Assembly (NCBI GenBank): GCA_026225295.1
Contig: JAMFSN010000147.1
Span: forward strand, 1 to 64,000
Origin: Frankia alni
GTDB lineage: Bacteria; Actinomycetota; Actinomycetes; Frankiales; Frankiaceae
Direction of reading: 5' to 3'
Length of the DNA stretch: 64,000 nucleotides
The notes beneath the pieces are model-generated. The model did no database searches, was not told where the DNA came from, and worked only from the letters and a program-made list of their open reading frames with translations. The position numbers and the translations under genes are program-made. This document shows positions 1-64,000 of the stretch, one piece after another (position 1 is the stretch's first letter; each line of letters starts with the position of its first letter).

Positions 1-30
1 CCAGACGACCGAGGCCCAGACGACCGAGGC
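1..30 (+). repeat. 15-bp tandem duplication in the pyrH N-terminal extension
   Basis: Two identical 15-base units (1-15 and 16-30) encode PDDRG twice, in the poorly conserved leader of UMP kinase. The array may continue upstream of the window. Confidence 0.85.
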
Positions 31-810
31 CCGGACCAGCGGGGCGAGGATCAGACCCGGTGGACCCGGGTCCTGCTGAAACTCTCGGGCGAGGCGTTCG
101 CCGGCGGTGACCCGATCGGTATCGATCCGGTGGCCGTCAAGGCGATGGCCCGCCAGATCGCCGACGTCCACACCAGCGGGGTCGAGATCGCGATCGTCGT
201 CGGCGGTGGCAACATGTACCGCGGTGAAGCTCTCGCCGAGCAGGGCATGGACCGCGCCCGGGCCGACTACATGGGAATGCTCGGCACGGTCATCAACTGC
301 CTGGCCCTGCAGGATTTCCTGGAACGGGCCGGCCTGGTGGTCCGCGTCCAGACCGCCATCGCCATGGGCCAGGTCGCTGAGCCCTACCTTCCGCTGCGCG
401 CCATCCGGCATCTGGAAAAGGGCCGGGTGGTGATCTTCGGCGCCGGGCTGGGGGTCCCGTTCTTCACCACCGACACCCTGGCCGCCCAGCGGGCCCTGGA
501 GATCAAGGCCCAGGCCGTCCTGAAGGCGACCAAGGTCGACGGGGTCTACGACTCCGACCCGAAGACCAATCCCGGCGCCGTGCGGTTCGATTCCCTTACC
601 TACGGCGAGGTCCTGGCCCGCGGTCTGAAGGTCATGGATGCCACGGCCACGTCGCTGTGCATGGACAATCGGATGCCGATCGTGGTTTTCGATCTGCTCG
701 AAGAAGGAAACATCGCCAAAGCGGTCCGGGGTGAGAAGATCGGCACGCTCGTCCACGCGGACCCGAACACGGCCAGCACCACCAACGGCTCTACGGAAGG
801 ATCCTGGTGA
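1..810 (+). CDS. pyrH: UMP kinase (5' end outside window)
   Basis: PyrH phosphorylates UMP to UDP in the cytoplasm, a step of de novo pyrimidine synthesis. The frame is open from base 1 and no ATG, GTG or TTG precedes the family's N-terminal KLSGE motif (codons 27-31 from the window edge), so the true start lies upstream. Amino-acid-kinase features follow: the GGGN glycine segment, the GAGLG stretch, and the C-terminal region with [13 protein letters not shown]. The first 20 codons are a polar extension before the core domain. The stop overlaps the frr start by four bases (GTGA), the usual pyrH-frr coupling in actinobacteria. An in-frame GTG at 130 is internal to the domain and is not a credible start. 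Confidence 0.95.
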
Positions 811-1364
811 TCGACGACACCCTCCTCGAAGCTGAGGAGAAGATGGAGAAGGCGGTCACGATCGCCAAGGAGGACTTCGCCAACATCCGGACGGGTCGGA
901 TCACCCCGTCGGTGTTCTCCAAGGTGCTCGTCGACTACTACGGCGCTCCGACCCCGGTGAACCAGGTCGCCTCGTTCCACATCCCCGAGGCCCGCATGGT
1001 CGTCATCACGCCGTTCGACAGGAATTCGCTGGGCGCCGTCGAACGCGCGATCCGGGACAGCGATCTGGGCGTGAACCCCACGAACGACGGCTCCATCATC
1101 CGGGTCATCTTCCCCGAGCTGTCCGAGCAACGTCGGCGGGATCTGGTCAAGGTCGCGCGGGGCAAGGCCGAAGACGCCAAGATCAGCGTGCGGGCCGTCC
1201 GGCGGCACGCCAAGGACGCGTTCGACAAGATCGTCAAGGATGGCGACGCGGGCGAGGACGAGGGTCGGCGCGGCGAGAAGGACCTCGACGAGGCCACCCA
1301 CCGGTACACGGCGCAGATCGACGAGCTGCTCAAGACCAAGGAGTCCGAGCTTCTCTCGGTCTGA
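807..1364 (+). CDS. frr: ribosome recycling factor
   Basis: RRF works with EF-G to split the post-termination ribosome. The 185-residue product is the standard family length and is collinear with RRF: the N-terminal helix with [12 protein letters not shown], then the [14 protein letters not shown] segment, then the C-terminal helix with [20 protein letters not shown]. The start is GTG in the GTGA overlap with pyrH, so the two genes are probably translationally coupled. Nothing unusual was seen. Confidence 0.97.
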
Positions 1365-1402
1365 CCGGTATCCGCGTCGCGCGGACCGACCCCCGTTCCG
1401 GC

Positions 1403-2389
1403 ATGCTCGTCGGCATGCCGTTCCCACCTTCCGGGCTGCCCATGAGTCGTGATCTCGGCGGAGTCGGGCCGGCCGACCAGGCCGACCCGCCGGACCCGGC
1501 CGGTCAGCCCGAGACGGTGGTCGCGCCGCCGCCCGCCCGCCGGAAGGTCCGGGCCGGTCGCAACCTGCCGGCCGCGATCGGCGTCGGCGCGTCGCTCGGC
1601 GTCATCATCATCGGCACGTTGTTCACGGTCCGGGCGCTGTGGGTCGCGGTCGTCGCAGTGGCGGTCTGCATCGGCACCTACGAGCTGGTCCGGGCGCTGA
1701 AGGTCGGGGGCCGCCAGGTTCCGTTGCTGCCGCTCGCCGCCGGCGCCGTCGCCATGCCGGTGGCCGCCTACCGGGCCGGCACGGACGGACTGTTCGTCGC
1801 GCTGGCCACGACGGTGCTGGTCGCGTTCGCCTGGCGCAGTGTCGAGGCGACGTCCACCTCGCGGACCGACCCGACCGCCGCCGGCCGACTGGCCGCCGAC
1901 TACGCGGCGATCGTCTTCACCGCCGGGTACGTCGGCTTCCCGGCCGGGTTCGCGACCCTGCTCACCCGGCCCCCGGACGGCCCCCGCCGGGCGCTGGCGT
2001 TCCTGCTGGTCGTGGTGGCCAGCGACATCGGTGGCTATACCGCCGGGGTCCTGTCGGGCGGTCGCCACAAGCTGGCCCCGAAAGTCTCGCCGGGTAAGTC
2101 CTGGGAAGGCTTTGCCGGGTCGGCCGTCGCGTGCGTGATCGTCGGCGTCGTGATGATGGCCTGGCCCCTGCACGCGGCGGTCTGGACGGGGATCGTGCTC
2201 GGGCTGGCCTGCGTGGCCGCGGCCACGCTCGGGGACCTCGGCGAGTCGCTGCTCAAACGCGACATCGGGATCAAGGACATGGGGAACCTGCTGCCCGGCC
2301 ACGGCGGGATCATGGACCGCCTCGACTCCCTGCTCTGCGCGGCGCCGGTGGCCTGGCTGCTGATCACGGCGTTCGCGCCAATTTCCTGA
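1403..2389 (+). CDS. cdsA: phosphatidate cytidylyltransferase (CDP-diglyceride synthase)
   Basis: CdsA makes CDP-diacylglycerol from phosphatidic acid and CTP at the membrane, feeding phospholipid synthesis. Several hydrophobic segments follow a roughly 50-residue polar, Pro-rich N-terminus. The family signature is intact near the C-terminus: SPGKSWEG, then [18 protein letters not shown] followed by the catalytic MDRLD. Three ATG codons are possible starts (1403, 1415, 1442) and none has a clear Shine-Dalgarno sequence; 1442 may be the real one. The gene follows frr by 38-77 bases, the conserved pyrH-frr-cdsA order. The stop codon lies in a short degenerate tandem repeat (about 2385-2436). 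Confidence 0.93.
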
Positions 2390-2499
2390 CCGGCCAGTTC
2401 CCTGACCCGCCGGATGGCCTGACCCGCCGGGCGGTCCGGGCCGGCCGGAAACGGGCCGCCACCGGTTCGGCCCGTCCATTTGGCAGACTGGGACGGGTT

Positions 2500-3750
2500 A
2501 TGACGTCTACCGCTACACCGGTCACGCTGCAGTTCGCGGCGCCCCGGCGGCCGAAGCCCCCCCGTCACCTGGCTGATCTGACCGCGGCCGAGCGACGGGC
2601 GGCGGTTGTGGAGCTCGGTGGGCCGGCGTTTCGGGCCGACCAGCTCTCGCGTCACTACTTCGCCCGGCTGACCGACCCGGCGGACGTCGACGCGATGACC
2701 GACCTGCCGGCCGGGAGCCGGGCCGCGCTGGTCGCGGACCTGCTCCCCACCCTGCTGACCGAGGTCTCGGCCCGCACCTGCGACGCCGGCCTGACCCGCA
2801 AGTCACTTTGGCGGACCTTCGACGGAGCCCGCCTGGAGTCGGTGCTCATGCGCTACCCCGACCGGGCCACGGTCTGCGTGTCCAGCCAGGCCGGGTGCGG
2901 GATGGGCTGCCCGTTCTGTGCCACGGGCCAGGCGGGGCTCACGCGCAACCTGTCGACCGCGGAGATCGTCGAACAGGTTGTGACGGCAGCCCGGACGGTC
3001 CGCAACGGCCTGCTCGGCGGGGGCGCGGACGGCGGCCCCGGCGAGCCGGACGATCATGGTCGGCTGTCGAATGTCGTCTTCATGGGCATGGGGGAGCCGC
3101 TCGCCAACTACCGGGCGGTGACCGGGGCGCTGCGCCGCCTGACCGATCCTTCCCCGGCCGGCCTCGGGCTGTCGGCCCGGTCGGTGACGGTCAGCACGGT
3201 GGGTCTGGTCCCCGCGATCCGGCGGCTCGCCACCGAGGGACTGCCGGTCACGCTCGCGGTGTCCCTGCACGCGCCGGATGACGAACTTCGCGATCGGCTG
3301 GTGCCGGTGAACACCCGGTGGCCGGTCGCCGAGGTCCTCGAGGCGGCCTGGGACTATGCCGACGTGACGGGCCGGCGGGTGAGCATCGAGTACGCGATGA
3401 TCGCCGGCGTCAACGACCGGCCCGACCAGGCCGAACAGCTGGGTCGACGATTGGCCGGCCAGCTCGCCCACGTCAATCTCATCCCGCTGAACCCGACCCC
3501 GGGCTCGGAATGGACCGCCAGTACGCCCGCCGACGAGCGGGAATTCGTCCGCCGGCTACGGGCCCACGGCGTCACCACCACCGTTCGCGACACGCGGGGC
3601 CGGGAGATCGCCGGAGCCTGCGGCCAGCTGGCCGCCGATCCTGACGCCGCCCGGCCGGCCGTCCCGGGCCCGGGCGGTCCCGGCCCGATCGTTGTTCCTG
3701 GCCCGGTCGCCGCCCGACGCGACGGGACGGCCGAACGTGCCGGGGACTGA
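2500..3750 (+). CDS. rlmN: 23S rRNA (adenine2503-C2)/tRNA (A37) methyltransferase, radical SAM
   Basis: RlmN methylates C2 of A2503 in 23S rRNA and of A37 in some tRNAs, using a radical-SAM mechanism with a methyl-cysteine intermediate. The CxxxCxxC iron-sulfur motif is present as CGMGCPFC at residues 133-140, followed by GMGEPLANY, and the second catalytic cysteine lies in [12 protein letters not shown] near the C-terminus. The start is ATG at 2500; the frame is open further upstream, but that stretch shadows cdsA. A Pro/Gly/Ala tail of about 35 residues extends past the last conserved motif. Its end overlaps the next gene by about 14 bases. Confidence 0.96.
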
Positions 3751-4939
3751 GCGCCGCGCGGGAGCCCGTACCCCGAGCCCCCGTAATCCGCTGCTGGTCC
3801 CGGTCATCGCGGTGGTCGGCATCCTGCTCATCACGACCGGGCTGATCGTTTCGTTCTCGGGGGGCGGCGGAGGGGACAAGAACACGACCGGTACGGCTCA
3901 GGCGTCGACGCTGGGCCGGGCCGCTCCCCGGCCGTCGGCCGCGACCGCCGCCCCGGTCACCGCCGCACCCACCCCGTCCGCGGCGCCGGCCGATGCCTGC
4001 GTGAGCGGCAAGCGGCTGGCCGCGCAGGCCCCGACCGCCGTCTGGCTGACCGTCGCCGGCGTCCGGCGCGGGTATCTCCTGGCCGTGCCGGCCGCCGTGA
4101 AGACGGCGTCGTCGTTGCCGGTCATCGTGAACTTTCACGGCTACCACCAGGACGCCGGTCAGCAGGAGAGCTACACCCACCTGTCGGCCTCGGGCACCGC
4201 GGCCGGCTACCTCGTCATGACGCCGCTGGGCGTCAACGGTCAGTGGAACTTCGTGCGGCGGCCCGCGGTCGGGCCCGACGACGTCACCTTCATCACCCGG
4301 GCCCTCGACGGTCTGGCCACGCAGACCTGCGTCAGCCGGGCCCGGGTGTTCCTGACCGGTATGTCGGACGGGGCCGATATGGCCGTCGCGCTGGCCTGCG
4401 CCGACCCGTCCCGCTTCGCCGCCGTCGTCCCGGTCGCGGCGAGCGTCGTTCCCGCCTCGTGCGGGGCCTCGCCGCCGAGCCTGCTGGAGATCCACGGCAC
4501 CTCCGACCCGGTCGTCCCGTACGCGGGCGGCGGGGCGGACCGGCCGGCGCCGTTCCAGGGGACCCGCCCCCAGGCCGCCCGGGACCGGACGGCCCGGTAC
4601 GCCTCCTACGCGGGCTGCCGGGGGACCGCGGCCTGGCGGGACAGCGTGGCGGGTACCCGGCTGCTGGGCTACGCGGGCTGCCCCACCGGCGTCGACGTCG
4701 GGTTGCTGGCCGTGACCGGAGGTGGTCATACCTGGCCCGGGGCCGCGCCCCAGCCGTCCCTCGGCGCGACGTCGACCAGCTTCAGTGCCAACCAGCTCAT
4801 GCTGACCTACTTCCAGTACCACCCGCGAGCCGGAGTGACCCAGCCGACGGCGGGCCCCCCGACCCCGAGCGCCGCTCCGGCGGCCGGCTCCAACCTGCTC
4901 GGCGGGGTGGCCGGGTCGCTGGCCAGCGGCACGGGCTGA
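3737..4939 (+). CDS. membrane-anchored or secreted esterase, poly(3-hydroxybutyrate) depolymerase/LpqC-like
   Basis: An alpha/beta hydrolase of the PHB-depolymerase/feruloyl-esterase type. It has a polar start, one hydrophobic segment (about residues 18-37, [18 protein letters not shown]) acting as anchor or signal, then an Ala/Pro-rich linker, then the catalytic domain. The nucleophile Ser is in GMSDG (about residue 210), HGYHQDAG fits the oxyanion region, and GGGHTWPG carries the catalytic His. The C-terminus ends in a low-complexity Pro/Ala/Gly tail. GTG 3737 is preferred over TTG 3692 because it reduces the overlap with rlmN to 14 bases. The substrate cannot be told from sequence; no PHA synthesis genes are nearby. 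Confidence 0.8.
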
Positions 4940-5011
4940 TCCGACCGACCCGCGCAGTGCCCCGGTCGGCCGGTCCGGTCGGCCTGGGCCCCCCGGGATC
5001 CCGGGCCGCCG

Positions 5012-5719
5012 TCAGCGGTTCATGCGTTCGCAGGCGAAGGGGATGTGCGCGACGGTTTCCCAGGCCACGAATTCGCACCGGGCCCGCCAGACCCGCCGGG
5101 TGATCCGGTTGGGCCGATCCTCGACCTCCAGCGGGACCCGGGCACCGACCTGGTCGGCCTGGTCGTGGGCCCAGGCATGGGCGGTGTCCCAGTCCCCGAA
5201 CGAGCCGAGCACCTCACCGAGGGCGTTGAACACGTGGTAGCTGTGGGTCGCGCCGTCCGGGGCCGCGACCCGGCCGCCGTTCGGGACGCGCGGACCGTCC
5301 GGGCGGATCCGCGGCCCGGTGGCACAGCTGGCCGGGGCGGTCGCCCGACCGTGGCCGTGGAGCCCGGCGGGGAAGGGTGCCGCGAGTGTCGAGCGCACCG
5401 CGACGTCGCCCGTCGCCGACCGACCGGAGCAGTACCGGCCGGTCGCGGGAGCCGACCCGCGGCGGTCGCCGTCGGCCCGTCCGGTCGCCGACCGGCTGAT
5501 GACCCGGCGGCCGGCGGGTCCGCCGCGGGTCGGCCCGTGGTCCTGGCCCGCGGCATGGTTCTGGCCCGCGGCCTGGTCCCTGACCGCCGCGTAGTCACCC
5601 GCCGGGTAGTTCCGACCCGCCGCCGGTGTGGGCTCCGCCGCCCCTGTGGGCTCCGACGGCGGTGTTGACGGTATCGATCCTGTGGCCATTGCGTCTCCCC
5701 GTGTCTGCGTGTCCCCCAC
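5012..5719 (-). CDS. hypothetical protein with disordered N-terminus and compact C-terminal domain
   Basis: Not recognised. About 150 N-terminal residues are Gly/Ala/Arg/Pro-rich and probably disordered. The last 80 or so look like a folded domain (THSYHVFNALGEVLGSFGDW ... RRVWRARCEFVAWETVAHIP) with many aromatic residues. ATG 5689 (MATGSIP) is an alternative start to 5719. The gene is alone on the - strand between the esterase (+) and dxr (+), so it diverges from dxr across about 200 bases. The shift from low complexity to a well-composed aromatic domain in one frame supports a real gene; no function is proposed. Confidence 0.6.
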   Translation of the reverse strand: MGDTQTRGDAMATGSIPSTPPSEPTGAAEPTPAAGRNYPAGDYAAVRDQAAGQNHAAGQDHGPTRGGPAGRRVISRSATGRADGDRRGSAPATGRYCSGRSATGDVAVRSTLAAPFPAGLHGHGRATAPASCATGPRIRPDGPRVPNGGRVAAPDGATHSYHVFNALGEVLGSFGDWDTAHAWAHDQADQVGARVPLEVEDRPNRITRRVWRARCEFVAWETVAHIPFACERMNR

Positions 5720-5821
5720 CCGCTATGAGATCAACTGAAGCGCGCCCGGGCGTCTCGCGGAACCGGTTCGGGCTGTGCGGCACCTGAGCGTCCGATGCGC
5801 CCTGTGCACTCGCTGAAGGCT

Positions 5822-5835
5822 TGTGCACATGCACA
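5822..5835. promoter_or_regulatory. palindrome TGTGCA-N2-TGCACA between divergent genes
   Basis: A perfect inverted repeat, TGTGCA-CA-TGCACA, sits about 90 bases upstream of dxr and about 100 bases upstream of the divergent hypothetical gene. A third TGTGCA occurs just before it (near 5802), and a small CCCCA-GCG-TGGGG hairpin follows at 5847-5859. The position suits an operator serving either gene. The regulator is unknown. Confidence 0.3.
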
Positions 5836-5923
5836 GACAGCGATAACCCCAGCGTGGGGACATCCACAGGTCCAACCGCACCACACCTCGTCGGATCGCC
5901 CCGTCGCCTGCGAGAATGGACCG

Positions 5924-7201
5924 GTGGCGGAATCGACGGTGCAGAGCGTTTCCGGGTCCCATCCAACGTCGGACGGGCGTCCACCCGGGCCGGGGGGCGG
6001 CGGGCGGCGCGACATCGTTCTGCTCGGGGCGACCGGCTCGATCGGGACCCAGGCCATCGACGTCGTCACCCGTAACCCCGATCGCTTCCGGGTCGTCGGT
6101 CTGGCCGGCGGGGGCGGGCGGGTCGAGCTGCTGGCCGCCCAGGCGCTGGAACTGGGCGTCGAGGTGGTGGCCGTGGCCCGCGCGTCCGCCGCCCAGGATC
6201 TGCAGCTGGCCTTCTACGCGGAGGCGTCCCGGCGGGGCTGGCGCCGGGGGGAGTACGCGGTCCCGAAGATCCTGGCCGGCCCGCAGTCGGCCGCCGAGAT
6301 CGCGACCTGGCCGTGCGACATCTTGCTCAACGGCATGACCGGCTCGGTCGGCCTCGGCCCGACCCTGGCCGCCCTGCACGCCGGGCGGACCGTCGCCCTG
6401 GCCAACAAGGAGTCCCTGGTCGCCGGCGGACCGCTGGTCCTCGACGCGCTGGGCGGCGATCTCGACCGGCTCATTCCGGTCGACTCCGAGCATTCCGCCC
6501 TGGCCCAGTGCCTGCGCGGGGGGCGGGCCTCGGAGGTCCGGCGCCTCGTGCTCACCGCCAGCGGTGGCCCGTTCCGCGGCCGGCGCCGCGAGGAACTGAC
6601 CGCGGTCGGCCCGAGCGACGCGCTGGCCCACCCGACCTGGGACATGGGCCCGGTGATCACCATCAACTCGGCCACCCTGGTCAACAAGGGTCTCGAGCTG
6701 ATCGAGACGCACCTGTTCTTCGACGTCCCCTACGACGACATCGCGGTGGTCGTCCATCCGCAGTCCCTGGTCCATTCGATGGTCGAATTCCACGACGGTT
6801 CGACGTTGGCCCAGGTCTCGCCGCCGGACATGCGGTTGCCGATCGCCCTCGCGCTCGGCTGGCCGGACCGGATTCCGGACGCCCAGCCACCGATGGACTG
6901 GACCCGGGCCCAGTCGCTGACCTTCGAGCCGCTCGACACCGCGGCGTTCCCGGCTGTGGATCTGGCCCGCGAGTGCGGTCGGCTCGGCGGGAGCGCGCCG
7001 GCGGTTTTCAACGCGGCCAACGAGGAGGCGGTCGCGGCCTTCCTCGAAGGTCGGCTGCCCTTCCTCGGCATCGTCGACACGGTGGCCCGGGTGGTCGAGG
7101 AGCTGGCCGACCGGGAACTGTCGAGCCTCGCCCAGGTGTTGGACGTGGAGGGGGCGGCCCGGATCCGGGCCCGCGAAATCGTCGGAACGACGGCCGCGTG
7201 A
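5924..7201 (+). CDS. dxr: 1-deoxy-D-xylulose 5-phosphate reductoisomerase
   Basis: Dxr converts DXP to MEP with NADPH, the committed step of the non-mevalonate isoprenoid pathway. The NADPH-binding GATGSIGTQ lies about residues 35-43. Then come ALANKESLVAGG, the metal-binding PVDSEHSALAQC, the flexible-loop motif TASGGPF, and NKGLELIETHLFF. GTG 5924 gives 425 residues; the frame is open back to 5795, but that stretch has no family similarity and contains the intergenic palindrome. About 30 N-terminal residues precede the Rossmann fold. ispG, for a later step of the same pathway, is two genes downstream, an arrangement conserved in actinobacteria. Confidence 0.96.
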   Translation: MAESTVQSVSGSHPTSDGRPPGPGGGGRRDIVLLGATGSIGTQAIDVVTRNPDRFRVVGLAGGGGRVELLAAQALELGVEVVAVARASAAQDLQLAFYAEASRRGWRRGEYAVPKILAGPQSAAEIATWPCDILLNGMTGSVGLGPTLAALHAGRTVALANKESLVAGGPLVLDALGGDLDRLIPVDSEHSALAQCLRGGRASEVRRLVLTASGGPFRGRRREELTAVGPSDALAHPTWDMGPVITINSATLVNKGLELIETHLFFDVPYDDIAVVVHPQSLVHSMVEFHDGSTLAQVSPPDMRLPIALALGWPDRIPDAQPPMDWTRAQSLTFEPLDTAAFPAVDLARECGRLGGSAPAVFNAANEEAVAAFLEGRLPFLGIVDTVARVVEELADRELSSLAQVLDVEGAARIRAREIVGTTAA

Positions 7202-7253
7202 GCGGCCCCGGTGACCCCGCCGCACCGACCACCCGCGGGAGCGTGACCGACCG

Positions 7254-8465
7254 ATGATCGACGCCATCGGCATCGTGGCCTTCGTCGTCGCCCTGCTCGT
7301 CTCGGTCACTCTGCACGAAGGGGGCCACTTCCTGACCGCTCGCCGGTTCGGCATGAAGGCCTCGAAATTCTTCGTCGGGTTCGGCCCCACGCTGTGGTCG
7401 CGGACCCGTGGTGAGACCGAGTACGGCGTGAAGGCCATCCCGGCCGGTGGTTTCGTCAAGATCGAAGGAATGACCCAGCTCGAGGAGATCGCCCCGGTCG
7501 ATCTCGACCGGGCCTTCTACCGGCAGCCCGCCCCCCAGCGGGCCGTGGTTCTCGCCGCCGGGTCCTTCATGCACTTCGTGCTGGCGCTGATCGTGATCTT
7601 CATCGTGGTCGTCGCGGCCGGCGTCCCCAAGCTGTCGCAGAACACCGTCGGCGGGACGAGCTGTGTCCCGGTGACCGTGTCGGACAGCGGCCCGACGAGT
7701 TGCGTCGGCACGGCCGCCGCCCCGGCCAAGGTGGCCGGCATCCAGCCGGGGGACCGGGTGCTGAGCTTCGACGGCGCGGCGGTCACGTCCTGGACCGGCT
7801 TCACCAGCCAGGTGCGCGATCACGGCCCGGGCGTCGCGACCATCGTGGTGCGCCGCGGCAACCAGACCCTGACCCTGCGCCCCGACCTGGTGGCGGTGAA
7901 GCGCGATCGCGCGACCGGTGGCCCGGGCGACGACACGGTCGGGGCGCTGGGCATCTTCCAGGGCACCGAGACCATCCACTACAACGTCGTGACGGCCGTC
8001 CCGCAGACGTTCCGGATCATCGGCGACGGCGTGACCGGCACCTACGACGCGCTCGTGCACCGGGTCGGCGATCTGCGGAACCTGTTCAACAACAAGCGCG
8101 ACCCGAACGGGCTGGTCGGCGTGGTCGGCGCCGCCCGGGCCGGGGGGGAACTGCTGTCCGCGCAGGGCCAATCGGTCGGCGACCGGATCGCCAGCTTCGC
8201 GCTGCTGGTCGCGGGGGTGAACCTCGCGGTCGGATTGTTCAACCTGCTGCCGCTGTTCCCACTGGACGGCGGGCACCTGGCTGTGCTCGGATTCGAGCAG
8301 CTCCGTCAGGGTCTGCGTCGGTTGCGGGGGTACCGCGGGGCGACCCAACGGGTCGACCTGGTCAAGCTGCTGCCGGCCACCTACGCCGTCGTCGCGGTGC
8401 TCGTGGTGGTGAGTGTTCTCGTCCTGTCCGCCGACATCGTCAACCCCATCCGGATCAACCAGTGA
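7254..8465 (+). CDS. rip1: site-2 intramembrane zinc metalloprotease (RseP/Rip1 family, M50)
   Basis: Membrane protease that cuts transmembrane substrates such as anti-sigma factors; the mycobacterial homologue Rip1 lies between dxr and ispG, as here. The zinc motif HEGGH is at residues 21-25 inside the first membrane helix. A PDZ domain follows in the middle (around GIQPGDRVLSFDGAAVTSWT). The third zinc ligand is in NLLPLFPLDGGH, with Asp about residue 338. A hydrophobic helix (FMHFVLALIVIFIVVVAAGV) follows the active-site region and another closes the protein. 403 residues is normal for the family. ATG start. Confidence 0.94.
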   Translation: MIDAIGIVAFVVALLVSVTLHEGGHFLTARRFGMKASKFFVGFGPTLWSRTRGETEYGVKAIPAGGFVKIEGMTQLEEIAPVDLDRAFYRQPAPQRAVVLAAGSFMHFVLALIVIFIVVVAAGVPKLSQNTVGGTSCVPVTVSDSGPTSCVGTAAAPAKVAGIQPGDRVLSFDGAAVTSWTGFTSQVRDHGPGVATIVVRRGNQTLTLRPDLVAVKRDRATGGPGDDTVGALGIFQGTETIHYNVVTAVPQTFRIIGDGVTGTYDALVHRVGDLRNLFNNKRDPNGLVGVVGAARAGGELLSAQGQSVGDRIASFALLVAGVNLAVGLFNLLPLFPLDGGHLAVLGFEQLRQGLRRLRGYRGATQRVDLVKLLPATYAVVAVLVVVSVLVLSADIVNPIRINQ

Positions 8466-8583
8466 GCGGCCGTCCGGTTCGCCCGGTCGCCCACCGCCCG
8501 CTCCGACGTAGCCGTTACGACCGTCGTTGCTATGACAGCCACCGTTCCGACAGCCGCAGTTCCGATACTGGTGTGAGGAAGCC

Positions 8584-9738
8584 GTGACCACAGCCCTGGG
8601 GATGCCCGCAGCACCGTCCCGACCGCTCTCGCAGCGCCGGACGAGCCGCCAGATCCGCGTCGGTACCGTGCCGGTGGGCGGCGACGCCCCCGTCTCGGTG
8701 CAGTCGATGACCACCACGCTGACCTCCGACGTCAACGCGACCCTGCAGCAGATCGCGCAGCTGACCACGGCCGGCTGTCAGATCGTGCGGGTCGCCGTGC
8801 CCAGCTCGGACGACGCCGACGCCCTGGCCGCCATCGCCGCCAAGTCGCCCATCCCGGTGATCGCCGACATCCACTTCCAGCCCAAGTACGTCTTCGCCGC
8901 GATCGACGCGGGCTGCGCGGGGGTCCGGGTCAACCCGGGCAACATCAAGCAGTTCGACGACAAGGTCGGCGAGATCGCCCGGGCCGCCGGGGCGGCCGGC
9001 GTCCCGATCCGGATCGGCGTCAACGCCGGGTCGCTCGACAAACGGCTGCTGGCCAAGTACGGCAAGGCGACCCCCGAGGCGCTGGTCGAGTCGGCGCTCA
9101 ACGAATGCGCGCTGTTCGAAGAACACGATTTCCGGGACATCAAGATCTCCGTCAAGCACCATGATCCGGTGGTGATGATCCAGGCGTACCGGCTGCTGTC
9201 CCAGCAGTGCGAGTACCCGCTGCACCTGGGGGTCACGGAGGCCGGCCCGACGTTCCAGGGGACGGTCAAGTCGGCCGTCGCGTTCGGCGCTCTGCTGGCC
9301 GAGGGCATCGGCGACACGATCCGGGTCTCGCTGTCGGCCCCGCCGGTCGAAGAGGTCAAGGTCGCGACGGCCATTCTGGAATCGCTCGGGCTGCGCCAGC
9401 GGACGCTGGAGATCGTGTCCTGCCCGTCCTGCGGGCGGGCCCAGGTCGACGTCTACAAGCTGGCCGAAGAGGTCTCGGCCGGCCTCGACGGACTCACCGT
9501 GCCGCTCCGGGTGGCCGTCATGGGCTGCGTCGTGAACGGCCCGGGCGAGGCCCGGGAGGCCGACCTGGGCGTCGCGTCGGGCAACGGCAAGGGTCAGATC
9601 TTCGTCCGGGGCGAGGTCGTCAAGACCGTCGCCGAGGCCGCGATCGTCGAGACTCTCATCGAGGAGGCCATGAAGCTGGCCGAGGCGATGGAGGACGAGG
9701 GCGTCACTTCGGGTGAGCCTTCGGTGACGGTCGGGTAG
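8584..9738 (+). CDS. ispG: 4-hydroxy-3-methylbut-2-en-1-yl diphosphate synthase
   Basis: IspG (GcpE) converts MEcPP to HMBPP with a 4Fe-4S cluster, the penultimate MEP-pathway step. The cluster cysteines are seen in CPSC (C280, C283) and [11 protein letters not shown] (C315 with the conserved Glu). The N-terminal TIM barrel carries [13 protein letters not shown] and [21 protein letters not shown] 8584 is preceded by GAGGAAG at good spacing. 384 residues matches the short bacterial form. The 118 bases before it hold no gene. Confidence 0.97.
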
Positions 9739-9758
9739 CCGGAGAGGTTGCTCAGACG

Positions 9759-10613
9759 ATGATGGGCCTGCCGCTGCGGTCGGCGCCCACCCGGGTGCTC
9801 GACGACCGGGATCTGCCGGCGGTTCGGAACCTGCTCGCGCACAACCCGGTCGCCGACGTGTTCGTCGCGTCGCGGGTCGGAGCCGCGGGGCTCGATCCGT
9901 GGCGTCTGGGCGCCGAGATCTGGGGTCATGTCGTCAACGGGCAGTTGACCTCGGCCTGCTATTCGGGGGCCAATCTGTGGCCGGTCGGTGCGACGGTGGC
10001 TTCCGCACGGGTGTTCGCCGAGCGGGCCCGTCGCCAGGGCCGCCGGTGCTCCTCCATCGTCGGCGCGGCCGACGGCGTGCTGGAGATGTGGCGCCACCTG
10101 GAGCCGGCCTGGGGCCCCGCCCGGGACGTGCGGGCCGACCAGCCCCTGCTGGCGATTTCGTCGGCTCCGGCCGTCGCCCCCGACCCCGGGGTGCGCCGGG
10201 TCCGCCCCGATGAGGTGGACACCCTGCTGCCGGCCTGCGTGGCCATGTTCACCGAGGAGATCGGGGTGTCCCCGGTCGGAGGCGACGGCGGCGCGCTCTA
10301 CCGGGCCCGGGTGGCCGAGTTCGTCAACCAGGGCCGGGCGTTCGCCCGGATCGAGGACGGCCGGGTGCTGTTCAAGGCGGAGATCGGCGCCGTGGCCGGC
10401 GGGGTCGGACAGATCCAGGGCGTATGGGTCGACCCGGCCGTTCGCGGCCGGGGCCTCGCGGCCGCCGGCACCTCGAGCGTTGTGGCCATCGCCCAGGCCA
10501 CAATCGCGCCGATGGTCAGCCTCTATGTGAACGAGTACAACCACCCGGCCCGGCGGGCCTACGCCCGGGCCGGATTCCGCCGGGTCGGAACATTCGCCTC
10601 GGTTCTGTTCTGA
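9759..10613 (+). CDS. GNAT-family N-acetyltransferase with N-terminal DUF4081-like domain
   Basis: A two-part protein: residues 1-140 resemble the N-terminal domain often found with actinobacterial GNATs encoded after ispG, and residues 150-284 form a GNAT fold. The acetyl-CoA loop is seen in IQGVWVDPAVRGRGLAAAG, and the fold closes with LYVNEYNHPARRAYARAGF. The substrate is unknown. It starts 20 bases after ispG (ATG 9759, with GGAGAGG about ten bases before), so the two are probably cotranscribed. An 8-base direct repeat, AGGCTTGG, flanks the region just after the stop. Confidence 0.85.
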   Translation: MMGLPLRSAPTRVLDDRDLPAVRNLLAHNPVADVFVASRVGAAGLDPWRLGAEIWGHVVNGQLTSACYSGANLWPVGATVASARVFAERARRQGRRCSSIVGAADGVLEMWRHLEPAWGPARDVRADQPLLAISSAPAVAPDPGVRRVRPDEVDTLLPACVAMFTEEIGVSPVGGDGGALYRARVAEFVNQGRAFARIEDGRVLFKAEIGAVAGGVGQIQGVWVDPAVRGRGLAAAGTSSVVAIAQATIAPMVSLYVNEYNHPARRAYARAGFRRVGTFASVLF

Positions 10614-10977
10614 GGCTTGGTTCCAAGGCTTGGCCGGACAACGCTTCGTACTGTCCGCAGGCGTGTCGTTCCGGGACGGAAAGCCACCCCCATAACGAAC
10701 CGGACCGGTTAGGCAGAAAACGCCGCTATCGGGGTCGGGAGGACGATCTCCACCGTCGGGTCGGTGGGGCCGGGTCAGCATAGGGGTGATCTTCTGGCCG
10801 GTCCGATCGCGCCGATTTCGCGGCCGTGATTTCTCGTGGACCCGCCCCACGCGGAGAAACAGGTGACCGGTTTATAACGATCAGCTAACGACGCGGTCAT
10901 GGGCGGACGCCGAATTCTGTATCATCCGTACCGCTCTGATCGACAATGTGGACAAGGCTCTGAAGGAAGAAGTGACT
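10614..10977. other. intergenic region upstream of the sulfate transporter operon
   Basis: 364 bases without a credible gene. It contains a short odd palindrome CCAAG-G-CTTGG (about 10623-10633) and a bulged stem-loop at 10831-10858 (TTCTC-GTGG pairing with CCAC and GAGAA). A TATCAT hexamer at 10920-10925 could be a -10 element but has no good -35. The last 100 bases are less GC-rich, as expected of a promoter region. I looked for S-box/SAM riboswitch features and saw none. Confidence 0.5.
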
Positions 10978-12021
10978 ATGACCGTCGTCCGATCCCACCG
11001 TGCGCGTGGCATCACCCTGTTGGCCGCGAGCGGTGCGGCCGCGATCGCGCTGGCCGGGTGCTCCTCCTCGGGCGGCGGCAGCAGTGCCAGCTCCAGCGGC
11101 AGCAGTTCCGGCGGAAAGGTCGCCATTGTCGGGTTCTCGGTCCTCAAACCGGGCTATGACGCGGTCGAAAAGGCGTTCCAGGCGACACCCGACGGCAAGG
11201 GCGTGACCTTCTCGGCCTCCTACGGTGCCAGCGGCAGCCAGAGCAAGGCGGTGTCCAGCGGACAGCCGGCCGACTACGTCGGCTTTTCCATCGGGTCGGA
11301 CCTGACCAAGCTCGTGCCCAAGTTCGTCGACCCGGCGTGGAACGCGGGCCCGACGAAAGGCATCGGCACCACCTCGGTGGTCGTCATCGCGGTCCGCCCG
11401 GGCAACCCGCTGCACATCAAGGGCTGGGACGACCTTGTCAAGCCCGGCGTCAAGATCGTGACGCCCGACCCGGCCACCTCCGGGTCGGCCAAGTGGAACA
11501 TCCTCGCCGCCTACGAGCACAAGCTGCAGACCGGTGGCAGCGAAGCCGACGCGAAGGCGTACCTGACCTCGTTCTTCAAGAACGTCGTCGCCAAGCCGGA
11601 CAGCGGCGCCGACGCCACCACCGCCTTCCTGCAGGGCACCGGGAACGTCCTGCTCTCCTACGAGAACGAGGCGATCGCGGCCAAGCAGGCCGGCAAGAAG
11701 CTCGACTACGTCGTCCCGACCGACACGTTTAAGATCCAGAACCCGGTGGCGGTGACCAAGACCGCCTCGCCGGCCGCGTCGAAGTTCCTGAGCTACGTCG
11801 AGAGTGACGCCGGCCAGAAGGTGCTGGCCAGCAAGGGCTTCCGGCCGCTCAACGACGCCGACGTCCCGGCCTCGGTCACCGGCGCGAACGACCCGTCCAA
11901 GCCGTTCCCGGCGGTGACCAAGCTGGCGTCCATCGCCGATCTGGGTGGCTGGTCGAAGGCCAACACCGCCTTCTTCGGGGACAGCGGCATCGTGACGGTG
12001 ATCGAAAAGGGCAACGGATGA
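10978..12021 (+). CDS. sbp: sulfate/thiosulfate ABC transporter substrate-binding lipoprotein
   Basis: Periplasmic-type binding protein delivering sulfate or thiosulfate to the CysTWA transporter. ATG 10978 is well placed after GAAGGAAGAAG; the frame opens 30 bases earlier at a GTG without a ribosome site. The signal peptide ends in the lipobox LAGC, followed by a Ser/Gly linker, so it is lipid-anchored outside the membrane. The mature domain has the SBP features VGFSVLKPGYDAVEKAF, SYGASGSQSKAV, TPDPATSGSAKWN and the C-terminal GFRPLN. It overlaps cysT by four bases (ATGA) and is first in a four-gene operon. Confidence 0.93.
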   Translation: MTVVRSHRARGITLLAASGAAAIALAGCSSSGGGSSASSSGSSSGGKVAIVGFSVLKPGYDAVEKAFQATPDGKGVTFSASYGASGSQSKAVSSGQPADYVGFSIGSDLTKLVPKFVDPAWNAGPTKGIGTTSVVVIAVRPGNPLHIKGWDDLVKPGVKIVTPDPATSGSAKWNILAAYEHKLQTGGSEADAKAYLTSFFKNVVAKPDSGADATTAFLQGTGNVLLSYENEAIAAKQAGKKLDYVVPTDTFKIQNPVAVTKTASPAASKFLSYVESDAGQKVLASKGFRPLNDADVPASVTGANDPSKPFPAVTKLASIADLGGWSKANTAFFGDSGIVTVIEKGNG

Positions 12022-12875
12022 CCCTTGTCGACACCGCGGTCGCGGCGGACGCCGCGCCGGCCCGGGTCGACGACGGAGCCGAGCGGAACGTCGCTCGGCT
12101 CCGTCTACCGTCCGGTCTGGGTCTCGGTGTGTCGGTGCTGTGGCTGTCGCTGCTGATCCTGATCCCGCTCGCCGCCGTCGTCAGCAAGAGCTTCGCGGGC
12201 GGCTGGTCGGGTTTCTGGGACGCCGTCACCAACGCGCAGGCCCTGGCCACGCTCCGCCTGACCGTCGTCATCTCGTTGATCGTCACGGTGATCAACGCGG
12301 TGATGGGCACGGTGGTGGCCTGGGTGCTGGTGCGGGACGACTTCCCCGGCCAGCGGGCGGTCGACACGATCATCGACATCCCGTTCGCGCTACCCACAAT
12401 CGTCGCCGGCCTGGTGCTGATCAGCGTGTACGGCCCCGACAGCCCGATCCACGCGAACATCTACGCCACCCGCCTGGCCGTGGCGCTGGCCCTGCTGTTC
12501 GTGACCCTGCCGTTCGTGGCCCGGTCGGTCCAGCCCGTGCTGGTGGAACTGGACACCGATGCCGAGCAGGCCGCCGCCTGCCTCGGGGCCGGCGGGTTCA
12601 CCACGTTCCGGCGCATCGTGCTTCCGCAGCTGCTGCCGGCCATCGCATCGGGGGCCGGGCTCGGGTTCGCCCGCGCGATGGGGGAGTACGGCTCCGTCCT
12701 GCTGATCAGCGGCGGGCTGGCCCACACCCAGGTCACCTCGCTGTACGCCTACGGGCGCATCCAGAACTACGACTACGTGGGCGCGTCGGCGGTGTCCACG
12801 GTGCTGCTCGCGGTCAGCTTCGTGGTGCTGCTCGGCCTGGACATCCTGCAGCGCCGGGCGCGTCGTCGTGGCTAG
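12018..12875 (+). CDS. cysT: sulfate ABC transporter permease CysT
   Basis: Membrane subunit of the sulfate/thiosulfate importer. The 285-residue protein begins with a polar segment of about 35 residues, then six predicted membrane helices. The EAA-loop region facing the ATPase reads EQAAACLGAGGFTTFRRIVLPQLLPAI. FVTLPFVARSVQPVL and FARAMGEYGSVLLISGG are typical CysT segments. It overlaps sbp by four bases and cysW by eight, indicating one transcript and coupled translation. Confidence 0.93.
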   Translation: MTLVDTAVAADAAPARVDDGAERNVARLRLPSGLGLGVSVLWLSLLILIPLAAVVSKSFAGGWSGFWDAVTNAQALATLRLTVVISLIVTVINAVMGTVVAWVLVRDDFPGQRAVDTIIDIPFALPTIVAGLVLISVYGPDSPIHANIYATRLAVALALLFVTLPFVARSVQPVLVELDTDAEQAAACLGAGGFTTFRRIVLPQLLPAIASGAGLGFARAMGEYGSVLLISGGLAHTQVTSLYAYGRIQNYDYVGASAVSTVLLAVSFVVLLGLDILQRRARRRG

Positions 12876-13719
12876 CGGCGCGGTACCGAGCGGTGCGGTG
12901 GGCCGCCAGGGCCCCGCCCGGTACGGACTGCGGGTGGCCGCGCTGGTTTATCTCGGCGTCCTCGTTCTCGTGCCGCTGGTGGTGATCGTCACCAAGGTGA
13001 TCGGCGACGGCTGGTCGCAGCTGGTCGACGCGCTCAGTTCCCAGGCGGCGCTGACCGCCTACCGGCTGACCGCCGAGGTGTCGGTCATCGCCGTGGTGCT
13101 GAACACGATCTTCGGCGTGGGCTTCGGCATCCTGATCACGCGCTACCGCATACCCGGGCGGCGGTTGCTCAGCGCCCTGGCCGACCTGCCCATCGCGGTG
13201 TCGCCGATCGTGGCCGGCCTGGCCCTGGTGCTGGTCTACGGGCCGGTGAACGGCTGGTTCGGCCAGTCCCTGGCCGACGCCGGAATCAAGGTCATCTTCT
13301 CGACGCCGGGCATGGTGCTGGCGACGACCTTCGTCTCCTTCCCGCTGGTGCTGCGGGAAGTCGTGCCGGTCCTGGAGGAGGCGGGCACCGACCTGGAGCA
13401 GGCCGCCAAAAGCCTCGGGGCGAGCGCGTGGCAGCAGTTCATCCGGATCACCCTGCCGACCATCCGGCCGGCGCTGGCCTACGGCGTCGTGCTGAGCCTG
13501 GCCCGGTCGATCGGGGAGTTCGGAGCGGTGCGCGTCGTTTCCGGCGGTATCAGCGGCGCCGGGCAGACCCAGACCGTCACGCTGCTCATCGAGGACAAGT
13601 ACCAGCAACTCGAGCCCGGCACCTACCAGCTGGCGTTGCTGCTGGTGGTGGTGACCGTGGTGGCGATCGTGCTGGCGTCGCTGCGACGTGACGAGACCAA
13701 GACCAAGGACTTCCTGTGA
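12868..13719 (+). CDS. cysW: sulfate ABC transporter permease CysW
   Basis: Second membrane subunit of the sulfate importer, pairing with CysT. It has 283 residues and six predicted helices. The EAA loop is [27 protein letters not shown], and the preceding helix carries [40 protein letters not shown] is a CysW hallmark. GTG 12868 lies in the end of cysT; the stop overlaps the cysA GTG by four bases. Confidence 0.93.
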
Positions 13720-14654
13720 GCATTGAGGCCCGCAACATCTCCAAGCGGTTCGGTTCGTTCGTCGCCCTCGACGATGTCGACCTGACCGTGAAGCCGGGAC
13801 GGCTCACCGCCCTGCTCGGGCCGAGCGGGGGCGGCAAGTCGACGCTGCTGCGCATCATCGGTGGGCTGGAGGAAGCCGATTCCGGCCGCGTCTTCATCGA
13901 GGGCGTTGAAGCGACCAACCTGCCGGCGCAGCGTCGCAACGTCGGCTTCGTGTTCCAGCACTATGCGGCGTTCAAGCACCTGAGCGTCTACCGCAATGTC
14001 GCCTTCGGCCTGGAGATCCGCAAGCGGCCCAAGGCGGAGATTCGCCGCCGCGTGGACGAGCTCCTGGCGCTGGTCCACCTGGAGCAGTTCGCCGACCGCC
14101 TGCCGGCGCAGCTGTCCGGCGGCCAGCGCCAGCGCATGGCACTGGCCCGGGCCTTAGCGGTGGAACCGAAGGTGCTGCTACTGGACGAGCCGTTCGGGGC
14201 GCTGGACGCGAAGGTGCGCAAGGAGCTGCGGGACTGGCTGCGCCGCCTCCACGACGAGGTGCACGTGACGACGATCTTCGTCACCCACGATCAGGAGGAG
14301 GCGCTGGAGGTCTCCGATGAACTGGTCGTGATCAACCAGGGCCGGATCGAGCAGGTCGGGACGCCCGACGAGCTGTACGACCATCCGGCGAACGACTTCG
14401 TGATGGGCTTCATCGGCGAGGTGACGGAGCTGGGCGGCCGGCCGGTCCGCCCGCACGACATCGAGATCTTCACCGCGCCGGCCGAAGGGACGGTGGCCGC
14501 CGAGGTGGTCCGGTTGAACCGGGTCGGCTTTCAGGTGCGGGCCGACCTTCGGGCCGGCGACGAGCAGCCCTGGGCACAGCTGACCCGCAGTCAGGCGGAG
14601 TCGCTCGGGCTGGAGGCCGGCCGGGAGGTCTGGTTGCGGGCGACGACCGGTTAG
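13716..14654 (+). CDS. cysA: sulfate ABC transporter ATP-binding protein
   Basis: Cytoplasmic ATPase of the sulfate importer. All ABC motifs are present: Walker [10 protein letters not shown] (about residues 36-44), Q-loop FVFQHY, signature [15 protein letters not shown], Walker [13 protein letters not shown], and the switch His in [12 protein letters not shown]-terminal TOBE-like region (from about residue 240) is present but short; 312 residues is less than the roughly 350 of many CysA. It is the last gene of sbp-cysT-cysW-cysA and is followed directly by a GC hairpin. Confidence 0.94.
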
Positions 14655-14677
14655 CGGTCGGGGGACCGCCCGACCGC
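14654..14677 (+). terminator. hairpin after cysA
   Basis: An 8-bp perfect stem (GCGGTCGG pairing with CCGACCGC) with an 8-base loop begins at the last base of the cysA stop codon. There is no T-tract, as is common for actinobacterial terminators. GC-rich sequence after it could form alternative pairings. Confidence 0.5.
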
Positions 14678-14787
14678 GGTCGGGCGGGCGGACCGGGCGG
14701 CGGCCCAAAGGGGCCTGGGGCGACGGTCCGGGGTGGCGGAAGCGGGCCGGCCAGCACGTCCGGCCCGCGGGGCGGCAGGATGGACGG

Positions 14788-15243
14788 GTGCAGATATCCG
14801 CGAGAGCCGACTACGCCCTGCGAGCCCTGCTCACGCTCGCCGCGTCCGACGGCGGGCTGGTCAAGGGCGAAGCGCTCGCGTCGGCCCAGGATCTGCCGCT
14901 GCGCTTCCTGGAGAACATTCTCACCGACCTGCGCCGCAGCGGGCTGGTGACGAGCCGGCGGGGCGCGGAGGGCGGCTACCGGCTGTGCCGGCCGGCTGAG
15001 GAGATCAGCATCGCCATGGTGATCCGGGCGACCGACGGGCCGCTGGCCAGCGTGCGGGGCCGGGGGCCGGAGCTGGCCACCTACGACGGGGCCGCCCGCC
15101 ACCTGCAGGAGGTGTGGATCGCCGTGCGGGTGAGCCTGCGCCGCGTCCTGGAACACGTGACGCTGGCCGAGGTCGCGGCGGGCCGCCTGCCCGAGGTCGT
15201 CCGGGAACTCGTCGCCGATCCGGACGCCTGGAAGACCCGCTAG
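14788..15243 (+). CDS. Rrf2-family transcriptional regulator (CymR-like by context)
   Basis: Rrf2 proteins are winged-helix dimers that regulate iron-sulfur, nitric-oxide or cysteine metabolism. The 151-residue product matches the family: ISARADYALRALLTLA at the start, then the recognition region [31 protein letters not shown]. The only cysteine is that in YRLCRP; the three-Cys cluster site of IscR/NsrR is absent, so it probably does not bind an iron-sulfur cluster. Position directly after the sulfate importer suggests control of sulfur uptake, as CymR does in Firmicutes; this is inference. GTG 14788 follows GGATGG. Confidence 0.85.
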   Translation: MQISARADYALRALLTLAASDGGLVKGEALASAQDLPLRFLENILTDLRRSGLVTSRRGAEGGYRLCRPAEEISIAMVIRATDGPLASVRGRGPELATYDGAARHLQEVWIAVRVSLRRVLEHVTLAEVAAGRLPEVVRELVADPDAWKTR

Positions 15244-15263
15244 CCCCGATCCGGTCGGCGCTG

Positions 15264-15293
15264 GTCTCACCGTCGCTCGTCTCACCGTCGCTG
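15264..15293 (+). repeat. 15-bp tandem duplication after the Rrf2 gene
   Basis: Two adjacent 15-base units differing at the last base (GTCTCACCGTCGCTC and the same ending in G) begin 20 bases after the stop codon. One of several short duplications at gene ends in this window. Confidence 0.8.
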
Positions 15294-15417
15294 GTCCGCC
15301 CGGCTGACGGCCACCGGTCCGGCCCGCGGACGGCCGGAGCGGGCCCCGAACCGGAGCCGATCCGGGCACCGCCTAGGTTCTCGCGGGAGGGCCCGGCCCG
15401 CTCCGAGGGGAGAACCC

Positions 15418-17244
15418 GTGATCCAGCCGATGTCGACCCTGTTCCTGCGGACGCTGCGGCAGGATCCGGTCGATGCCGAGGTGCCGAGCCACCGGCTCCT
15501 GGTCCGCGCCGGCTACATCCGCCGGGTGGCGGCCGGCATCTACACGCTGCTGCCGTTGGGCAAGCGGGTGGTCGACCGGGTCGCCGCGGTCGTGCGGGCG
15601 GAGATGGACGCGATCGGTGGCCAGGAGATCCTCCTCCCGGCCCTGCTGCCGCGGGAGCCGTACGAACAGACCGGCCGCTGGACCGATTACGGGCCCGAGC
15701 TTTTCCGGCTGACCGACCGGCGGGGCGGCGACTACCTGCTCGGCCCCACCCACGAAGAGATGATGACGCTCCTGGTGAAGGGCGAATATTCGTCCTACCG
15801 GGACCTGCCCCTGGTGATCTACCAGGTCCAGACGAAGTACCGGGACGAGCCCCGGCCGCGCTCGGGCATCATCCGGGGCCGGGAGTTCATCATGAAGGAC
15901 TCGTACTCGTTCACCGCCGACGACGCCGGACTCGACCGGGCCTACGCCGATCACCGGCAGGCCTACCAGCGCATCTTCACCCGGTTGGGGCTCGACTACC
16001 GGATCGTGACGGCCATGTCGGGGGCGATGGGGGGCAGCCGCAGCGAGGAGTTCCTCGCGCCCACCCCGATCGGGGAGGACACGTTCGTCACCTGCGCGGT
16101 GTGCGGATACGCGGCGAACGAGGAGGTCGCCGAGGTCATGGTGCCGCCGCGGGCGGCCGCGGGTCAGCCGCCGGAAGCGGCCGGCGGCCCGGGGGGCCAC
16201 CCGCCGGTGACCCGGGTCGCCACCCCGGACGCGCCGAACGTCGAGCCGCTCGTCGCCCACCTGATGGCGGCCGGTATCCCGCTGACGGCCGGCGACGTCC
16301 TCAAGACCCTGCTGTTCCGGCTCGACACCGGTCCGGTGGCCGGGCCGGCCGACCAGATCGCCGCCGTGCTGGTGCCGGGGGACCGCGAGGTCGACCCCGA
16401 CCGGTTGGCCACCCTGGTCGCGCCGCGGCGGGCGACCCTGCTCGCCGAACCCGATTTCGCCGCCCGTCCGGAGCTGGTCCGCGGCTACGTCGGGCCGGTC
16501 GGTCTCGGGGCGCTGGGCATTCCGGTGTTCGCCGATGTCCGGGTCAGCCCGGCCACCGCGTGGGTGACCGGGGCCAACGAGCCGGGCCACCACGCGCTGA
16601 ACGTGGTCGTGGGCCGCGATTTCACCCCCGAGCGGGTAGCCCGGCTGTCGGCGGTCGCGGTCGGGGATCCGTGTCCGGTCTGCGGCTCGCCGCTGGCCCT
16701 CGACCGGGCGATCGAGATCGGCCACATCTTCCAGCTGGGCCGCAAGTACACCGACACCTTCGGGTTTGATGTGACGGGTCCGGACGGCGCCCCCCAGCGG
16801 GTGACGATGGGTAGTTACGGCGTCGGTATCTCGCGGGCCGTGGCGGCGATCGCCGAGCAGAATCACGACGACGCGGGGCTCGTGTGGCCGGCGGCGGTCG
16901 CCCCGTACGACGTCCACGTGGTGCCGGTCGGCCGCAAGGACGAGGTCCGGGCGGCCGCGGCCGACATCGCGGCCCGGGCCGACGCCGCCGGACTGGCTGT
17001 GCTGCTCGACGACCGGGGGGTCGCCGCCGGCGTGGCGTTCGCCGACGCGGACCTCATCGGCGTTCCCACGATCGTCATCGTCGGCAGGGCCCTCGCCGAC
17101 GGCGAGGTCGAGATCCACGACCGGACCACGGGTCATCGCGACCGGGTGGCGCTGGCCGACGTGATCACCCGGGTCACGCCGGCCGACGGGACCGCCCGCG
17201 TAGCGCCGGTGGGTGCCGCCGGTTCCGCCGCGGGCCGAGCCTGA
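15418..17244 (+). CDS. proS: prolyl-tRNA synthetase (bacterial type)
   Basis: Class II synthetase charging tRNA-Pro. The 608-residue product has the bacterial three-part layout: the catalytic core with motif 1 around AGYIRRVAAGIYTLLPLGKRV and motif 2 around QVQTKYRDEPRPRSGIIRGR; then the editing/insertion domain at about residues 230-400 (EPLVAHLMAAGIPLTAGDVLKTLLF, GANEPGHHALNVVVGRDF); then motif 3 MGSYGVGISRAVAAIAEQ and the anticodon-binding domain. A GAGGGGAGAA ribosome site precedes GTG 15418. The last residues are Ala/Gly-rich. Confidence 0.97.
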   Translation: MIQPMSTLFLRTLRQDPVDAEVPSHRLLVRAGYIRRVAAGIYTLLPLGKRVVDRVAAVVRAEMDAIGGQEILLPALLPREPYEQTGRWTDYGPELFRLTDRRGGDYLLGPTHEEMMTLLVKGEYSSYRDLPLVIYQVQTKYRDEPRPRSGIIRGREFIMKDSYSFTADDAGLDRAYADHRQAYQRIFTRLGLDYRIVTAMSGAMGGSRSEEFLAPTPIGEDTFVTCAVCGYAANEEVAEVMVPPRAAAGQPPEAAGGPGGHPPVTRVATPDAPNVEPLVAHLMAAGIPLTAGDVLKTLLFRLDTGPVAGPADQIAAVLVPGDREVDPDRLATLVAPRRATLLAEPDFAARPELVRGYVGPVGLGALGIPVFADVRVSPATAWVTGANEPGHHALNVVVGRDFTPERVARLSAVAVGDPCPVCGSPLALDRAIEIGHIFQLGRKYTDTFGFDVTGPDGAPQRVTMGSYGVGISRAVAAIAEQNHDDAGLVWPAAVAPYDVHVVPVGRKDEVRAAAADIAARADAAGLAVLLDDRGVAAGVAFADADLIGVPTIVIVGRALADGEVEIHDRTTGHRDRVALADVITRVTPADGTARVAPVGAAGSAAGRA

Positions 17245-17251
17245 GTCGACC

Positions 17252-17959
17252 ATGGTGCCGACCGCCGTCGTGTTCGACTGGGGCGGCACGATCACGCCGT
17301 GCGGCGACGCCGATCTGCGGGATCTGTGGAATCTGGTCGCCCGGGTGGCCGCTCCCCACCAGGCCCGACCGCTCGCGGAGGCCCTGGAGCGCGCCGAGCA
17401 GGCCTGGTGGCGGGAAGCCCTGCGCAGCGGGCGGAGCGGGACGACGACGGAGGTCCTGGCCGCGGTCGCGGCCGCGGTGGGGGTCGACGTGGTCGCCGCC
17501 GTCCGGATCGCCGCCGAGGGCAACCTCGAGGCGCGCACGCCGCACACCATCGCCGACCCGGAGGCCCTGCTCGTCCTCCACCTGGTGAAGGCCCGCGGCC
17601 TGCTCACCGGCCTGTTGACCAATACCAACTGGCCGCGGTTGTGGCACGAGCGGTGGCTCGTCCGGGACGGTCTCCTGGGGCTGTTCGACGCCCGGATCTA
17701 CACCAACGACCTGCCCTTCATCAAACCGCACCCGGGCACCTTCGGGGCGGTCCTGGGTGCCCTGGGGATCACCGATCCGACGACCGCGGTCTTCGTCGGC
17801 GACCGCCCGATCAACGACGTCTGGGGCGCGCAGCAACTCGGGATGCGCACGATCCTGCTGCGGGGTGGGCCGGTGCCCGGGTACGACGTCGTGCCGGACG
17901 CCACGATCAGCCGGCTCGGCCAGGTGCTCGATGTGCTGGATGCCTGGTCCACGGAATGA
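17252..17959 (+). CDS. HAD-superfamily hydrolase
   Basis: A 235-residue HAD fold protein of the phosphoglycolate-phosphatase-like group. Motif I is FDWGGTIT: the nucleophile Asp is present but the usual second Asp of DxD is Gly. Motif II is around LLTNTNW, motif III the Lys in FIKPHPGTF, and motif IV VFVGDRPINDVWGAQ. Loss of the general acid suggests slow or altered chemistry, though DWGG variants are frequent among actinobacterial HADs (from memory). ATG 17252 is eight bases after proS. The substrate is unknown. Confidence 0.8.
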   Translation: MVPTAVVFDWGGTITPCGDADLRDLWNLVARVAAPHQARPLAEALERAEQAWWREALRSGRSGTTTEVLAAVAAAVGVDVVAAVRIAAEGNLEARTPHTIADPEALLVLHLVKARGLLTGLLTNTNWPRLWHERWLVRDGLLGLFDARIYTNDLPFIKPHPGTFGAVLGALGITDPTTAVFVGDRPINDVWGAQQLGMRTILLRGGPVPGYDVVPDATISRLGQVLDVLDAWSTE

Positions 17960-17997
17960 CCCCGTTCGCCGGCCACCGCCGGAAGTGAACCCGATCG

Positions 17998-18068
17998 TCG
18001 GGAGCCCGTCAGCGACCCGGGGACCATGGCCTCCGGCGGCGCGAAGAAAATCATGATCGCGCCGCCGG
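17998..18068 (-). repeat. REP-like intergenic repeat, copy A
   Basis: An element of about 65-70 bases, also found inverted at 43500-43575. It comprises two adjacent hairpins: CCGGGG-N8-CTCCGG (18017-18036, with CCATGG in the loop and one mismatched pair) and GGCGCGA-N12-TCGCGCC (18038-18063). It fills the gap between the convergent HAD and ferritin-like genes, so it could also act as a two-way terminator. Confidence 0.75.
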
Positions 18069-18075
18069 TGGCCCG

Positions 18076-18597
18076 CTAGGCCCCGGGGAACGGGCCGCTG
18101 GCCCGGGCCGGTGAAAGCCCGGCGGCCCGCCGGGCCCGCTGGGCCCGGACCGCGGCGGCGACCAGGGCGTCGGCGGCCAGCGCCCGGTCGGCCCGGACGG
18201 TGAGCGGACCGACCGCGTCGTGCGCGGCCGCGGCCGTGCGGTCCTCGACCGTCGCGAGCAGCGCGAGGGCCGGGATCACCCCGGCCGGCTCGATCGGCAG
18301 CTGGTAGGCGGGCCGCGCCGGCGGCGGCCGGCCACCCAGGGCGCCGATCCGGTCGATGAGGGTGTCGCGCAGGCGCGCGTGGTCGACGTAGGCGGCCTGG
18401 GCCAGCGCCCGGGCCGTCGCCCCGGCCGGGCCGGTGACGGCCAGCGCTCCGCCGACGGCGCCCACCGCGTACACCGCCGCGTGTTCGACCGCGACGAGGG
18501 CCGCGAGGGTCGTCGCCTCGTCCCGGGACGGGCCGCCGCCGGCCGCCGGGCCGCCCGATGGCGCCGCGCCGGCTGGGGAGGTGCTGGTCACCGCCAT
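18076..18597 (-). CDS. ferritin-like (DUF4439-type) protein
   Basis: 173 residues, mostly alanine-rich helices. The DUF4439-like core runs from TTLAALVAVEHAAVYAVGAV through DHARLRDTLIDRIGALGG to a C-terminal helix. EH and DH pairs in the helices could be metal ligands, but iron binding is not shown. ATG 18597 (MAVTSTSP) was chosen; the frame is open much further upstream, but that sequence shadows the neighbouring gene. It follows the ferritin-like lipoprotein gene by 56 bases on the same strand. Mycobacteria also carry a pair of Ala-rich proteins beside proS/rimP. Confidence 0.72.
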   Translation of the reverse strand: MAVTSTSPAGAAPSGGPAAGGGPSRDEATTLAALVAVEHAAVYAVGAVGGALAVTGPAGATARALAQAAYVDHARLRDTLIDRIGALGGRPPPARPAYQLPIEPAGVIPALALLATVEDRTAAAAHDAVGPLTVRADRALAADALVAAAVRAQRARRAAGLSPARASGPFPGA

Positions 18598-18653
18598 ATC
18601 TTGGCCCCGAGAGGGATCGGTGACGAGACCACCGGGTCGGATCTCGCGGCCCG

Positions 18654-19211
18654 TCAGACCCGGGCCGCGTCCAGGAGGTCGTCGTGCGCGGTCTCGGCGG
18701 CCCGGATGCTGGCCCGCACCGGGGCGAACGCCGGCGACGCGGCGAGGCAGGCATCCCGGCCGGCCAGGGCGGCCCGACGCTCCAGCGTCCGCAGCGCGGC
18801 GACGGTGGTGGCCCGGCCGGTCGGGGTGTCCGTGCCGACGGCCAGCGGCCCCGGGCCGGCGCGGGCGGTCGGCGTGGTGCTGGTCGTCGGCGCGGCGCCG
18901 GGGGATGGCGAGGCGGTCGCCGCCGGGGGGACGAGCGCCGCCGCGTGGCGGGCATGGTGATCGCGGATCGGGTTCAACAGGGCCGCGAGACCCGGGTGCA
19001 TCGCCGTGGCCTGTTCGTAGGCCGCGATCAGGTCGGCCTCGCGGGACCGGGCGTGGGTCCGCACCTGGTCGTCGATGACCTCCGCGGCCGTGGGTCCGGG
19101 CGGCGGCGCGGTCCGGCCCACCGTGCACCCGGTCCCGACCAGCACCGGAACCGCCACCACCGGAACGGTCGCCAGCAACGCGCGACGGCTGGGTCGGGCC
19201 GGACTGTCCAC
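18654..19211 (-). CDS. ferritin-like lipoprotein
   Basis: 185 residues. The N-terminus SRRALLATVPVVAVPVLVGTGC has a twin-arginine-like pair, a hydrophobic core and a possible lipobox ending at Cys, so export and lipid anchoring are likely. The mature part has long helices with ferritin-like spacing (DQVRTHARSREADLIAAYEQ, NPIRDHHARHAAAL, TTVAALRTLERRAALAGRDA) and an Ala/Pro/Thr-rich insert. GTG 19211 is preferred because GGGAGG lies at good distance; ATG 19259 is possible. It forms a two-gene unit with the DUF4439-type gene and diverges from rimP. Confidence 0.75.
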   Translation of the reverse strand: MDSPARPSRRALLATVPVVAVPVLVGTGCTVGRTAPPPGPTAAEVIDDQVRTHARSREADLIAAYEQATAMHPGLAALLNPIRDHHARHAAALVPPAATASPSPGAAPTTSTTPTARAGPGPLAVGTDTPTGRATTVAALRTLERRAALAGRDACLAASPAFAPVRASIRAAETAHDDLLDAARV

Positions 19212-19461
19212 GGTTGGCAACCCTCCCACACCACAATCCTGAACAGCGGCGCGAGGCATCCCGGATAGCGGCGTGACGGGATCCCGGCTCGTCGCCCGGC
19301 GGGTCGGGACCATCCGAGCACGGGTTCGTCGCAAGACCGGCGGCGGGTAGGGCGCGGTCTGGGGGCCGGTCGGACGTAGGCTCGGCATTTCCGGGCCCGT
19401 GATGTTCGCCAGGCCCGGGACTCGTGCGGGCAGGCGGCGTGACGGTCGGGAAGGAACAGAC

Positions 19462-20226
19462 GTGAGCGACGCGGCAGGCGGTGCGAGGCCCGGAGCCTCA
19501 CGCCGCTCGACCCCCAGGCGTGCCGGCGGGCCGCCGGCCCGGCCCCGGGACGTGCCGGACCGGTCCGAAGGCGTCGAACTGGCCGGGCGGCTCGGGCCGG
19601 CCCTGGCCGAGGCCGGGTACGACCTGGAGGACGTGACGGTCGGGCGGGCCGGTCGCCGCAGCGTCGTGCGCGTGGTCGTCGACCGGGACAGCGGCATCAA
19701 CCTGGACGCCGTCGCCGACGCGAGTCGGCTCGTCGGTTCCGTGCTGGACGCCGCCGAGGACCTGCTGACCGGTCCGTCCGTCCTGGAGGTCACCTCACCG
19801 GGGGTCGACCGGCCGCTCACCCATCCGCGGCACTGGCGGCGGGCCACCGGGCGGCTGGTGGCCGTCTCGCTCACCGACGGGCGTGACGTCGTCGGCCGGG
19901 TGGTCGCCAGCTCGCTCGACGCGGTGCAGCTGGAGCTGGCCGCATCGGGGGAGCTGCGGGTGCCTTACGACGAGGTGACCCTGGCGGTGGTCCAGGTCGA
20001 GTTCACCAGCGCGAAGGACTCGGCGGTCGACCGGTCCGGCCCGGCCGACGTCGTGGAGTTCGGCGCGGCGGACCCCGACAACCTCGACGTCGCCGACGAG
20101 TTCGACGACATCGATGACCCCGTCGGCGGGGACAAGGGGAACGACGACCCGGAGCCACGGGTCGGCATCGGGGAACGGGCGGACGGACACGTGAACGGGC
20201 ACGCGGAGGGTGGGTCGGACCGATGA
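19462..20226 (+). CDS. rimP: ribosome maturation factor RimP
   Basis: RimP assists 30S subunit maturation. The core (about residues 35-190) includes [33 protein letters not shown], the segment [19 protein letters not shown], and a C-terminal SH3-like domain. The N-terminal 30 residues are basic and the last 60 are strongly acidic ([20 protein letters not shown]), making it longer (254) than most RimP. GTG 19462 follows GGGAAGGAA. The stop overlaps nusA by four bases. Confidence 0.93.
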
Positions 20227-21479
20227 AGCTGGACGTGGCCGCTCTGCGCGGTATCGAACGGGAACGCGACATCTCCTTCGAGACGCTCGTCGAAGCGATC
20301 GAGACGGCGCTGTTGACCGCCTACCGCCACACCGAGGGCTCGGCCCCGGACGCGCGGGTCGTGGTCGACCGCAAGACCGGCGACGTCGGGGTGGTGGTCC
20401 GGGAGACCGCCGAGGACGGCTCGGTGCGCGAGTGGGACGACACCCCCGGTGACTTCGGGCGGATCGCCACCATGACCGCCAAGCAGGTGATCATGCAGCG
20501 GCTCCGGGAGGCCCAGCAGGAGGTCACCTACGGCCAGTACGCCGACCGGGAGCACGAGATCGTTTCCGGGGTCGTCCAACATCACGAGCAGCGGGCCGGC
20601 TCCCGGGTGGTGCTGGTCGATCTGGGCACCATCGAGGGCGTCCTGCCGCCGGCCGAGCAGGTTCCCGGCGAGCGGTTCGAGCACGGCGACCGGATCAAGT
20701 GTTACGTCCTGAGCGTGGTCAAGGGCATCCGCGGGCCCGCCGTCACGCTCTCGCGGACCCATCCGGAGCTGGTCAAGGGCCTGTTCCGCCTGGAGGTCCC
20801 GGAGATCGCCGACGGGACGGTAGATATTGCCGCCATCGCGCGGGAAGCGGGTCACCGGAGCAAGATCGCGGTCCGGTCGCGAACCCCGGCGGTCAATCCC
20901 AAAGGGGCCTGCATCGGTCCGATGGGCAGCCGGGTCCGGGCCGTGATGGCCGAGCTGCACGGCGAGAAGATCGACATTGTGGACTGGTCGGCCGAGCCGG
21001 CCGAGTTCGTGGCCAGCGCGCTGTCGCCGGCCCGCGTCTCGAAGGTCGACGTGATCGACCTCGTGGCCCGGTCCGCCCGGGTCGTCGTCCCCGACTACCA
21101 GCTTTCGCTCGCGATCGGCCGGGAAGGTCAGAACGCGCGGCTCGCGGCCCGCCTGACCGGCTGGCGGATCGACATCCACAGCGACACCGAGGCGGCGCCG
21201 ACCGGGCCCGCGTCATCGGACTCCCGCCCGCCCGCCCAGTCCCGGTCGGCGTCGCACGCTCCGCCGGGTGGCGGCGGCCCCACCGGTAAGCGGACGTCGG
21301 GTGGGTCGGCCGCAGGTGGGACCGGTCCGTCCGGTCCGGCTTCCGTGGCCGGGCCGGCCCCGGCGGCGGGCTCGGCTGCGCCGACCGGACCGGCTGCGCC
21401 GACCGGCTCCGCCCCGCCGACCCAGCGGCCGGTCCGGTCCGGCCCGCCCGAACGCGCAGCCGGTCCCCGCCGGTCGTGA
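20223..21479 (+). CDS. nusA: transcription termination/antitermination factor NusA
   Basis: RNA-polymerase-binding factor for pausing, termination and antitermination. Order: N-terminal domain ([20 protein letters not shown]), S1 domain ([22 protein letters not shown]), KH1 ([42 protein letters not shown]) and KH2 ([25 protein letters not shown]). A Pro/Ala/Gly tail of about 90 residues replaces the acidic repeats seen in some proteobacteria. ATG start in the ATGA overlap with rimP. Confidence 0.96.
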
Positions 21480-21593
21480 CCGGGCCGGCCGTCCGGTCTG
21501 ACCGGGAATCCGAACGCCCGTAGCGGGTGCTGAGGAGGGGGACGGGGCGAACGCTGACCCGCCCTGGTTGATGGGCGCGGGATAGACTGCCCT

Positions 21594-21905
21594 GTGACGT
21601 GCCGAACGGAGCCGGTCCGCACCTGTGTGGGGTGCCGGAACCGGACGGTGAACGTCGAACTGCTGCGGATCGTGGTCGTCGACGGCGAGGTTGTTCCTGA
21701 CCTTCGCCGCCGGCTGCCGGGCCGGGGGGCGCACCTCCATCCCGTCCCGGAGTGCCTGGATCTCGCGGAACGCCGTAAGGCGTTTCCGCGGGCTTTCCGG
21801 GTCCCCGGTCCGCTGCGAACGGCACGGGTACGAGCCCATGTCGACGGCGTCGAGACGGAAGCAGGTCGAGACAGCGATGAGCACCCGATGAGATCGCAGC
21901 CATGA
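21594..21905 (+). CDS. ylxR: YlxR-family RNA-binding protein
   Basis: Small basic protein of the nusA-infB operon. The hallmark RTCVGCRNR is at residues 9-17 and the fold includes GRGAHLHPVPECLDLAERRKAF; 103 residues is normal. GTG 21594 has no Shine-Dalgarno. A TAGACT hexamer at 21583-21588 lies only five bases before it, so transcription might start at or next to the start codon (leaderless); the -35 is poor. It is 114 bases after nusA and 59 before infB. Confidence 0.9.
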   Translation: MTCRTEPVRTCVGCRNRTVNVELLRIVVVDGEVVPDLRRRLPGRGAHLHPVPECLDLAERRKAFPRAFRVPGPLRTARVRAHVDGVETEAGRDSDEHPMRSQP

Positions 21906-21964
21906 GCACGCCCCACAGATAGCGAGGTCACGCGGGCACACCGCGGGCCGGAAGAAGGAGCACC

Positions 21965-24900
21965 GTGGCAGGGAAGGCCCGCGTACACGAGCTCGCGAAA
22001 GAGCTCGGAGTCGACAGCAAGACCGTGCTCGCCAAGCTGAAGGACCTTGGCGAGTTCGTGAAGTCCGCGTCCTCCACCGTAGAAGCGCCCGTCGTGCGCA
22101 AGCTCAAGGAGTCGTTCCCCGGTGAGGGGGGCGCCCCCGCGGGCCGGCCGAACGGCGTACCCCGACCGTCCGCGCCCCGTGGCGTGCCCGGCCCGGCCGG
22201 TCGTCCCGGCGGCCAGGGCCCGCGCCCCGGCCCGGTGCTCGGCACCAACCAGCCTCAGCCCGGTCCCGTCGGCGCCACCCGGGTGCCCGCGCCCGGTCGT
22301 CCCGGCCCGGCCGCCCCAGCCCCGGCCACGCCGGCCCCGGCCACGCCGGTCGTCCCGGCCGCGGCGGTGCAGACCGCGCCGGCCCCGACCGCCGGCCGTC
22401 CGGCCCCCGCGGGTCCGCCGGCCGGCGTCTCTGGCAACGGCGGCCCCGGTAACGGCGCCCGGCCCGGCCCCGCGCCGACCCGGTCGGCTCCGTCGCCCGG
22501 CCCCCGGGCCGCCGCACCGAGCACGGGGACCGCCCCGCAGGCCGGCGCCGCTCCGGCCCGTCCGGCGGCCGCGGCGGCTGGTTCCACGCCGCCCGCGACC
22601 CGCCCGGCGCCCGGTCCGCGGCCCGGTCCGCGTCCGCAGGGTCCCGGCAACAACCCGTTCACTTCGCCCAGCCAGAACGCACCGCGCCCGGCGCCGGCCC
22701 GGCCGGCCGCTCCGGGTGCCCCCGCGGCACCCGGAGCGCCCGGTGCTCCCGGCCCGCGGCCCGGTGCCGCGGCTCCGCGCGCCGGCGGCCCCGGTGGTCC
22801 CCGCCCGTCGCCCGGTTCGATGCCGCCCCGTCCGGGTGGTACCGGTGGTCCGCGGCCGTCGCCCGGTTCGATGCCGCCCCGTCCGGGTGGTACCGGCGGT
22901 CCCCGACCCGGCCCGGGTACGTTCCCGTCCCGCCCGGCGGGCGGCGGCGGTCGCCCCGGTGGCGGTCCCGGCGCCGGTCGTCCCGGTGGCGGCCCCGGTG
23001 GCGGCCCCGGTGCCGGTGGCGGAGCCCGTCCCGGTGGCGGCGGCTTCGGCGGTCGCACCGGTGCTCCCGGGCGTCCCGGTGGTGGTGCCGGTGGCGGCGC
23101 CCGTCCCGGCGGTCCCGGCGGTGCCGGTAGCGGCATGCCCGGTCGGCCCAGCGGCGGTCGTCCGGCTCCCGGCGGTCGCGGTCGCGGCGGCACCACGGCC
23201 GGTGCGTTCGGCCCCGGTGGTCGCGGTCGTCCCGGCCGGCAGCGCAAGTCCAAGCGCGCCAAGCGCCAGGAATGGGAGAGCGGCCTCGAGGCGCCGCGCA
23301 TGGGCGCCATGGTCCAGCGCGGCAACGGGCAGGTCATCCGTCTGCCCCGGGGCGCGTCGCTCGCCGACTTCGCCGACAAGATCGACGCCAACCCGGGCGC
23401 GCTCGTCCAGGTGGTGTTCACCCAGCTCGGCGAGATGGTGACGGCCACCCAGTCGTGCACCGACGAGACGCTCGGGCTGTTGGGCGAGACCCTCGGCTAC
23501 GTCGTGTCGATCGTGAGCCCGGAGGACGAGGACAAGGAGCTGCTGGAAAGCTTCGACGTCACGTTCGGCGGGGAGTACGGCGAGGACGACGACCTGCAGC
23601 CCCGGCCGCCGGTCGTCACGGTCATGGGTCACGTCGACCACGGCAAGACGAAGCTGCTCGACGCGATCCGGTCCACCGACGTGGTGGCCGGCGAGTCGGG
23701 TGGCATCACCCAGCACATCGGTGCCTACCAGGTGCGCTCGATGATCGAGGGCAACGAGCGGCCGATCACCTTCATCGACACTCCGGGCCACGAGGCGTTC
23801 ACCGCCATGCGGGCCCGCGGTGCCCAGGTGACCGACATCGTCGTGCTGGTTGTCGCGGCCGACGACGGTGTGAAGCCGCAGACGATCGAGGCGCTCAACC
23901 ACGCTCAGGCGGCCGGCGTGCCGATCGTCGTGGCGGTCAACAAGATCGACAAGGAAGGCGCGGACCCGCAGAAGGTCCGGGGCCAGCTCACCGAATACGG
24001 GCTGGTGGCCGAGGAGTATGGCGGCGACACGATGTTCGTCGACGTCTCCGCGCGCAACCGGCTCAACATCGACGGGCTGCTCGAGGCGGTCATCCTGACC
24101 GCCGACGCCTCCCTCGACCTGCGCGCGCCGGTCGACACCGACGCCCAGGGCGTGGCGATCGAAGGTCGGCTCGACCGCGGCCGGGGTGCCGTGGCGACCG
24201 TGCTCGTCCAGCGCGGCACGCTGCACGTCGGTGACTCGATCGTCGCCGGTGACGCGTTCGGCCGGGTCCGGGCGATGCTCGACGAGAACGGCGACACGCT
24301 GGCCGAGGCCGGTCCGGCCCGTCCGGTGCAGGTGCTCGGGTTCACGAGCGTGCCGGACGCCGGGGACAACTTCCTCGTCGTGCCGGAGGACCGGGTCGCC
24401 CGGCAGATCGCCGAGCGTCGGCAGGCGCGCGAGCGCAATGCCGAGCTCGCGATGAGCCGCGGCCGCCCGACGCTCGAGACGATCCTGGAAAGGATGAAGG
24501 AGGGCGAGAAGACCCAGCTCAACCTCATCCTCAAGGGCGACGTCTCCGGTTCGGTGGAGACGGTCGAGGACGCGCTGCTCAAGATCGATGTCGGCGAGGA
24601 GGTCTCGCTGCGCATCATCGGGCGCGGTGTCGGCGCGATCACCGAGAACGACGTCAACCTGGCCAGCGCGTCCGATGCCGTCATCCTGGGCTTCAATGTC
24701 CGGGCCGAGGGCAAGGCGCGCGAGCTGGCCGAGCGTGAGCACGTCGATGTCCGCTACTACTCGGTCATCTACGCGGCCATTGAGGACATCGAGAACGCCC
24801 TCAAGGGCATGCTCAAGCCGATCTACGAGGAGGCCCAGCTCGGCACGGCGGAGATCCGCGAGGTCTTCCGGGTGCCGCGGATCGGCAACATCGCCGGTTC

Positions 24901-25126
24901 ACTGGTCCGCAGCGGGACCATCCGCCGCAACACCAAGGCGCGCCTGGTGCGCGACGGGGTCGTCGTGGCGGAGAACCTCACGGTCGAGTCGCTCAAGCGG
25001 TTCAAGGACGACGCGACCGAGGTGCGCGAGGGGTACGAGTGCGGCATCGGCCTGGGGTCGTACAACGACCTCAAGGTCGACGACGTGATCGAGACCTACG
25101 AGCAGCGGGAGGTCCCCCGCGTCTGA
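21965..25126 (+). CDS. infB: translation initiation factor IF-2
   Basis: GTPase that places initiator tRNA on the ribosome. The 1053 residues divide into an N-terminal IF2_N domain ([20 protein letters not shown]), a Pro/Gly/Ala-rich linker of about 370 residues, a second IF2_N-type segment (about 450-540), then the G domain with G1 GHVDHGKT (555-562), G3 DTPGHEAF and G4 NKID, followed by domains II-IV. GTG 21965 follows GAAGAAGGAG at ideal spacing. The linker is unusually long and has a 51-bp direct repeat. A perfect 16-bp hairpin ends the gene. Confidence 0.97.
22807..22908 (+). repeat. 51-bp direct repeat inside the infB linker
   Basis: Two nearly identical 51-base units (22807-22857 and 22858-22908) encode a 17-residue Pro/Gly-rich module ([17 protein letters not shown]). 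The surrounding linker is built of degenerate GGPG-type repeats. Confidence 0.85.
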
Positions 25127-25133
25127 CGGATCT

Positions 25134-25173
25134 GCGCCGGTCGGGCCCCCTCGCGAAGGGGCCCGACCGGCGC
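25134..25173 (+). terminator. strong hairpin terminator after infB
   Basis: A perfect 16-bp stem (25134-25149 with 25158-25173) encloses an 8-base loop CTCGCGAA. It starts eight bases after the infB stop codon and lacks a T-tract. It ends 32 bases before the ylxP ATG and would separate the nusA-infB unit from ylxP-rbfA. Confidence 0.8.
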
Positions 25174-25205
25174 GTCCGTCCGGGCCGGGGGACGGGGTGG
25201 CTTCC

Positions 25206-25691
25206 ATGTGGACCGGAACCCTTGTCCTCGAACTGCTCCTCGGCGATGTGCATTCGCTGAAGGAGAAGCGGTCGGTCGTCCGGCCCGTGCTCGCCGAGCT
25301 GCGTCGCCGCTTCGCGGTGAGCGCGGCGGAGGCCGGCCATCTCGATCTGCATCGCCGGGCCCTGCTCGGCGTGGCGGTCGTGGGGCCCGACCGGGCGCAC
25401 TGCGTCGAGGTGATCGACGCGTGCGAACGACTGGTGGCCGACCGGCCGGAGTTCGAGCTGCTCTCGGCCCGGGCCCGGTTCCTCACCGACGAAGACCTTG
25501 AGGACGACCACGACCTCGGAGCCGTGGGTGGCTGGTCAGCCGGCCGCCGGGCCGCACCGCAAACGGGCCGGCGTGGCAGGCTGAGTGCGGACCCGGCCGC
25601 GGCTCCGACCCGGTCGGTCCGCGACGATCGGCCGCATCACCGCCCCGCTCCGGCGGGGGACGTTACGACGACCGGAGGCTGCCATGGCTGA
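25206..25691 (+). CDS. ylxP: YlxP-like DUF503 family protein
   Basis: Small conserved protein encoded between infB and rbfA in many Gram-positives, probably linked to ribosome assembly. The DUF503 core is residues 1-95: MWTGTLVLELLLGDVHSLKEKRSVVRPVLAELRRRF, then DLHRRALLGVAVVGPD and CERLVADRPEFELLSAR. ATG 25206 matches the family start; GTG 25197 has better spacing to GGGGGACGGG and may be used. A C-terminal extension of about 60 low-complexity residues runs to the stop, which lies eight bases inside rbfA. Confidence 0.85.
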   Translation: MWTGTLVLELLLGDVHSLKEKRSVVRPVLAELRRRFAVSAAEAGHLDLHRRALLGVAVVGPDRAHCVEVIDACERLVADRPEFELLSARARFLTDEDLEDDHDLGAVGGWSAGRRAAPQTGRRGRLSADPAAAPTRSVRDDRPHHRPAPAGDVTTTGGCHG

Positions 25692-26199
25692 TCCAGCCCG
25701 CGCGCGACGGCTCGCGGTTCGTATCCGCGAGGTCGTTGCGTCGACGCTTGAGCGTCAGATCAAGGACCCACGGTTGGGAATGGTCACGATCACCGACGCC
25801 CGGGTCACGCCCGACCTGACCGAGGCGACGTTGTATTACACCGTCTACGGCGACGACGTCGCCCGGGCGGACTCGGCCCTGGCCCTCGAGTCGGCCAAGG
25901 GCATCCTGCGCAGCACGGTCGGACGCCAGACCGGGATCAAGGTGACCCCGACGCTGACGTTCATCCACGACCGGCTGCCCGACGACGCCCGCTATCTCGA
26001 GGAACTGCTCGCGGTGGCCCGGGAGAACGATGCCCGGGTCGCCGAGGCCCGGGCGACCGCCGTGCCGGCCGGCGACCCCGATCCCTACCGGGTGCCGCGC
26101 GACCCGGACGCCGATGAGGACGCCGATGAGGCGGACCTGGATGCTTTCGCCGCGGACCGCCGGGGTTCCGGAGGCGACGAGACCGGATCCCGCCGGTGA
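25684..26199 (+). CDS. rbfA: ribosome-binding factor A
   Basis: RbfA is a KH-fold factor for late 30S assembly and 16S 5' processing. The core (1-120) shows RARRLAVRIREVVASTLE, IKDPRLGMVTITDARVTPDL and FIHDRLPDDARYLEELL. ATG 25684 follows CGGAGG; the frame is open further upstream, but that shadows ylxP. An acidic C-terminal tail (DPDADEDADEADLDAF) extends the protein to 171 residues. GTGA overlap with the next gene. Confidence 0.94.
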   Translation: MADPARARRLAVRIREVVASTLERQIKDPRLGMVTITDARVTPDLTEATLYYTVYGDDVARADSALALESAKGILRSTVGRQTGIKVTPTLTFIHDRLPDDARYLEELLAVARENDARVAEARATAVPAGDPDPYRVPRDPDADEDADEADLDAFAADRRGSGGDETGSRR

Positions 26200-27242
26200 C
26201 GGCGGCCGGCCCGACCACCCGTCCGTCCGGCGGCGCCGCCGCTCCCGACTGGGACCAGGCGGTCGGCGCGCTGCGGGGAGCCGGCGTCGCCGGTGCGACC
26301 GTTGGTCTCATCGCCCACGTCAACCCGGACTCCGACAGCCTCGGATCCGCGCTGGCCCTCGGGCTCGCCCTGCGCGACCTCGGCGCGACGCCGTACGTCT
26401 CGTTCGACGGGGAGCCGTTCCACATTCCCGAGTCGCTCGAGTTCATGCCCGGCCAGGAACTGCTCGTCCCGCCGGACAAACTGCCCGAGCCGCTGCCGGT
26501 GGCGGTCACCCTCGACGTGGGGTCGCCGGGCCGGTTGGGCCGGCTGGCTGCGTGGCTCGACACGGCGTCCACGACGATCGTGGTCGACCACCACCGGGCC
26601 GGCGTGCCGTTCGGATCGACCCGGGTGATCGACCCGGAGGCCGCGTCCACCTCGGTGGTCGTGGTCGAGATCCTCGACCGGCTCGGCTACCGGCTCACCG
26701 CTGACGTGGCCACCGCCCTGTACGCGGGGCTGGTCACTGACACCGGCTCGTTCCGCCAGGCCGCCACCAACCCGGCCGCCCACGAGGTCGCCGCGCGGCT
26801 CGTCGCGGCCGGCGCCGACCCGACGACGGTCGGCTGGTCGGTATGGGGCAGCCACGGCTTCCGCTACGTCGGGCTGCTCGGTGACGTCCTGGGTCGGGCC
26901 CGGCTCGAGCCCGACGCCGCCGGGGGACTCGGGTTGGCCTGGACGACCATCTCGCGGGCCGATTTCGCCGCCCACGCCCTGGAGATCGAGCACGTCGAAG
27001 GGGTGATCGACGTGCTCTGGGGGGTCCGGGAGGCGGAGGTCGCCGCGGTCTGCAAGGAGACCCCGGCGGGAACCCTGATGGTGTCGCTGCGTTCGCGGGG
27101 GCGTATCGACGTCGGCGCGCTGGCCGGTCGGCTCGGCGGCGGGGGACACCGGGAGAAGGCCGGTTTCGACGCCCCCGGGCCGCCGGCCGCGACCATCCGG
27201 GCGATCATCGCCGAGCTCGACCTGCTCACCGGCCACGCGTGA
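26196..27242 (+). CDS. nrnA: DHH/DHHA1 phosphoesterase (NrnA-like oligoribonuclease/pAp phosphatase)
   Basis: NrnA-type enzymes degrade nano-RNAs and may hydrolyse pAp or cyclic dinucleotide products. The DHH domain has the metal motif HVNPDSDSLGSALALG (about residues 41-56; the common form is HxNPDGD, so Ser replaces Gly) and VVDHHRAG (about 130-137). The DHHA1 domain ends with GGGGHREKAGF. 348 residues fits the family. GTG start overlapping rbfA by four bases; the rbfA-nrnA-truB order is conserved in actinobacteria. Confidence 0.92.
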   Translation: MTAAGPTTRPSGGAAAPDWDQAVGALRGAGVAGATVGLIAHVNPDSDSLGSALALGLALRDLGATPYVSFDGEPFHIPESLEFMPGQELLVPPDKLPEPLPVAVTLDVGSPGRLGRLAAWLDTASTTIVVDHHRAGVPFGSTRVIDPEAASTSVVVVEILDRLGYRLTADVATALYAGLVTDTGSFRQAATNPAAHEVAARLVAAGADPTTVGWSVWGSHGFRYVGLLGDVLGRARLEPDAAGGLGLAWTTISRADFAAHALEIEHVEGVIDVLWGVREAEVAAVCKETPAGTLMVSLRSRGRIDVGALAGRLGGGGHREKAGFDAPGPPAATIRAIIAELDLLTGHA

Positions 27243-27330
27243 GCGGGCGGGGGGAGCGAGCGGAGGTGTCGGCCGAGGGACGAGGTCGGCGCTGGAGTCG
27301 AGTGGTTCCCCGACCCGCGAACGGACGGGC

Positions 27331-28251
27331 ATGAGCGGCCAACCGGCGGCGCCGGACGGAATCGTCGTCGTCGACAAACCCGGCGGCTGGACCTCGCACG
27401 ACGTCGTCGCCCGGCTCCGCCGGCTTGCGCACACCCGGCGGGTCGGACACGCCGGCACGCTCGACCCGATGGCCACCGGTGTGCTGGTGGTCGGCATCGG
27501 CCGGGCCACCCGGCTGCTCGGGCACCTGGCCCTCACCGAGAAGGACTACGAGGCGACCATCCGCCTGGGCGTCGCGACGACCACCGACGACGCCGACGGC
27601 GAGGTGACCGCCCAGCGGTCGGTCGCGGTCGAGCCGGCCGCCCTCGAGGCCGCGATCGGCGACCTGACCGGCGAGATCGACCAGATTCCGTCCTCGTTCA
27701 GCGCGGTCAAGGTGGACGGGGTCCGGTCCTACGTCCGGGCCCGGGCCGGCGAGGCGGTGGAGCTCGCGCCCCGCCGGGTGACGGTGTCACGGTTCGAGAT
27801 CCTCGACCGCCGACCCGGCGACGACCCGGCTACCGAAGATCTCGACGTCGCGGTGACCTGCTCGTCGGGCACGTACATCCGGGCCTTGGCCCGCGACCTG
27901 GGCGCCGCCCTGGGCTGCGGGGCGCATCTGCGGGCGCTGCGCCGGACCCGGGTCGGGCCCTTCGACCTGACCATGGCCGGCACCCTCGACGAGCTGGAGA
28001 AGGACCTGACCGTGCTGGCCCTGGCCGATGCGGTGGCCCGGTCCTTCCCGCGCCGGGACGTCGACGTGGACGAGACCCGGGCGGTCGGGTTCGGCCGGCC
28101 GCTCCCGTCGGCCGGGCGCCGCGGGCCGCACGGCGTGTTCGGCGCCGACGGGACGCTGCTCGCCCTGTTTGAGGAGTCCGGCGGCAAGGACCGGCCGCTC
28201 GTCGTCTTCGCGCCGGCCATGGACCCCCGCCCGGACGTCCCCACCACCTGA
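27331..28251 (+). CDS. truB: tRNA pseudouridine-55 synthase
   Basis: TruB makes pseudouridine 55 in the T loop of tRNAs. The catalytic Asp is D45 in GHAGTLDPMATGVL, preceded by GGWTSHDVVARLRR. The thumb region and YVRARAGEAVELAPRRV follow, then TCSSGTYIRALARDLG. The C-terminal domain holds AVGFGRPLP and is the actinobacterial type. ATG 27331 is 88 bases after nrnA. Confidence 0.96.
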   Translation: MSGQPAAPDGIVVVDKPGGWTSHDVVARLRRLAHTRRVGHAGTLDPMATGVLVVGIGRATRLLGHLALTEKDYEATIRLGVATTTDDADGEVTAQRSVAVEPAALEAAIGDLTGEIDQIPSSFSAVKVDGVRSYVRARAGEAVELAPRRVTVSRFEILDRRPGDDPATEDLDVAVTCSSGTYIRALARDLGAALGCGAHLRALRRTRVGPFDLTMAGTLDELEKDLTVLALADAVARSFPRRDVDVDETRAVGFGRPLPSAGRRGPHGVFGADGTLLALFEESGGKDRPLVVFAPAMDPRPDVPTT

Positions 28252-28265
28252 GGTCGGGCCCGGCC

Positions 28266-30784
28266 TCAGCGCAGCTGGCGACCCAGCCTGCCGATCACGC
28301 CGGTGACGCCGGTGACGCCGGTTGGCGGGTGCTGGTCGGCGGCGGCCCGGGCCGGCTCGACGAGCCGGGCCTGCAGGCGCCGGACCGCGTCGAGATGGTC
28401 GCCCGTCCAGATCATCCGCACGGCGGTCGCGGTGGCCTGGCCGTCCGGTCCGCGCAGGTCGTGCCGGACCGCCCCGACCAGCCGACTGTCGGCCACCCGG
28501 TCGTGGGCCAGCGGGTCCCGCACCGGCTGGTGGCTGGTCAGGCCCAGAGCCAGATCGTCGTACCAGCCCCGCACCAGGTCGCTGGCCGCCGTGAGCTGGA
28601 TCCGGGCCGCGCGGCGGTCCCCGACCGCCGTGCCGTCGTCGCGTTGCCACAGGGCGAGCACGGCGTCCGCGGCCAACCGCAGTCCGACGACCCCGGTGAC
28701 CAGGCTGGTCATGTCGGCCAACGGCACCGGCTTGGCGCCCCGTTCGGCCAGGTAGGAACGGAAGGTGTCGTCCAGGCGGCGGGATGCGGCGGCGGCCCGG
28801 CCGGCGGTCGCGGTGGGCGGGACCGGGGGTGGGGGTGGGCGCCGGCTCCAGCGGGACCCGGACGGGTCCGCCTCGGCCGCCGGCTGGTCCGTGGCCAACT
28901 GGTCCGTCGCCGGTTCCCCGCCTCCGGACGGGCGGGACCCGTCCGTCGCGGGCCCGTCCGTCGGCTGGCCGGACCAGGCGCCGGGATCGCACCGCCGCAT
29001 GCCGAACGCGACCGCCTCCTCGAGGTAACGGGCGCTGTCGGTGTAGGCCTCGGCCAGGGCCCGGGTCAGGGCGGCACCCGCCCCGCGCGGCCAGAAGAGC
29101 AGGCCGACCGCCAGGCTGACCGCGCAGCCCAGGACGATGTCCTCGACCCGGACGAGACCGACCCGCCACCCGGCCGGTTCGATGATGTTGAACAGGATCA
29201 CCAGGACCAGCGTGAACGCCCCCTGCCCGGCCGCGAACGAGATGGCCCCCGGCGCGACGCCCGCGATCAGGATCGCGGGTGGCAGCAGGAACCACAGGAC
29301 CGTCGGGTCGGTCCCGACCAGCGCGAGCAGCCCGGCTCCGATCAGGAATCCGGCGACCGTCCCGGCCACCCCCCGCAGGGCGTTCTGGCCGGTGCTCAAG
29401 GCGTTCGACCGCAGCACCGACAACGTCCCGAGCACCACCCAGAACGAGTGCTGCACACCGGTCAGGTTCGCGAGCAGCACGGCTCCGCCCAGACCGACCG
29501 CGCCGCGCACGCTGTTGTGCAGCCACACGGAGTGCCGTTCGACGTGGGCCGAGGCCCGTTCCTGGGCGGCCGCGAGGGCGCCGGGCAGCCCGACCGGAGT
29601 CCGACCGAGGACGCGGGCCAGCGGGCCGCGTCGTTCGGCGGCCGCGGCCAGATCGATGTTGTCCGCGATCGCGGCCACCGCGAAGCTCATTTCCTGGGCC
29701 CGGAAGCTGAGGTCCAGCGCGCTGATGAACTCGCTGACCCGATCCAGCTGCTCGTCCGGAGCGTCGGGGACCGGCGCTCCGGCGGCGACCCGGGCCGGGG
29801 CCGGACCACCGGTCGCCCGCACGACCGGTAGTTCGGCCGCCGCGCCGCGTTCCAGTGCGTCGAGCGCGGTTCGGAGTCCGTCCTGGGCGGAGCGCAGCCC
29901 TTCCGGACCGCCGCCGGGGCGCTCCAGCAGGTCGGCCCCCTGGTCCAGCACGGCGGCAGCCGCCGCCGTGACCTCGCGCGCGGCGGCCCCGGCCGGACTC
30001 CCGGGTCGGTGCCGGCCGGACTCGATCACGATCGCGTTCAGCCAGCCCAGTTCGTCGACCAGCCGGACCACGGTCCGGGACGCGGTGCTCAGGCCGGTCG
30101 GGCGGTACGGGGTGGCCAGGAACCGCCGTTGCAGGTCGAGGACGGCGGCCGAGGCCCGGGTGCCCGTTTCGTCGTGCCGCCGGGCGCTGGGAGCGCCCGC
30201 CCGCCCCGCCGGAAGGCCACGTCGGACCGCAGCCGGGCGGCCAGGGCGCGGGCCGCGGCGGCGGCCGGGGCCCGCAGCGGATCCTGCGCGGGCGACGGCC
30301 ACAGCAGCCACACGGCGAGCACCGACGCCCCGGACGCCATGGCCCAGCCGGCCAGGCGGTCCGGGATGGCGGCGGCCGGACCGGCCAGCGACACCGGCAG
30401 GATGAACGACAACAGCAGGGACGTCGTCGCGCCGGCCAGCACCGAGCTGACCACGCCGACGAAGATCACCCCGAAGGCGACGACCGCCATGGCCACGGCG
30501 GCCAGCCATGCATCCCGCGAGGCCAGAGTGCCCAGGCAGACGAACGCCCCGCCGGTCACCCCCAGCCCGGCCTGGGCCGCCAGCCGGGACCGCGTCGGGC
30601 CGCCGAAGTCGACCAGCATGAGCATCGCGAACGCGCCGAAGGCGGCGAACGTCGCGACGTCGCCGTTGCCGATCACCCGGTCGCCGATCGCGAACAGGGC
30701 GGGCATGACGATCGCCGCCCGCCCGGCCCGGCGGAGCGCCGCCAACCCGCGGTCCCGCTGGCCCAGCCACTGCAGCGGGTGCAC
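28266..30784 (-). pseudogene. FUSC-family (aromatic-acid-exporter-like) membrane protein, apparent frameshift
   Basis: The gene reads from GTG 30784 in one frame (MHPLQWLGQRDRGLAALRRA, then several membrane helices) to about 30200, then continues in a second frame (RHDETGTRASAAVLDLQRRF onward) to the stop at 28266. Together they give an FUSC protein of about 840 residues: two blocks of membrane helices, each followed by a soluble region. The second block is GAVGLGGAVLLANLTGV ... LFNIIEPAGW. The break falls in a G/C run that can form the hairpin GGGCGCT-GGG-AGCGCCC (30182-30198), so a one-base sequencing deletion is as likely as a real mutation. It is convergent with truB and divergent from ribF. 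Confidence 0.7.
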
Positions 30785-30893
30785 CCGCCCACCGTCCCAT
30801 CCTGATCACGCCGGGCACCGGCTCCGGTGCCCGGTACCGGCCCGCGCCGTGCGCGGCCGGCACGACCCTGGTCGGCGACATTAGGCTCTGAGC

Positions 30894-31820
30894 GTGCAGC
30901 GCTGGCGAGGGATCGACAACGTGCCATCCGACTGGCGTGGTGGCGTCGTCACCGTCGGGTTCTTCGACGGGGTCCACCTCGGCCACCGCCAGATCATCGG
31001 TCGGGCCGTGAGCCGGGCCCGGGACGCGGGCGAGCCGGCCGTCGTGTTGACGTTCGACCCCCATCCGAGCGAGGTGCTGCGGCCCGGTACCCATCCGGCC
31101 CTGTTGACCACCCCCCGGTACAAGGCGGACCTGCTGGCCTCGATCGGCGTCGACATGCTGTGCGTCCAGCCGTTCACCCTCGAGTTCAGCCGCCTGTCGC
31201 CGGCCGCGTTCGTCCACGAGGTCCTGCTCGGTCAGCTGGCGGCGAGCGCCGTCGTGGTCGGGGCGAACTTCCACTACGGGCACAAGGCGGCCGGCGATGT
31301 GGCCGGCCTGGCCCGGACGGGCGCCGCCTACGGCTTCGGGGTCGAGGGGGTGCCGCTGCTCGAGGAGGACGGGGTGCTGATCTCCTCGACGCACATCCGG
31401 ACGCTGGTGCACCGGGGGGATGTGGCCACCGCCGCCCACGCCCTCGGGCGCGAGCACCGGGTGGAGGGGATCGTGGTGCGCGGCGACGCCCGGGGCCGCA
31501 CGATCGGCTACCCCACCGCCAACCTGTCGCTCACCCCCCATGCCGCGGTGCCGGCGGACGGGGTCTACGCCGGCCACGCCGTCCAGGGCGGCCGGCGCTA
31601 CGCGGCCGCCATCTCGGTCGGCACCAACCCGACGTTCGAAGGCCGGGAGCGTCGGGTCGAGGCCCACCTGCTCGACTTCGACGCCGACATTTACGGCGAG
31701 TACCTGCCGGTCGAGTTCACCGCCCGGCTGCGCGGCATGGTCCGGTTCGACTCCGTGGACGAGCTGGTGACCCAGATGGGCACCGATGTCGAGGAGACCC
31801 GCCGCCTGAGCTCGGTCTGA
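30894..31820 (+). CDS. ribF: bifunctional riboflavin kinase/FAD synthetase
   Basis: RibF phosphorylates riboflavin to FMN and adenylates it to FAD. The N-terminal nucleotidyltransferase domain has VGFFDGVHLGHRQII (about residues 20-34) and LTFDPHPSEVL, and later SSTHIRTLVHRGDV. The C-terminal kinase domain has GRTIGYPTANLS and GTNPTFEGRERRVEAHLLDF. 308 residues is standard. GTG 30894 lies about 110 bases from the divergent FUSC start. truB and ribF are usually adjacent; the FUSC gene is inserted between them here. Confidence 0.95.
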   Translation: MQRWRGIDNVPSDWRGGVVTVGFFDGVHLGHRQIIGRAVSRARDAGEPAVVLTFDPHPSEVLRPGTHPALLTTPRYKADLLASIGVDMLCVQPFTLEFSRLSPAAFVHEVLLGQLAASAVVVGANFHYGHKAAGDVAGLARTGAAYGFGVEGVPLLEEDGVLISSTHIRTLVHRGDVATAAHALGREHRVEGIVVRGDARGRTIGYPTANLSLTPHAAVPADGVYAGHAVQGGRRYAAAISVGTNPTFEGRERRVEAHLLDFDADIYGEYLPVEFTARLRGMVRFDSVDELVTQMGTDVEETRRLSSV

Positions 31821-31930
31821 GGCCAGTCCGGCATACCGGGTCATAGCGGGGCGCCGGCCGGGCAGCATGATCCGGAGATCGAGGGGGTCGGACCGCGCTG
31901 GAACCGAACGGGAGCGAGCGTCGGCTCGCG

Positions 31931-34900
31931 GTGCTGGCCGAGCTCGGCGAGCCCTACGTCCATGGGCCCGGCGCGGACGATCTGCGGGCCCCGATCGTCT
32001 GTGACCTGCTGGCCGGCGGCCTCGACGACGGCAACGGGCGCCGCTGGACGACCAGCGGCCACGGCGTCGACATCGTGGGCGCGACCGTGCTCGGGGCGTT
32101 GTCGGCCCAGAACCTCGGGCCGCTGCGCAGCCTGCGCCTGCGGAACTGTCGACTCGATGATCTGGACCTGTCCGGCTGCACGATGCCGGCCGTGGACCTG
32201 ACCGACTGCGAGCTCGGCCGGTTCTCCGCCTGGGCGCTGCGGGTGACCGGCGACGTCGCGCTGGTCGGTTGCCGGCTGAGCGGGCCCCTTGCGGCGTCCG
32301 GGGCCCAGGTCGGGCGGTTCGTCCTGCGCGGCACCTCCATTGCCGGCACGGACGCCTACGGCCGGTCGTGCGACCTGCGGCGGGCCCGCAGCGTTGGCAC
32401 GTTGCGGCTGGAGGCGGCCCCCCGCCCCGACGCCGCGGGGCCGGGCGGTGAGCCGGATCTGGTGGTGACGCTGGCCGGCTCCCTGGACGCCACCGACGGG
32501 CACTTCGGCGGTGTCGAGATCACCGGCATCACGTTCGCCGGCCGGGACCGCAACGGCGACTCCCTGGCCGTGGGACTGGCCGAGATCACCGGACGGTGCC
32601 GGATCCGGGCCGTCCAGACCGTGGGGGCCGTCCGGCTGTCGGGCGTGACCGTCGACGGCGACGTCTGGATCGGCGGCAGCCAGCTCGGGGTGAACGACCG
32701 CAACCGGTCTCTGCTGTGCGAAAGCATGCGGGTCGGCGGGGATGTCTACCTGTTCGGCGCCCAGGGCGGTCCGGCCCGCGGGCCGGACAGCCCGTTCGAG
32801 GCGGCCGGGTCGATCCGGCTCAGCGATGCCAAGGTCGGCAGCCTGCGGCTGCGGGGGGTCCAGATCGCCCAGGCGGATGCGGGCGGCAACGGTCTGCTGG
32901 CCGAACGGATGGGGGTCTCGGGGGACCTCACGATCGGCGCGGACCGGGCCGACGCGGTCGTCTCGGTCGAAGGCGCCGTCCGGTTGTCCGGAACCCAGGT
33001 CAGCGGCAACGTCGTCGTCCAGTACACGACCATCGGCGAGAACCCCCGCCACGAGTCCCTGTACTGCGACGGGCTCGGCGTCCGGGGCTTCGCGACGTTC
33101 GGCCCGCGGCTGACGACGGCCGGCACGTTCCGGCTGCCGGGCGCGGTGATCGACCGGCACCTGCGGATCGAGGGCATCCGGGTGCGCGGCCACAACGCCT
33201 ACCGGACCAGCCTTTACGCCGAAAGCCTGAACGTCGGCGGCCGGGTGCTGCTCACCGCGGCCTACGACCTGGACAGCAGCGTCTCCCCGTTCCGGGGGAC
33301 GGAGCCCGAACCCCCGCCCGAGGACCATTTCGCGATGGCCGGGGCCGTCCAGCTCGTGCGGGCCCGGCTCGGTGGTCTGACCGTGCGGTGGGGCGTCATC
33401 GGCGGCGGGGACCTCGACGGCGACGGTCTGATCGCCCACGCCGTGCAGGTCGTCAGCGACGTGGTCCTCGGCCCGCGACTTGAGGTCCGGGGCGCGGTGC
33501 ACCTGGCCTCGATGACGGCCAGTTACGTCCGCTCGGACGGCGTCACGATCGGCGCCAACCGGGACCACCATTCGATCGTCGCCGACTCGTTGACGGTGTC
33601 CACCGACCTGCTGCTGTCCGGGCCGACCGCGGGCCCCGACAACTTCCGCCCCGACAGCGTCGGCGGCCTGCTGACGACCGAGGGCTCCGTTCAGCTCAAC
33701 GGGGCCCGGATCGGCGGCCGGCTCCGGCTGTCGGGCGCCCGCCTGGGTGCCGCCGACGCGACCGGGGCGCTGGTCGCCGACGCGATGCACGTCACCGGCG
33801 ACGTGCTGCTGGAAGCGGCCGGCCGGCCGTTCTCGGCGGCCGGACCCGTGCGGCTGTCCGGGTCCCGGATCGTCGGCGATCTGCGGATCACCGCCGCCCG
33901 TATCACCGGCCACACCACCGGGAACGGCTACTCGCTGCTCGGTGACCATCTCCGGGTCACCGGCGAGGTTGCGATCACCGGATCGGGCGCGCCGGGGGAC
34001 CGGGCCGGAACGACCGTGCTGAGCGGAGCGATCCGGCTGTCGGACGCGAACCTCGGCGGGTTCCAGCTGGTCGGGGTGCGCGTTCTGGGGACCGATCACG
34101 GCGCGAATGCGCTGGTGCTGCACGGCACCACGGTCGACGGGCGGATGCGGCTCGGTCGGGACCTGTGGCTCGCGGGCGCGGTCGGCATGGGGGAAGCCTC
34201 GATGACCCGCCTGGACTGCGACGGGGTCGACATCGGCGCGGCCGACCAGGACGGCGTCGCGTTCGCCGTTGAGAACCTCACCGTCCGGGGGTCGGCCCGG
34301 TTCGTCGGACTGGCTCTCCGGGCCGGGTCGTTGCGCCTGTTCGGGGCGAACGTGGCGAGCAACCTGCTGTTGGACGGGTGCCGGCTCGAGGGTGCCGACC
34401 GCCATGCGCTGTCGGTCGTGCTCGACAGCACGCGGGTCGGCGGTGACCTCGCCGTTCGCGATCTGGAGACGGCCGGGGGCCTGGCCCTGCGGGGGGTCCG
34501 GGTCGACGGCGAGCTCCGGATGGCCCTGTCCGACCGGATCCGGGGGGCGGTGCTGCTCGGCGGGGCGTCCGCGCGGGTGATGCGCGACGAGTGGCCGCCG
34601 TCCACCGCCACCCGCCGGTGGAGCCTGCCCGGCCGCAACCGCGTTCCCCAACCGCTGCCCGGCCCGGGCATCGACCTCGTCGGGTTCAACTACGAGGTGA
34701 TCCACGCGTCGGCCGAGCAGGGGTGGCGGTACCGGTTGCGCTGGCTGGAGTCGCGCCCGGGGCCGGAGGCCGGAGCCGATGGCCGGCCGGCCGGGGAACG
34801 GACCCCGTTCCACGCCCAACCCCACGGCCATCTGGCCGCGATGTACCGCCGCCACGGCGACAGCGCCTCGGCGCGGGCCGTCCGGATCGCCCAGCAGCAG

Positions 34901-35377
34901 GCCATCGACCGGCAGATCCGCGCGGGCGCGGCCTCGGCCCGGTGGCTGCGGTACCCGGCCCGGCGGCTGCTCTACCTGACGGTCGGTTACGGCTACCGGC
35001 CCTGGCGGGTCGCGTGGTGGGCGGCCGGCGTGATGTTGGTGATGTACGCCCTGCTGACGGCGGCTCCGGCCGGCGTCATGATCCCCTCGGAACGGTCGCT
35101 GTCGGCGGCCGCCAACGCGGGGGCCCTGGCCGGGTCCGCGCCGGCTGCCGAGCAGTGCCCGCGGGCCTACCCGTGCCTGAGCCGGGCCGGGTACGCGGCC
35201 GACACCTTCCTGCCGATCGTCGACCTCGACCAGGAGGACTCGTGGCGGCCGAGCGGCCGGGGCGGCTGGGGCCGGGCGTTGGTGGCTTACCAGTGGTTCG
35301 CGATCGCCTCCGGGTGGGTGCTGACCACCATCGTGATCGCCGCGGTCACCGGGGTCGTGCGCCGCGACGAACCGTAG
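31931..35377 (+). CDS. large repeat protein with C-terminal membrane helices
   Basis: 1148 residues. The first 930 or so consist of a repeated unit of about 25-60 residues (variants of G.VRLSGARIGG.LRLSG or V.GDV.L) like a right-handed beta-solenoid of the pentapeptide or polymer-forming type. The C-terminal part has a charged segment (HAQPHGHLAAMYRRHGDSASARAV), a helix WAAGVMLVMYALLTAAPAGV, an extracytoplasmic loop with two Cys (EQCPRAYPCLSRAGYAADTF) and a final helix. Similar streptomycete proteins have been called membrane-associated oxidoreductase (from memory), but no cofactor site is visible. GTG 31931 is the only standard start after an upstream stop, yet the 11 codons before it read like coding sequence (LEPNGSERRLA), so CTG 31898 is possible. 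Confidence 0.8.
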   Translation: MLAELGEPYVHGPGADDLRAPIVCDLLAGGLDDGNGRRWTTSGHGVDIVGATVLGALSAQNLGPLRSLRLRNCRLDDLDLSGCTMPAVDLTDCELGRFSAWALRVTGDVALVGCRLSGPLAASGAQVGRFVLRGTSIAGTDAYGRSCDLRRARSVGTLRLEAAPRPDAAGPGGEPDLVVTLAGSLDATDGHFGGVEITGITFAGRDRNGDSLAVGLAEITGRCRIRAVQTVGAVRLSGVTVDGDVWIGGSQLGVNDRNRSLLCESMRVGGDVYLFGAQGGPARGPDSPFEAAGSIRLSDAKVGSLRLRGVQIAQADAGGNGLLAERMGVSGDLTIGADRADAVVSVEGAVRLSGTQVSGNVVVQYTTIGENPRHESLYCDGLGVRGFATFGPRLTTAGTFRLPGAVIDRHLRIEGIRVRGHNAYRTSLYAESLNVGGRVLLTAAYDLDSSVSPFRGTEPEPPPEDHFAMAGAVQLVRARLGGLTVRWGVIGGGDLDGDGLIAHAVQVVSDVVLGPRLEVRGAVHLASMTASYVRSDGVTIGANRDHHSIVADSLTVSTDLLLSGPTAGPDNFRPDSVGGLLTTEGSVQLNGARIGGRLRLSGARLGAADATGALVADAMHVTGDVLLEAAGRPFSAAGPVRLSGSRIVGDLRITAARITGHTTGNGYSLLGDHLRVTGEVAITGSGAPGDRAGTTVLSGAIRLSDANLGGFQLVGVRVLGTDHGANALVLHGTTVDGRMRLGRDLWLAGAVGMGEASMTRLDCDGVDIGAADQDGVAFAVENLTVRGSARFVGLALRAGSLRLFGANVASNLLLDGCRLEGADRHALSVVLDSTRVGGDLAVRDLETAGGLALRGVRVDGELRMALSDRIRGAVLLGGASARVMRDEWPPSTATRRWSLPGRNRVPQPLPGPGIDLVGFNYEVIHASAEQGWRYRLRWLESRPGPEAGADGRPAGERTPFHAQPHGHLAAMYRRHGDSASARAVRIAQQQAIDRQIRAGAASARWLRYPARRLLYLTVGYGYRPWRVAWWAAGVMLVMYALLTAAPAGVMIPSERSLSAAANAGALAGSAPAAEQCPRAYPCLSRAGYAADTFLPIVDLDQEDSWRPSGRGGWGRALVAYQWFAIASGWVLTTIVIAAVTGVVRRDEP

Positions 35378-35475
35378 TGGCGGCACGTTGGTAAGCTGTC
35401 GGTTGGTAACCAGGTGTGTCAAAGCTGTCCGGGTGTGGAAGACCCCGGCGCGCACCGTAACCGGAAGAGGGACGC

Positions 35476-35745
35476 GTGGCGCTCGCGAGCGACGAAAAGC
35501 AGAAGATCATGACGGAGTACGCCACCGTCGAGCGTGACACGGGTTCGCCCGAGGTCCAGGTAGCGGTCCTGACCAAGCGGATCAGCGACCTGACCGAGCA
35601 CCTCAAGGTGCACAAGCATGACCACCACAGTCGTCGTGGCCTGCTCCTGCTGGTGGGTCGCCGTCGGCGGCTGCTGAACTATCTGGCCAAGACCGACATC
35701 GGTCGCTACCGCTCGTTGATCGAGCGACTAGGACTTCGCCGGTAG
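35476..35745 (+). CDS. rpsO: 30S ribosomal protein S15
   Basis: S15 binds 16S rRNA early in assembly and bridges to the 50S subunit. The 89-residue product is canonical: [30 protein letters not shown], then [35 protein letters not shown] 35476 follows GAAGAGGGA. A TAAGCT hexamer at 35392-35397 could be the -10 of its own promoter (-35 unclear). Confidence 0.98.
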
Positions 35746-35752
35746 CGGCGGA

Positions 35753-35785
35753 TGAGGGAGCGGCCCCGCCGGGGACGCTCCCTCA
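35753..35785 (+). terminator. hairpin terminator after rpsO
   Basis: A 10-bp perfect stem (TGAGGGAGCG with CGCTCCCTCA) starts eight bases after the rpsO stop; the GC-rich 13-base loop can pair further. No T-tract. The rest of the gap to pnp (35786-35981) shows no credible gene. Confidence 0.7.
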
Positions 35786-35981
35786 CGTGCATCACCGCCC
35801 GTGGCGTTGGCCGCGGGCACCCGACCCGACCGGGTCGACAGGGCGGCGCGAGCCGCCGGTCCTCGGTGGTGGTTGCCGGGAGCGCCGCGGAAACGCCGGC
35901 GGCCCGACGACTTCGACTGAGCACCGGCCTTCATACGTGCCGACCGGACCGATCCGGCGATGCTAGGAGGAATGGTTCTCA

Positions 35982-38183
35982 GTGGATGACAACACGACCA
36001 CGACCGAGGCTGTGATCGACAATGGTGCCGCGGGTACGCGCACCATCCGGTTCGAGACCGGCCGGCTGGCCCGGCAGGCGGCCGGCTCGGCCGTCGCCTA
36101 CCTCGGCGACACGATGGTGCTCTCCGCGACCACCGTCAGTCGTAACCCGAAGGAAAACCTCGACTTCTTCCCGCTCACCGTGGACGTCGAGGAGCGCATG
36201 TACGCGGCCGGGCGGATCCCCGGTTCGTTCTTCCGCCGCGAAGGCCGGCCGAGCGAGGACGCGATCCTCACCTGTCGGCTGATCGACCGCCCGCTGCGGC
36301 CGTCGTTCGCCAAGGGTCTGCGCAACGAGATCCAGATCGTCGAGACGGTCCTGGCCCTTGACCCGGAGACGCTCTACGACGTGGTCGCGATCAACGCGGC
36401 CAGCGCGTCGACGATCCTGGCCGGCCTGCCGTTCTCCGGCCCGATCGGCGCGACCCGGGTGGCCTTCGTCGACGCCGCCTGGATCGCCTTCCCGACCCAC
36501 GAGGAACTGTCCCGGGCCACCTTCGACATGGTCGTCGCCGGCCGGGTCCTCGACGACGGCTCCGACGTCGCGATCATGATGGTCGAGGCGGAAGCCACCC
36601 CGGGTGCGGTCGAGCTGATCGCCGGGGGTTCCCCGGCGCCGACCGAGGACGTGGTGGCCGCCGGCCTGGAGGCCGCCAAGCCCGCGATCCGCGAGCTGTG
36701 CCGGGCCCAGAGCGAGCTGGCCGGGTCGGCCGCCAAGCCGACCCGCGACTTCCCGGTCTACCTCGACCACTCCGACGACGTGGTCGAGGCCCTGTCGGCC
36801 GCGGTCGGCGACGAGCTGTCCGCCGCGCTGCGCATCGCCGGCAAGCTCGAGCGCGAGGCGGAGCTCGACCGGGTCAAGGACCTGGCCAAGGAGAAGCTCG
36901 CCACCCAGTTCGAGGGGCGCGAGAAGGAGATCTCCCCGGCCGTCCGCACCCTCACCAAGAAGCTGGTGCGCAAGCGCGTCGTGTCCGAGGGCATCCGGAT
37001 CGACGGTCGCGGTCTGACCGACATCCGCGCGCTGTCGGCCGAGGTCGAGGTCGTTCCCCGGGTGCACGGGTCGGCCCTGTTCGAGCGGGGCGAGACCCAG
37101 ATCCTGGGCGTCACCACCCTGGCGATGCTCCGGATGGAGCAGATGATCGACACGCTCAACCCCGACCGCACCAAGCGGTACATGCACAACTACAACTTCC
37201 CGCCGTACTCGACCGGTGAGACCGGCCGGGTCGGTTCGCCCAAGCGGCGCGAGATCGGCCACGGCGCGCTCGCCGAGCGGGCCCTGCTGCCGGTGCTGCC
37301 GGCCCGCGAGGACTTCCCGTACGCGATCCGCCAGGTGTCCGAGGCGCTGAGCTCCAACGGCTCGACCAGCATGGGTTCGGTGTGCGCGAGCACGCTGTCC
37401 CTGCTCAACGCCGGGGTGCCGCTCAAGGCGCCGGTGGCCGGCATCGCGATGGGCCTCATCCACGAGGGCGACGAGTTCGTCACGTTGACCGATATTCTCG
37501 GGGCTGAGGACGCCTACGGCGACATGGACTTCAAGGTCGCCGGCACCAAGGACTTCGTGACGGCGCTGCAGCTGGACACCAAGCTGGCCGGTATCCCGGC
37601 CAGCGTGCTGGCCGCCGCTCTGCAGCAGGCCAAGGCCGCGCGGCTGGCGATCCTGGACGTGATGGCCGGCGCGATCGACACGCCGGACGAGATGTCCCCG
37701 TTCGCGCCGCGCGTCATCTCGGTGAAGATCCCGGTCGACAAGATCGGCGAGGTGATCGGGCCCAAGGGCAAGATGATCAACCAGATCCAGGCCGACACCG
37801 GCGCGGACATCAGCGTCGAGGACGACGGCACCATCTACATCGGTGCCTCGGACGGACCGTCGGCCGAGGCGGCGCGGACCACGATCAACCAGATCGCGAA
37901 CCCGCAGATGCCCGAGGTCGGCGAGCGCTACCTCGGCACCATCGTGAAGATCACCGCGTTCGGCGCGTTCGTCTCGCTGACCCCCGGCAAGGACGGCCTG
38001 CTGCACGTCAGCAAGCTCAAGCAGCTGTCCGGTGGCAAGCGGGTCGAAAAGGTCGAGGACCTGCTGTCGGTCGGCCAGAAGCTCCAGGTCGAGATCTCGG
38101 AGATCGACGCCCGGGGCAAGATCAGCCTGGCTCCGGTCGCCGAGACCGCCGACGACGCCGCGCCCGCCCCGACCAGCGTCTGA
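35982..38183 (+). CDS. pnp: polyribonucleotide nucleotidyltransferase (PNPase)
   Basis: PNPase degrades RNA 3' to 5' by phosphorolysis and in actinobacteria can also add tails. Two RNase PH domains are seen: the first with [21 protein letters not shown] and [25 protein letters not shown]; the second with [32 protein letters not shown] and [10 protein letters not shown]. The KH domain follows ([20 protein letters not shown], near residue 592), then an S1 domain ([20 protein letters not shown]). 733 residues. GTG 35982 is 11 bases after AGGAGG. An ATG at 35972 opens only five codons in another frame. Confidence 0.97.
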
Positions 38184-38186
38184 CGC

Positions 38187-40243
<2,057 letters not shown>

Positions 40244-40250
40244 ACGCCCG

Positions 40251-40808
40251 ATGAAGGCCCGCACCGTCGTCGTCATTCTCACGGCGGCGTTGATCTTCTA
40301 CATGGGACTGATCGGCGTCCGCGGGATCGAGCTGCTCGACAATCCCGGGTGGACCGAGCGCGGTCTTGGTCTCGGGGTGGTGTTCCTGCCGGTGATCGGG
40401 GCGGTGCTGGTGACCCGCGAACTGCGGTTCGGCTTCGCCACCGAGAAGCTCGGCCGGGCGCTGGGCCCGGAGGACCCGTCCGGGCCGGCGGCTGTCGACG
40501 AGGCGGTCGCCGCCCTGGTCGTTCCCGGTGGCGCAAAGATCCCGGGGGCTGGAAAGGCCGCTGGCGGTGATCCGCCGCGGGCCCCCTCCGGCCGGCTCGA
40601 TCGGGACTACGCCGATGCGGTCTTCGTGGTTCGCAAGGCCCAGGCCGAAGCGGCGCCGAGCGACTGGCGGGTCTGGTACCGGCTGGCCCTGGCTTACTCC
40701 GATGCCCGGGACACGGCCCGGGCCCGTCGGACGATGCGGCACGCCATCGAGCTTGAAAGCCGGGAGCCGGCGCCTGGGCGCTCCGACCAGGATTCCCGGT
40801 CGAGCTGA
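40251..40808 (+). CDS. conserved actinobacterial membrane protein with TPR-like tail
   Basis: 185 residues. Two N-terminal membrane helices (VVVILTAALIFYMGLIGV and GLGLGVVFLPVIGAVLVT) are followed by a linker and a helical segment resembling one or two TPR units (WRVWYRLALAYSDARDTARARRTMRHAIEL). It starts seven bases after dapB. M. tuberculosis also has a predicted transmembrane protein gene beside dapB (Rv2772c, from memory). Function unknown. Confidence 0.82.
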   Translation: MKARTVVVILTAALIFYMGLIGVRGIELLDNPGWTERGLGLGVVFLPVIGAVLVTRELRFGFATEKLGRALGPEDPSGPAAVDEAVAALVVPGGAKIPGAGKAAGGDPPRAPSGRLDRDYADAVFVVRKAQAEAAPSDWRVWYRLALAYSDARDTARARRTMRHAIELESREPAPGRSDQDSRSS

Positions 40809-40809
40809 C

Positions 40810-42024
40810 ATGAGCGGACCCGGCGGGATGACGCTCCCGGATGCCCCCTATGTGATCGCCAGCTGGGCCGCATCCCTCGACGGCGCCACCGATGATGTGG
40901 ACGGGGACCGGCTCATCCTCTCGGGGCCGACCGACCTCGATGACGTCGATGCGCTGCGGGCCGACTGCGACGCCGTGCTCGTCGGGGCCGGCACGGTTCG
41001 GCGGGACAACCCGCGCCTGCTGGTGCGATCGGCGGCCCGCCGGGCCGAACGGGTGGTCGCGGGCCGGTCGGCCAGCCCGCTCAGGGTTGTCCTGGCGGCC
41101 AGCGGTCAGCTCGACCCGGCCGCCGCGGTGGTCGGGTCGGCCCCCACCCCGGACGGGCCAGCCGTCCCGACACTGCTGTACTGCTCGACCGGCGCGGCCG
41201 AGGCGGCCCGGCACCGGCTCGGGTGGAACGTGTCGGTGGTGGGTCTCGGCGATCCGCCGGACCTGCGGGCGGTTCTCGCCGACCTCGTGGGCCGGGGGGT
41301 GCGTCGCCTGTTGGTCGAGGGGGGCACCGAGATTCGCACGGCGTTCCTCGCCGCCGGGCTGGTCGACCAGCTCCGGATGGCGGTCGCGCCGTTCCTGGTC
41401 GGGAAGCCCGGCCCGCCCGGCGTGGTCGGCCCGGCCGCCTTTCCGCATGGCGCGGGGAACCGGATGACGCTGGTCGACGCCCGCCCGGCCGGTGACATGG
41501 TGGTCGCGCGGTATCTGCTGGACGGTCCGGCCGCGAACCCTGCTGGCCCAGTCACGGACGCCGCCGGCGCGGCCGCGACCGGGCCGGACGTCGACGGCCG
41601 CTGGCTGCGGTTCGCGATTGACCTGTCCCGGGCGTGCCCACCGTCGACGACCGCCTTCTCCGTCGGCGCGGCCGTCGTCGGCGCGGACGGCACCCTGCTC
41701 GCGAGTGGATTCTCGCGCGAGCAGGAGCCGCGGGACCATGCCGAGGAAGTGGCGCTGCGGCGGTTGCCGACCGGCCTGGCCCTGGCCGACGCGACGGTCT
41801 ACAGCTCGCTGGAGCCGTGCAGCGCCCGCGCGTCGCGCCCCCGCACCTGCGCGCAGCTCATCGAGGCCGCTGGGATCGGCCGGGTGGTGTTCGCCTGGCG
41901 GGAACCGGAACTCTTCGTCGACTGTCATGGGGCGGAGGACCTCCGTTCCGCGGGTCTGGTGGTCGTCGAACGGCCGGACCTGGCACCGGCCGTGCGAGCC
42001 GTCAACGCCCACCTTCTCGCCTGA
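40810..42024 (+). CDS. RibD-like bifunctional protein with permuted domains (reductase then deaminase)
   Basis: 404 residues. Residues 10-220 match the RibD C-terminal/DHFR-like reductase: VGAGTVRRDNPRLLVR, LLVEGGTEIRTAFLAAGLVDQLRMAVAPFLVG. Residues 265-404 match the RibD deaminase: FSVGAAVVGADGTLLASGF, the zinc motifs DHAEEVAL and LEPCSARASRPRTC, then AGIGRVVFAWREPELFV. Standard RibD has the opposite order (deaminase first). It might serve riboflavin synthesis, or the reductase might supply folate reduction beside thyX; neither is proven. ATG 40810 is one base after the previous stop. Confidence 0.8.
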   Translation: MSGPGGMTLPDAPYVIASWAASLDGATDDVDGDRLILSGPTDLDDVDALRADCDAVLVGAGTVRRDNPRLLVRSAARRAERVVAGRSASPLRVVLAASGQLDPAAAVVGSAPTPDGPAVPTLLYCSTGAAEAARHRLGWNVSVVGLGDPPDLRAVLADLVGRGVRRLLVEGGTEIRTAFLAAGLVDQLRMAVAPFLVGKPGPPGVVGPAAFPHGAGNRMTLVDARPAGDMVVARYLLDGPAANPAGPVTDAAGAAATGPDVDGRWLRFAIDLSRACPPSTTAFSVGAAVVGADGTLLASGFSREQEPRDHAEEVALRRLPTGLALADATVYSSLEPCSARASRPRTCAQLIEAAGIGRVVFAWREPELFVDCHGAEDLRSAGLVVVERPDLAPAVRAVNAHLLA

Positions 42025-42077
42025 ATCGAACACGTGTTCGACCATACCGGCGCCGGCCCGAAGGTGGCCGCGCGGAA

Positions 42078-42113
42078 CCCGGTGCTGTGGATGAGCCCGG
42101 TGCTGTGGATGGG
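42078..42113 (+). repeat. 18-bp tandem duplication
   Basis: Two 18-base units starting CCCGGTGCTGTGGATG (42078-42095 and 42096-42113) differ at one base; a third copy degenerates after CCCGGT. Each contains TGTGGATG, superficially like a DnaA box, but the tandem structure explains it better. Confidence 0.8.
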
Positions 42114-42452
42114 CCCGGTCCGGTCGGACGGGGTGGCGGGTGTCCCGCGGAACACCGGTTGAGCACGCAACCAAGGGCGGTCCGGGACGGGTGATCAACG
42201 CCGAACGGACAGGCGGCAGGCGGCCGGGGGGCTGACGGGGGAGGGAGACCCCCGGCCGCCAGGTGTCGGGTCGTTACCGACGGGCAGTCGGGTCGAACCG
42301 GCCACCGCCTCCGGTGTACCACGGTGGTCGCGCTGTGTAGACAGAGGGACGCGTTGGCGTGAGCACCACGCCGCTGGCGACGCACCTGTGGTGAGGTGTC
42401 CGTTTAGTTCGGTATTTCGGCGGTGTGCGCCGGCGTCGACCCGGATCCAGGC

Positions 42453-42534
42453 GGCCCGGGACCCTGGGCGGTCCTCCGGCCCGGGACTCTGAGCGGTCCT
42501 CCGGCCCGGGATTCTGAGCGGTCCTCCGGCCCGA
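42453..42534 (+). repeat. 25-bp tandem repeat, 3.3 copies
   Basis: Three 25-base units start at 42453, 42478 and 42503, with a partial fourth at 42528. They share the core GCGGTCCTCC and differ by one or two bases in the middle. The array sits between the low-GC part of the intergenic region and thyX. Confidence 0.88.
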
Positions 42535-42583
42535 CGCGACCCCACCCGTCGGGGCGACGGGCGGTCGTTCTACGGTGGACGGT

Positions 42584-43348
42584 ATGCCCGACGCCGTTCC
42601 GCCGACCGTCAGCCCGCGGGTCCAGGTCATCGCGCAGACCCGGTTCACCCCGCCGGAGGACGTTCCCTGGAGCACCGACGCCGACGGGGGCGAAGCGCTC
42701 GCCGAGTTCGCCGGCCGGGCGTGTTACCAGAGCTGGACCAAGCCCAACCCGGCCACCGCGACGAACGCCGGCTACCTGCGGCACATCCTCGAGGTCGGGC
42801 ACCTGTCCGTCCTCGAGCACGGCGTGGTGTCGCTCTACATCACGGGCGTCTCGCGCAGCCTGACCCACGAACTGGTCCGGCACCGGCACTTCTCCTACAG
42901 CCAGCTGTCCCAGCGGTACGTGCCGGAGCGCGATGCGGCGGTCGTCGAGCCGGACGTGATCGCCGAGGACCCGGAGCTGCACGCCATGTTCGGGGCGGCG
43001 ACGGCGGCGGCCCTGGACGCCTACACCCGCCTGCTGGAGGGTCTGGAGAAACACTTCGCGGAGGTCGCCGCGCCGACCGCCCGCCGTAAGCAGGCCCGGC
43101 AGGCGGCCCGCTCGGTGCTCCCCAACGCGACCGAGACCCGGATCGTCGTCACCGGCAATTACCGCGCCTGGCGGCACTTCATCGCCATGCGGGCCAGCGA
43201 GTCGGCCGACGTCGAGATCCGTGGTCTGGCCATGGCCGCGCTCGGCGAACTGAGCCGGGTCGCGCCCAACGTCTTCGCCGACTTCCGGGTCACCACGCTC
43301 GAGGACGGCACCCGGATCGCGTCGAGCCCGCTGGTCAGCGAGGGCTGA
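42584..43348 (+). CDS. thyX: flavin-dependent thymidylate synthase
   Basis: ThyX methylates dUMP to dTMP using methylene-THF, FAD and NADPH, releasing THF rather than DHF. The ThyX signature RHRxxxxxxxS is present as [11 protein letters not shown] (R99 to S109), followed by QRYVPE; the C-terminal FAD/dUMP-binding segment has [32 protein letters not shown] 42584 gives 254 residues; GTG 42575 is an alternative. The thyX-dapA-rnj order is the same in mycobacteria. Confidence 0.96.
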
Positions 43349-43667
43349 GGTCCCCGCGCCCGGGTCCGACCGACGATCGGCGGTCCGGCGGTCCGGCGGT
43401 CCGGCGGGTTTTCCACCCACCGGGCGGTTGGGGCGATGGGGACGAAGCCGGCGCGCTGCCCCACACGGACGCCACCGGCGGATAAGCTCTGGGGGGCCAA
43501 AGGTGGCGCGATCATGGTTCTTCGCGCCGCCGGAGGCCATGGTCTCCGGATCACTGATGGCTCGCCGTCACGGTCGCCGTTGCGGCGTTCGCGGCGCGGC
43601 GGGGGTTGCGCACGGTCTGCATTCGCGCCCCACCCGCAGTCCCCGGTAACAGGAAGGTCTCTTCAGG
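43349..43667. other. 319-bp intergenic region between thyX and dapA
   Basis: No gene seen. It holds three 8-bp tandem units GGCGGTCC (43379-43402) and copy B of the REP-like element (43500-43575). The dapA ribosome site (AGGAAGG, near 43652) is at the right edge. Confidence 0.6.
43500..43575 (+). repeat. REP-like intergenic repeat, copy B
   Basis: Inverted copy of the element at 17998-18068. Hairpin 1 is GGCGCGA (43505-43511) with TCGCGCC (43522-43528) around a 10-base loop. Hairpin 2 is CCGGAG (43530-43535) with CTCCGG (43544-43549) around GCCATGGT. Similarity to copy A continues for about 20 bases beyond. Located 92 bases upstream of dapA. Confidence 0.75.
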
Positions 43668-44582
43668 TTGGCCGCCATATCGTCCCCGTCAGCACCCTTC
43701 GGGCACGTCCTCACCGCGATGGTGACGCCGTTTCATGCCGATGGCGCCCTCGATCTCGACGGCGCGGCGACGCTGGCCACCTGTCTCGTCGACGCCGGCA
43801 ACGATGGTCTCGTCGTGAACGGCACGACCGGCGAGTCGGCGACCACCACTGACGAGGAGAAGGAGCGCCTACTGCGGGCGGTCGTCGAGGCGGTCGGGGA
43901 TCGCGCCGCGATCGTCGCCGGGATCGGCACCAACGACACCCGGCACACCCTCGAACTGGCCCGCGCGGCCGAAAAGACCGGGGTCGACGGCCTGCTGGCG
44001 GTCACCCCGTACTACACAAAGCCACCCCAGGCCGGCCTGCTGGCCCACTTCCGCGCGATCGGCGACGCGACGGAGCTGCCGGTCATGCTGTACGACATCC
44101 CCGGTCGGGCCGGCGTGGCGATCCACACCGAGACCCTGCTGCGGCTGTCCGAGCACCCGCGCATCGTCGCGGTCAAGGACGCCAAGGACGACCTGGGCGC
44201 GGCGTCGTGGGTGATGAGTCGCTCCGGCCTGCGGTACTACTCCGGCACCGATGTGCTGAATCTGCCGCTGCTCGCGGTGGGCGCCACCGGCTTCGTCAGC
44301 GTCGTCGGGCACCTGGTGGCCGACCGCCTCGCGGCGATGTACGCGGCGTTCGCCGCCGGCGACCCGGCCGGCGCGCTGCGCATCCACAACGACCTGCTGC
44401 CCGTCTACACGGGCATCTTTCGCACCCAGGGGGCGATCCTCACGAAAGCAGCACTCACACTCGCGGGTCTACCGGGCGGGCCGGTCCGGCCGCCGTTGGC
44501 GGACGCGACGCCGGCCGAGATCACGCAACTTTCCGCCGACCTGGCCGACGGCCAGGTGGACCCGAAGCTTTTCACCCGGTGA
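43668..44582 (+). CDS. dapA: 4-hydroxy-tetrahydrodipicolinate synthase
   Basis: DapA condenses pyruvate with aspartate semialdehyde, the first dedicated step to diaminopimelate and lysine. The Schiff-base lysine is K170 in RIVAVKDAKDD; the active-site loop NGTTGES and YYTKPPQAGLLAHF with the catalytic Tyr region are present, as is YDIPGRAGV. The start is TTG 43668, following AGGAAGG by about ten bases; no better ATG or GTG exists before the conserved GHVLTAMVTPF. 304 residues. GTGA overlap with rnj. Confidence 0.95.
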   Translation: MAAISSPSAPFGHVLTAMVTPFHADGALDLDGAATLATCLVDAGNDGLVVNGTTGESATTTDEEKERLLRAVVEAVGDRAAIVAGIGTNDTRHTLELARAAEKTGVDGLLAVTPYYTKPPQAGLLAHFRAIGDATELPVMLYDIPGRAGVAIHTETLLRLSEHPRIVAVKDAKDDLGAASWVMSRSGLRYYSGTDVLNLPLLAVGATGFVSVVGHLVADRLAAMYAAFAAGDPAGALRIHNDLLPVYTGIFRTQGAILTKAALTLAGLPGGPVRPPLADATPAEITQLSADLADGQVDPKLFTR

Positions 44583-46264
44583 GCCGTCCGCACCCCGGCC
44601 TGGGCTCCCCGCCGCCGCTCCCGCCGTCCGGCCTGCGGATAACCCCGCTCGGCGGACTCGGCGAGATCGGCCGCAACATGACGGTCTTCGAGCACGCCGG
44701 CCGGCTGCTCATCGTCGACTGTGGCGTACTGTTCCCCGAGAACGACCAGCCCGGGATCGACCTGATCCTGCCGGACTTCTCCTCGATCGTGCACCGCCTC
44801 GACGACGTCGAGGCGATCGTCCTCACCCACGCGCACGAGGACCACATCGGTGCCGTGCCGTACCTGCTGCGGGAGCGGGCCGACATCCCGCTCATCGGCT
44901 CGCGGCTCACCCTCGCGCTGATGGTCGCCAAGCTGGCCGAGCACCGCCTCACGCCGGTGACGGTCGAGGTGGTCGAGGGTGACCGGCGGCCCTGGGGGCC
45001 GTTCGAATGCGAGTTCTTCGCGGTCAACCATTCGATCCCGGACGCGATGGCCGTCGCGATCCGCACCGAGGCCGGCCTGGTGCTGCACACCGGCGACTTC
45101 AAGATGGACCAGCTGCCGCTCGACGGGCGGCTGACCGACCTCGGGGGCTTCGCCCGGCTCGGCGTCGAAGGCGTCGACCTGCTGATGTCGGACTCGACGA
45201 ACGCCGAGGTCCCGGGGTTCGTCACCTCCGAACGGGAGATCGCGCCGGTCCTCAACGGCGTGTTCCGGGAGGCCCGGAAGCGGGTCATCGTGGCGTGCTT
45301 CGCCAGCCATGTGCACCGGGTCCAGCAGGTCCTCGACGCCGCGGAGGCGCACGGTCGCTCGGTTGCCCTGGTCGGCCGCTCGATGCTGCGCAACATGGGG
45401 GTCGCCCGGGATCTCGGCCTGCTGCGGGTTCCGCCCGGCCTGATCATCGACAGCCGGGACATCGACGCGCTGCCGGACCGGAACATCTGCCTGATCTCGA
45501 CCGGTTCGCAGGGCGAGCCCCTCTCGGCGCTGTCGCGGATGGCCAACCGGGACCACTCGATCCGGATCAACCCGGGCGACACCGTGGTGCTGGCGTCCAG
45601 CCTCATCCCGGGCAACGAGAACGCGGTCTTCCGGGTCATCAACGGACTGACCCGGATCGGCGCCCGGGTGGTCCACAAGGGCGTGGCGATGGTGCACACC
45701 TCCGGGCATGCGCCCGCCGGTGAGCTGTTGTACGTCCTGAACGCCACCCGCCCGTCGAACGTGATGCCGATCCACGGCGAGTGGCGGCATCTGCGGGCCC
45801 ACGGTGCGCTGGCCGAGGCGACCGGGTTGCCGCCCGACCGGATCGTGCTGGCCGAGGACGGCATGGTCATCGACCTCGTCGACGGGCTGGCCAGGATCAC
45901 CGGCGCGGTGCCGTGCGGGTACGTCTACGTCGACGGCCTCGCGGTCGGCGACGTCGGTGAGTCGAGCCTGAAGGACCGCCGCATCCTCGGCGACGAGGGC
46001 TTCATCTCGATCACCGTGGTCGTCGACGCCGCCTCCGGGAAGGTCGTCGGTGGACCGGAGCTGTCCGCCCGCGGCTTTTCCGACGCGATGAGCAACTTCG
46101 ACAACGCCCGTCAGGTCGTCGAGGAGGCCCTGGCCGAGGCGATGCGGGGCGGCATGACCGACAAGTCGGCGCTCGGGCAGCTCATGCGCCGGACCGTCGG
46201 GCGCTGGGTGAACGAGAACTACCGGCGCCGCCCGATGATCCTGCCGGTCGTCGTCGAGGTGTAG
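44579..46264 (+). CDS. rnj: ribonuclease J
   Basis: Metallo-beta-lactamase/beta-CASP nuclease with endo- and 5'-exonuclease activity in mRNA and rRNA processing. The zinc motif HAHEDH is at residues 84-89, with further ligands in [10 protein letters not shown] and TGDFKMD. The beta-CASP domain contains [15 protein letters not shown] and [33 protein letters not shown] and [12 protein letters not shown] follow. 561 residues. GTG 44579 overlaps the dapA stop; the frame is open further upstream within dapA but that is a shadow. Confidence 0.95.
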
Positions 46265-46350
46265 CTACGGGCCGGGCCCATGAAGGTCGCGACGCGCCCG
46301 GTTCGTCGTTGATGCGGGGTTCTCGGCCCCGTCGGGAGTACCTTTTCCGC

Positions 46351-49074
46351 GTGGCTGCTCGAACGAGTGGCACGCGGTCGCGTGCCTCAGGCGCGGGCGC
46401 CTCCCGGTCGTCCGGATCAACGGCGCGGCCGGCGGCGAGGCGCCGTGGCAGTGCTGCGGGCGCGTCCGCCACCGGGACCAAACCCAAGCCGAAGGCGAAG
46501 CCGCGTACGGGCGCCGCCGCCCCGGGCGGTCGCCGGCCGCCCTTCACCGTCCTGTTGTTCAGTGGCCTGTTCCGCATGGTCGCCGGGGTCTGGATCGGCG
46601 TGGCGACCGTGCTGGGCACCATGGCCCGGGGGGTCGGCCGGGGAACCCGGGAGCTGCGCATCGACCCGGCCCACCGACGCGACGGGGTCGGGCTGGCCGC
46701 GTTCGGAGCGTCCGTGGTGGCCGGAGCGGCCGTCTGGCTCGGGGCCGGCGGCCCGGTCGGACGCGGGGTGGCCGGTTTCCTGCACGCCCTGGTCGGGTCG
46801 GGGGCGACCGCCCTGCCGCTGTTCGGTCTGGGCGGGGCCTGGCGGCTGGTCCGCCACCCGTCGGATCCCGACAGCCGGGGTCGCGTCGTCATCGGCTGGG
46901 CCGCCCTGTGTCTCGGGGCGTTGGGGCTGCTCCACATCCTGCACGGACTGCCCAACCCGAGCGACGGCTCGGTGGCCATGGACGGGGCCGGCGGTTACGC
47001 CGGGTTCCTGGCCTCCTCGCCGTTGTCCGCGGCGGTCGGCCGCTTCGTGGCCGCCCCCCTGCTGGTCCTGCTGTCGTTGTTCGGGATCCTGGTCATCACC
47101 GCGACCCCGCTGCGCCAGGTGCCGGAGAAGTACGCCGCGCTGCGGGCGGCGGTCGCCGAGCGGGTCGCCGGGACCGGTACCTCGGATCGGCTCGGCCGGT
47201 TGGGTCGGACCCTGATCCCTGGCGAGGACGCCGACGGCGACGACGCGTTCGTCGACGACCTGTTGAGCGAGCCGGGTGACGCCGCGGCCGGTCCGCGCCC
47301 CCGCGGCCGCCTGCGCAAGCCCCGATCGACCCCGGTGGACCCCTACGACGTCGACGCGGCCGGTCCGCCGGCCCGGTCGGGCGCCGTTCCGTTGGGCGAC
47401 CCGCTCGACGCCCTCGACCCGGACGGCCCTGACCCGGACGGCCCCGACCCGGACAGGTCTGGCGCCGATCGGCCGGGCGGCGCCGCGTCGGTGCCGACCC
47501 CGCGCCCGCCGCGGGCCGGCCGCGCGGCCGCCAGGCCGCCTGATCTCACCACCTTCGAGCAACCGCCGCTGCCCGACGCGGACGTGTTCGGCCGGCCCGA
47601 GGCCGGAAGCGACTACGTCCTCCCGCCGGGGACCCTGCTGCAGGAGGGCACGCCGGCCAAGGTCCGCTCGTCGGCGACCGATGCGGTCATCGATTCGCTG
47701 CGGGACGTCTTCGCCCAGTTCCGGGTCGACGCCCGGGTCACCGGGTTCACCCGCGGCCCGACCGTCACCCGCTACGAGGTCGAACTCGGCAACGCGGTGA
47801 AGGTCGAGCGGATCACCCAGCTGTCGCGCAACATCGCGTACGCGGTCAAGAGCCCCGACGTGCGGATCATCAGCCCGATCCCGGGCAAGAGCGCCGTCGG
47901 GATCGAGATCCCGAACACCGACCGCGAGCTGGTCAGCCTGGGTGACGTGCTGCGCAGCGCCGCGTCCCAGGGGGAACGTCACCCGCTCATCGTGGGGCTG
48001 GGCAAGGACATCGAGGGCGGCTACGTCCTGGCCAACCTGGCCAAGATGCCCCACCTGCTGATCGCCGGCGCGACCGGCGCCGGCAAGTCGTCCTGCATCA
48101 ACACCCTGATCACCTCGATCATGATGCGCGCCACGCCCGACCAGGTCCGGATGGTGCTGGTCGACCCGAAGCGCGTCGAGCTGACCAACTACCAGGGCAT
48201 TCCGCACCTCATCACCCCCATCATCACGAACCCGAAGAAGGCCGCCGAGGCGCTGCAGTGGGTCGTGAAGGAGATGGAGGCCCGGTACGAGGACCTGGCC
48301 GCCAACGGCGTCCGGCACCTCGACGACTTCAACCGGAAGGTGCGGTCGGGGGAGATCACCGCGCCGCCCGGATCCGAGCGCGTCTACCGCCCCTACCCGT
48401 ACATCCTGGTGATCGTCGACGAGCTCGCCGACCTGATGATGGTCGCCCCGCGCGACGTCGAGGACGCGATCTGCCGCATCACCGCGATGGCCCGGGCGGT
48501 CGGCATCCATCTGGTGCTGGCCACCCAGCGGCCGTCGGTCGACGTGGTCACCGGCCTGATCAAGGCCAACGTGCCCTCCCGGCTGGCGTTCGCGACGGCG
48601 TCGCTGGCCGACAGCCGGGTCATCCTCGACCAGGCGGGCGCGGAAAAGCTCGTCGGTCTGGGTGACGGGCTGTTCCTACCGATGGGCGCGAGCAAGCCGG
48701 CCCGTATCCAGGGGTCCTTCGTCTCCGAAGAGGAGATAGCGAAGGTTGTCGTCCATATCAAGGAGCAGGCCCAGCCGGCTTTTCGGGAGGACGTCTTCGA
48801 GGCCGCCGATGCCCCGAAGAAAGAGCCGGACGAGGACATCGGCGACGACCTGGCCCTCTTCCTGCAGGCGGTGGAACTGGTGGTCTCGACCCAGTTCGGG
48901 TCGACCTCGATGCTTCAGCGGAAATTGCGGGTCGGCTTCGCGAAGGCCGGTCGACTGATGGACCTGATGGAAAGCCGGGGCATCGTCGGCGCGAGCGAAG
49001 GCTCGAAGGCGCGGGACGTTCTGGTCATGCCCGACGAGCTGGAGGGGCTGCTCGTCACGTTGCGCGAGGGCTAG
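46351..49074 (+). CDS. ftsK: DNA translocase FtsK/SpoIIIE
   Basis: Septum-located ATPase that pumps chromosome ends during division. About 60 basic N-terminal residues precede four predicted membrane helices (from [17 protein letters not shown] to [17 protein letters not shown]). A Pro/Asp-rich linker follows, then the motor with Walker [15 protein letters not shown] (about residues 573-586) and Walker [15 protein letters not shown]. The C-terminal gamma winged helix is [23 protein letters not shown] 46351 (after GGGAG) is chosen; ATG 46312 would add 13 residues. The linker is short compared with mycobacterial FtsK. Confidence 0.95.
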
Positions 49075-49079
49075 CCGGC

Positions 49080-49118
49080 GGCCGTGGTTCCGGGCCACTG
49101 GGTCCAGGGGACACGGCC
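49080..49118 (+). terminator. possible stem-loop after ftsK
   Basis: A 7-bp stem (GGCCGTG with CACGGCC) encloses a 25-base loop and starts six bases after the ftsK stop. The long loop makes it a weak candidate. Confidence 0.3.
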
Positions 49119-49295
49119 CAATGGTGCGGCGCTCGGGCACAAGGTAATTGCGGGCCGGTCAAGGACAGGTCAGGGCCTTCCGACTTTCCCGGCCGGACGG
49201 CTGTCGGAGCCGGGAGAGCGACCGTAGACTCGGCGCCGTTGGACGGTCGCAGGACCACGGCATTGACGCCGGTGAAGGTGTTCGGAGGTTCGCCC

Positions 49296-50090
49296 ATGCA
49301 GTCCGCGGACGGGGAAGCGCCACCGAGCGGCATCGGTCGGGCCCTCGCGACGTCGCGCGAAGACCAGGGGCTCGACGTTTCGGATATCAGTGCCCAGACC
49401 CGTATTCGGGCCACCCTGATCCGCCAGATCGAAGCCGATGACTACGCCGGCTGCGGCGGCGCCGTGTACGCGCGCGGGCACATCCGCAGCATCGCCCGGG
49501 CCCTGAAAATTGACGCCGATCCGCTGATCGAGCAGTTCGACCACGAGCAGGGCCGGATCCCGGCGCAGCCGACGCCCATGCTCGGCGCCGAGCGGGATCC
49601 GATCGCCATCCGGGACCTGCGGGCCCGCCGGGGCCCCCGGTGGGTGCCGGCCATGGTCGTCTCGCTGGTCGTGGTGTTCGCGATCGCGTTGGTCGCCCTG
49701 GTGGCGGGGACCGGCTCGTCACCGTCCCCGAAGCCGCCGGCCGTGAAGCCGGTTGCCGCGGCGCCGAGCCACGCCGCCCCCCCGACCCCCCGGCGTACCG
49801 CGTCCGCGCCGGTGGCCTTCAGCGGCGTCGACGTGCGGGTGGCGGTCAAGGGCGACGCGAGCTGGCTCTCGGTGCGGGACAGCACCCACCGGGTGCTGCT
49901 CCAGCAGGTGCTCCAGCCCGGCGACGTACGCGACTTCAAGGCCGCCCAGCAGATCCAGCTCGTCCTGGGCAACGCCGGAGCGATCTCGATGACCTGCAAC
50001 GGCCATGACTTCGGATCGGCCGGCGCGGCCGGGCAGGTGGTCAACGTGACGTTCGGGCTCGGTTCGGCGGGGGACTGCACGGCGGGCTGA
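49296..50090 (+). CDS. RodZ-like HTH/DUF4115 membrane protein
   Basis: 264 residues. The N-terminal Xre-type HTH (about 10-80: IGRALATSREDQGLDVSDISAQTRIRATLIRQIEADDY) resembles that of RodZ. A polar linker leads to a membrane helix (WVPAMVVSLVVVFAIALVALVAG, about 125-147), a Pro/Ala segment, and a C-terminal DUF4115 domain (VDVRVAVKGDASWLSVRDS ... LVLGNAGAISMTCNG). RodZ links the cytoskeleton to wall synthesis; in actinobacteria the role is less clear. ATG 49296 follows GGAGG by seven bases; the frame extends upstream to TTG 49239. Confidence 0.85.
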   Translation: MQSADGEAPPSGIGRALATSREDQGLDVSDISAQTRIRATLIRQIEADDYAGCGGAVYARGHIRSIARALKIDADPLIEQFDHEQGRIPAQPTPMLGAERDPIAIRDLRARRGPRWVPAMVVSLVVVFAIALVALVAGTGSSPSPKPPAVKPVAAAPSHAAPPTPRRTASAPVAFSGVDVRVAVKGDASWLSVRDSTHRVLLQQVLQPGDVRDFKAAQQIQLVLGNAGAISMTCNGHDFGSAGAAGQVVNVTFGLGSAGDCTAG

Positions 50091-50159
50091 TCCGCCCGGG
50101 CGGCCCGATCCGCCGGCCGGCCCCCGCCCCGGGCGCCGGCCGGCCGGTAGCCTGAGCCT

Positions 50160-51791
50160 GTGCCCGAATCCACTTCCGCTCGCGCGGCCTCCCCGCGGCG
50201 GGTGGCCGTGGTAACGCTCGGCTGTTCCCGCAATGAGGTCGACTCCGAAGAACTCGCCGGTCGGCTGGGTGCCGACGGCTGGACGGTGGTCGACGACCCC
50301 GACGACGCCGACGCGGTTCTCGTCAACACCTGCGGGTTCGTCGAGGCCGCGAAGAAGGACTCGATCGACACCCTGCTGGAGGTCGCCGACCGGGACGGGT
50401 CCGGCGCGGACGGGCCGGATGACACGGCCGGCCCGGGTGTCACGGCCGGCCGGGGTGTCGCGGCCGGGCCGGGCCGTCGACGGGCGGTCGTCGCGGTCGG
50501 CTGCCTGGCCGAGCGCTACGGCGCCGAACTCGCCGACAGCCTGCCCGAAGCGGACGCGGTGCTGGGCTTCGACGCCTACCCGACGATCGGCGCGCACCTC
50601 GACGCGGTCCTGCGGGGGGAGCGCCCGGCGTCCCACACCCCGCGCGACCGCCGGACCCTGCTGCCGATCAGCCCCACCCGGCGTCGGGACGCGGCGGCCA
50701 CCGATCACGTCCACGTGCCGGGCCACGCGCAGGACGCCATCGCCCCGGCGACCGTCGGGGTGGGCCCCGCGTCCGGGCCGCCCGTGCCGCGGCGCCGGTT
50801 GGCGGGCGGCCCGGTGGCGCCATTGAAGCTGGCCAGCGGGTGTGACCGGCGCTGTTCCTTCTGCGCCATCCCGTCGTTCCGCGGTTCGCACGTCTCCCGG
50901 ACTCCGGACGAGATCCTCGCCGAGGCCGAGTGGCTGGCCCGCGACGGCGTCCGGGAGCTCGTTCTGGTCAGTGAGAACACCACCTCGTACGGCAAGGACC
51001 TCGGCGACCTGCGGGCGCTGGAGAAGCTGCTGCCCCAACTGGCCGCCATCGATCAGATCGTGCGGGTCCGGACCGTCTACCTGCAGCCCGCCGAGATCCG
51101 GCCGTCCCTGCTGGAAGCGGTGCTCACCACCCCCGGGGTGGCGCCCTACCTGGACCTGTCGTTCCAGCACGCGAGCCCGGCGGTGCTGCGGCGGATGCGC
51201 CGGTTCGGCGGCGCGGAGGCGTTCCTGGAGCTGCTCGCGCGGGCCCGGGCCATCGCCCCCGAGCTGGGCGCCCGCTCAAACGTCATCGTCGGCTTCCCGG
51301 GCGAGAGCCGGGACGACGTCGACACGTTGGTCGGGTTCCTCGAAGAGGCGGCCCTCGACGCGGTCGGCGTCTTCGCCTACTCCGACGAAGACGGCACCGA
51401 GGCCGCCACGCTGGAGAGCAAGGTGAAGGCGGCCACGATCGAGCGGCGCCACCGGCAGGTCACCGACCTCGCCGAACACCTCACTGCGGCCCGGGCGGCG
51501 GACCGGATCGGCAGCTTCGTCGACATCGTCGTGGAGCAGACCGACGGCGAGGGCGGGATCCGCGGCCGGGCCGGGCACCAGCAGCCCGAGGTGGACGGCG
51601 ACTGCTCCGTCCGCACGGCCGCCGGCGACGGGTCCGGGGCCACCCGGCCGCCGGAAGCGGCCGGTCTGGTCGTCGGTGACCTGGTCCGGGCCGTGGTGGT
51701 CGGATCCGAGGGCATCGACCTGGTGACCGAGCTGGTCGCCGTCACCGATCGGGCGCCCGGGCGGGACCGTCTGGTCCCGGCCCTCGCGTGA
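50160..51791 (+). CDS. rimO: ribosomal protein S12 methylthiotransferase
   Basis: RimO adds a methylthio group to the conserved Asp of S12 with two 4Fe-4S clusters. The N-terminal UPF0004 domain has [17 protein letters not shown] and [15 protein letters not shown] with conserved cysteines. The radical-SAM motif is CDRRCSFC (C228, C232, C235), followed by RGSHVSR. A TRAM domain closes the protein. At 543 residues it is about 100 longer than usual, owing to two low-complexity inserts (about 80-105 and 160-220). The stop lies in the first unit of a 17-bp tandem repeat. Confidence 0.93.
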
Positions 51792-51832
51792 CGGCGGATC
51801 TCGCGTGACGGCGGATCTCGCGTGACGGCGGA
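51784..51832 (+). repeat. 17-bp tandem repeat at the rimO-pgsA junction
   Basis: Units of TCGCGTGACGGCGGATC start at 51784 and 51801, with a third (15 bases) at 51818. The rimO TGA is in unit 1; the same GTGACGGCGG recurs in each. Unit 3 merges into the GGAGGAGGAGG ribosome site of pgsA. Confidence 0.92.
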
Positions 51833-51848
51833 GGAGGAGGCGGTCCGC

Positions 51849-52439
51849 GTGGCTGGAACGGGACCGCCGCTCCCGGCGCCGGTCAGCGCCGTCAACATCG
51901 CGAACGTCCTGACCGTTGGACGGTTTCTGCTGGTCCCGGTGTTCGGGGTCTTCATGTTCGCCGACGGTGGGCACACCTCGGGCTGGCGCATCGCCGCCGC
52001 CGCGACCTACGCGGTGGCCGCCTTCACCGATCAGATCGACGGCTATGTGGCCCGCCGGCGGGGCATCGTCACCGACTTCGGCAAACTGGCCGACCCGCTG
52101 GCGGACAAGGCCCTCACCGGGGCCGCGCTGATCAGCTTGTCCGTCCTGGGCGACCTGCCGTGGGCGGTGACCGTCATCGTGCTGTTCCGGGAGCTCGCTG
52201 TCACCGTGCTGCGCCTGTGGGTGGTGCGGATCGGTGTCATTGCCGCCAGCCGGGGCGGGAAGATCAAGACGCTGCTGCTGAACCTGGCCATCGGGATGTA
52301 CGTGCTGCCGTTGTCGGGCGCCTGGGGCACCGCCCGGGCGCTCGTGATGGCCGCCGGGGTGGTGCTGGCCCTGTTCACCGGGGTCGACTACACGGCCCGG
52401 GCGCTCGCGCTGCACCGGCGACCGAAGGACGGACCGTGA
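51849..52439 (+). CDS. pgsA: CDP-alcohol phosphatidyltransferase (PgsA family)
   Basis: Membrane enzyme likely making phosphatidylglycerol phosphate from CDP-diacylglycerol and glycerol 3-phosphate. The CDP-alcohol motif is intact: DQIDGYVARRRGIVTDFGKL then ADPLADK, with all four acidic residues. Several membrane helices; 196 residues. GTG 51849 lies eight bases after GGAGGAGGAGG; GTG 51822 in the tandem repeat is in frame but has no ribosome site. Substrate choice within the family (glycerol phosphate or inositol phosphate) is inferred from position after rimO. Confidence 0.9.
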   Translation: MAGTGPPLPAPVSAVNIANVLTVGRFLLVPVFGVFMFADGGHTSGWRIAAAATYAVAAFTDQIDGYVARRRGIVTDFGKLADPLADKALTGAALISLSVLGDLPWAVTVIVLFRELAVTVLRLWVVRIGVIAASRGGKIKTLLLNLAIGMYVLPLSGAWGTARALVMAAGVVLALFTGVDYTARALALHRRPKDGP

Positions 52440-52564
52440 GTCCGCCGGGGCGGCTGGGCCGGACGGGGCCACCGGGCCTCACCGGGACCGGGCCGAACCC
52501 CACCGGGACCGGGCCGGGCGCCGGACCGGGCCGCGCGTCGAACCGGAGCCGTGGGAGGTAGCAC

Positions 52565-53839
52565 ATGCAGGTCGAGGTGGTCGCTGTCGGCGACGAACTG
52601 TTGTACGGCGACATCATCAACGGCAACGCGGCCTGGTTGGGCCGCGAACTGGCCGACGTCGGCATCCGACTGGACACGTCGGTGGTTGTCGGGGACGACA
52701 TCGGGCGGATCGCGGCCGCCGTGACCACCGCGCTCGGTCGGGCCGACGCGGTGATCCTCACCGGGGGCCTCGGGCCCACCCAGGACGACCTGACCCGGGA
52801 GGGCCTGGCCCGCGCGGCCGGCGTCGAGCTGGTCCGGGACGATTTCCTCGAGCAGCTTTTGCGCCGTCGGTTCGGCGAGCTCGGGCGGACCGGCGCGACC
52901 GGGGCCCCCGAGCGCCGGGCGCCGGAGATGAACTTCCGCCAGGCCGATCTGCCGCTCGGATCCGAGGCGTTACCGAACGCGCGGGGGACCGCCCCCGGGT
53001 TGCGGGTCCCGATCGCCACCGGGGTCGCCTACGCGCTGCCCGGGGTGCCCCACGAAATGACCGAGATGTTCACGGCCTCGGTACTGCCCGATCTCCTGCG
53101 CCGGGCCGGGGAGCCGGCCGTCGTCGTGCACCGGGTGCTGCGGACCGCCGGGATCTGGGAGTCGGCGGTGGCCGAAGCGCTCGCGCCCGAGGTCTCGCGG
53201 GTCACCCCCCTGGGTAACCCGACGATCGCGTTCCTGGCCAGCGGCGGCCAGACGCGGGTCAAGATCAGCGCTCGGGCCCGGGACCGGGCCGAAGCCGAAA
53301 CGATCATCGCGCCGGTCGAGCGGGCCGCGCGGGAGGCCCTGGGTAGTGCGGTCTACGGCAGCAACGACGACTCGCTCGAAGGCGTCGTGCACGGGCTGCT
53401 GCGGGCCCGGGGGGCGACGCTGGCGGTCGCCGAGTCGCTGACCGGCGGTCTGCTGGCCGGCCGGCTCACCGACGGGGCCGGATCCAGTGCCACGTTCCGG
53501 GGCGGGGTGGTGGCGTACGCCACCGATCTCAAGGAGTCGCTGCTCGGCGTGGACGGGGCGGTCCTCGGTGCGCACGGGGCGGTCTCCGCGCAGACCGCGG
53601 CCGCCATGGCCAGCGGCGTCCGGGACCGGCTGGGCGCGACCTACGGACTCTCCCTCACGGGGGTCGCCGGGCCCGACGAGCAGGAGGGTAAGCCGGTCGG
53701 TACCGTGCACCTCGGGCTGGCCGGCCCGGCCGGCGTCACCACCCGGTCGGTCCGCCTGCCGGGGGACCGACCCCGCAACCGGGCCTACGCCGTAGTGCAG
53801 GCGCTGGACCTGATTCGTCGGACCCTGTCGACCCCATGA
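52565..53839 (+). CDS. cinA: CinA-family protein: nicotinamide-nucleotide amidase with MoaB-like domain
   Basis: Two domains: N-terminal MoaB/COG1058 type (VEVVAVGDELLYGDIINGNAAWLGRELA, LTGGLGPTQDDLTREGLA, YALPGVPHEMTEMF) and C-terminal PncC amidase (about 270-424: LAVAESLTGGLLAGRLTDGAGSSATFRGGVVAYA, LSLTGVAGPDEQEGKPVGTVHLG). It recycles NMN to NaMN and may hydrolyse ADP-ribose-type compounds. 424 residues. ATG 52565 follows GTGGGAGG. pgsA-cinA-clgR is the usual order; recA, often nearby, is not in the window. Confidence 0.93.
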   Translation: MQVEVVAVGDELLYGDIINGNAAWLGRELADVGIRLDTSVVVGDDIGRIAAAVTTALGRADAVILTGGLGPTQDDLTREGLARAAGVELVRDDFLEQLLRRRFGELGRTGATGAPERRAPEMNFRQADLPLGSEALPNARGTAPGLRVPIATGVAYALPGVPHEMTEMFTASVLPDLLRRAGEPAVVVHRVLRTAGIWESAVAEALAPEVSRVTPLGNPTIAFLASGGQTRVKISARARDRAEAETIIAPVERAAREALGSAVYGSNDDSLEGVVHGLLRARGATLAVAESLTGGLLAGRLTDGAGSSATFRGGVVAYATDLKESLLGVDGAVLGAHGAVSAQTAAAMASGVRDRLGATYGLSLTGVAGPDEQEGKPVGTVHLGLAGPAGVTTRSVRLPGDRPRNRAYAVVQALDLIRRTLSTP

Positions 53840-53917
53840 CGGTCGGTCGATCACGTCACCGGCCGCCGGAACTGTCCGGGGTTCTGGAGCGTTACACCGT
53901 TACGTTCGGATCAACTG

Positions 53918-53947
53918 AGCGTCGCTGCGTTGGACGCTAGGTATACG
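53918..53947 (+). promoter_or_regulatory. candidate promoter and operator of clgR
   Basis: An inverted repeat AGCGTC-N9-GACGCT (53918-53938) ends three bases before a TATACG hexamer (53942-53947) that fits a -10 element 39 bases before the clgR ATG. The repeat covers the -35 and spacer, where a repressor or an activator could act. ClgR-type regulators are often autoregulated; that this is the ClgR site is inference. Confidence 0.45.
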
Positions 53948-53985
53948 GTTGACCCAGTGCCGGAACGAGCGATGGGGAGGTCACG

Positions 53986-54330
53986 ATGGTCCTGCTCCGT
54001 CGCCTGCTCGGTGAGGCCCTCCGCCGTCGCAGGCAGGACCAGAGCCGCACGCTTCGCGAGGTCTCGTCGGTGGCCCGGGTGTCGCTCGGCTACCTGTCCG
54101 AGGTCGAGCGGGGCCAGAAGGAAGCGAGTTCCGAGCTGCTCTCGTCGATCTGTGACGCGCTCGGCGTGCGCCTGTCCGATCTGCTGCGCGAAGTGAGCGC
54201 GGACTTCGAGCTGGCCGAGATGGCCAACGCCGGGGGGATTCCCGTCCCGGCCGGTCCGGCGGCGGTGCCGAGGCCCGCCGGAGCCCTTCCGGTACCCGCC
54301 CGCGCACCGGTCATCGACCGCGCGGCCTAG
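53986..54330 (+). CDS. clgR: ClgR-type Xre-family transcriptional regulator
   Basis: 114 residues. The HTH (about 6-65: [54 protein letters not shown]) is typical of ClgR, which activates clp proteases and, in mycobacteria, the psp operon. The C-terminus is Pro/Ala-rich rather than the degradation tail described in some ClgR. ATG 53986 follows GGGGAGG. It lies 55 bases before pspA, matching the mycobacterial clgR-pspA-pspM arrangement. Confidence 0.9.
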
Positions 54331-54384
54331 GCAGGTCCAACGCCGCCCTCGGCGGGTGGCCCCAGGCGTGGGACGATCGGGGAC

Positions 54385-55305
54385 ATGGCGAACGTCGTCC
54401 GCAAGTTCTATCGGTACCTTTCCGCGTCCGCGAACCGGAAGCTCGATGAGAGAGCCGACCCCCGGGTCCAGATCGACCAGGCCATGGACGAGTCGCGTAA
54501 GCAGCACAAAGCGTTGCTCGAACAAGCCGCCTCGGTCATCGGGAACCGCAAGCTGCTCGAGATGCAGATCGCCCGGCAGATCGAGACGGTCGAGAAGATC
54601 ACCGATCTGGCCCGGCAGTCGGTGGTGCTCGCCGACCAGGCCCGGGTGGCCGGCGATGCGGTCAAGGCCGACCACTACGAGCAGACCGCGCACACCTTCG
54701 CCGGCGAGTTGGTCGGCGCGGAGGCGTCGCTGGCCGACAGCAAGGTGTTGTACGACCAGGCCGTCGCGTCGTCCGACCAGGCCCGGCGGGCCGTCGAGGA
54801 CAATGCGGCCCGGCTGCGCGGGCAGCTTGCCGAGCGGGCCCGGCTGCTGACCCAGATCGAGCACACCGCCATGCAGGAGCGCATGAGCGCGGCGATGGGC
54901 GGTATGTCCAGCCTCGAGCCGTCGGGGGACACGCCGACGTTCGGCGAGATCCGCGACAAGATCGAGCATCGGTACGCGGTGGCGAGCGGGCGCCAGGAAC
55001 TGGCCTCCCAGGGGGTCGAAGCCAAGATGATCGAGATCCGCCGGGCCACGCAGGACGCCCGGGCGTCCGACCGGCTGGGCGAGATCCGGGCGACGATGGC
55101 GGCCGGCGGCGCGGCGGGGGGACCGGGTCAGGCCGCCGTGGCCGGCAGCGGCCGCCCGGCCTCCATCGCCGGCGGGCCCAACGGCGCCGGGTCGGGGGCC
55201 GGGTCGACCGGGACTGAGGCCCGGCCCGGGTCGCCCGACGCGCCCCGGCTGACCAAGGGTGACCCGTCCGACGGCGAGCAGTCCGCGGGCGGCCCCGGCG
55301 CGTGA
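54385..55305 (+). CDS. pspA: phage shock protein A/IM30 family
   Basis: PspA/Vipp1 proteins are coiled-coil ESCRT-III-like scaffolds that protect stressed membranes. The 306-residue protein starts MANVVRKFYRYLSASANRKLDERADPRVQIDQAMDESRKQ and is helical with coiled-coil pattern to about residue 240 (LEQAASVIGNRKLLEMQIARQIETVEKI). A Gly/Ala/Ser-rich tail of about 65 residues follows. Regulated with clgR by position. GTGA overlap with pspM. Confidence 0.92.
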   Translation: MANVVRKFYRYLSASANRKLDERADPRVQIDQAMDESRKQHKALLEQAASVIGNRKLLEMQIARQIETVEKITDLARQSVVLADQARVAGDAVKADHYEQTAHTFAGELVGAEASLADSKVLYDQAVASSDQARRAVEDNAARLRGQLAERARLLTQIEHTAMQERMSAAMGGMSSLEPSGDTPTFGEIRDKIEHRYAVASGRQELASQGVEAKMIEIRRATQDARASDRLGEIRATMAAGGAAGGPGQAAVAGSGRPASIAGGPNGAGSGAGSTGTEARPGSPDAPRLTKGDPSDGEQSAGGPGA

Positions 55306-56063
55306 CGTTGTTCGAGCGGGTCGGGGCCGGGCGGATGCCGGACTGGATCCGTGCCGACGTCGACCGTCGGCTGTTCGTCCACACCGAATGGCGGGCCCGG
55401 CGCGCCGCCTCGCGGCCCCGGCGGCGGGCGCTGGTGTCGGCCCGGGCCTGGACGACGCTGGCGGTCGGTTGTCTGCCGGTGGCCGCGATCGAGCACGCCT
55501 GGGCCTGGGCGGTGGTCGGCGGTCTGGCCGCGGCCCGTGGTGGGCTGTCGTGGCGGGACGCCCGCCGGGCGGCCGCGGGGGAGTCGGCCGGTCTGTCGAT
55601 GCCGAGCGTCGCCCCGCCACCGCCCGGAGCGCTGCGGCGCTCAGCCGCCGCCGAGCCGCTGCGGCGGGGCGAATCGGCTCTGATGGCCCTGGGAGCGGCC
55701 GTACGGACCCTACCGGTCGGTCCGGTCGCCGAGCAGGGCCGGGCGGCGATGGCGACCGGGGCGGCCGTCGTCGACGAACTGCGGGGCCAGGCCCATCGGG
55801 TGCTGGCCTGTGAAGCTGCGGAGCGGGCCGGTACCGATCCCGGGCACCGGGCCTCGGCGCGGGCCCGCTCCGAGGGGCTTGCCGCCGAGATGGCGGTCAC
55901 GGCGGCCCACCTCGATGAGCTGCTCGCCGCGGCCGGTGAGGTGGTGGCGGCGCTGCCGGGAGCGGGGCGCCACCCCGATCAGCTCCGGGCCCAGACCGAG
56001 ACCCTGCGCGGCACCGCCGCGGCCCTCCGGGACCTGGCCCGGGGGTCGGATCCCGGTCTCTGA
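55302..56063 (+). CDS. pspM: PspM-like envelope-stress membrane protein
   Basis: 253 residues. A basic N-terminus (RRLFVHTEWRARRAASRPRRRA) leads to two closely spaced hydrophobic segments (TLAVGCLPVAAIEHAWAW and VVGGLAAARGGL), then a long Ala-rich helical domain. Position and membrane layout match mycobacterial PspM (Rv2743c), which partners PspA; sequence identity was not measured. GTG start in the pspA overlap. The stop lies in a 9-bp tandem repeat. Confidence 0.75.
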   Translation: MTLFERVGAGRMPDWIRADVDRRLFVHTEWRARRAASRPRRRALVSARAWTTLAVGCLPVAAIEHAWAWAVVGGLAAARGGLSWRDARRAAAGESAGLSMPSVAPPPPGALRRSAAAEPLRRGESALMALGAAVRTLPVGPVAEQGRAAMATGAAVVDELRGQAHRVLACEAAERAGTDPGHRASARARSEGLAAEMAVTAAHLDELLAAAGEVVAALPGAGRHPDQLRAQTETLRGTAAALRDLARGSDPGL

Positions 56064-56083
56064 GGTCTCTGAGGTCTCTGAGG
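56057..56083 (+). repeat. 9-bp tandem repeat at the pspM stop
   Basis: Three exact units of TCTCTGAGG; the first contains the TGA stop of pspM (56061-56063). Confidence 0.9.
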
Positions 56084-56123
56084 TCGACCCGACCCGACCC
56101 CGCCCGGCCGGCCGGATCACCGG

Positions 56124-57365
56124 TCAGAAGACCTCGAAGCAGGCCGGCGCGAGAGGGCCGGCGAAGGCATCCGAGAGCGCGTCGACGGCGCCGGACCGGC
56201 GCTCGTCGACCCGACCGGCGAGCGCCAGCGTGCGCAGGGTCGGGCCACCGAGATAGGCCGCCCCCAGTTCCCGGGCCGACAAGGTGAGGTCGGCCGCGTC
56301 GGTGGTGCGGGTGCACGAGGCCCCGTCGGGCCCGACGTCGAACCGCCACCGGCCCGCGTTCCACGGGCACGCGGCGTCCACGAGTTCGACCGTTGCCGCG
56401 GCCGAGCCCCGGTAGGTGCGCTCGGTGACCGCCCGGGCCACGTCGATCACCCGTACGAACAAGCCGTCGGAAAGGGTGAAGGCCAGCCGTCGGGGGTCGC
56501 TGACCAGATGGAACAACGGATCGTCGGCCGCCAGCCCGTACCACTCGAAGGTGGCCGTGAGATCGAGCGTGGCGACGTGCCGCCACAACGCCACCCGGGC
56601 CCGGACGGTCGTGGCGACGAACTCCCGGATGCGCACCACACCGTCCGGGCCGGTGGCGCCCCGCCGGGTCTCGACCCGGTACAGGACGTAGCCCTCGGCC
56701 GTGCCGTCGGCGGCCTCCGCGATAACGGTGGCCAGGGGACTGGCGCCCTTGCGGTCACCCGGCGGATCGGCCAGCACGACGCCCCAGCGCCGATCGTCGC
56801 GGACGACCGACCCGGGGCGGGCGGCGGCGGCGTGGACAGGGGTCAGCCGGGCGGCCACCGCCGGATCGGCGCCGGCCTCCTCAACGAGCCGCAACCGCAC
56901 CTGGTCATCGGGCGGCGTCAGGAAACGCAGGTGGGCGCGTTCGCCGCGGACCGCCGCGATCGGCGCGGCCAGACCGTAGCCGAACCGGCCGTAAATGGTC
57001 GCCTCGCTCGCCCACAGCGCGGCCAGCGCTTCCCGGCCGCGTTCGTGGATGTCGGCGAGCTGGCGGTCCATCAGGGCGGACAGCACCCCGCGGCGGCGGT
57101 ACACCGGCGAGACGCTGACCCCGGTGACCCCGGCCACCGGGCGGGGGCCGCCGGGGACCTCGACGCGCAACGACTGGATCCAGGTCGTGCCGACCAGATC
57201 GTCCCCGAGATACGCCCCCAGGCTGCGGTCCGGCTCGAACAACGGTCTCTCGGTCTCGACCTGCCAGCCTCCGAACTCCTCCCCGAAGGCGCGGTGGACG
57301 AAGCGCAGCGCCGCCGGGAAGAAGCTGGCGGTCAGGGGACGAAGTTCGAGATCGCTCACGGTCAC
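56124..57365 (-). CDS. Eis-like GNAT N-acetyltransferase
   Basis: 413 residues, the length of the Eis family (two GNAT folds plus a sterol-carrier-like C-terminal domain). The acetyl-CoA loop is VSVSPVYRRRGVLSALMDRQL (about 80-100), followed by LWASEATIYGRFGYG. The C-terminus ends CFEVF, and Eis uses its terminal carboxylate in catalysis. Mycobacterial Eis acetylates aminoglycosides and proteins; resistance activity cannot be inferred here. GTG 57365 or GTG 57359 may start it. It is convergent with pspM. Confidence 0.88.
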   Translation of the reverse strand: MTVSDLELRPLTASFFPAALRFVHRAFGEEFGGWQVETERPLFEPDRSLGAYLGDDLVGTTWIQSLRVEVPGGPRPVAGVTGVSVSPVYRRRGVLSALMDRQLADIHERGREALAALWASEATIYGRFGYGLAAPIAAVRGERAHLRFLTPPDDQVRLRLVEEAGADPAVAARLTPVHAAAARPGSVVRDDRRWGVVLADPPGDRKGASPLATVIAEAADGTAEGYVLYRVETRRGATGPDGVVRIREFVATTVRARVALWRHVATLDLTATFEWYGLAADDPLFHLVSDPRRLAFTLSDGLFVRVIDVARAVTERTYRGSAAATVELVDAACPWNAGRWRFDVGPDGASCTRTTDAADLTLSARELGAAYLGGPTLRTLALAGRVDERRSGAVDALSDAFAGPLAPACFEVF

Positions 57366-57409
57366 TTTGTACGTCTACGCACCGCGTTCCGCGAATGATT
57401 TTCCGACCG

Positions 57410-58123
57410 CTACTCGTTACACAGCGCACCGACCCCTGGTTGACGCCCGACGATCGGCCCGAGGTGCACCACGTACCAGTCGCCCCGCCAGGAAATGAGC
57501 GAACAGACGCCGAACGAGCCCGCCCGGCCGTCGACCTCGTAGCGCACCCGGGTGCCGTACACCCGCCAGTAGCCGATCCGGTTGTACTCGACGCCGGGGT
57601 CGATCCAGCCGGCCCGCGCGGCCGGGACGGAGACGCCGAGCAACCGGGCGGAGGCCACGTGCGGGCCGATCGACGCGCGGACCGCGTCGAGATCCAGGTC
57701 GTAGAAGCCGACGAGCCGGGTCTGCCAGTCCCCGGCCGGGTCGCTGATCGCCTTGACCTGCCGGTAGGCGCTGAGCGGGAAGAAGAAGGGGAGCGCGGCG
57801 GCCTCGGAGCGGGCGCCCGTGACCGCCGCCCACAGGCCTCGGGCCCGGGCCACGAACCGGGCGTCGGTCGCGCCCGGTTCCTGGCGGGTCTGCGGCAACG
57901 TACCCGGATCGACCGTCGGCGTCGCGCTCGGCGTCTGGGGGACGCGGCCCGCGGCGCCGGCTCCATCGGCGGCCCGGTCAGTCGCCGACGGCGCCGGGAC
58001 CGACCGGGCCGCCGATGGAGCCGCCGGCCCGGGTCCGTCACTACCGCAGCTCGTGATCACGGCGCTGGCGGCGAGCGCCGCGGCCAGCGCGCCGGCCGCG
58101 ACGCGACCCGTTCCCACGGCCAT
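57410..58123 (-). CDS. putative secreted lipoprotein, unknown function
   Basis: 237 residues. The signal peptide VAAGALAAALAASAVITSC ends in a lipobox-like Cys, followed by a Ser/Pro/Ala linker to about residue 75. The folded part contains ARGLWAAVTGARSEAALPFFFPLSAYRQVKAI and DPGVEYNRIGYWRVYGTRVRYEVDG, then VCSLISWRGDWYVVHLGPI. ATG 58123 follows GGGAGGCAG. It is upstream of the Eis-like gene on the same strand with a 44-base gap. Not recognised further. Confidence 0.75.
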   Translation of the reverse strand: MAVGTGRVAAGALAAALAASAVITSCGSDGPGPAAPSAARSVPAPSATDRAADGAGAAGRVPQTPSATPTVDPGTLPQTRQEPGATDARFVARARGLWAAVTGARSEAAALPFFFPLSAYRQVKAISDPAGDWQTRLVGFYDLDLDAVRASIGPHVASARLLGVSVPAARAGWIDPGVEYNRIGYWRVYGTRVRYEVDGRAGSFGVCSLISWRGDWYVVHLGPIVGRQPGVGALCNE

Positions 58124-58260
58124 GGTCCGCTGCCTCCCGGGCGCGTCCGCGCCGTCGCCGAGCTGTTCGTCGGGCCCGTCACCGCCAGCCCGGGCGTGGA
58201 GATCCTCGCACGGCCGTCGCGGGGCGGTACCGTCGGAGCAACGGCGGCAGGGGAGGTCCG

Positions 58261-58524
58261 GTGAGTGAGACGTCAACGGGCTGGTCCCGCTGGCGGCGGC
58301 GGGCCAGGGCCCGGGAACCCGCCGCCGAAGCACCGGTGACTGCCGCTCCGGTGACCGAACCGGCCAACGAGGCGCCCGCCGTCGAACCGGTGAACCCCCC
58401 ACCGGGCCGGTCCTGGGGACGGGGCCTGCGGGACGCGCTGAACCCGGCCCGGCTTCCCCCCGGCATCGGTGGTCGGCTCGATCCGCCGGCCGGCCCGCCA
58501 CCGCGGTCCCGGCCCGGATCCTGA
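58261..58524 (+). CDS. small hypothetical protein
   Basis: 87 residues, basic then Pro-rich (WSRWRRRARAREPAAEAP, then RGLRDALNPARLPPGIGGRL). GTG 58261 lies five bases after GGGGAGG, which is the main evidence that it is translated. It ends about 50 bases before the riboswitch and might be cotranscribed with the lead-in to gdmH. No family recognised. Confidence 0.45.
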   Translation: MSETSTGWSRWRRRARAREPAAEAPVTAAPVTEPANEAPAVEPVNPPPGRSWGRGLRDALNPARLPPGIGGRLDPPAGPPPRSRPGS

Positions 58525-58574
58525 CATGTCGGGGAAACACCACGGCGGTACCTTTCGCCCGACCCGCCAGATGG

Positions 58575-58692
58575 TGGGGCGCACCTAGGGTTCCGCCGGC
58601 GGCTGGTCAGCCACCGGGTCAGGTCCGAGAGGGGCAGGCGGCCGCATCGTGGCGGGCGCCCCACGGCGGGACAAAAGCCCGGGAGACAGCCG
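58575..58692 (+). promoter_or_regulatory. guanidine-I (ykkC class) riboswitch
   Basis: The RNA would contain the hallmark conserved segments of the guanidine-I aptamer in order: CTAGGGTTCCG (58585-58595), GGTCCGAGAG (58622-58631), and the 3' block ACGGCGGGACAAAAGCCCGG running to GGGAGA (58663-58686). Between them lie GC-rich arms able to pair (GGCTGGTCAGCC; GGCGGGCGCCCC). Aptamers of this class bind guanidinium and switch on guanidine exporters, carboxylases or hydrolases. It precedes the ureohydrolase start by about 45 bases, so gdmH expression is probably guanidine-induced. Confidence 0.9.
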
Positions 58693-58693
58693 A

Positions 58694-58720
58694 GGTCCGG
58701 TTGCCCTGCGCGACCGGGCC
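58694..58720 (+). promoter_or_regulatory. expression-platform hairpin between riboswitch and gdmH
   Basis: An 8-bp stem GGTCCGGT with ACCGGGCC (one G-U pair), 11-base loop, lies directly after the aptamer and six bases before the GGAGG ribosome site (58727-58731). It may be an off-state terminator or alter access to the ribosome site; no T-tract follows, and I see no clear complement to GGAGG. Confidence 0.45.
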
Positions 58721-58737
58721 GCCGTCGGAGGTGTTTC

Positions 58738-59946
58738 GTGACCACGAATCAGGACCCGAGCAGCGACCCGGACCCCGGCAACCGGTCGGACCCGGCGGCC
58801 GCCCCGCCCGCGAGGGGGCCCGGCGCGGGTCATCATCACGGAGCCCGGCACGACAATTACGGGCCGGAGGCGCGCTACGCCGTCGAGCGGGAAGCGCAAC
58901 TGCCGACCACGATGCACGAACGGGAGATCGCCCGGGGCCTCGAACTCGGCCTGCCGGGGGCCGACTCGATCGTCGACCGGTCCATCCCGACCTTCTCCCG
59001 GGGCGAGCTCCCGCACTTCGCGGGCATCAACACCTTTCTGAAAGCACCCTACGTCGAGGACGTACGGACCTGCGGCGACTATGACGTCGTGGTGCTGGGC
59101 GCGCCGTTCGACGGTGGCACCACCTACCGGCCCGGCACCCGGTTCGGCCCGCAGGGCATCCGCAAGATCTCCGCCCTCTACGGGCCGTACAGCTTCGAGC
59201 TCGGGGTCGACCTGCGTGAATCGATCACGATCGCGGATGTCGGCGACATCTTCACGATCCCCGGCAATATCGAGAAGACATTCGACCAGATCAGCAAGGC
59301 GGTCGGCCACGTATACGCCTCGGGCGCCTTTCCGGTGGTCCTCGGCGGCGACCACTCGATCGGCTATCCCACGACCCGGGGCGTTGCCGAACACCTGTCC
59401 GGGAAACTGGGGATCATCCACTTCGACCGGCATGTGGACACCCAGGAGACCGACCTCGACGAGCGGATGCACACCACGCCGTGGTTCCACGCCACGGACC
59501 TGCCGAACGTGCCGGCCAAGAACCTCGTTCAAATCGGGATCGGTGGCTGGCAGGCCCCCCGTCCGGGCGTCAAGGTGGGCCGCGAGCGGGGAACAACGAT
59601 CATGACGGTCACCGACTGCGTCGAGATGGGCATCGAGGCGGCCGCCGAGCGGGCCCTCGAGGTGGCCTGGGACGGCGCCGACGCCGTGTGGCTCTCGTTC
59701 GACGTGGACTGCCTGGATGCGGCCTTCGCTCCGGGAACCGGCTGGCCGGAGCCCGGCGGCTTCCTGCCCCGCGAGGTACTCAAGTTCATCCAGCTGGTGT
59801 CCGAGCGCCCGCTGGCCGGTATCGAAGTTGTCGAATGCTCCCCGCCGTATGACAACGCGGAGATCACGGCATTGATCTCCACCCGGGTCATCTGCGACAC
59901 GCTCGGCTGTCTGGTCCGGGCCGGGCACCTCCCGCGGGGCCGCTGA
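58738..59946 (+). CDS. gdmH: ureohydrolase, probable Ni-dependent guanidine hydrolase
   Basis: 402 residues of the arginase/agmatinase fold. The six metal ligands are present: H206 (GGDHSIG), D230, H232 and D234 (HFDRHVDTQETD), D322 and D324 (SFDVDCLD). Between D230 and H232 stands Arg where arginases have Ala (DAHxD). The long N-terminal segment (EREIARGLELGLPGADSIVD, RSIPTFSRGELPHFAGINTF) and LDERMHTTPWFHATD recall cyanobacterial GdmH (Sll1077), which hydrolyses guanidine to ammonia and urea; this match is from memory. The upstream guanidine riboswitch supports it; agmatinase or guanidinobutyrase remain alternatives. No nickel-loading (HypA/HypB-like) genes are next to it. GTG 58738 follows GGAGG. 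Confidence 0.82.
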   Translation: MTTNQDPSSDPDPGNRSDPAAAPPARGPGAGHHHGARHDNYGPEARYAVEREAQLPTTMHEREIARGLELGLPGADSIVDRSIPTFSRGELPHFAGINTFLKAPYVEDVRTCGDYDVVVLGAPFDGGTTYRPGTRFGPQGIRKISALYGPYSFELGVDLRESITIADVGDIFTIPGNIEKTFDQISKAVGHVYASGAFPVVLGGDHSIGYPTTRGVAEHLSGKLGIIHFDRHVDTQETDLDERMHTTPWFHATDLPNVPAKNLVQIGIGGWQAPRPGVKVGRERGTTIMTVTDCVEMGIEAAAERALEVAWDGADAVWLSFDVDCLDAAFAPGTGWPEPGGFLPREVLKFIQLVSERPLAGIEVVECSPPYDNAEITALISTRVICDTLGCLVRAGHLPRGR

Positions 59947-60271
59947 GGTCCTACGCTTCGCGTTCGACCGTATGCGGTGGGTCGCCACTTATGGGTCTTA
60001 TGTTCGGGTCGTGTAGGTGGGTCCGAAGGCCTGGGGGTATGGTCCCTCTCACATTGGACATGCAGGTCGGGGGGTGTGCTGGCGTGTGAACGTGCTCACG
60101 GGGTCGCAATACGTATCTTCTCGACCCGCCCCTTTAGTGTCATTCGTTGACAAAATGCCGCAAACCCTCCCAAACTCCCTGCTGTTCCAATGACCGATCC
60201 ACAATGTGCTGCTCACCTGGGCCCGAGATCGTGATCAGGCGCGGGTGCAGGGCACGCTCCGGGAGCGGGAC
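59947..60271. other. less GC-rich regulatory region between gdmH and the glycosyltransferase
   Basis: About 325 bases (260 if GTG 60206 is the downstream start), clearly richer in A/T than the rest of the window. No gene is seen. It contains a CRP-type palindrome (60085-60100), an ATACGTAT palindrome (about 60110-60117), and TTGACA (60147-60152), a consensus -35 with only a weak -10 near 60171. No clear terminator hairpin after gdmH was found. Confidence 0.55.
60085..60100 (+). promoter_or_regulatory. CRP/GlxR-type binding site
   Basis: TGTGA-ACGTGC-TCACG matches the CRP/GlxR consensus TGTGA-N6-TCACA at 9 of 10 fixed positions. It lies 62 bases upstream of TTGACA, an activator-like position. 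Confidence 0.45.
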
Positions 60272-61357
60272 TTGAACCGAGTTCTAGTCAGCATCGTGAT
60301 TCCCGCCTACAACGAGGCGCACCGGCTGCCGCGGTCCATGGCGAAGCTGGTCCCGTTCGTCTCCGCGTTGGGCGGCGCCGAAGTCATCGTGGTCGATGAC
60401 GGCAGCACCGACGGCACCGTCGCGCTCGCCGAGCGGTTCCTGCACGACCTGCCCGAGGCCCGGGTGCTGCGTCTGCCGTGGAACTCGGGCAAGGGGTCAG
60501 CGGTCCGGGCCGGGGTGGCGATGGCCCGCGGCGAGGCGATCGTTTTCATGGACGCCGACATGGCATCCGATCTCGAGGACCTACCGAGGTTGCTGGCCGC
60601 GTTGGCCGACGCCGAGATCGCGGTCGGCTCCCGGCGGGTCGGTGACGGCGCGACCCGCAACGGGTGGCGCAAGGCCGGCTCGTGGGGCTTCAACCAGATC
60701 ATCCGCTCGCTCACCAGCCTGGATCACGCCGACACCCAGTGCGGCTTCAAGGCGTTCCGCCATGCCGAGGCGAAGCTGCTGTTCAGCATGTCGCGAGCGA
60801 CCGGCTTCGGTTTCGACGTGGAGATTCTCGCGCTGGCCCGGATGCTCGGTTACCGCACCGCCGAGGTGCCGATCCGGTGGGACGAGGTCGACGGCGGTCG
60901 CTTCAATCTCATCCGCCACACCCCGGCGATGATCGTCGATGCCGCGCGGGCCGGTCGGCTGGCCCGCCGGGCCCCGCACAACTGGTCGCTGGAGCGGCCG
61001 TCGGGCGACGAACGGTCCGCCGACCTTCTGGACGCGCCCTACGTGGCCCCCCGGCCGTCGGTCGCGTCCCGAGGGGCCGAGGACCCGGGACCGTACGTCG
61101 ATGCGGCGCCCGTCGCGGTCGAGGAGATGCCCACCGGCCTGGTGCTGCTCGATCGGGGCGGCCGGGCGGTGGCGCCCGCGAACGCCGGGCACAACGGCGT
61201 CGGTCCGCACAGCGCGGCCGGTTCGCACAGCGGTGTCGGTTCGCACAGCGGTGTCGGTTCGCACAGCGGTGTCGGTTCACACGGTGGAACAACCGCCCAC
61301 AACCCGGGCATCCAGCGCACGGCTACTGTGACGGGCGTTCAGCGCGAAGTTGTATGA
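60272..61357 (+). CDS. GT2 glycosyltransferase, polyprenyl/dolichyl-phosphate sugar transferase-like
   Basis: Family-2 glycosyltransferase like dolichyl-phosphate glucosyl- or mannosyltransferases, which load sugars on lipid carriers for envelope glycan assembly. VSIVIPAYNEAHRLPRSM opens the GT-A fold; VVDDGSTDGT and FMDADMASDLEDLPRLL carry the metal/nucleotide motifs; TQCGFKAFRH and FDVEILALARMLGYRTAEVPIRW follow. TTG 60272 after GGGAGCGG gives a family-like start (NRVLVSIVIP); GTG 60206 would add 22 residues. The last 100 residues are a low-complexity tail with GSHSGV repeats. It precedes the AftD-like gene by about 50 bases. Confidence 0.87.
   Translation: MNRVLVSIVIPAYNEAHRLPRSMAKLVPFVSALGGAEVIVVDDGSTDGTVALAERFLHDLPEARVLRLPWNSGKGSAVRAGVAMARGEAIVFMDADMASDLEDLPRLLAALADAEIAVGSRRVGDGATRNGWRKAGSWGFNQIIRSLTSLDHADTQCGFKAFRHAEAKLLFSMSRATGFGFDVEILALARMLGYRTAEVPIRWDEVDGGRFNLIRHTPAMIVDAARAGRLARRAPHNWSLERPSGDERSADLLDAPYVAPRPSVASRGAEDPGPYVDAAPVAVEEMPTGLVLLDRGGRAVAPANAGHNGVGPHSAAGSHSGVGSHSGVGSHSGVGSHGGTTAHNPGIQRTATVTGVQREVV
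61220..61273 (+). repeat. 18-bp tandem repeat in the glycosyltransferase tail
   Basis: Three exact 18-base units starting GGTTCGCACAGC encode GSHSGV; a degenerate fourth follows at 61274. They lie after the catalytic domain, near the C-terminus. Confidence 0.9.
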
Positions 61358-61374
61358 AGCGCAAAGTTGTATGA
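61341..61374 (+). repeat. 17-bp duplication containing the glycosyltransferase stop codon
   Basis: AGCGCGAAGTTGTATGA (61341-61357) is followed by a copy with one change (61358-61374). The first ends exactly with the TGA stop of the glycosyltransferase gene. Confidence 0.92.
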
Positions 61375-61410
61375 AGGTAGACGACCGCTCTACATCGGGG
61401 GATATGGACT

Positions 61411-64000
61411 GTGCCGTTCGCGCACGCGCTCGGAACGGCGGATGACGATCTTGCGACCGTACCGCTGTCCCTCCGTGGCGAGGCGGCCACCGCTCCGGTC
61501 CGGGTGACGGCCCCGGGATCATCACCACCGGTCCCGCCCGCGTCGGTCGCCGTCGGCGACCACACCCCCCGCTGGCCACTCGCGGTCCTGGTCGTCGCGT
61601 TTGCCGTCCTGTGCCTGCTCCAGAGCCCGGGCCGGATCGTCGCCGACACCAAGATGGACATCATCCTGGCGCCGGGACCGTTCCTCGCGAGCGCGCTGCA
61701 CTTCTGGAACTCGACCTCGGACTTCGGGTTCCTGCCCAACCAGTACGTGGGCTACCTCTTCCCGATGGGCCCGTTCTTCCTGCTCGGCCACCTGGTCGGC
61801 CTACCGCCGTGGGTGACCGAACGGCTGTGGTGGACGTTGCTGCTGGTCGTCGGGGCCTGGGGGATCGTGCGGGTGGCGGACGCCCTGCGGATCGGGCGTC
61901 CCACCGGTCGGATCCTGGCCGGGTTGGCCTACGCGACGTCACCGGTCTTCCTCGGCAAGATCGGGGCCAGCTCGGTGGCCCTGACCGCCGCCGCCCTGCT
62001 GCCCTGGATGATCGTTCCGCTGCTGCGGTGCGAGGTGGTCGCGCTGGCGGTCACCGGCCGCCGGCCCCTGACCCGGGCCGGGCGCCGTCCGCTGTCCCCG
62101 CGCCGGGCCGCCGCCTGCTCCGGACTGGCCGTCGCGGCGACGGGCGGGGTCAACGCCAGCGTGACGCTCTGCGCGCTGGTCGCCCCCGGGATCCTGCTCC
62201 TGTTCGCGGGCCGGACCCGGCCGGCCTGGGCGGTCCGGGCCTGGTGGTTCCTCTCGGTCCTGCTCGCGACGCTCTGGTGGATCCTGCCCCTGGCCCTGCA
62301 GGGCCGGTACGGACTGAACTTCCTGGCCTTCACCGAAACGGCCGCCGTCACCACCGCCTTCACGTCCAGTGCCGAAGTGCTGCGCGGCTCCGCCGACTGG
62401 CTCGCCTACCTGCGGGTGCCCTCGCCGTGGATCCGCGCCGGCTACGAGTACGTCACCTCGCCGGCGGCCATTGTGGGGTCGGGTATCGCGACCGCGGTCG
62501 GGGTCTGGGGCCTGACGAACGCCGGTCGGCCCCGGTCCCGCGCGGTGACCGCCGGTGCCCCCGCGCCGGCCCCCGCCGCGTCGGTCCGGGAGTCGCGGGG
62601 CGGCCGGGACCGGCCGGCCGGCCTGGATCCGCGGACCCGTCGGTTGCTGGTCCTCACCCTGGTGGTCGGGGTGCTGGCGATCGGCTCGGCCTACCCGGGC
62701 AACCCCCACTCGCCGATCGCGGGCGATGTGCGGGACCTGCTGGCCGGGCCGCTGGGCTTCCTGCGCAACGTCTACAAGTTCGAGCCGGTGGTCCGGTTCC
62801 CGCTCGCGCTGGGGCTCGCGCACGCGGTGAGCGTCGTCCCCGGACGATTTCCGGCGCGGTTCCGGTGGCTGGCCGGGGCGCCCTTCGGCCGCGCCCTCGC
62901 CGTGGTCGTCGTGCTCGGCGCACTGGTGGCCGGCACCGTGCCCGGGCTCACCGGCAAGCTCGCCCCGACCGGGTCGTTCTCGAAGGTCCCGGCCTACTGG
63001 ACCGACGCGGCCAAGTGGCTGGCCGCCAACCCGGCCGGCGGCCGGACCCTCGTGCTGCCGGGCAGCGCGTTCGGCGAGTACGACTGGGGCCGGCCGATGG
63101 ACGAGCCGCTCCAGTGGCTGGCCGACTCGCCCTGGGGGGTCCGCAGCCTGATCCCGCTGGGCGGCACCGGGGTCACCCGCCTGCTCGACGCGATCGAGAA
63201 CGAGCTGGCCCTGGGGTCGGCGCCCGGGCTCGCGGCGACCCTGACCGAGGCTGGGATCGGGCAGGTGCTGGTCCGTAACGACCTCGAGGACCGCGACTGG
63301 GACCGACCGCCGTCCACCGACCAGATCAACCGGGCCCTGGCCGGGTCCGGCCTGGTCAAGGCGCGGTCGTTCGGGCCGCAGGTGCCGATCCGGGAGACCG
63401 CCCAGGAGCGGCTGGTCGCCGACCGGCGCACCTCGAAAGAGAAGGTCAGCGCGCTCCAGGTCTGGAAGGTGCCGGCCGGCGCGAGTCAGGTGACGGCCTA
63501 TCCGACCGCCGCGACCACGATTGTCAGCGGCGGTCCGGAAGCGACGGCCCAGCTGGCCGCGCGGGGGAAGCTCGGCCCCGGCGCGACGGTCGACGCCACC
63601 GATCTCACGGCCGCCGATCTGTCCGGTTCCTCGAGCCTGCTCGGTCCCGGTGTCACCTGGGACGACACCGACACGTTGACGCGGCGCAACGCGAGTTTCG
63701 GGGTGGTCCAGAGCTCCGAGTCGTATCTGCTGCAGAGCGGTCAGAACTCGGCCGGGAAATCCGGCGAACCGGGGCAGTGGCTCGACGTCCCGCCGGCCAA
63801 CCATCAGACGGTGGCCGCCTTCACCGGCGGCGCGACCATCACGGCCTCCTCCTACGGATTCTCGCTGGCCCCGGCGCCGGACCTGCAGCCGGCCAATGTC
63901 ATCGACGGCAACCCCAGCACCGCCTGGCAGGCCCAGGTGACGGCTCCGAACGGCTCGGTCGGGGCGTGGGTCCGGATCGACCTCGGCCACGCGGTGACGG
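61411..64000 (+). CDS. aftD: AftD-like alpha-(1->3)-arabinofuranosyltransferase (DUF3367), 3' end outside window
   Basis: Open to the window edge (863 codons). A polar N-terminus of about 55 residues precedes a multi-helix membrane domain (WPLAVLVVAFAVLCLLQSPG onward) with the GT-C-type acidic loop DTKMDIILAPGPFL and FGFLPNQYVGYLFPMGPFF. An extracytoplasmic domain starts about residue 525 (VPAYWTDAAKWLAANPAG), and a discoidin-like carbohydrate-binding module begins near the edge (NVIDGNPSTAWQAQVT ... VRIDLG). AftD branches arabinan in mycobacterial arabinogalactan and lipoarabinomannan; the exact linkage here is inferred. GTG 61411 follows GGGGGA by about ten bases. Confidence 0.88.
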   Translation, partial: MPFAHALGTADDDLATVPLSLRGEAATAPVRVTAPGSSPPVPPASVAVGDHTPRWPLAVLVVAFAVLCLLQSPGRIVADTKMDIILAPGPFLASALHFWNSTSDFGFLPNQYVGYLFPMGPFFLLGHLVGLPPWVTERLWWTLLLVVGAWGIVRVADALRIGRPTGRILAGLAYATSPVFLGKIGASSVALTAAALLPWMIVPLLRCEVVALAVTGRRPLTRAGRRPLSPRRAAACSGLAVAATGGVNASVTLCALVAPGILLLFAGRTRPAWAVRAWWFLSVLLATLWWILPLALQGRYGLNFLAFTETAAVTTAFTSSAEVLRGSADWLAYLRVPSPWIRAGYEYVTSPAAIVGSGIATAVGVWGLTNAGRPRSRAVTAGAPAPAPAASVRESRGGRDRPAGLDPRTRRLLVLTLVVGVLAIGSAYPGNPHSPIAGDVRDLLAGPLGFLRNVYKFEPVVRFPLALGLAHAVSVVPGRFPARFRWLAGAPFGRALAVVVVLGALVAGTVPGLTGKLAPTGSFSKVPAYWTDAAKWLAANPAGGRTLVLPGSAFGEYDWGRPMDEPLQWLADSPWGVRSLIPLGGTGVTRLLDAIENELALGSAPGLAATLTEAGIGQVLVRNDLEDRDWDRPPSTDQINRALAGSGLVKARSFGPQVPIRETAQERLVADRRTSKEKVSALQVWKVPAGASQVTAYPTAATTIVSGGPEATAQLAARGKLGPGATVDATDLTAADLSGSSSLLGPGVTWDDTDTLTRRNASFGVVQSSESYLLQSGQNSAGKSGEPGQWLDVPPANHQTVAAFTGGATITASSYGFSLAPAPDLQPANVIDGNPSTAWQAQVTAPNGSVGAWVRIDLGHAVT

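Follow-up and report, generated by a model that had tools for sequence, protein, structure and literature searches.

A CTAG-tagged hairpin repeat of Frankiaceae as a probable non-autonomous mobile element inserted beside an 8-mer that often contains a stop codon

A repeat of about 65 to 70 bp that occurs twice in a 64,000-nucleotide stretch of Frankia alni DNA (contig JAMFSN010000147.1, hereafter the window) is very probably a mobile, structured, and non-autonomous element. Filled and empty sites in relatives reveal recent and precise insertion of a ∼70-bp unit exactly beside an 8-mer. We favor, with a probability of about 0.6, the reading that the repeat is a "CTAG-tagged hairpin" inserted beside a frequently stop-containing 8-mer and moved in trans by an enzyme with HUH-like chemistry. 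A broader proposal is more tentative: the Frankiaceae may possess self-structured ∼70-nt DNA elements that are moved by an enzyme other than a known REP transposase, with ends that evolved to target and rebuild stop codons, and that spread by the hundreds at gene ends while sparing the genes. REPs are among the most common bacterial repeats, and their mode of spread is still debated. Because this REP-like family combines young copies, a defined target, and resolved empty sites with genomes that have no RAYT, the question of how such repeats move in the absence of a RAYT becomes testable. The copies might also be useful as markers of uncultured Frankia symbionts.

Copies, family size, and conserved hairpin

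Covariance model searching (cmsearch) located copy A at window positions 18005–18080 (minus strand, 88.9 bits, E = 2e-22) and copy B at 43488–43561 (plus strand, 86.2 bits, E = 1e-21), which bears out the first-pass annotation of one element present twice in opposite orientation. The two copies are 91% complementary over 43 nt and form the top-ranked inverted repeat of the window. Their locations stood, but their limits required revision because the element is longer than had been given (A, 18005–18079; B, 43489–43561, including the target). The features of both copies and their neighbors, with the basis of each assignment, are as follows.

17252–17959, plus strand: HAD-family hydrolase gene, convergent to the DUF4439 gene across copy A (gene finder, Pfam)
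18005–18012, minus strand: copy A boundary 8-mer, CTGACGGG on the minus strand, the putative target site kept beside the insertion (sequence; equivalent 8-mer in relatives' empty sites)
18013–18079, minus strand: copy A element proper, starting with CTAGCGGGCC on the minus strand (cmsearch; limits from relatives' insertion sites and sharp conservation edges)
18028–18073, minus strand: copy A outer clamp, GGCC (18028–18031) and GGCC (18070–18073), closing the interrupted hairpin (consensus structure)
18035–18066, minus strand: copy A inner hairpin, GGCGGCGCGA (18035–18044) paired with TCGCGCCGCC (18057–18066) (fold; family-wide compensatory changes)
18076–18079, minus strand: copy A CTAG end, with TAG at 18076–18078 as the stop codon of the DUF4439 gene (gene finder, Pfam, sequence)
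18076–18597, minus strand: DUF4439 protein gene, 3' end within copy A (gene finder, Pfam)
42575–43348, plus strand: ThyX (Thy1) gene, upstream of copy B (gene finder, Pfam)
43489–43553, plus strand: copy B element proper, CTGGGGGGCC...GGATCA (cmsearch)
43495–43538, plus strand: copy B outer clamp, GGCC (43495–43498) and GGCC (43535–43538) (consensus structure, covariation)
43502–43531, plus strand: copy B inner hairpin, GGTGGCGCGA (43502–43511) paired with TCGCGCCGCC (43522–43531), one G-U (consensus structure, covariation)
43554–43561, plus strand: copy B boundary 8-mer CTGATGGC, the putative target site (sequence; comparison with relatives' empty sites)
43719–44582, plus strand: DapA (DHDPS) gene, downstream of copy B (gene finder, Pfam)

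When copy A was used as a blastn query, ∼28 copies were recovered from the window's own genome (5.78 Mb, 412 contigs), and a covariance model (R1) built from 25 of these identified 37 copies at E < 1e-3. The A/B pair is therefore not a chance resemblance, and the family is not confined to these two copies genome-wide. The comparison set comprised 35 Frankiaceae genomes, among which the window genome is the sole representative of its genus. Counts, which are limited by the number of candidates scored, were 54 to >139 for each of the five genomes in genus g6, 0 to >139 per genome in genus g7, and 0–3 in genus g5, with >139 in an 11-Mb relative; no confident copy was detected in any of the 13 genomes of genus g2, two of which gave a single marginal match. 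Unbiased sampling yielded ∼35 copies/Mb in genome G022 and 40/Mb in G032, corresponding to ∼200 and at least 400 per genome, respectively. Exact pattern matching against the GTDB species genomes gave a hit only in Candidatus Frankia meridionalis Cppng1. A search for phage and plasmid carriers of the repeat gave no match, and four pattern matches in viral contigs were rejected as chance occurrences lacking the hairpin. Genome G030 (2 contigs, 99% complete) contained 55 copies; the region from ∼2.8 to 6.4 Mb of its contig C1 was poor in copies (∼5 of 44), possibly a chromosome arm/core effect. Four loci of G022 (L107, L116, L117, and L103) kept the core of the repeat but differed in their stems (GAGCGCGCG, GGGTGCGCG) and had shorter tails, which suggests that these variant hairpins may represent further subfamilies beyond model R1.

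The family consensus fold reads GGCC-AAA-10-bp stem-loop-stem-GGA-GGCC, followed by a conserved tail, and the conserved structure is one hairpin with an AAA/GGA internal loop, not two separate hairpins. The two-hairpin anatomy proposed earlier did not survive: its 20-base palindrome around CCATGG formed only when copy B was folded as DNA, the consensus fold lacks it, and relatives do not retain the ATGG positions. When 86 copies drawn from several genomes were aligned without reference to structure, 93.2% of stem pair cells held standard pairs, and 70 cells showed double changes compared with 17.6 in shuffles and 4–11 in slid controls; column pair 18–44, for example, was G-C in 39 copies, A-U in 20, C-G in 8, and U-A in 7. 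Stem changes are thus strongly compensated between subfamilies at the family level, which disposes of the concern that they might lack compensation. G-U and A-C combinations were about equally frequent in stem cells (50 versus 38, p = 0.24). The suggestion that the stems are kept by selection for RNA or DNA structure holds for compensation; RNA-level selection is not supported, and we rejected it for resident loci because G-U is not in excess over A-C. Such near-equality is expected if the structure matters in mobility while resident copies decay; compensated changes distinguish subfamilies from one another, and the decay of resident copies seems to favor neither strand. No Rfam family approached its gathering threshold for the repeat, which gave only sub-threshold miRNA-like noise.

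Ends, insertion sites, and gene context

The boundaries of the repeat are related 8-mers, CTAGAGGG on the left and CTRAYGGG on the right. Conservation rises abruptly at CTAG and stops after the second 8-mer, CTNANGGG, and the left flank carries only ∼0–0.5 bits of information per base, so that the target is conserved on one side only. The element end is CTAG(AGGG), and CGTC is confined to the target 8-mers, where some copies have it. Among the near-identical copies of G032, the left CTAGAGGG was constant and the right 8-mer variable, and adjoining tandem units had one 8-mer in common.

Three comparisons of filled G032 sites with empty G027 or G030 counterparts, all from relatives of the window genome and none from that genome itself, define the insertion, with both flanks clean in two of the three. 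Site 1 in G032 consists of CCTAACGT, the unit CTAGAGGG..GGATCA, and CTGACGGGACACAGC, and is empty in G027 (CCTAACGTCTGACGGGACACAGC); the empty form joins CCTAACGT to CTGACGGG, and the unit sits before CTGACGGG when the site is filled. At site 2, G032 has CCCGTTAG, TGATCC..CTCTAG, and CTGGCAAGG, compared with TCCGTTAG followed by CGGGCAAGG in the empty G030; read on the other strand, CCGTTAG precedes CGGGCAAGG, and the unit was added 3' of GTTAG. At site 3, where the 3' flank has diverged, the unit directly follows CCCCGTTAG; the TAG of this sequence terminates an amidohydrolase gene, which has the same end in the empty G030. No duplication was found beyond 2–3 bases (CT or TAG) common to the element end and the target. 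On the copy-A strand, these three sites, two of them clean, represent insertion beside a fixed 5' target, CCCRTYAG, without duplication. A base-paired target guide (AACGG of the g7 element with CCGTT of the target) was considered and rejected, as the subfamily of the window genome does not preserve the pairing.

Gene calls were made with a home-made codon-usage finder. Only eight of 130 copies lay within predicted genes, in DNA that is ∼65–87% coding by the same finder, in line with the anticipated intergenic bias. Co-directional neighbors preferred one orientation of the repeat (52:21, p = 4e-4). The stop codon of a same-direction upstream gene fell at −4 to −6, exactly within the CTAG end, in 20 of 69 copies. 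In nine of 38 copies with an opposing gene downstream, the stop of that gene was at −7 to −9, within the other 8-mer. The DUF4439 gene takes its TAG stop from copy A. In many copies the target 8-mer contains stop codons, C-TGA or C-TAA in one direction and C-TAG in the other. As a result of the stop codons in target and element, insertion tends to spare genes. A target-like motif was about equally frequent inside and outside genes, so purging of intragenic copies is needed besides target choice. Gene-sparing insertion and purging together lead to an extragenic position at gene 3' ends, a bias that the stop-codon target thereby explains without a regulatory role.

Mechanism of movement and alternative explanations

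In the favored mechanism, a ∼70-bp unit (CTAGAGGG, the interrupted hairpin, and ...GGATCA on the copy-B strand) would insert immediately 5' of a target approximating CTRAYGGG (CCCRTYAG on the other strand), and the stop codon of the target 8-mer, or the element's own CTAG end, would leave genes mostly intact. Re-insertion beside an existing boundary would generate head-to-tail arrays with one common 8-mer. The most likely chemistry would be hairpin-dependent cutting and joining at the boundary CT/AG, similar to that of REP or IS200/IS605-type HUH elements. The enzyme would act in trans and would not be a recognizable resident Y1/RAYT; an excised circle, if formed, would carry the junction GGATCACTAGAGGG. 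We infer a single-strand intermediate, HUH-like chemistry, a trans-acting enzyme, and decay of resident copies. Since the CT at both boundaries matches RAYT cleavage at CT (PMC8266576), HUH/REP-like action by another enzyme would be the best single mechanism. This class assignment derives from the anatomy of the ends only, with no mobilizing gene found; moreover, IS110-type recombination would give the same CT core and lack of duplication, and a lagging-strand targeting test revealed no visible strand bias in G030, where the replication origin was not located.

The anatomy resembles that of REPs, BIMEs, and REPINs in its high copy number, extragenic location mostly at gene 3' ends, non-autonomy, compensated hairpin, short unpaired tag at one foot, and CT at the boundaries. 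Classical REP/RAYT membership, with the repeats as REPs moved by a resident or recently lost Y1 transposase, agrees with the size class, hairpin, boundary CT, gene-3'-end location, and copy number (PMC8266576, PMC2817692), REP transposases being known to cut at CT beside a hairpin (PMC8266576). We used PF01797 (Y1_Tnp) as the transposase probe, with the E. coli Y1 transposase detected as a positive control. No match was obtained in the window's own genome (97.6% complete), in the copy-bearing genomes G025 and G026, or in G027–G033, and the domain was absent from all seven copy-bearing g7 genomes, including G030 and G032, the latter with near-identical young copies; it was common in repeat-free genomes, and G022–G024 had one such gene each. 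In the published description, two inverted REPs always flank a RAYT (PMC2817692), whereas eight sampled Y1 loci from relatives had no confident repeat copy within ∼1.5 kb. Adjacent copies (<250 bp apart) were in the same orientation in 17 of 18 pairs, rather than alternating, and the tag is CTAG, not GT(A/G)G. The link to a RAYT and the BIME-type layout suggested by the first-pass annotation are not supported by these results; a resident enzyme is largely refuted, the REP/RAYT explanation as a whole is improbable, and we do not assign the repeat to that system. Its description as a REP-like family is nevertheless upheld in that the repeat is multi-copy, extragenic, mobile, and equipped with a compensated hairpin. 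An autonomous relative was sought through the left end in G030 and G027, where all six matches were ordinary copies, and the open reading frames between neighboring copies encoded ordinary proteins (Usp, UDP-glucose dehydrogenase, amidohydrolase) and no transposase.

The main rival, which we consider unlikely, makes the repeat a passenger of a dsDNA site-specific recombinase (of the serine or tyrosine type, or that of an IS110-type bridge-RNA element whose core is CT), with the 8-mer as crossover site. Precise insertion without duplication around a common CT (or TAG) core, the resemblance of the element end to the target, tandem arrays with one common 8-mer, and the lack of strand bias seen in G030 are all consistent with this possibility, as is the CT core of IS621 (PMC11208160). 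IS110 elements, however, recognize their targets on either side of the core, and here the left flank is nearly devoid of information; furthermore, dsDNA recombination needs no long covarying hairpin, and an autonomous partner was not found. A still poorer candidate is a resident functional RNA or DNA motif (3'-UTR stabilizer, terminator, sRNA, or protein-binding site) kept by selection at each locus. The bias to gene 3' ends and transcription direction and the stable, covarying hairpin would suit such a motif, which we regard as very improbable given the empty sites in G027 and G030, the restriction of orthologous copies to a minority of genomes, the patchy distribution across genera, the failure of stem G-U to be favored over A-C, and the Rfam result. 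No confident copy was present near thyX or dapA in 12 relatives either, although the thyX-dapA gap there is ∼4–10 kb and the exact copy B junction thus cannot be compared. The least credible explanation is a MITE of a DDE insertion sequence: the repeat is short, non-coding, and mobile, but its ends (CTAGAGGG and GGATCA) do not form terminal inverted repeats and the resolved sites show no normal-sized target duplication, so this origin is refuted by anatomy unless the ends are misassigned.

REPs are 20–40 bp with GT(A/G)G or CGTC tags, whereas the Frankiaceae repeat is ∼70 bp, including the conserved tail and 8-mer ends, and bears a CTAG tag; it also differs in that copy-rich genomes have no RAYT, clusters run head-to-tail instead of alternating, empty sites are precise, and stop codons lie in the targets. 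CGTC-tagged REPs also occur without a dedicated transposase (PMC3733652), and the tagged-REP survey text contained no actinobacterium among the names sought. With IS200/IS605-derived elements the repeat has in common the lack of terminal inverted repeats and target duplication, a hairpin near the ends, and insertion next to a 5' target, CCCRTYAG, that its own 3' end CCCTCTAG resembles; unlike them, it has a single hairpin for both ends, and most carriers have no Y1 transposase gene. Mycobacterial MIRUs are likewise actinobacterial, <100 bp, intergenic, and oriented with transcription, and they exhibit stop-codon-junction insertion and tandem arrays. MIRUs are not known to rest on a covarying hairpin, use another target, and have no known relation in sequence. 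Cyanobacterial SDRs (small dispersed repeats) are also very small, mobile, and precisely inserted, with a conserved hairpin and no known enzyme, but they are ∼20–30 nt in length and belong to cyanobacteria.

Other features of the window

A guanidine-I riboswitch (RF00442) was detected at 58574–58687 (plus strand) with a score of 65.3 bits, above the gathering threshold, directly upstream of an arginase-family gene (58738–59946); the two probably constitute a guanidine hydrolase arrangement. An Actino-pnp RNA (RF01688) at 35855–35928 (plus strand) lies upstream of the polynucleotide phosphorylase gene (35982–38183). In addition, a 25-bp tandem repeat, CGGCCCGGGACTCTGAGCGGTCCTC, is present in 3.3 copies at 42452–42533, upstream of thyX, and 18-bp tandem repeats, GCACAGCGGTGTCGGTTC, occupy 61189–61278 near the 3' end of a glycosyltransferase gene.
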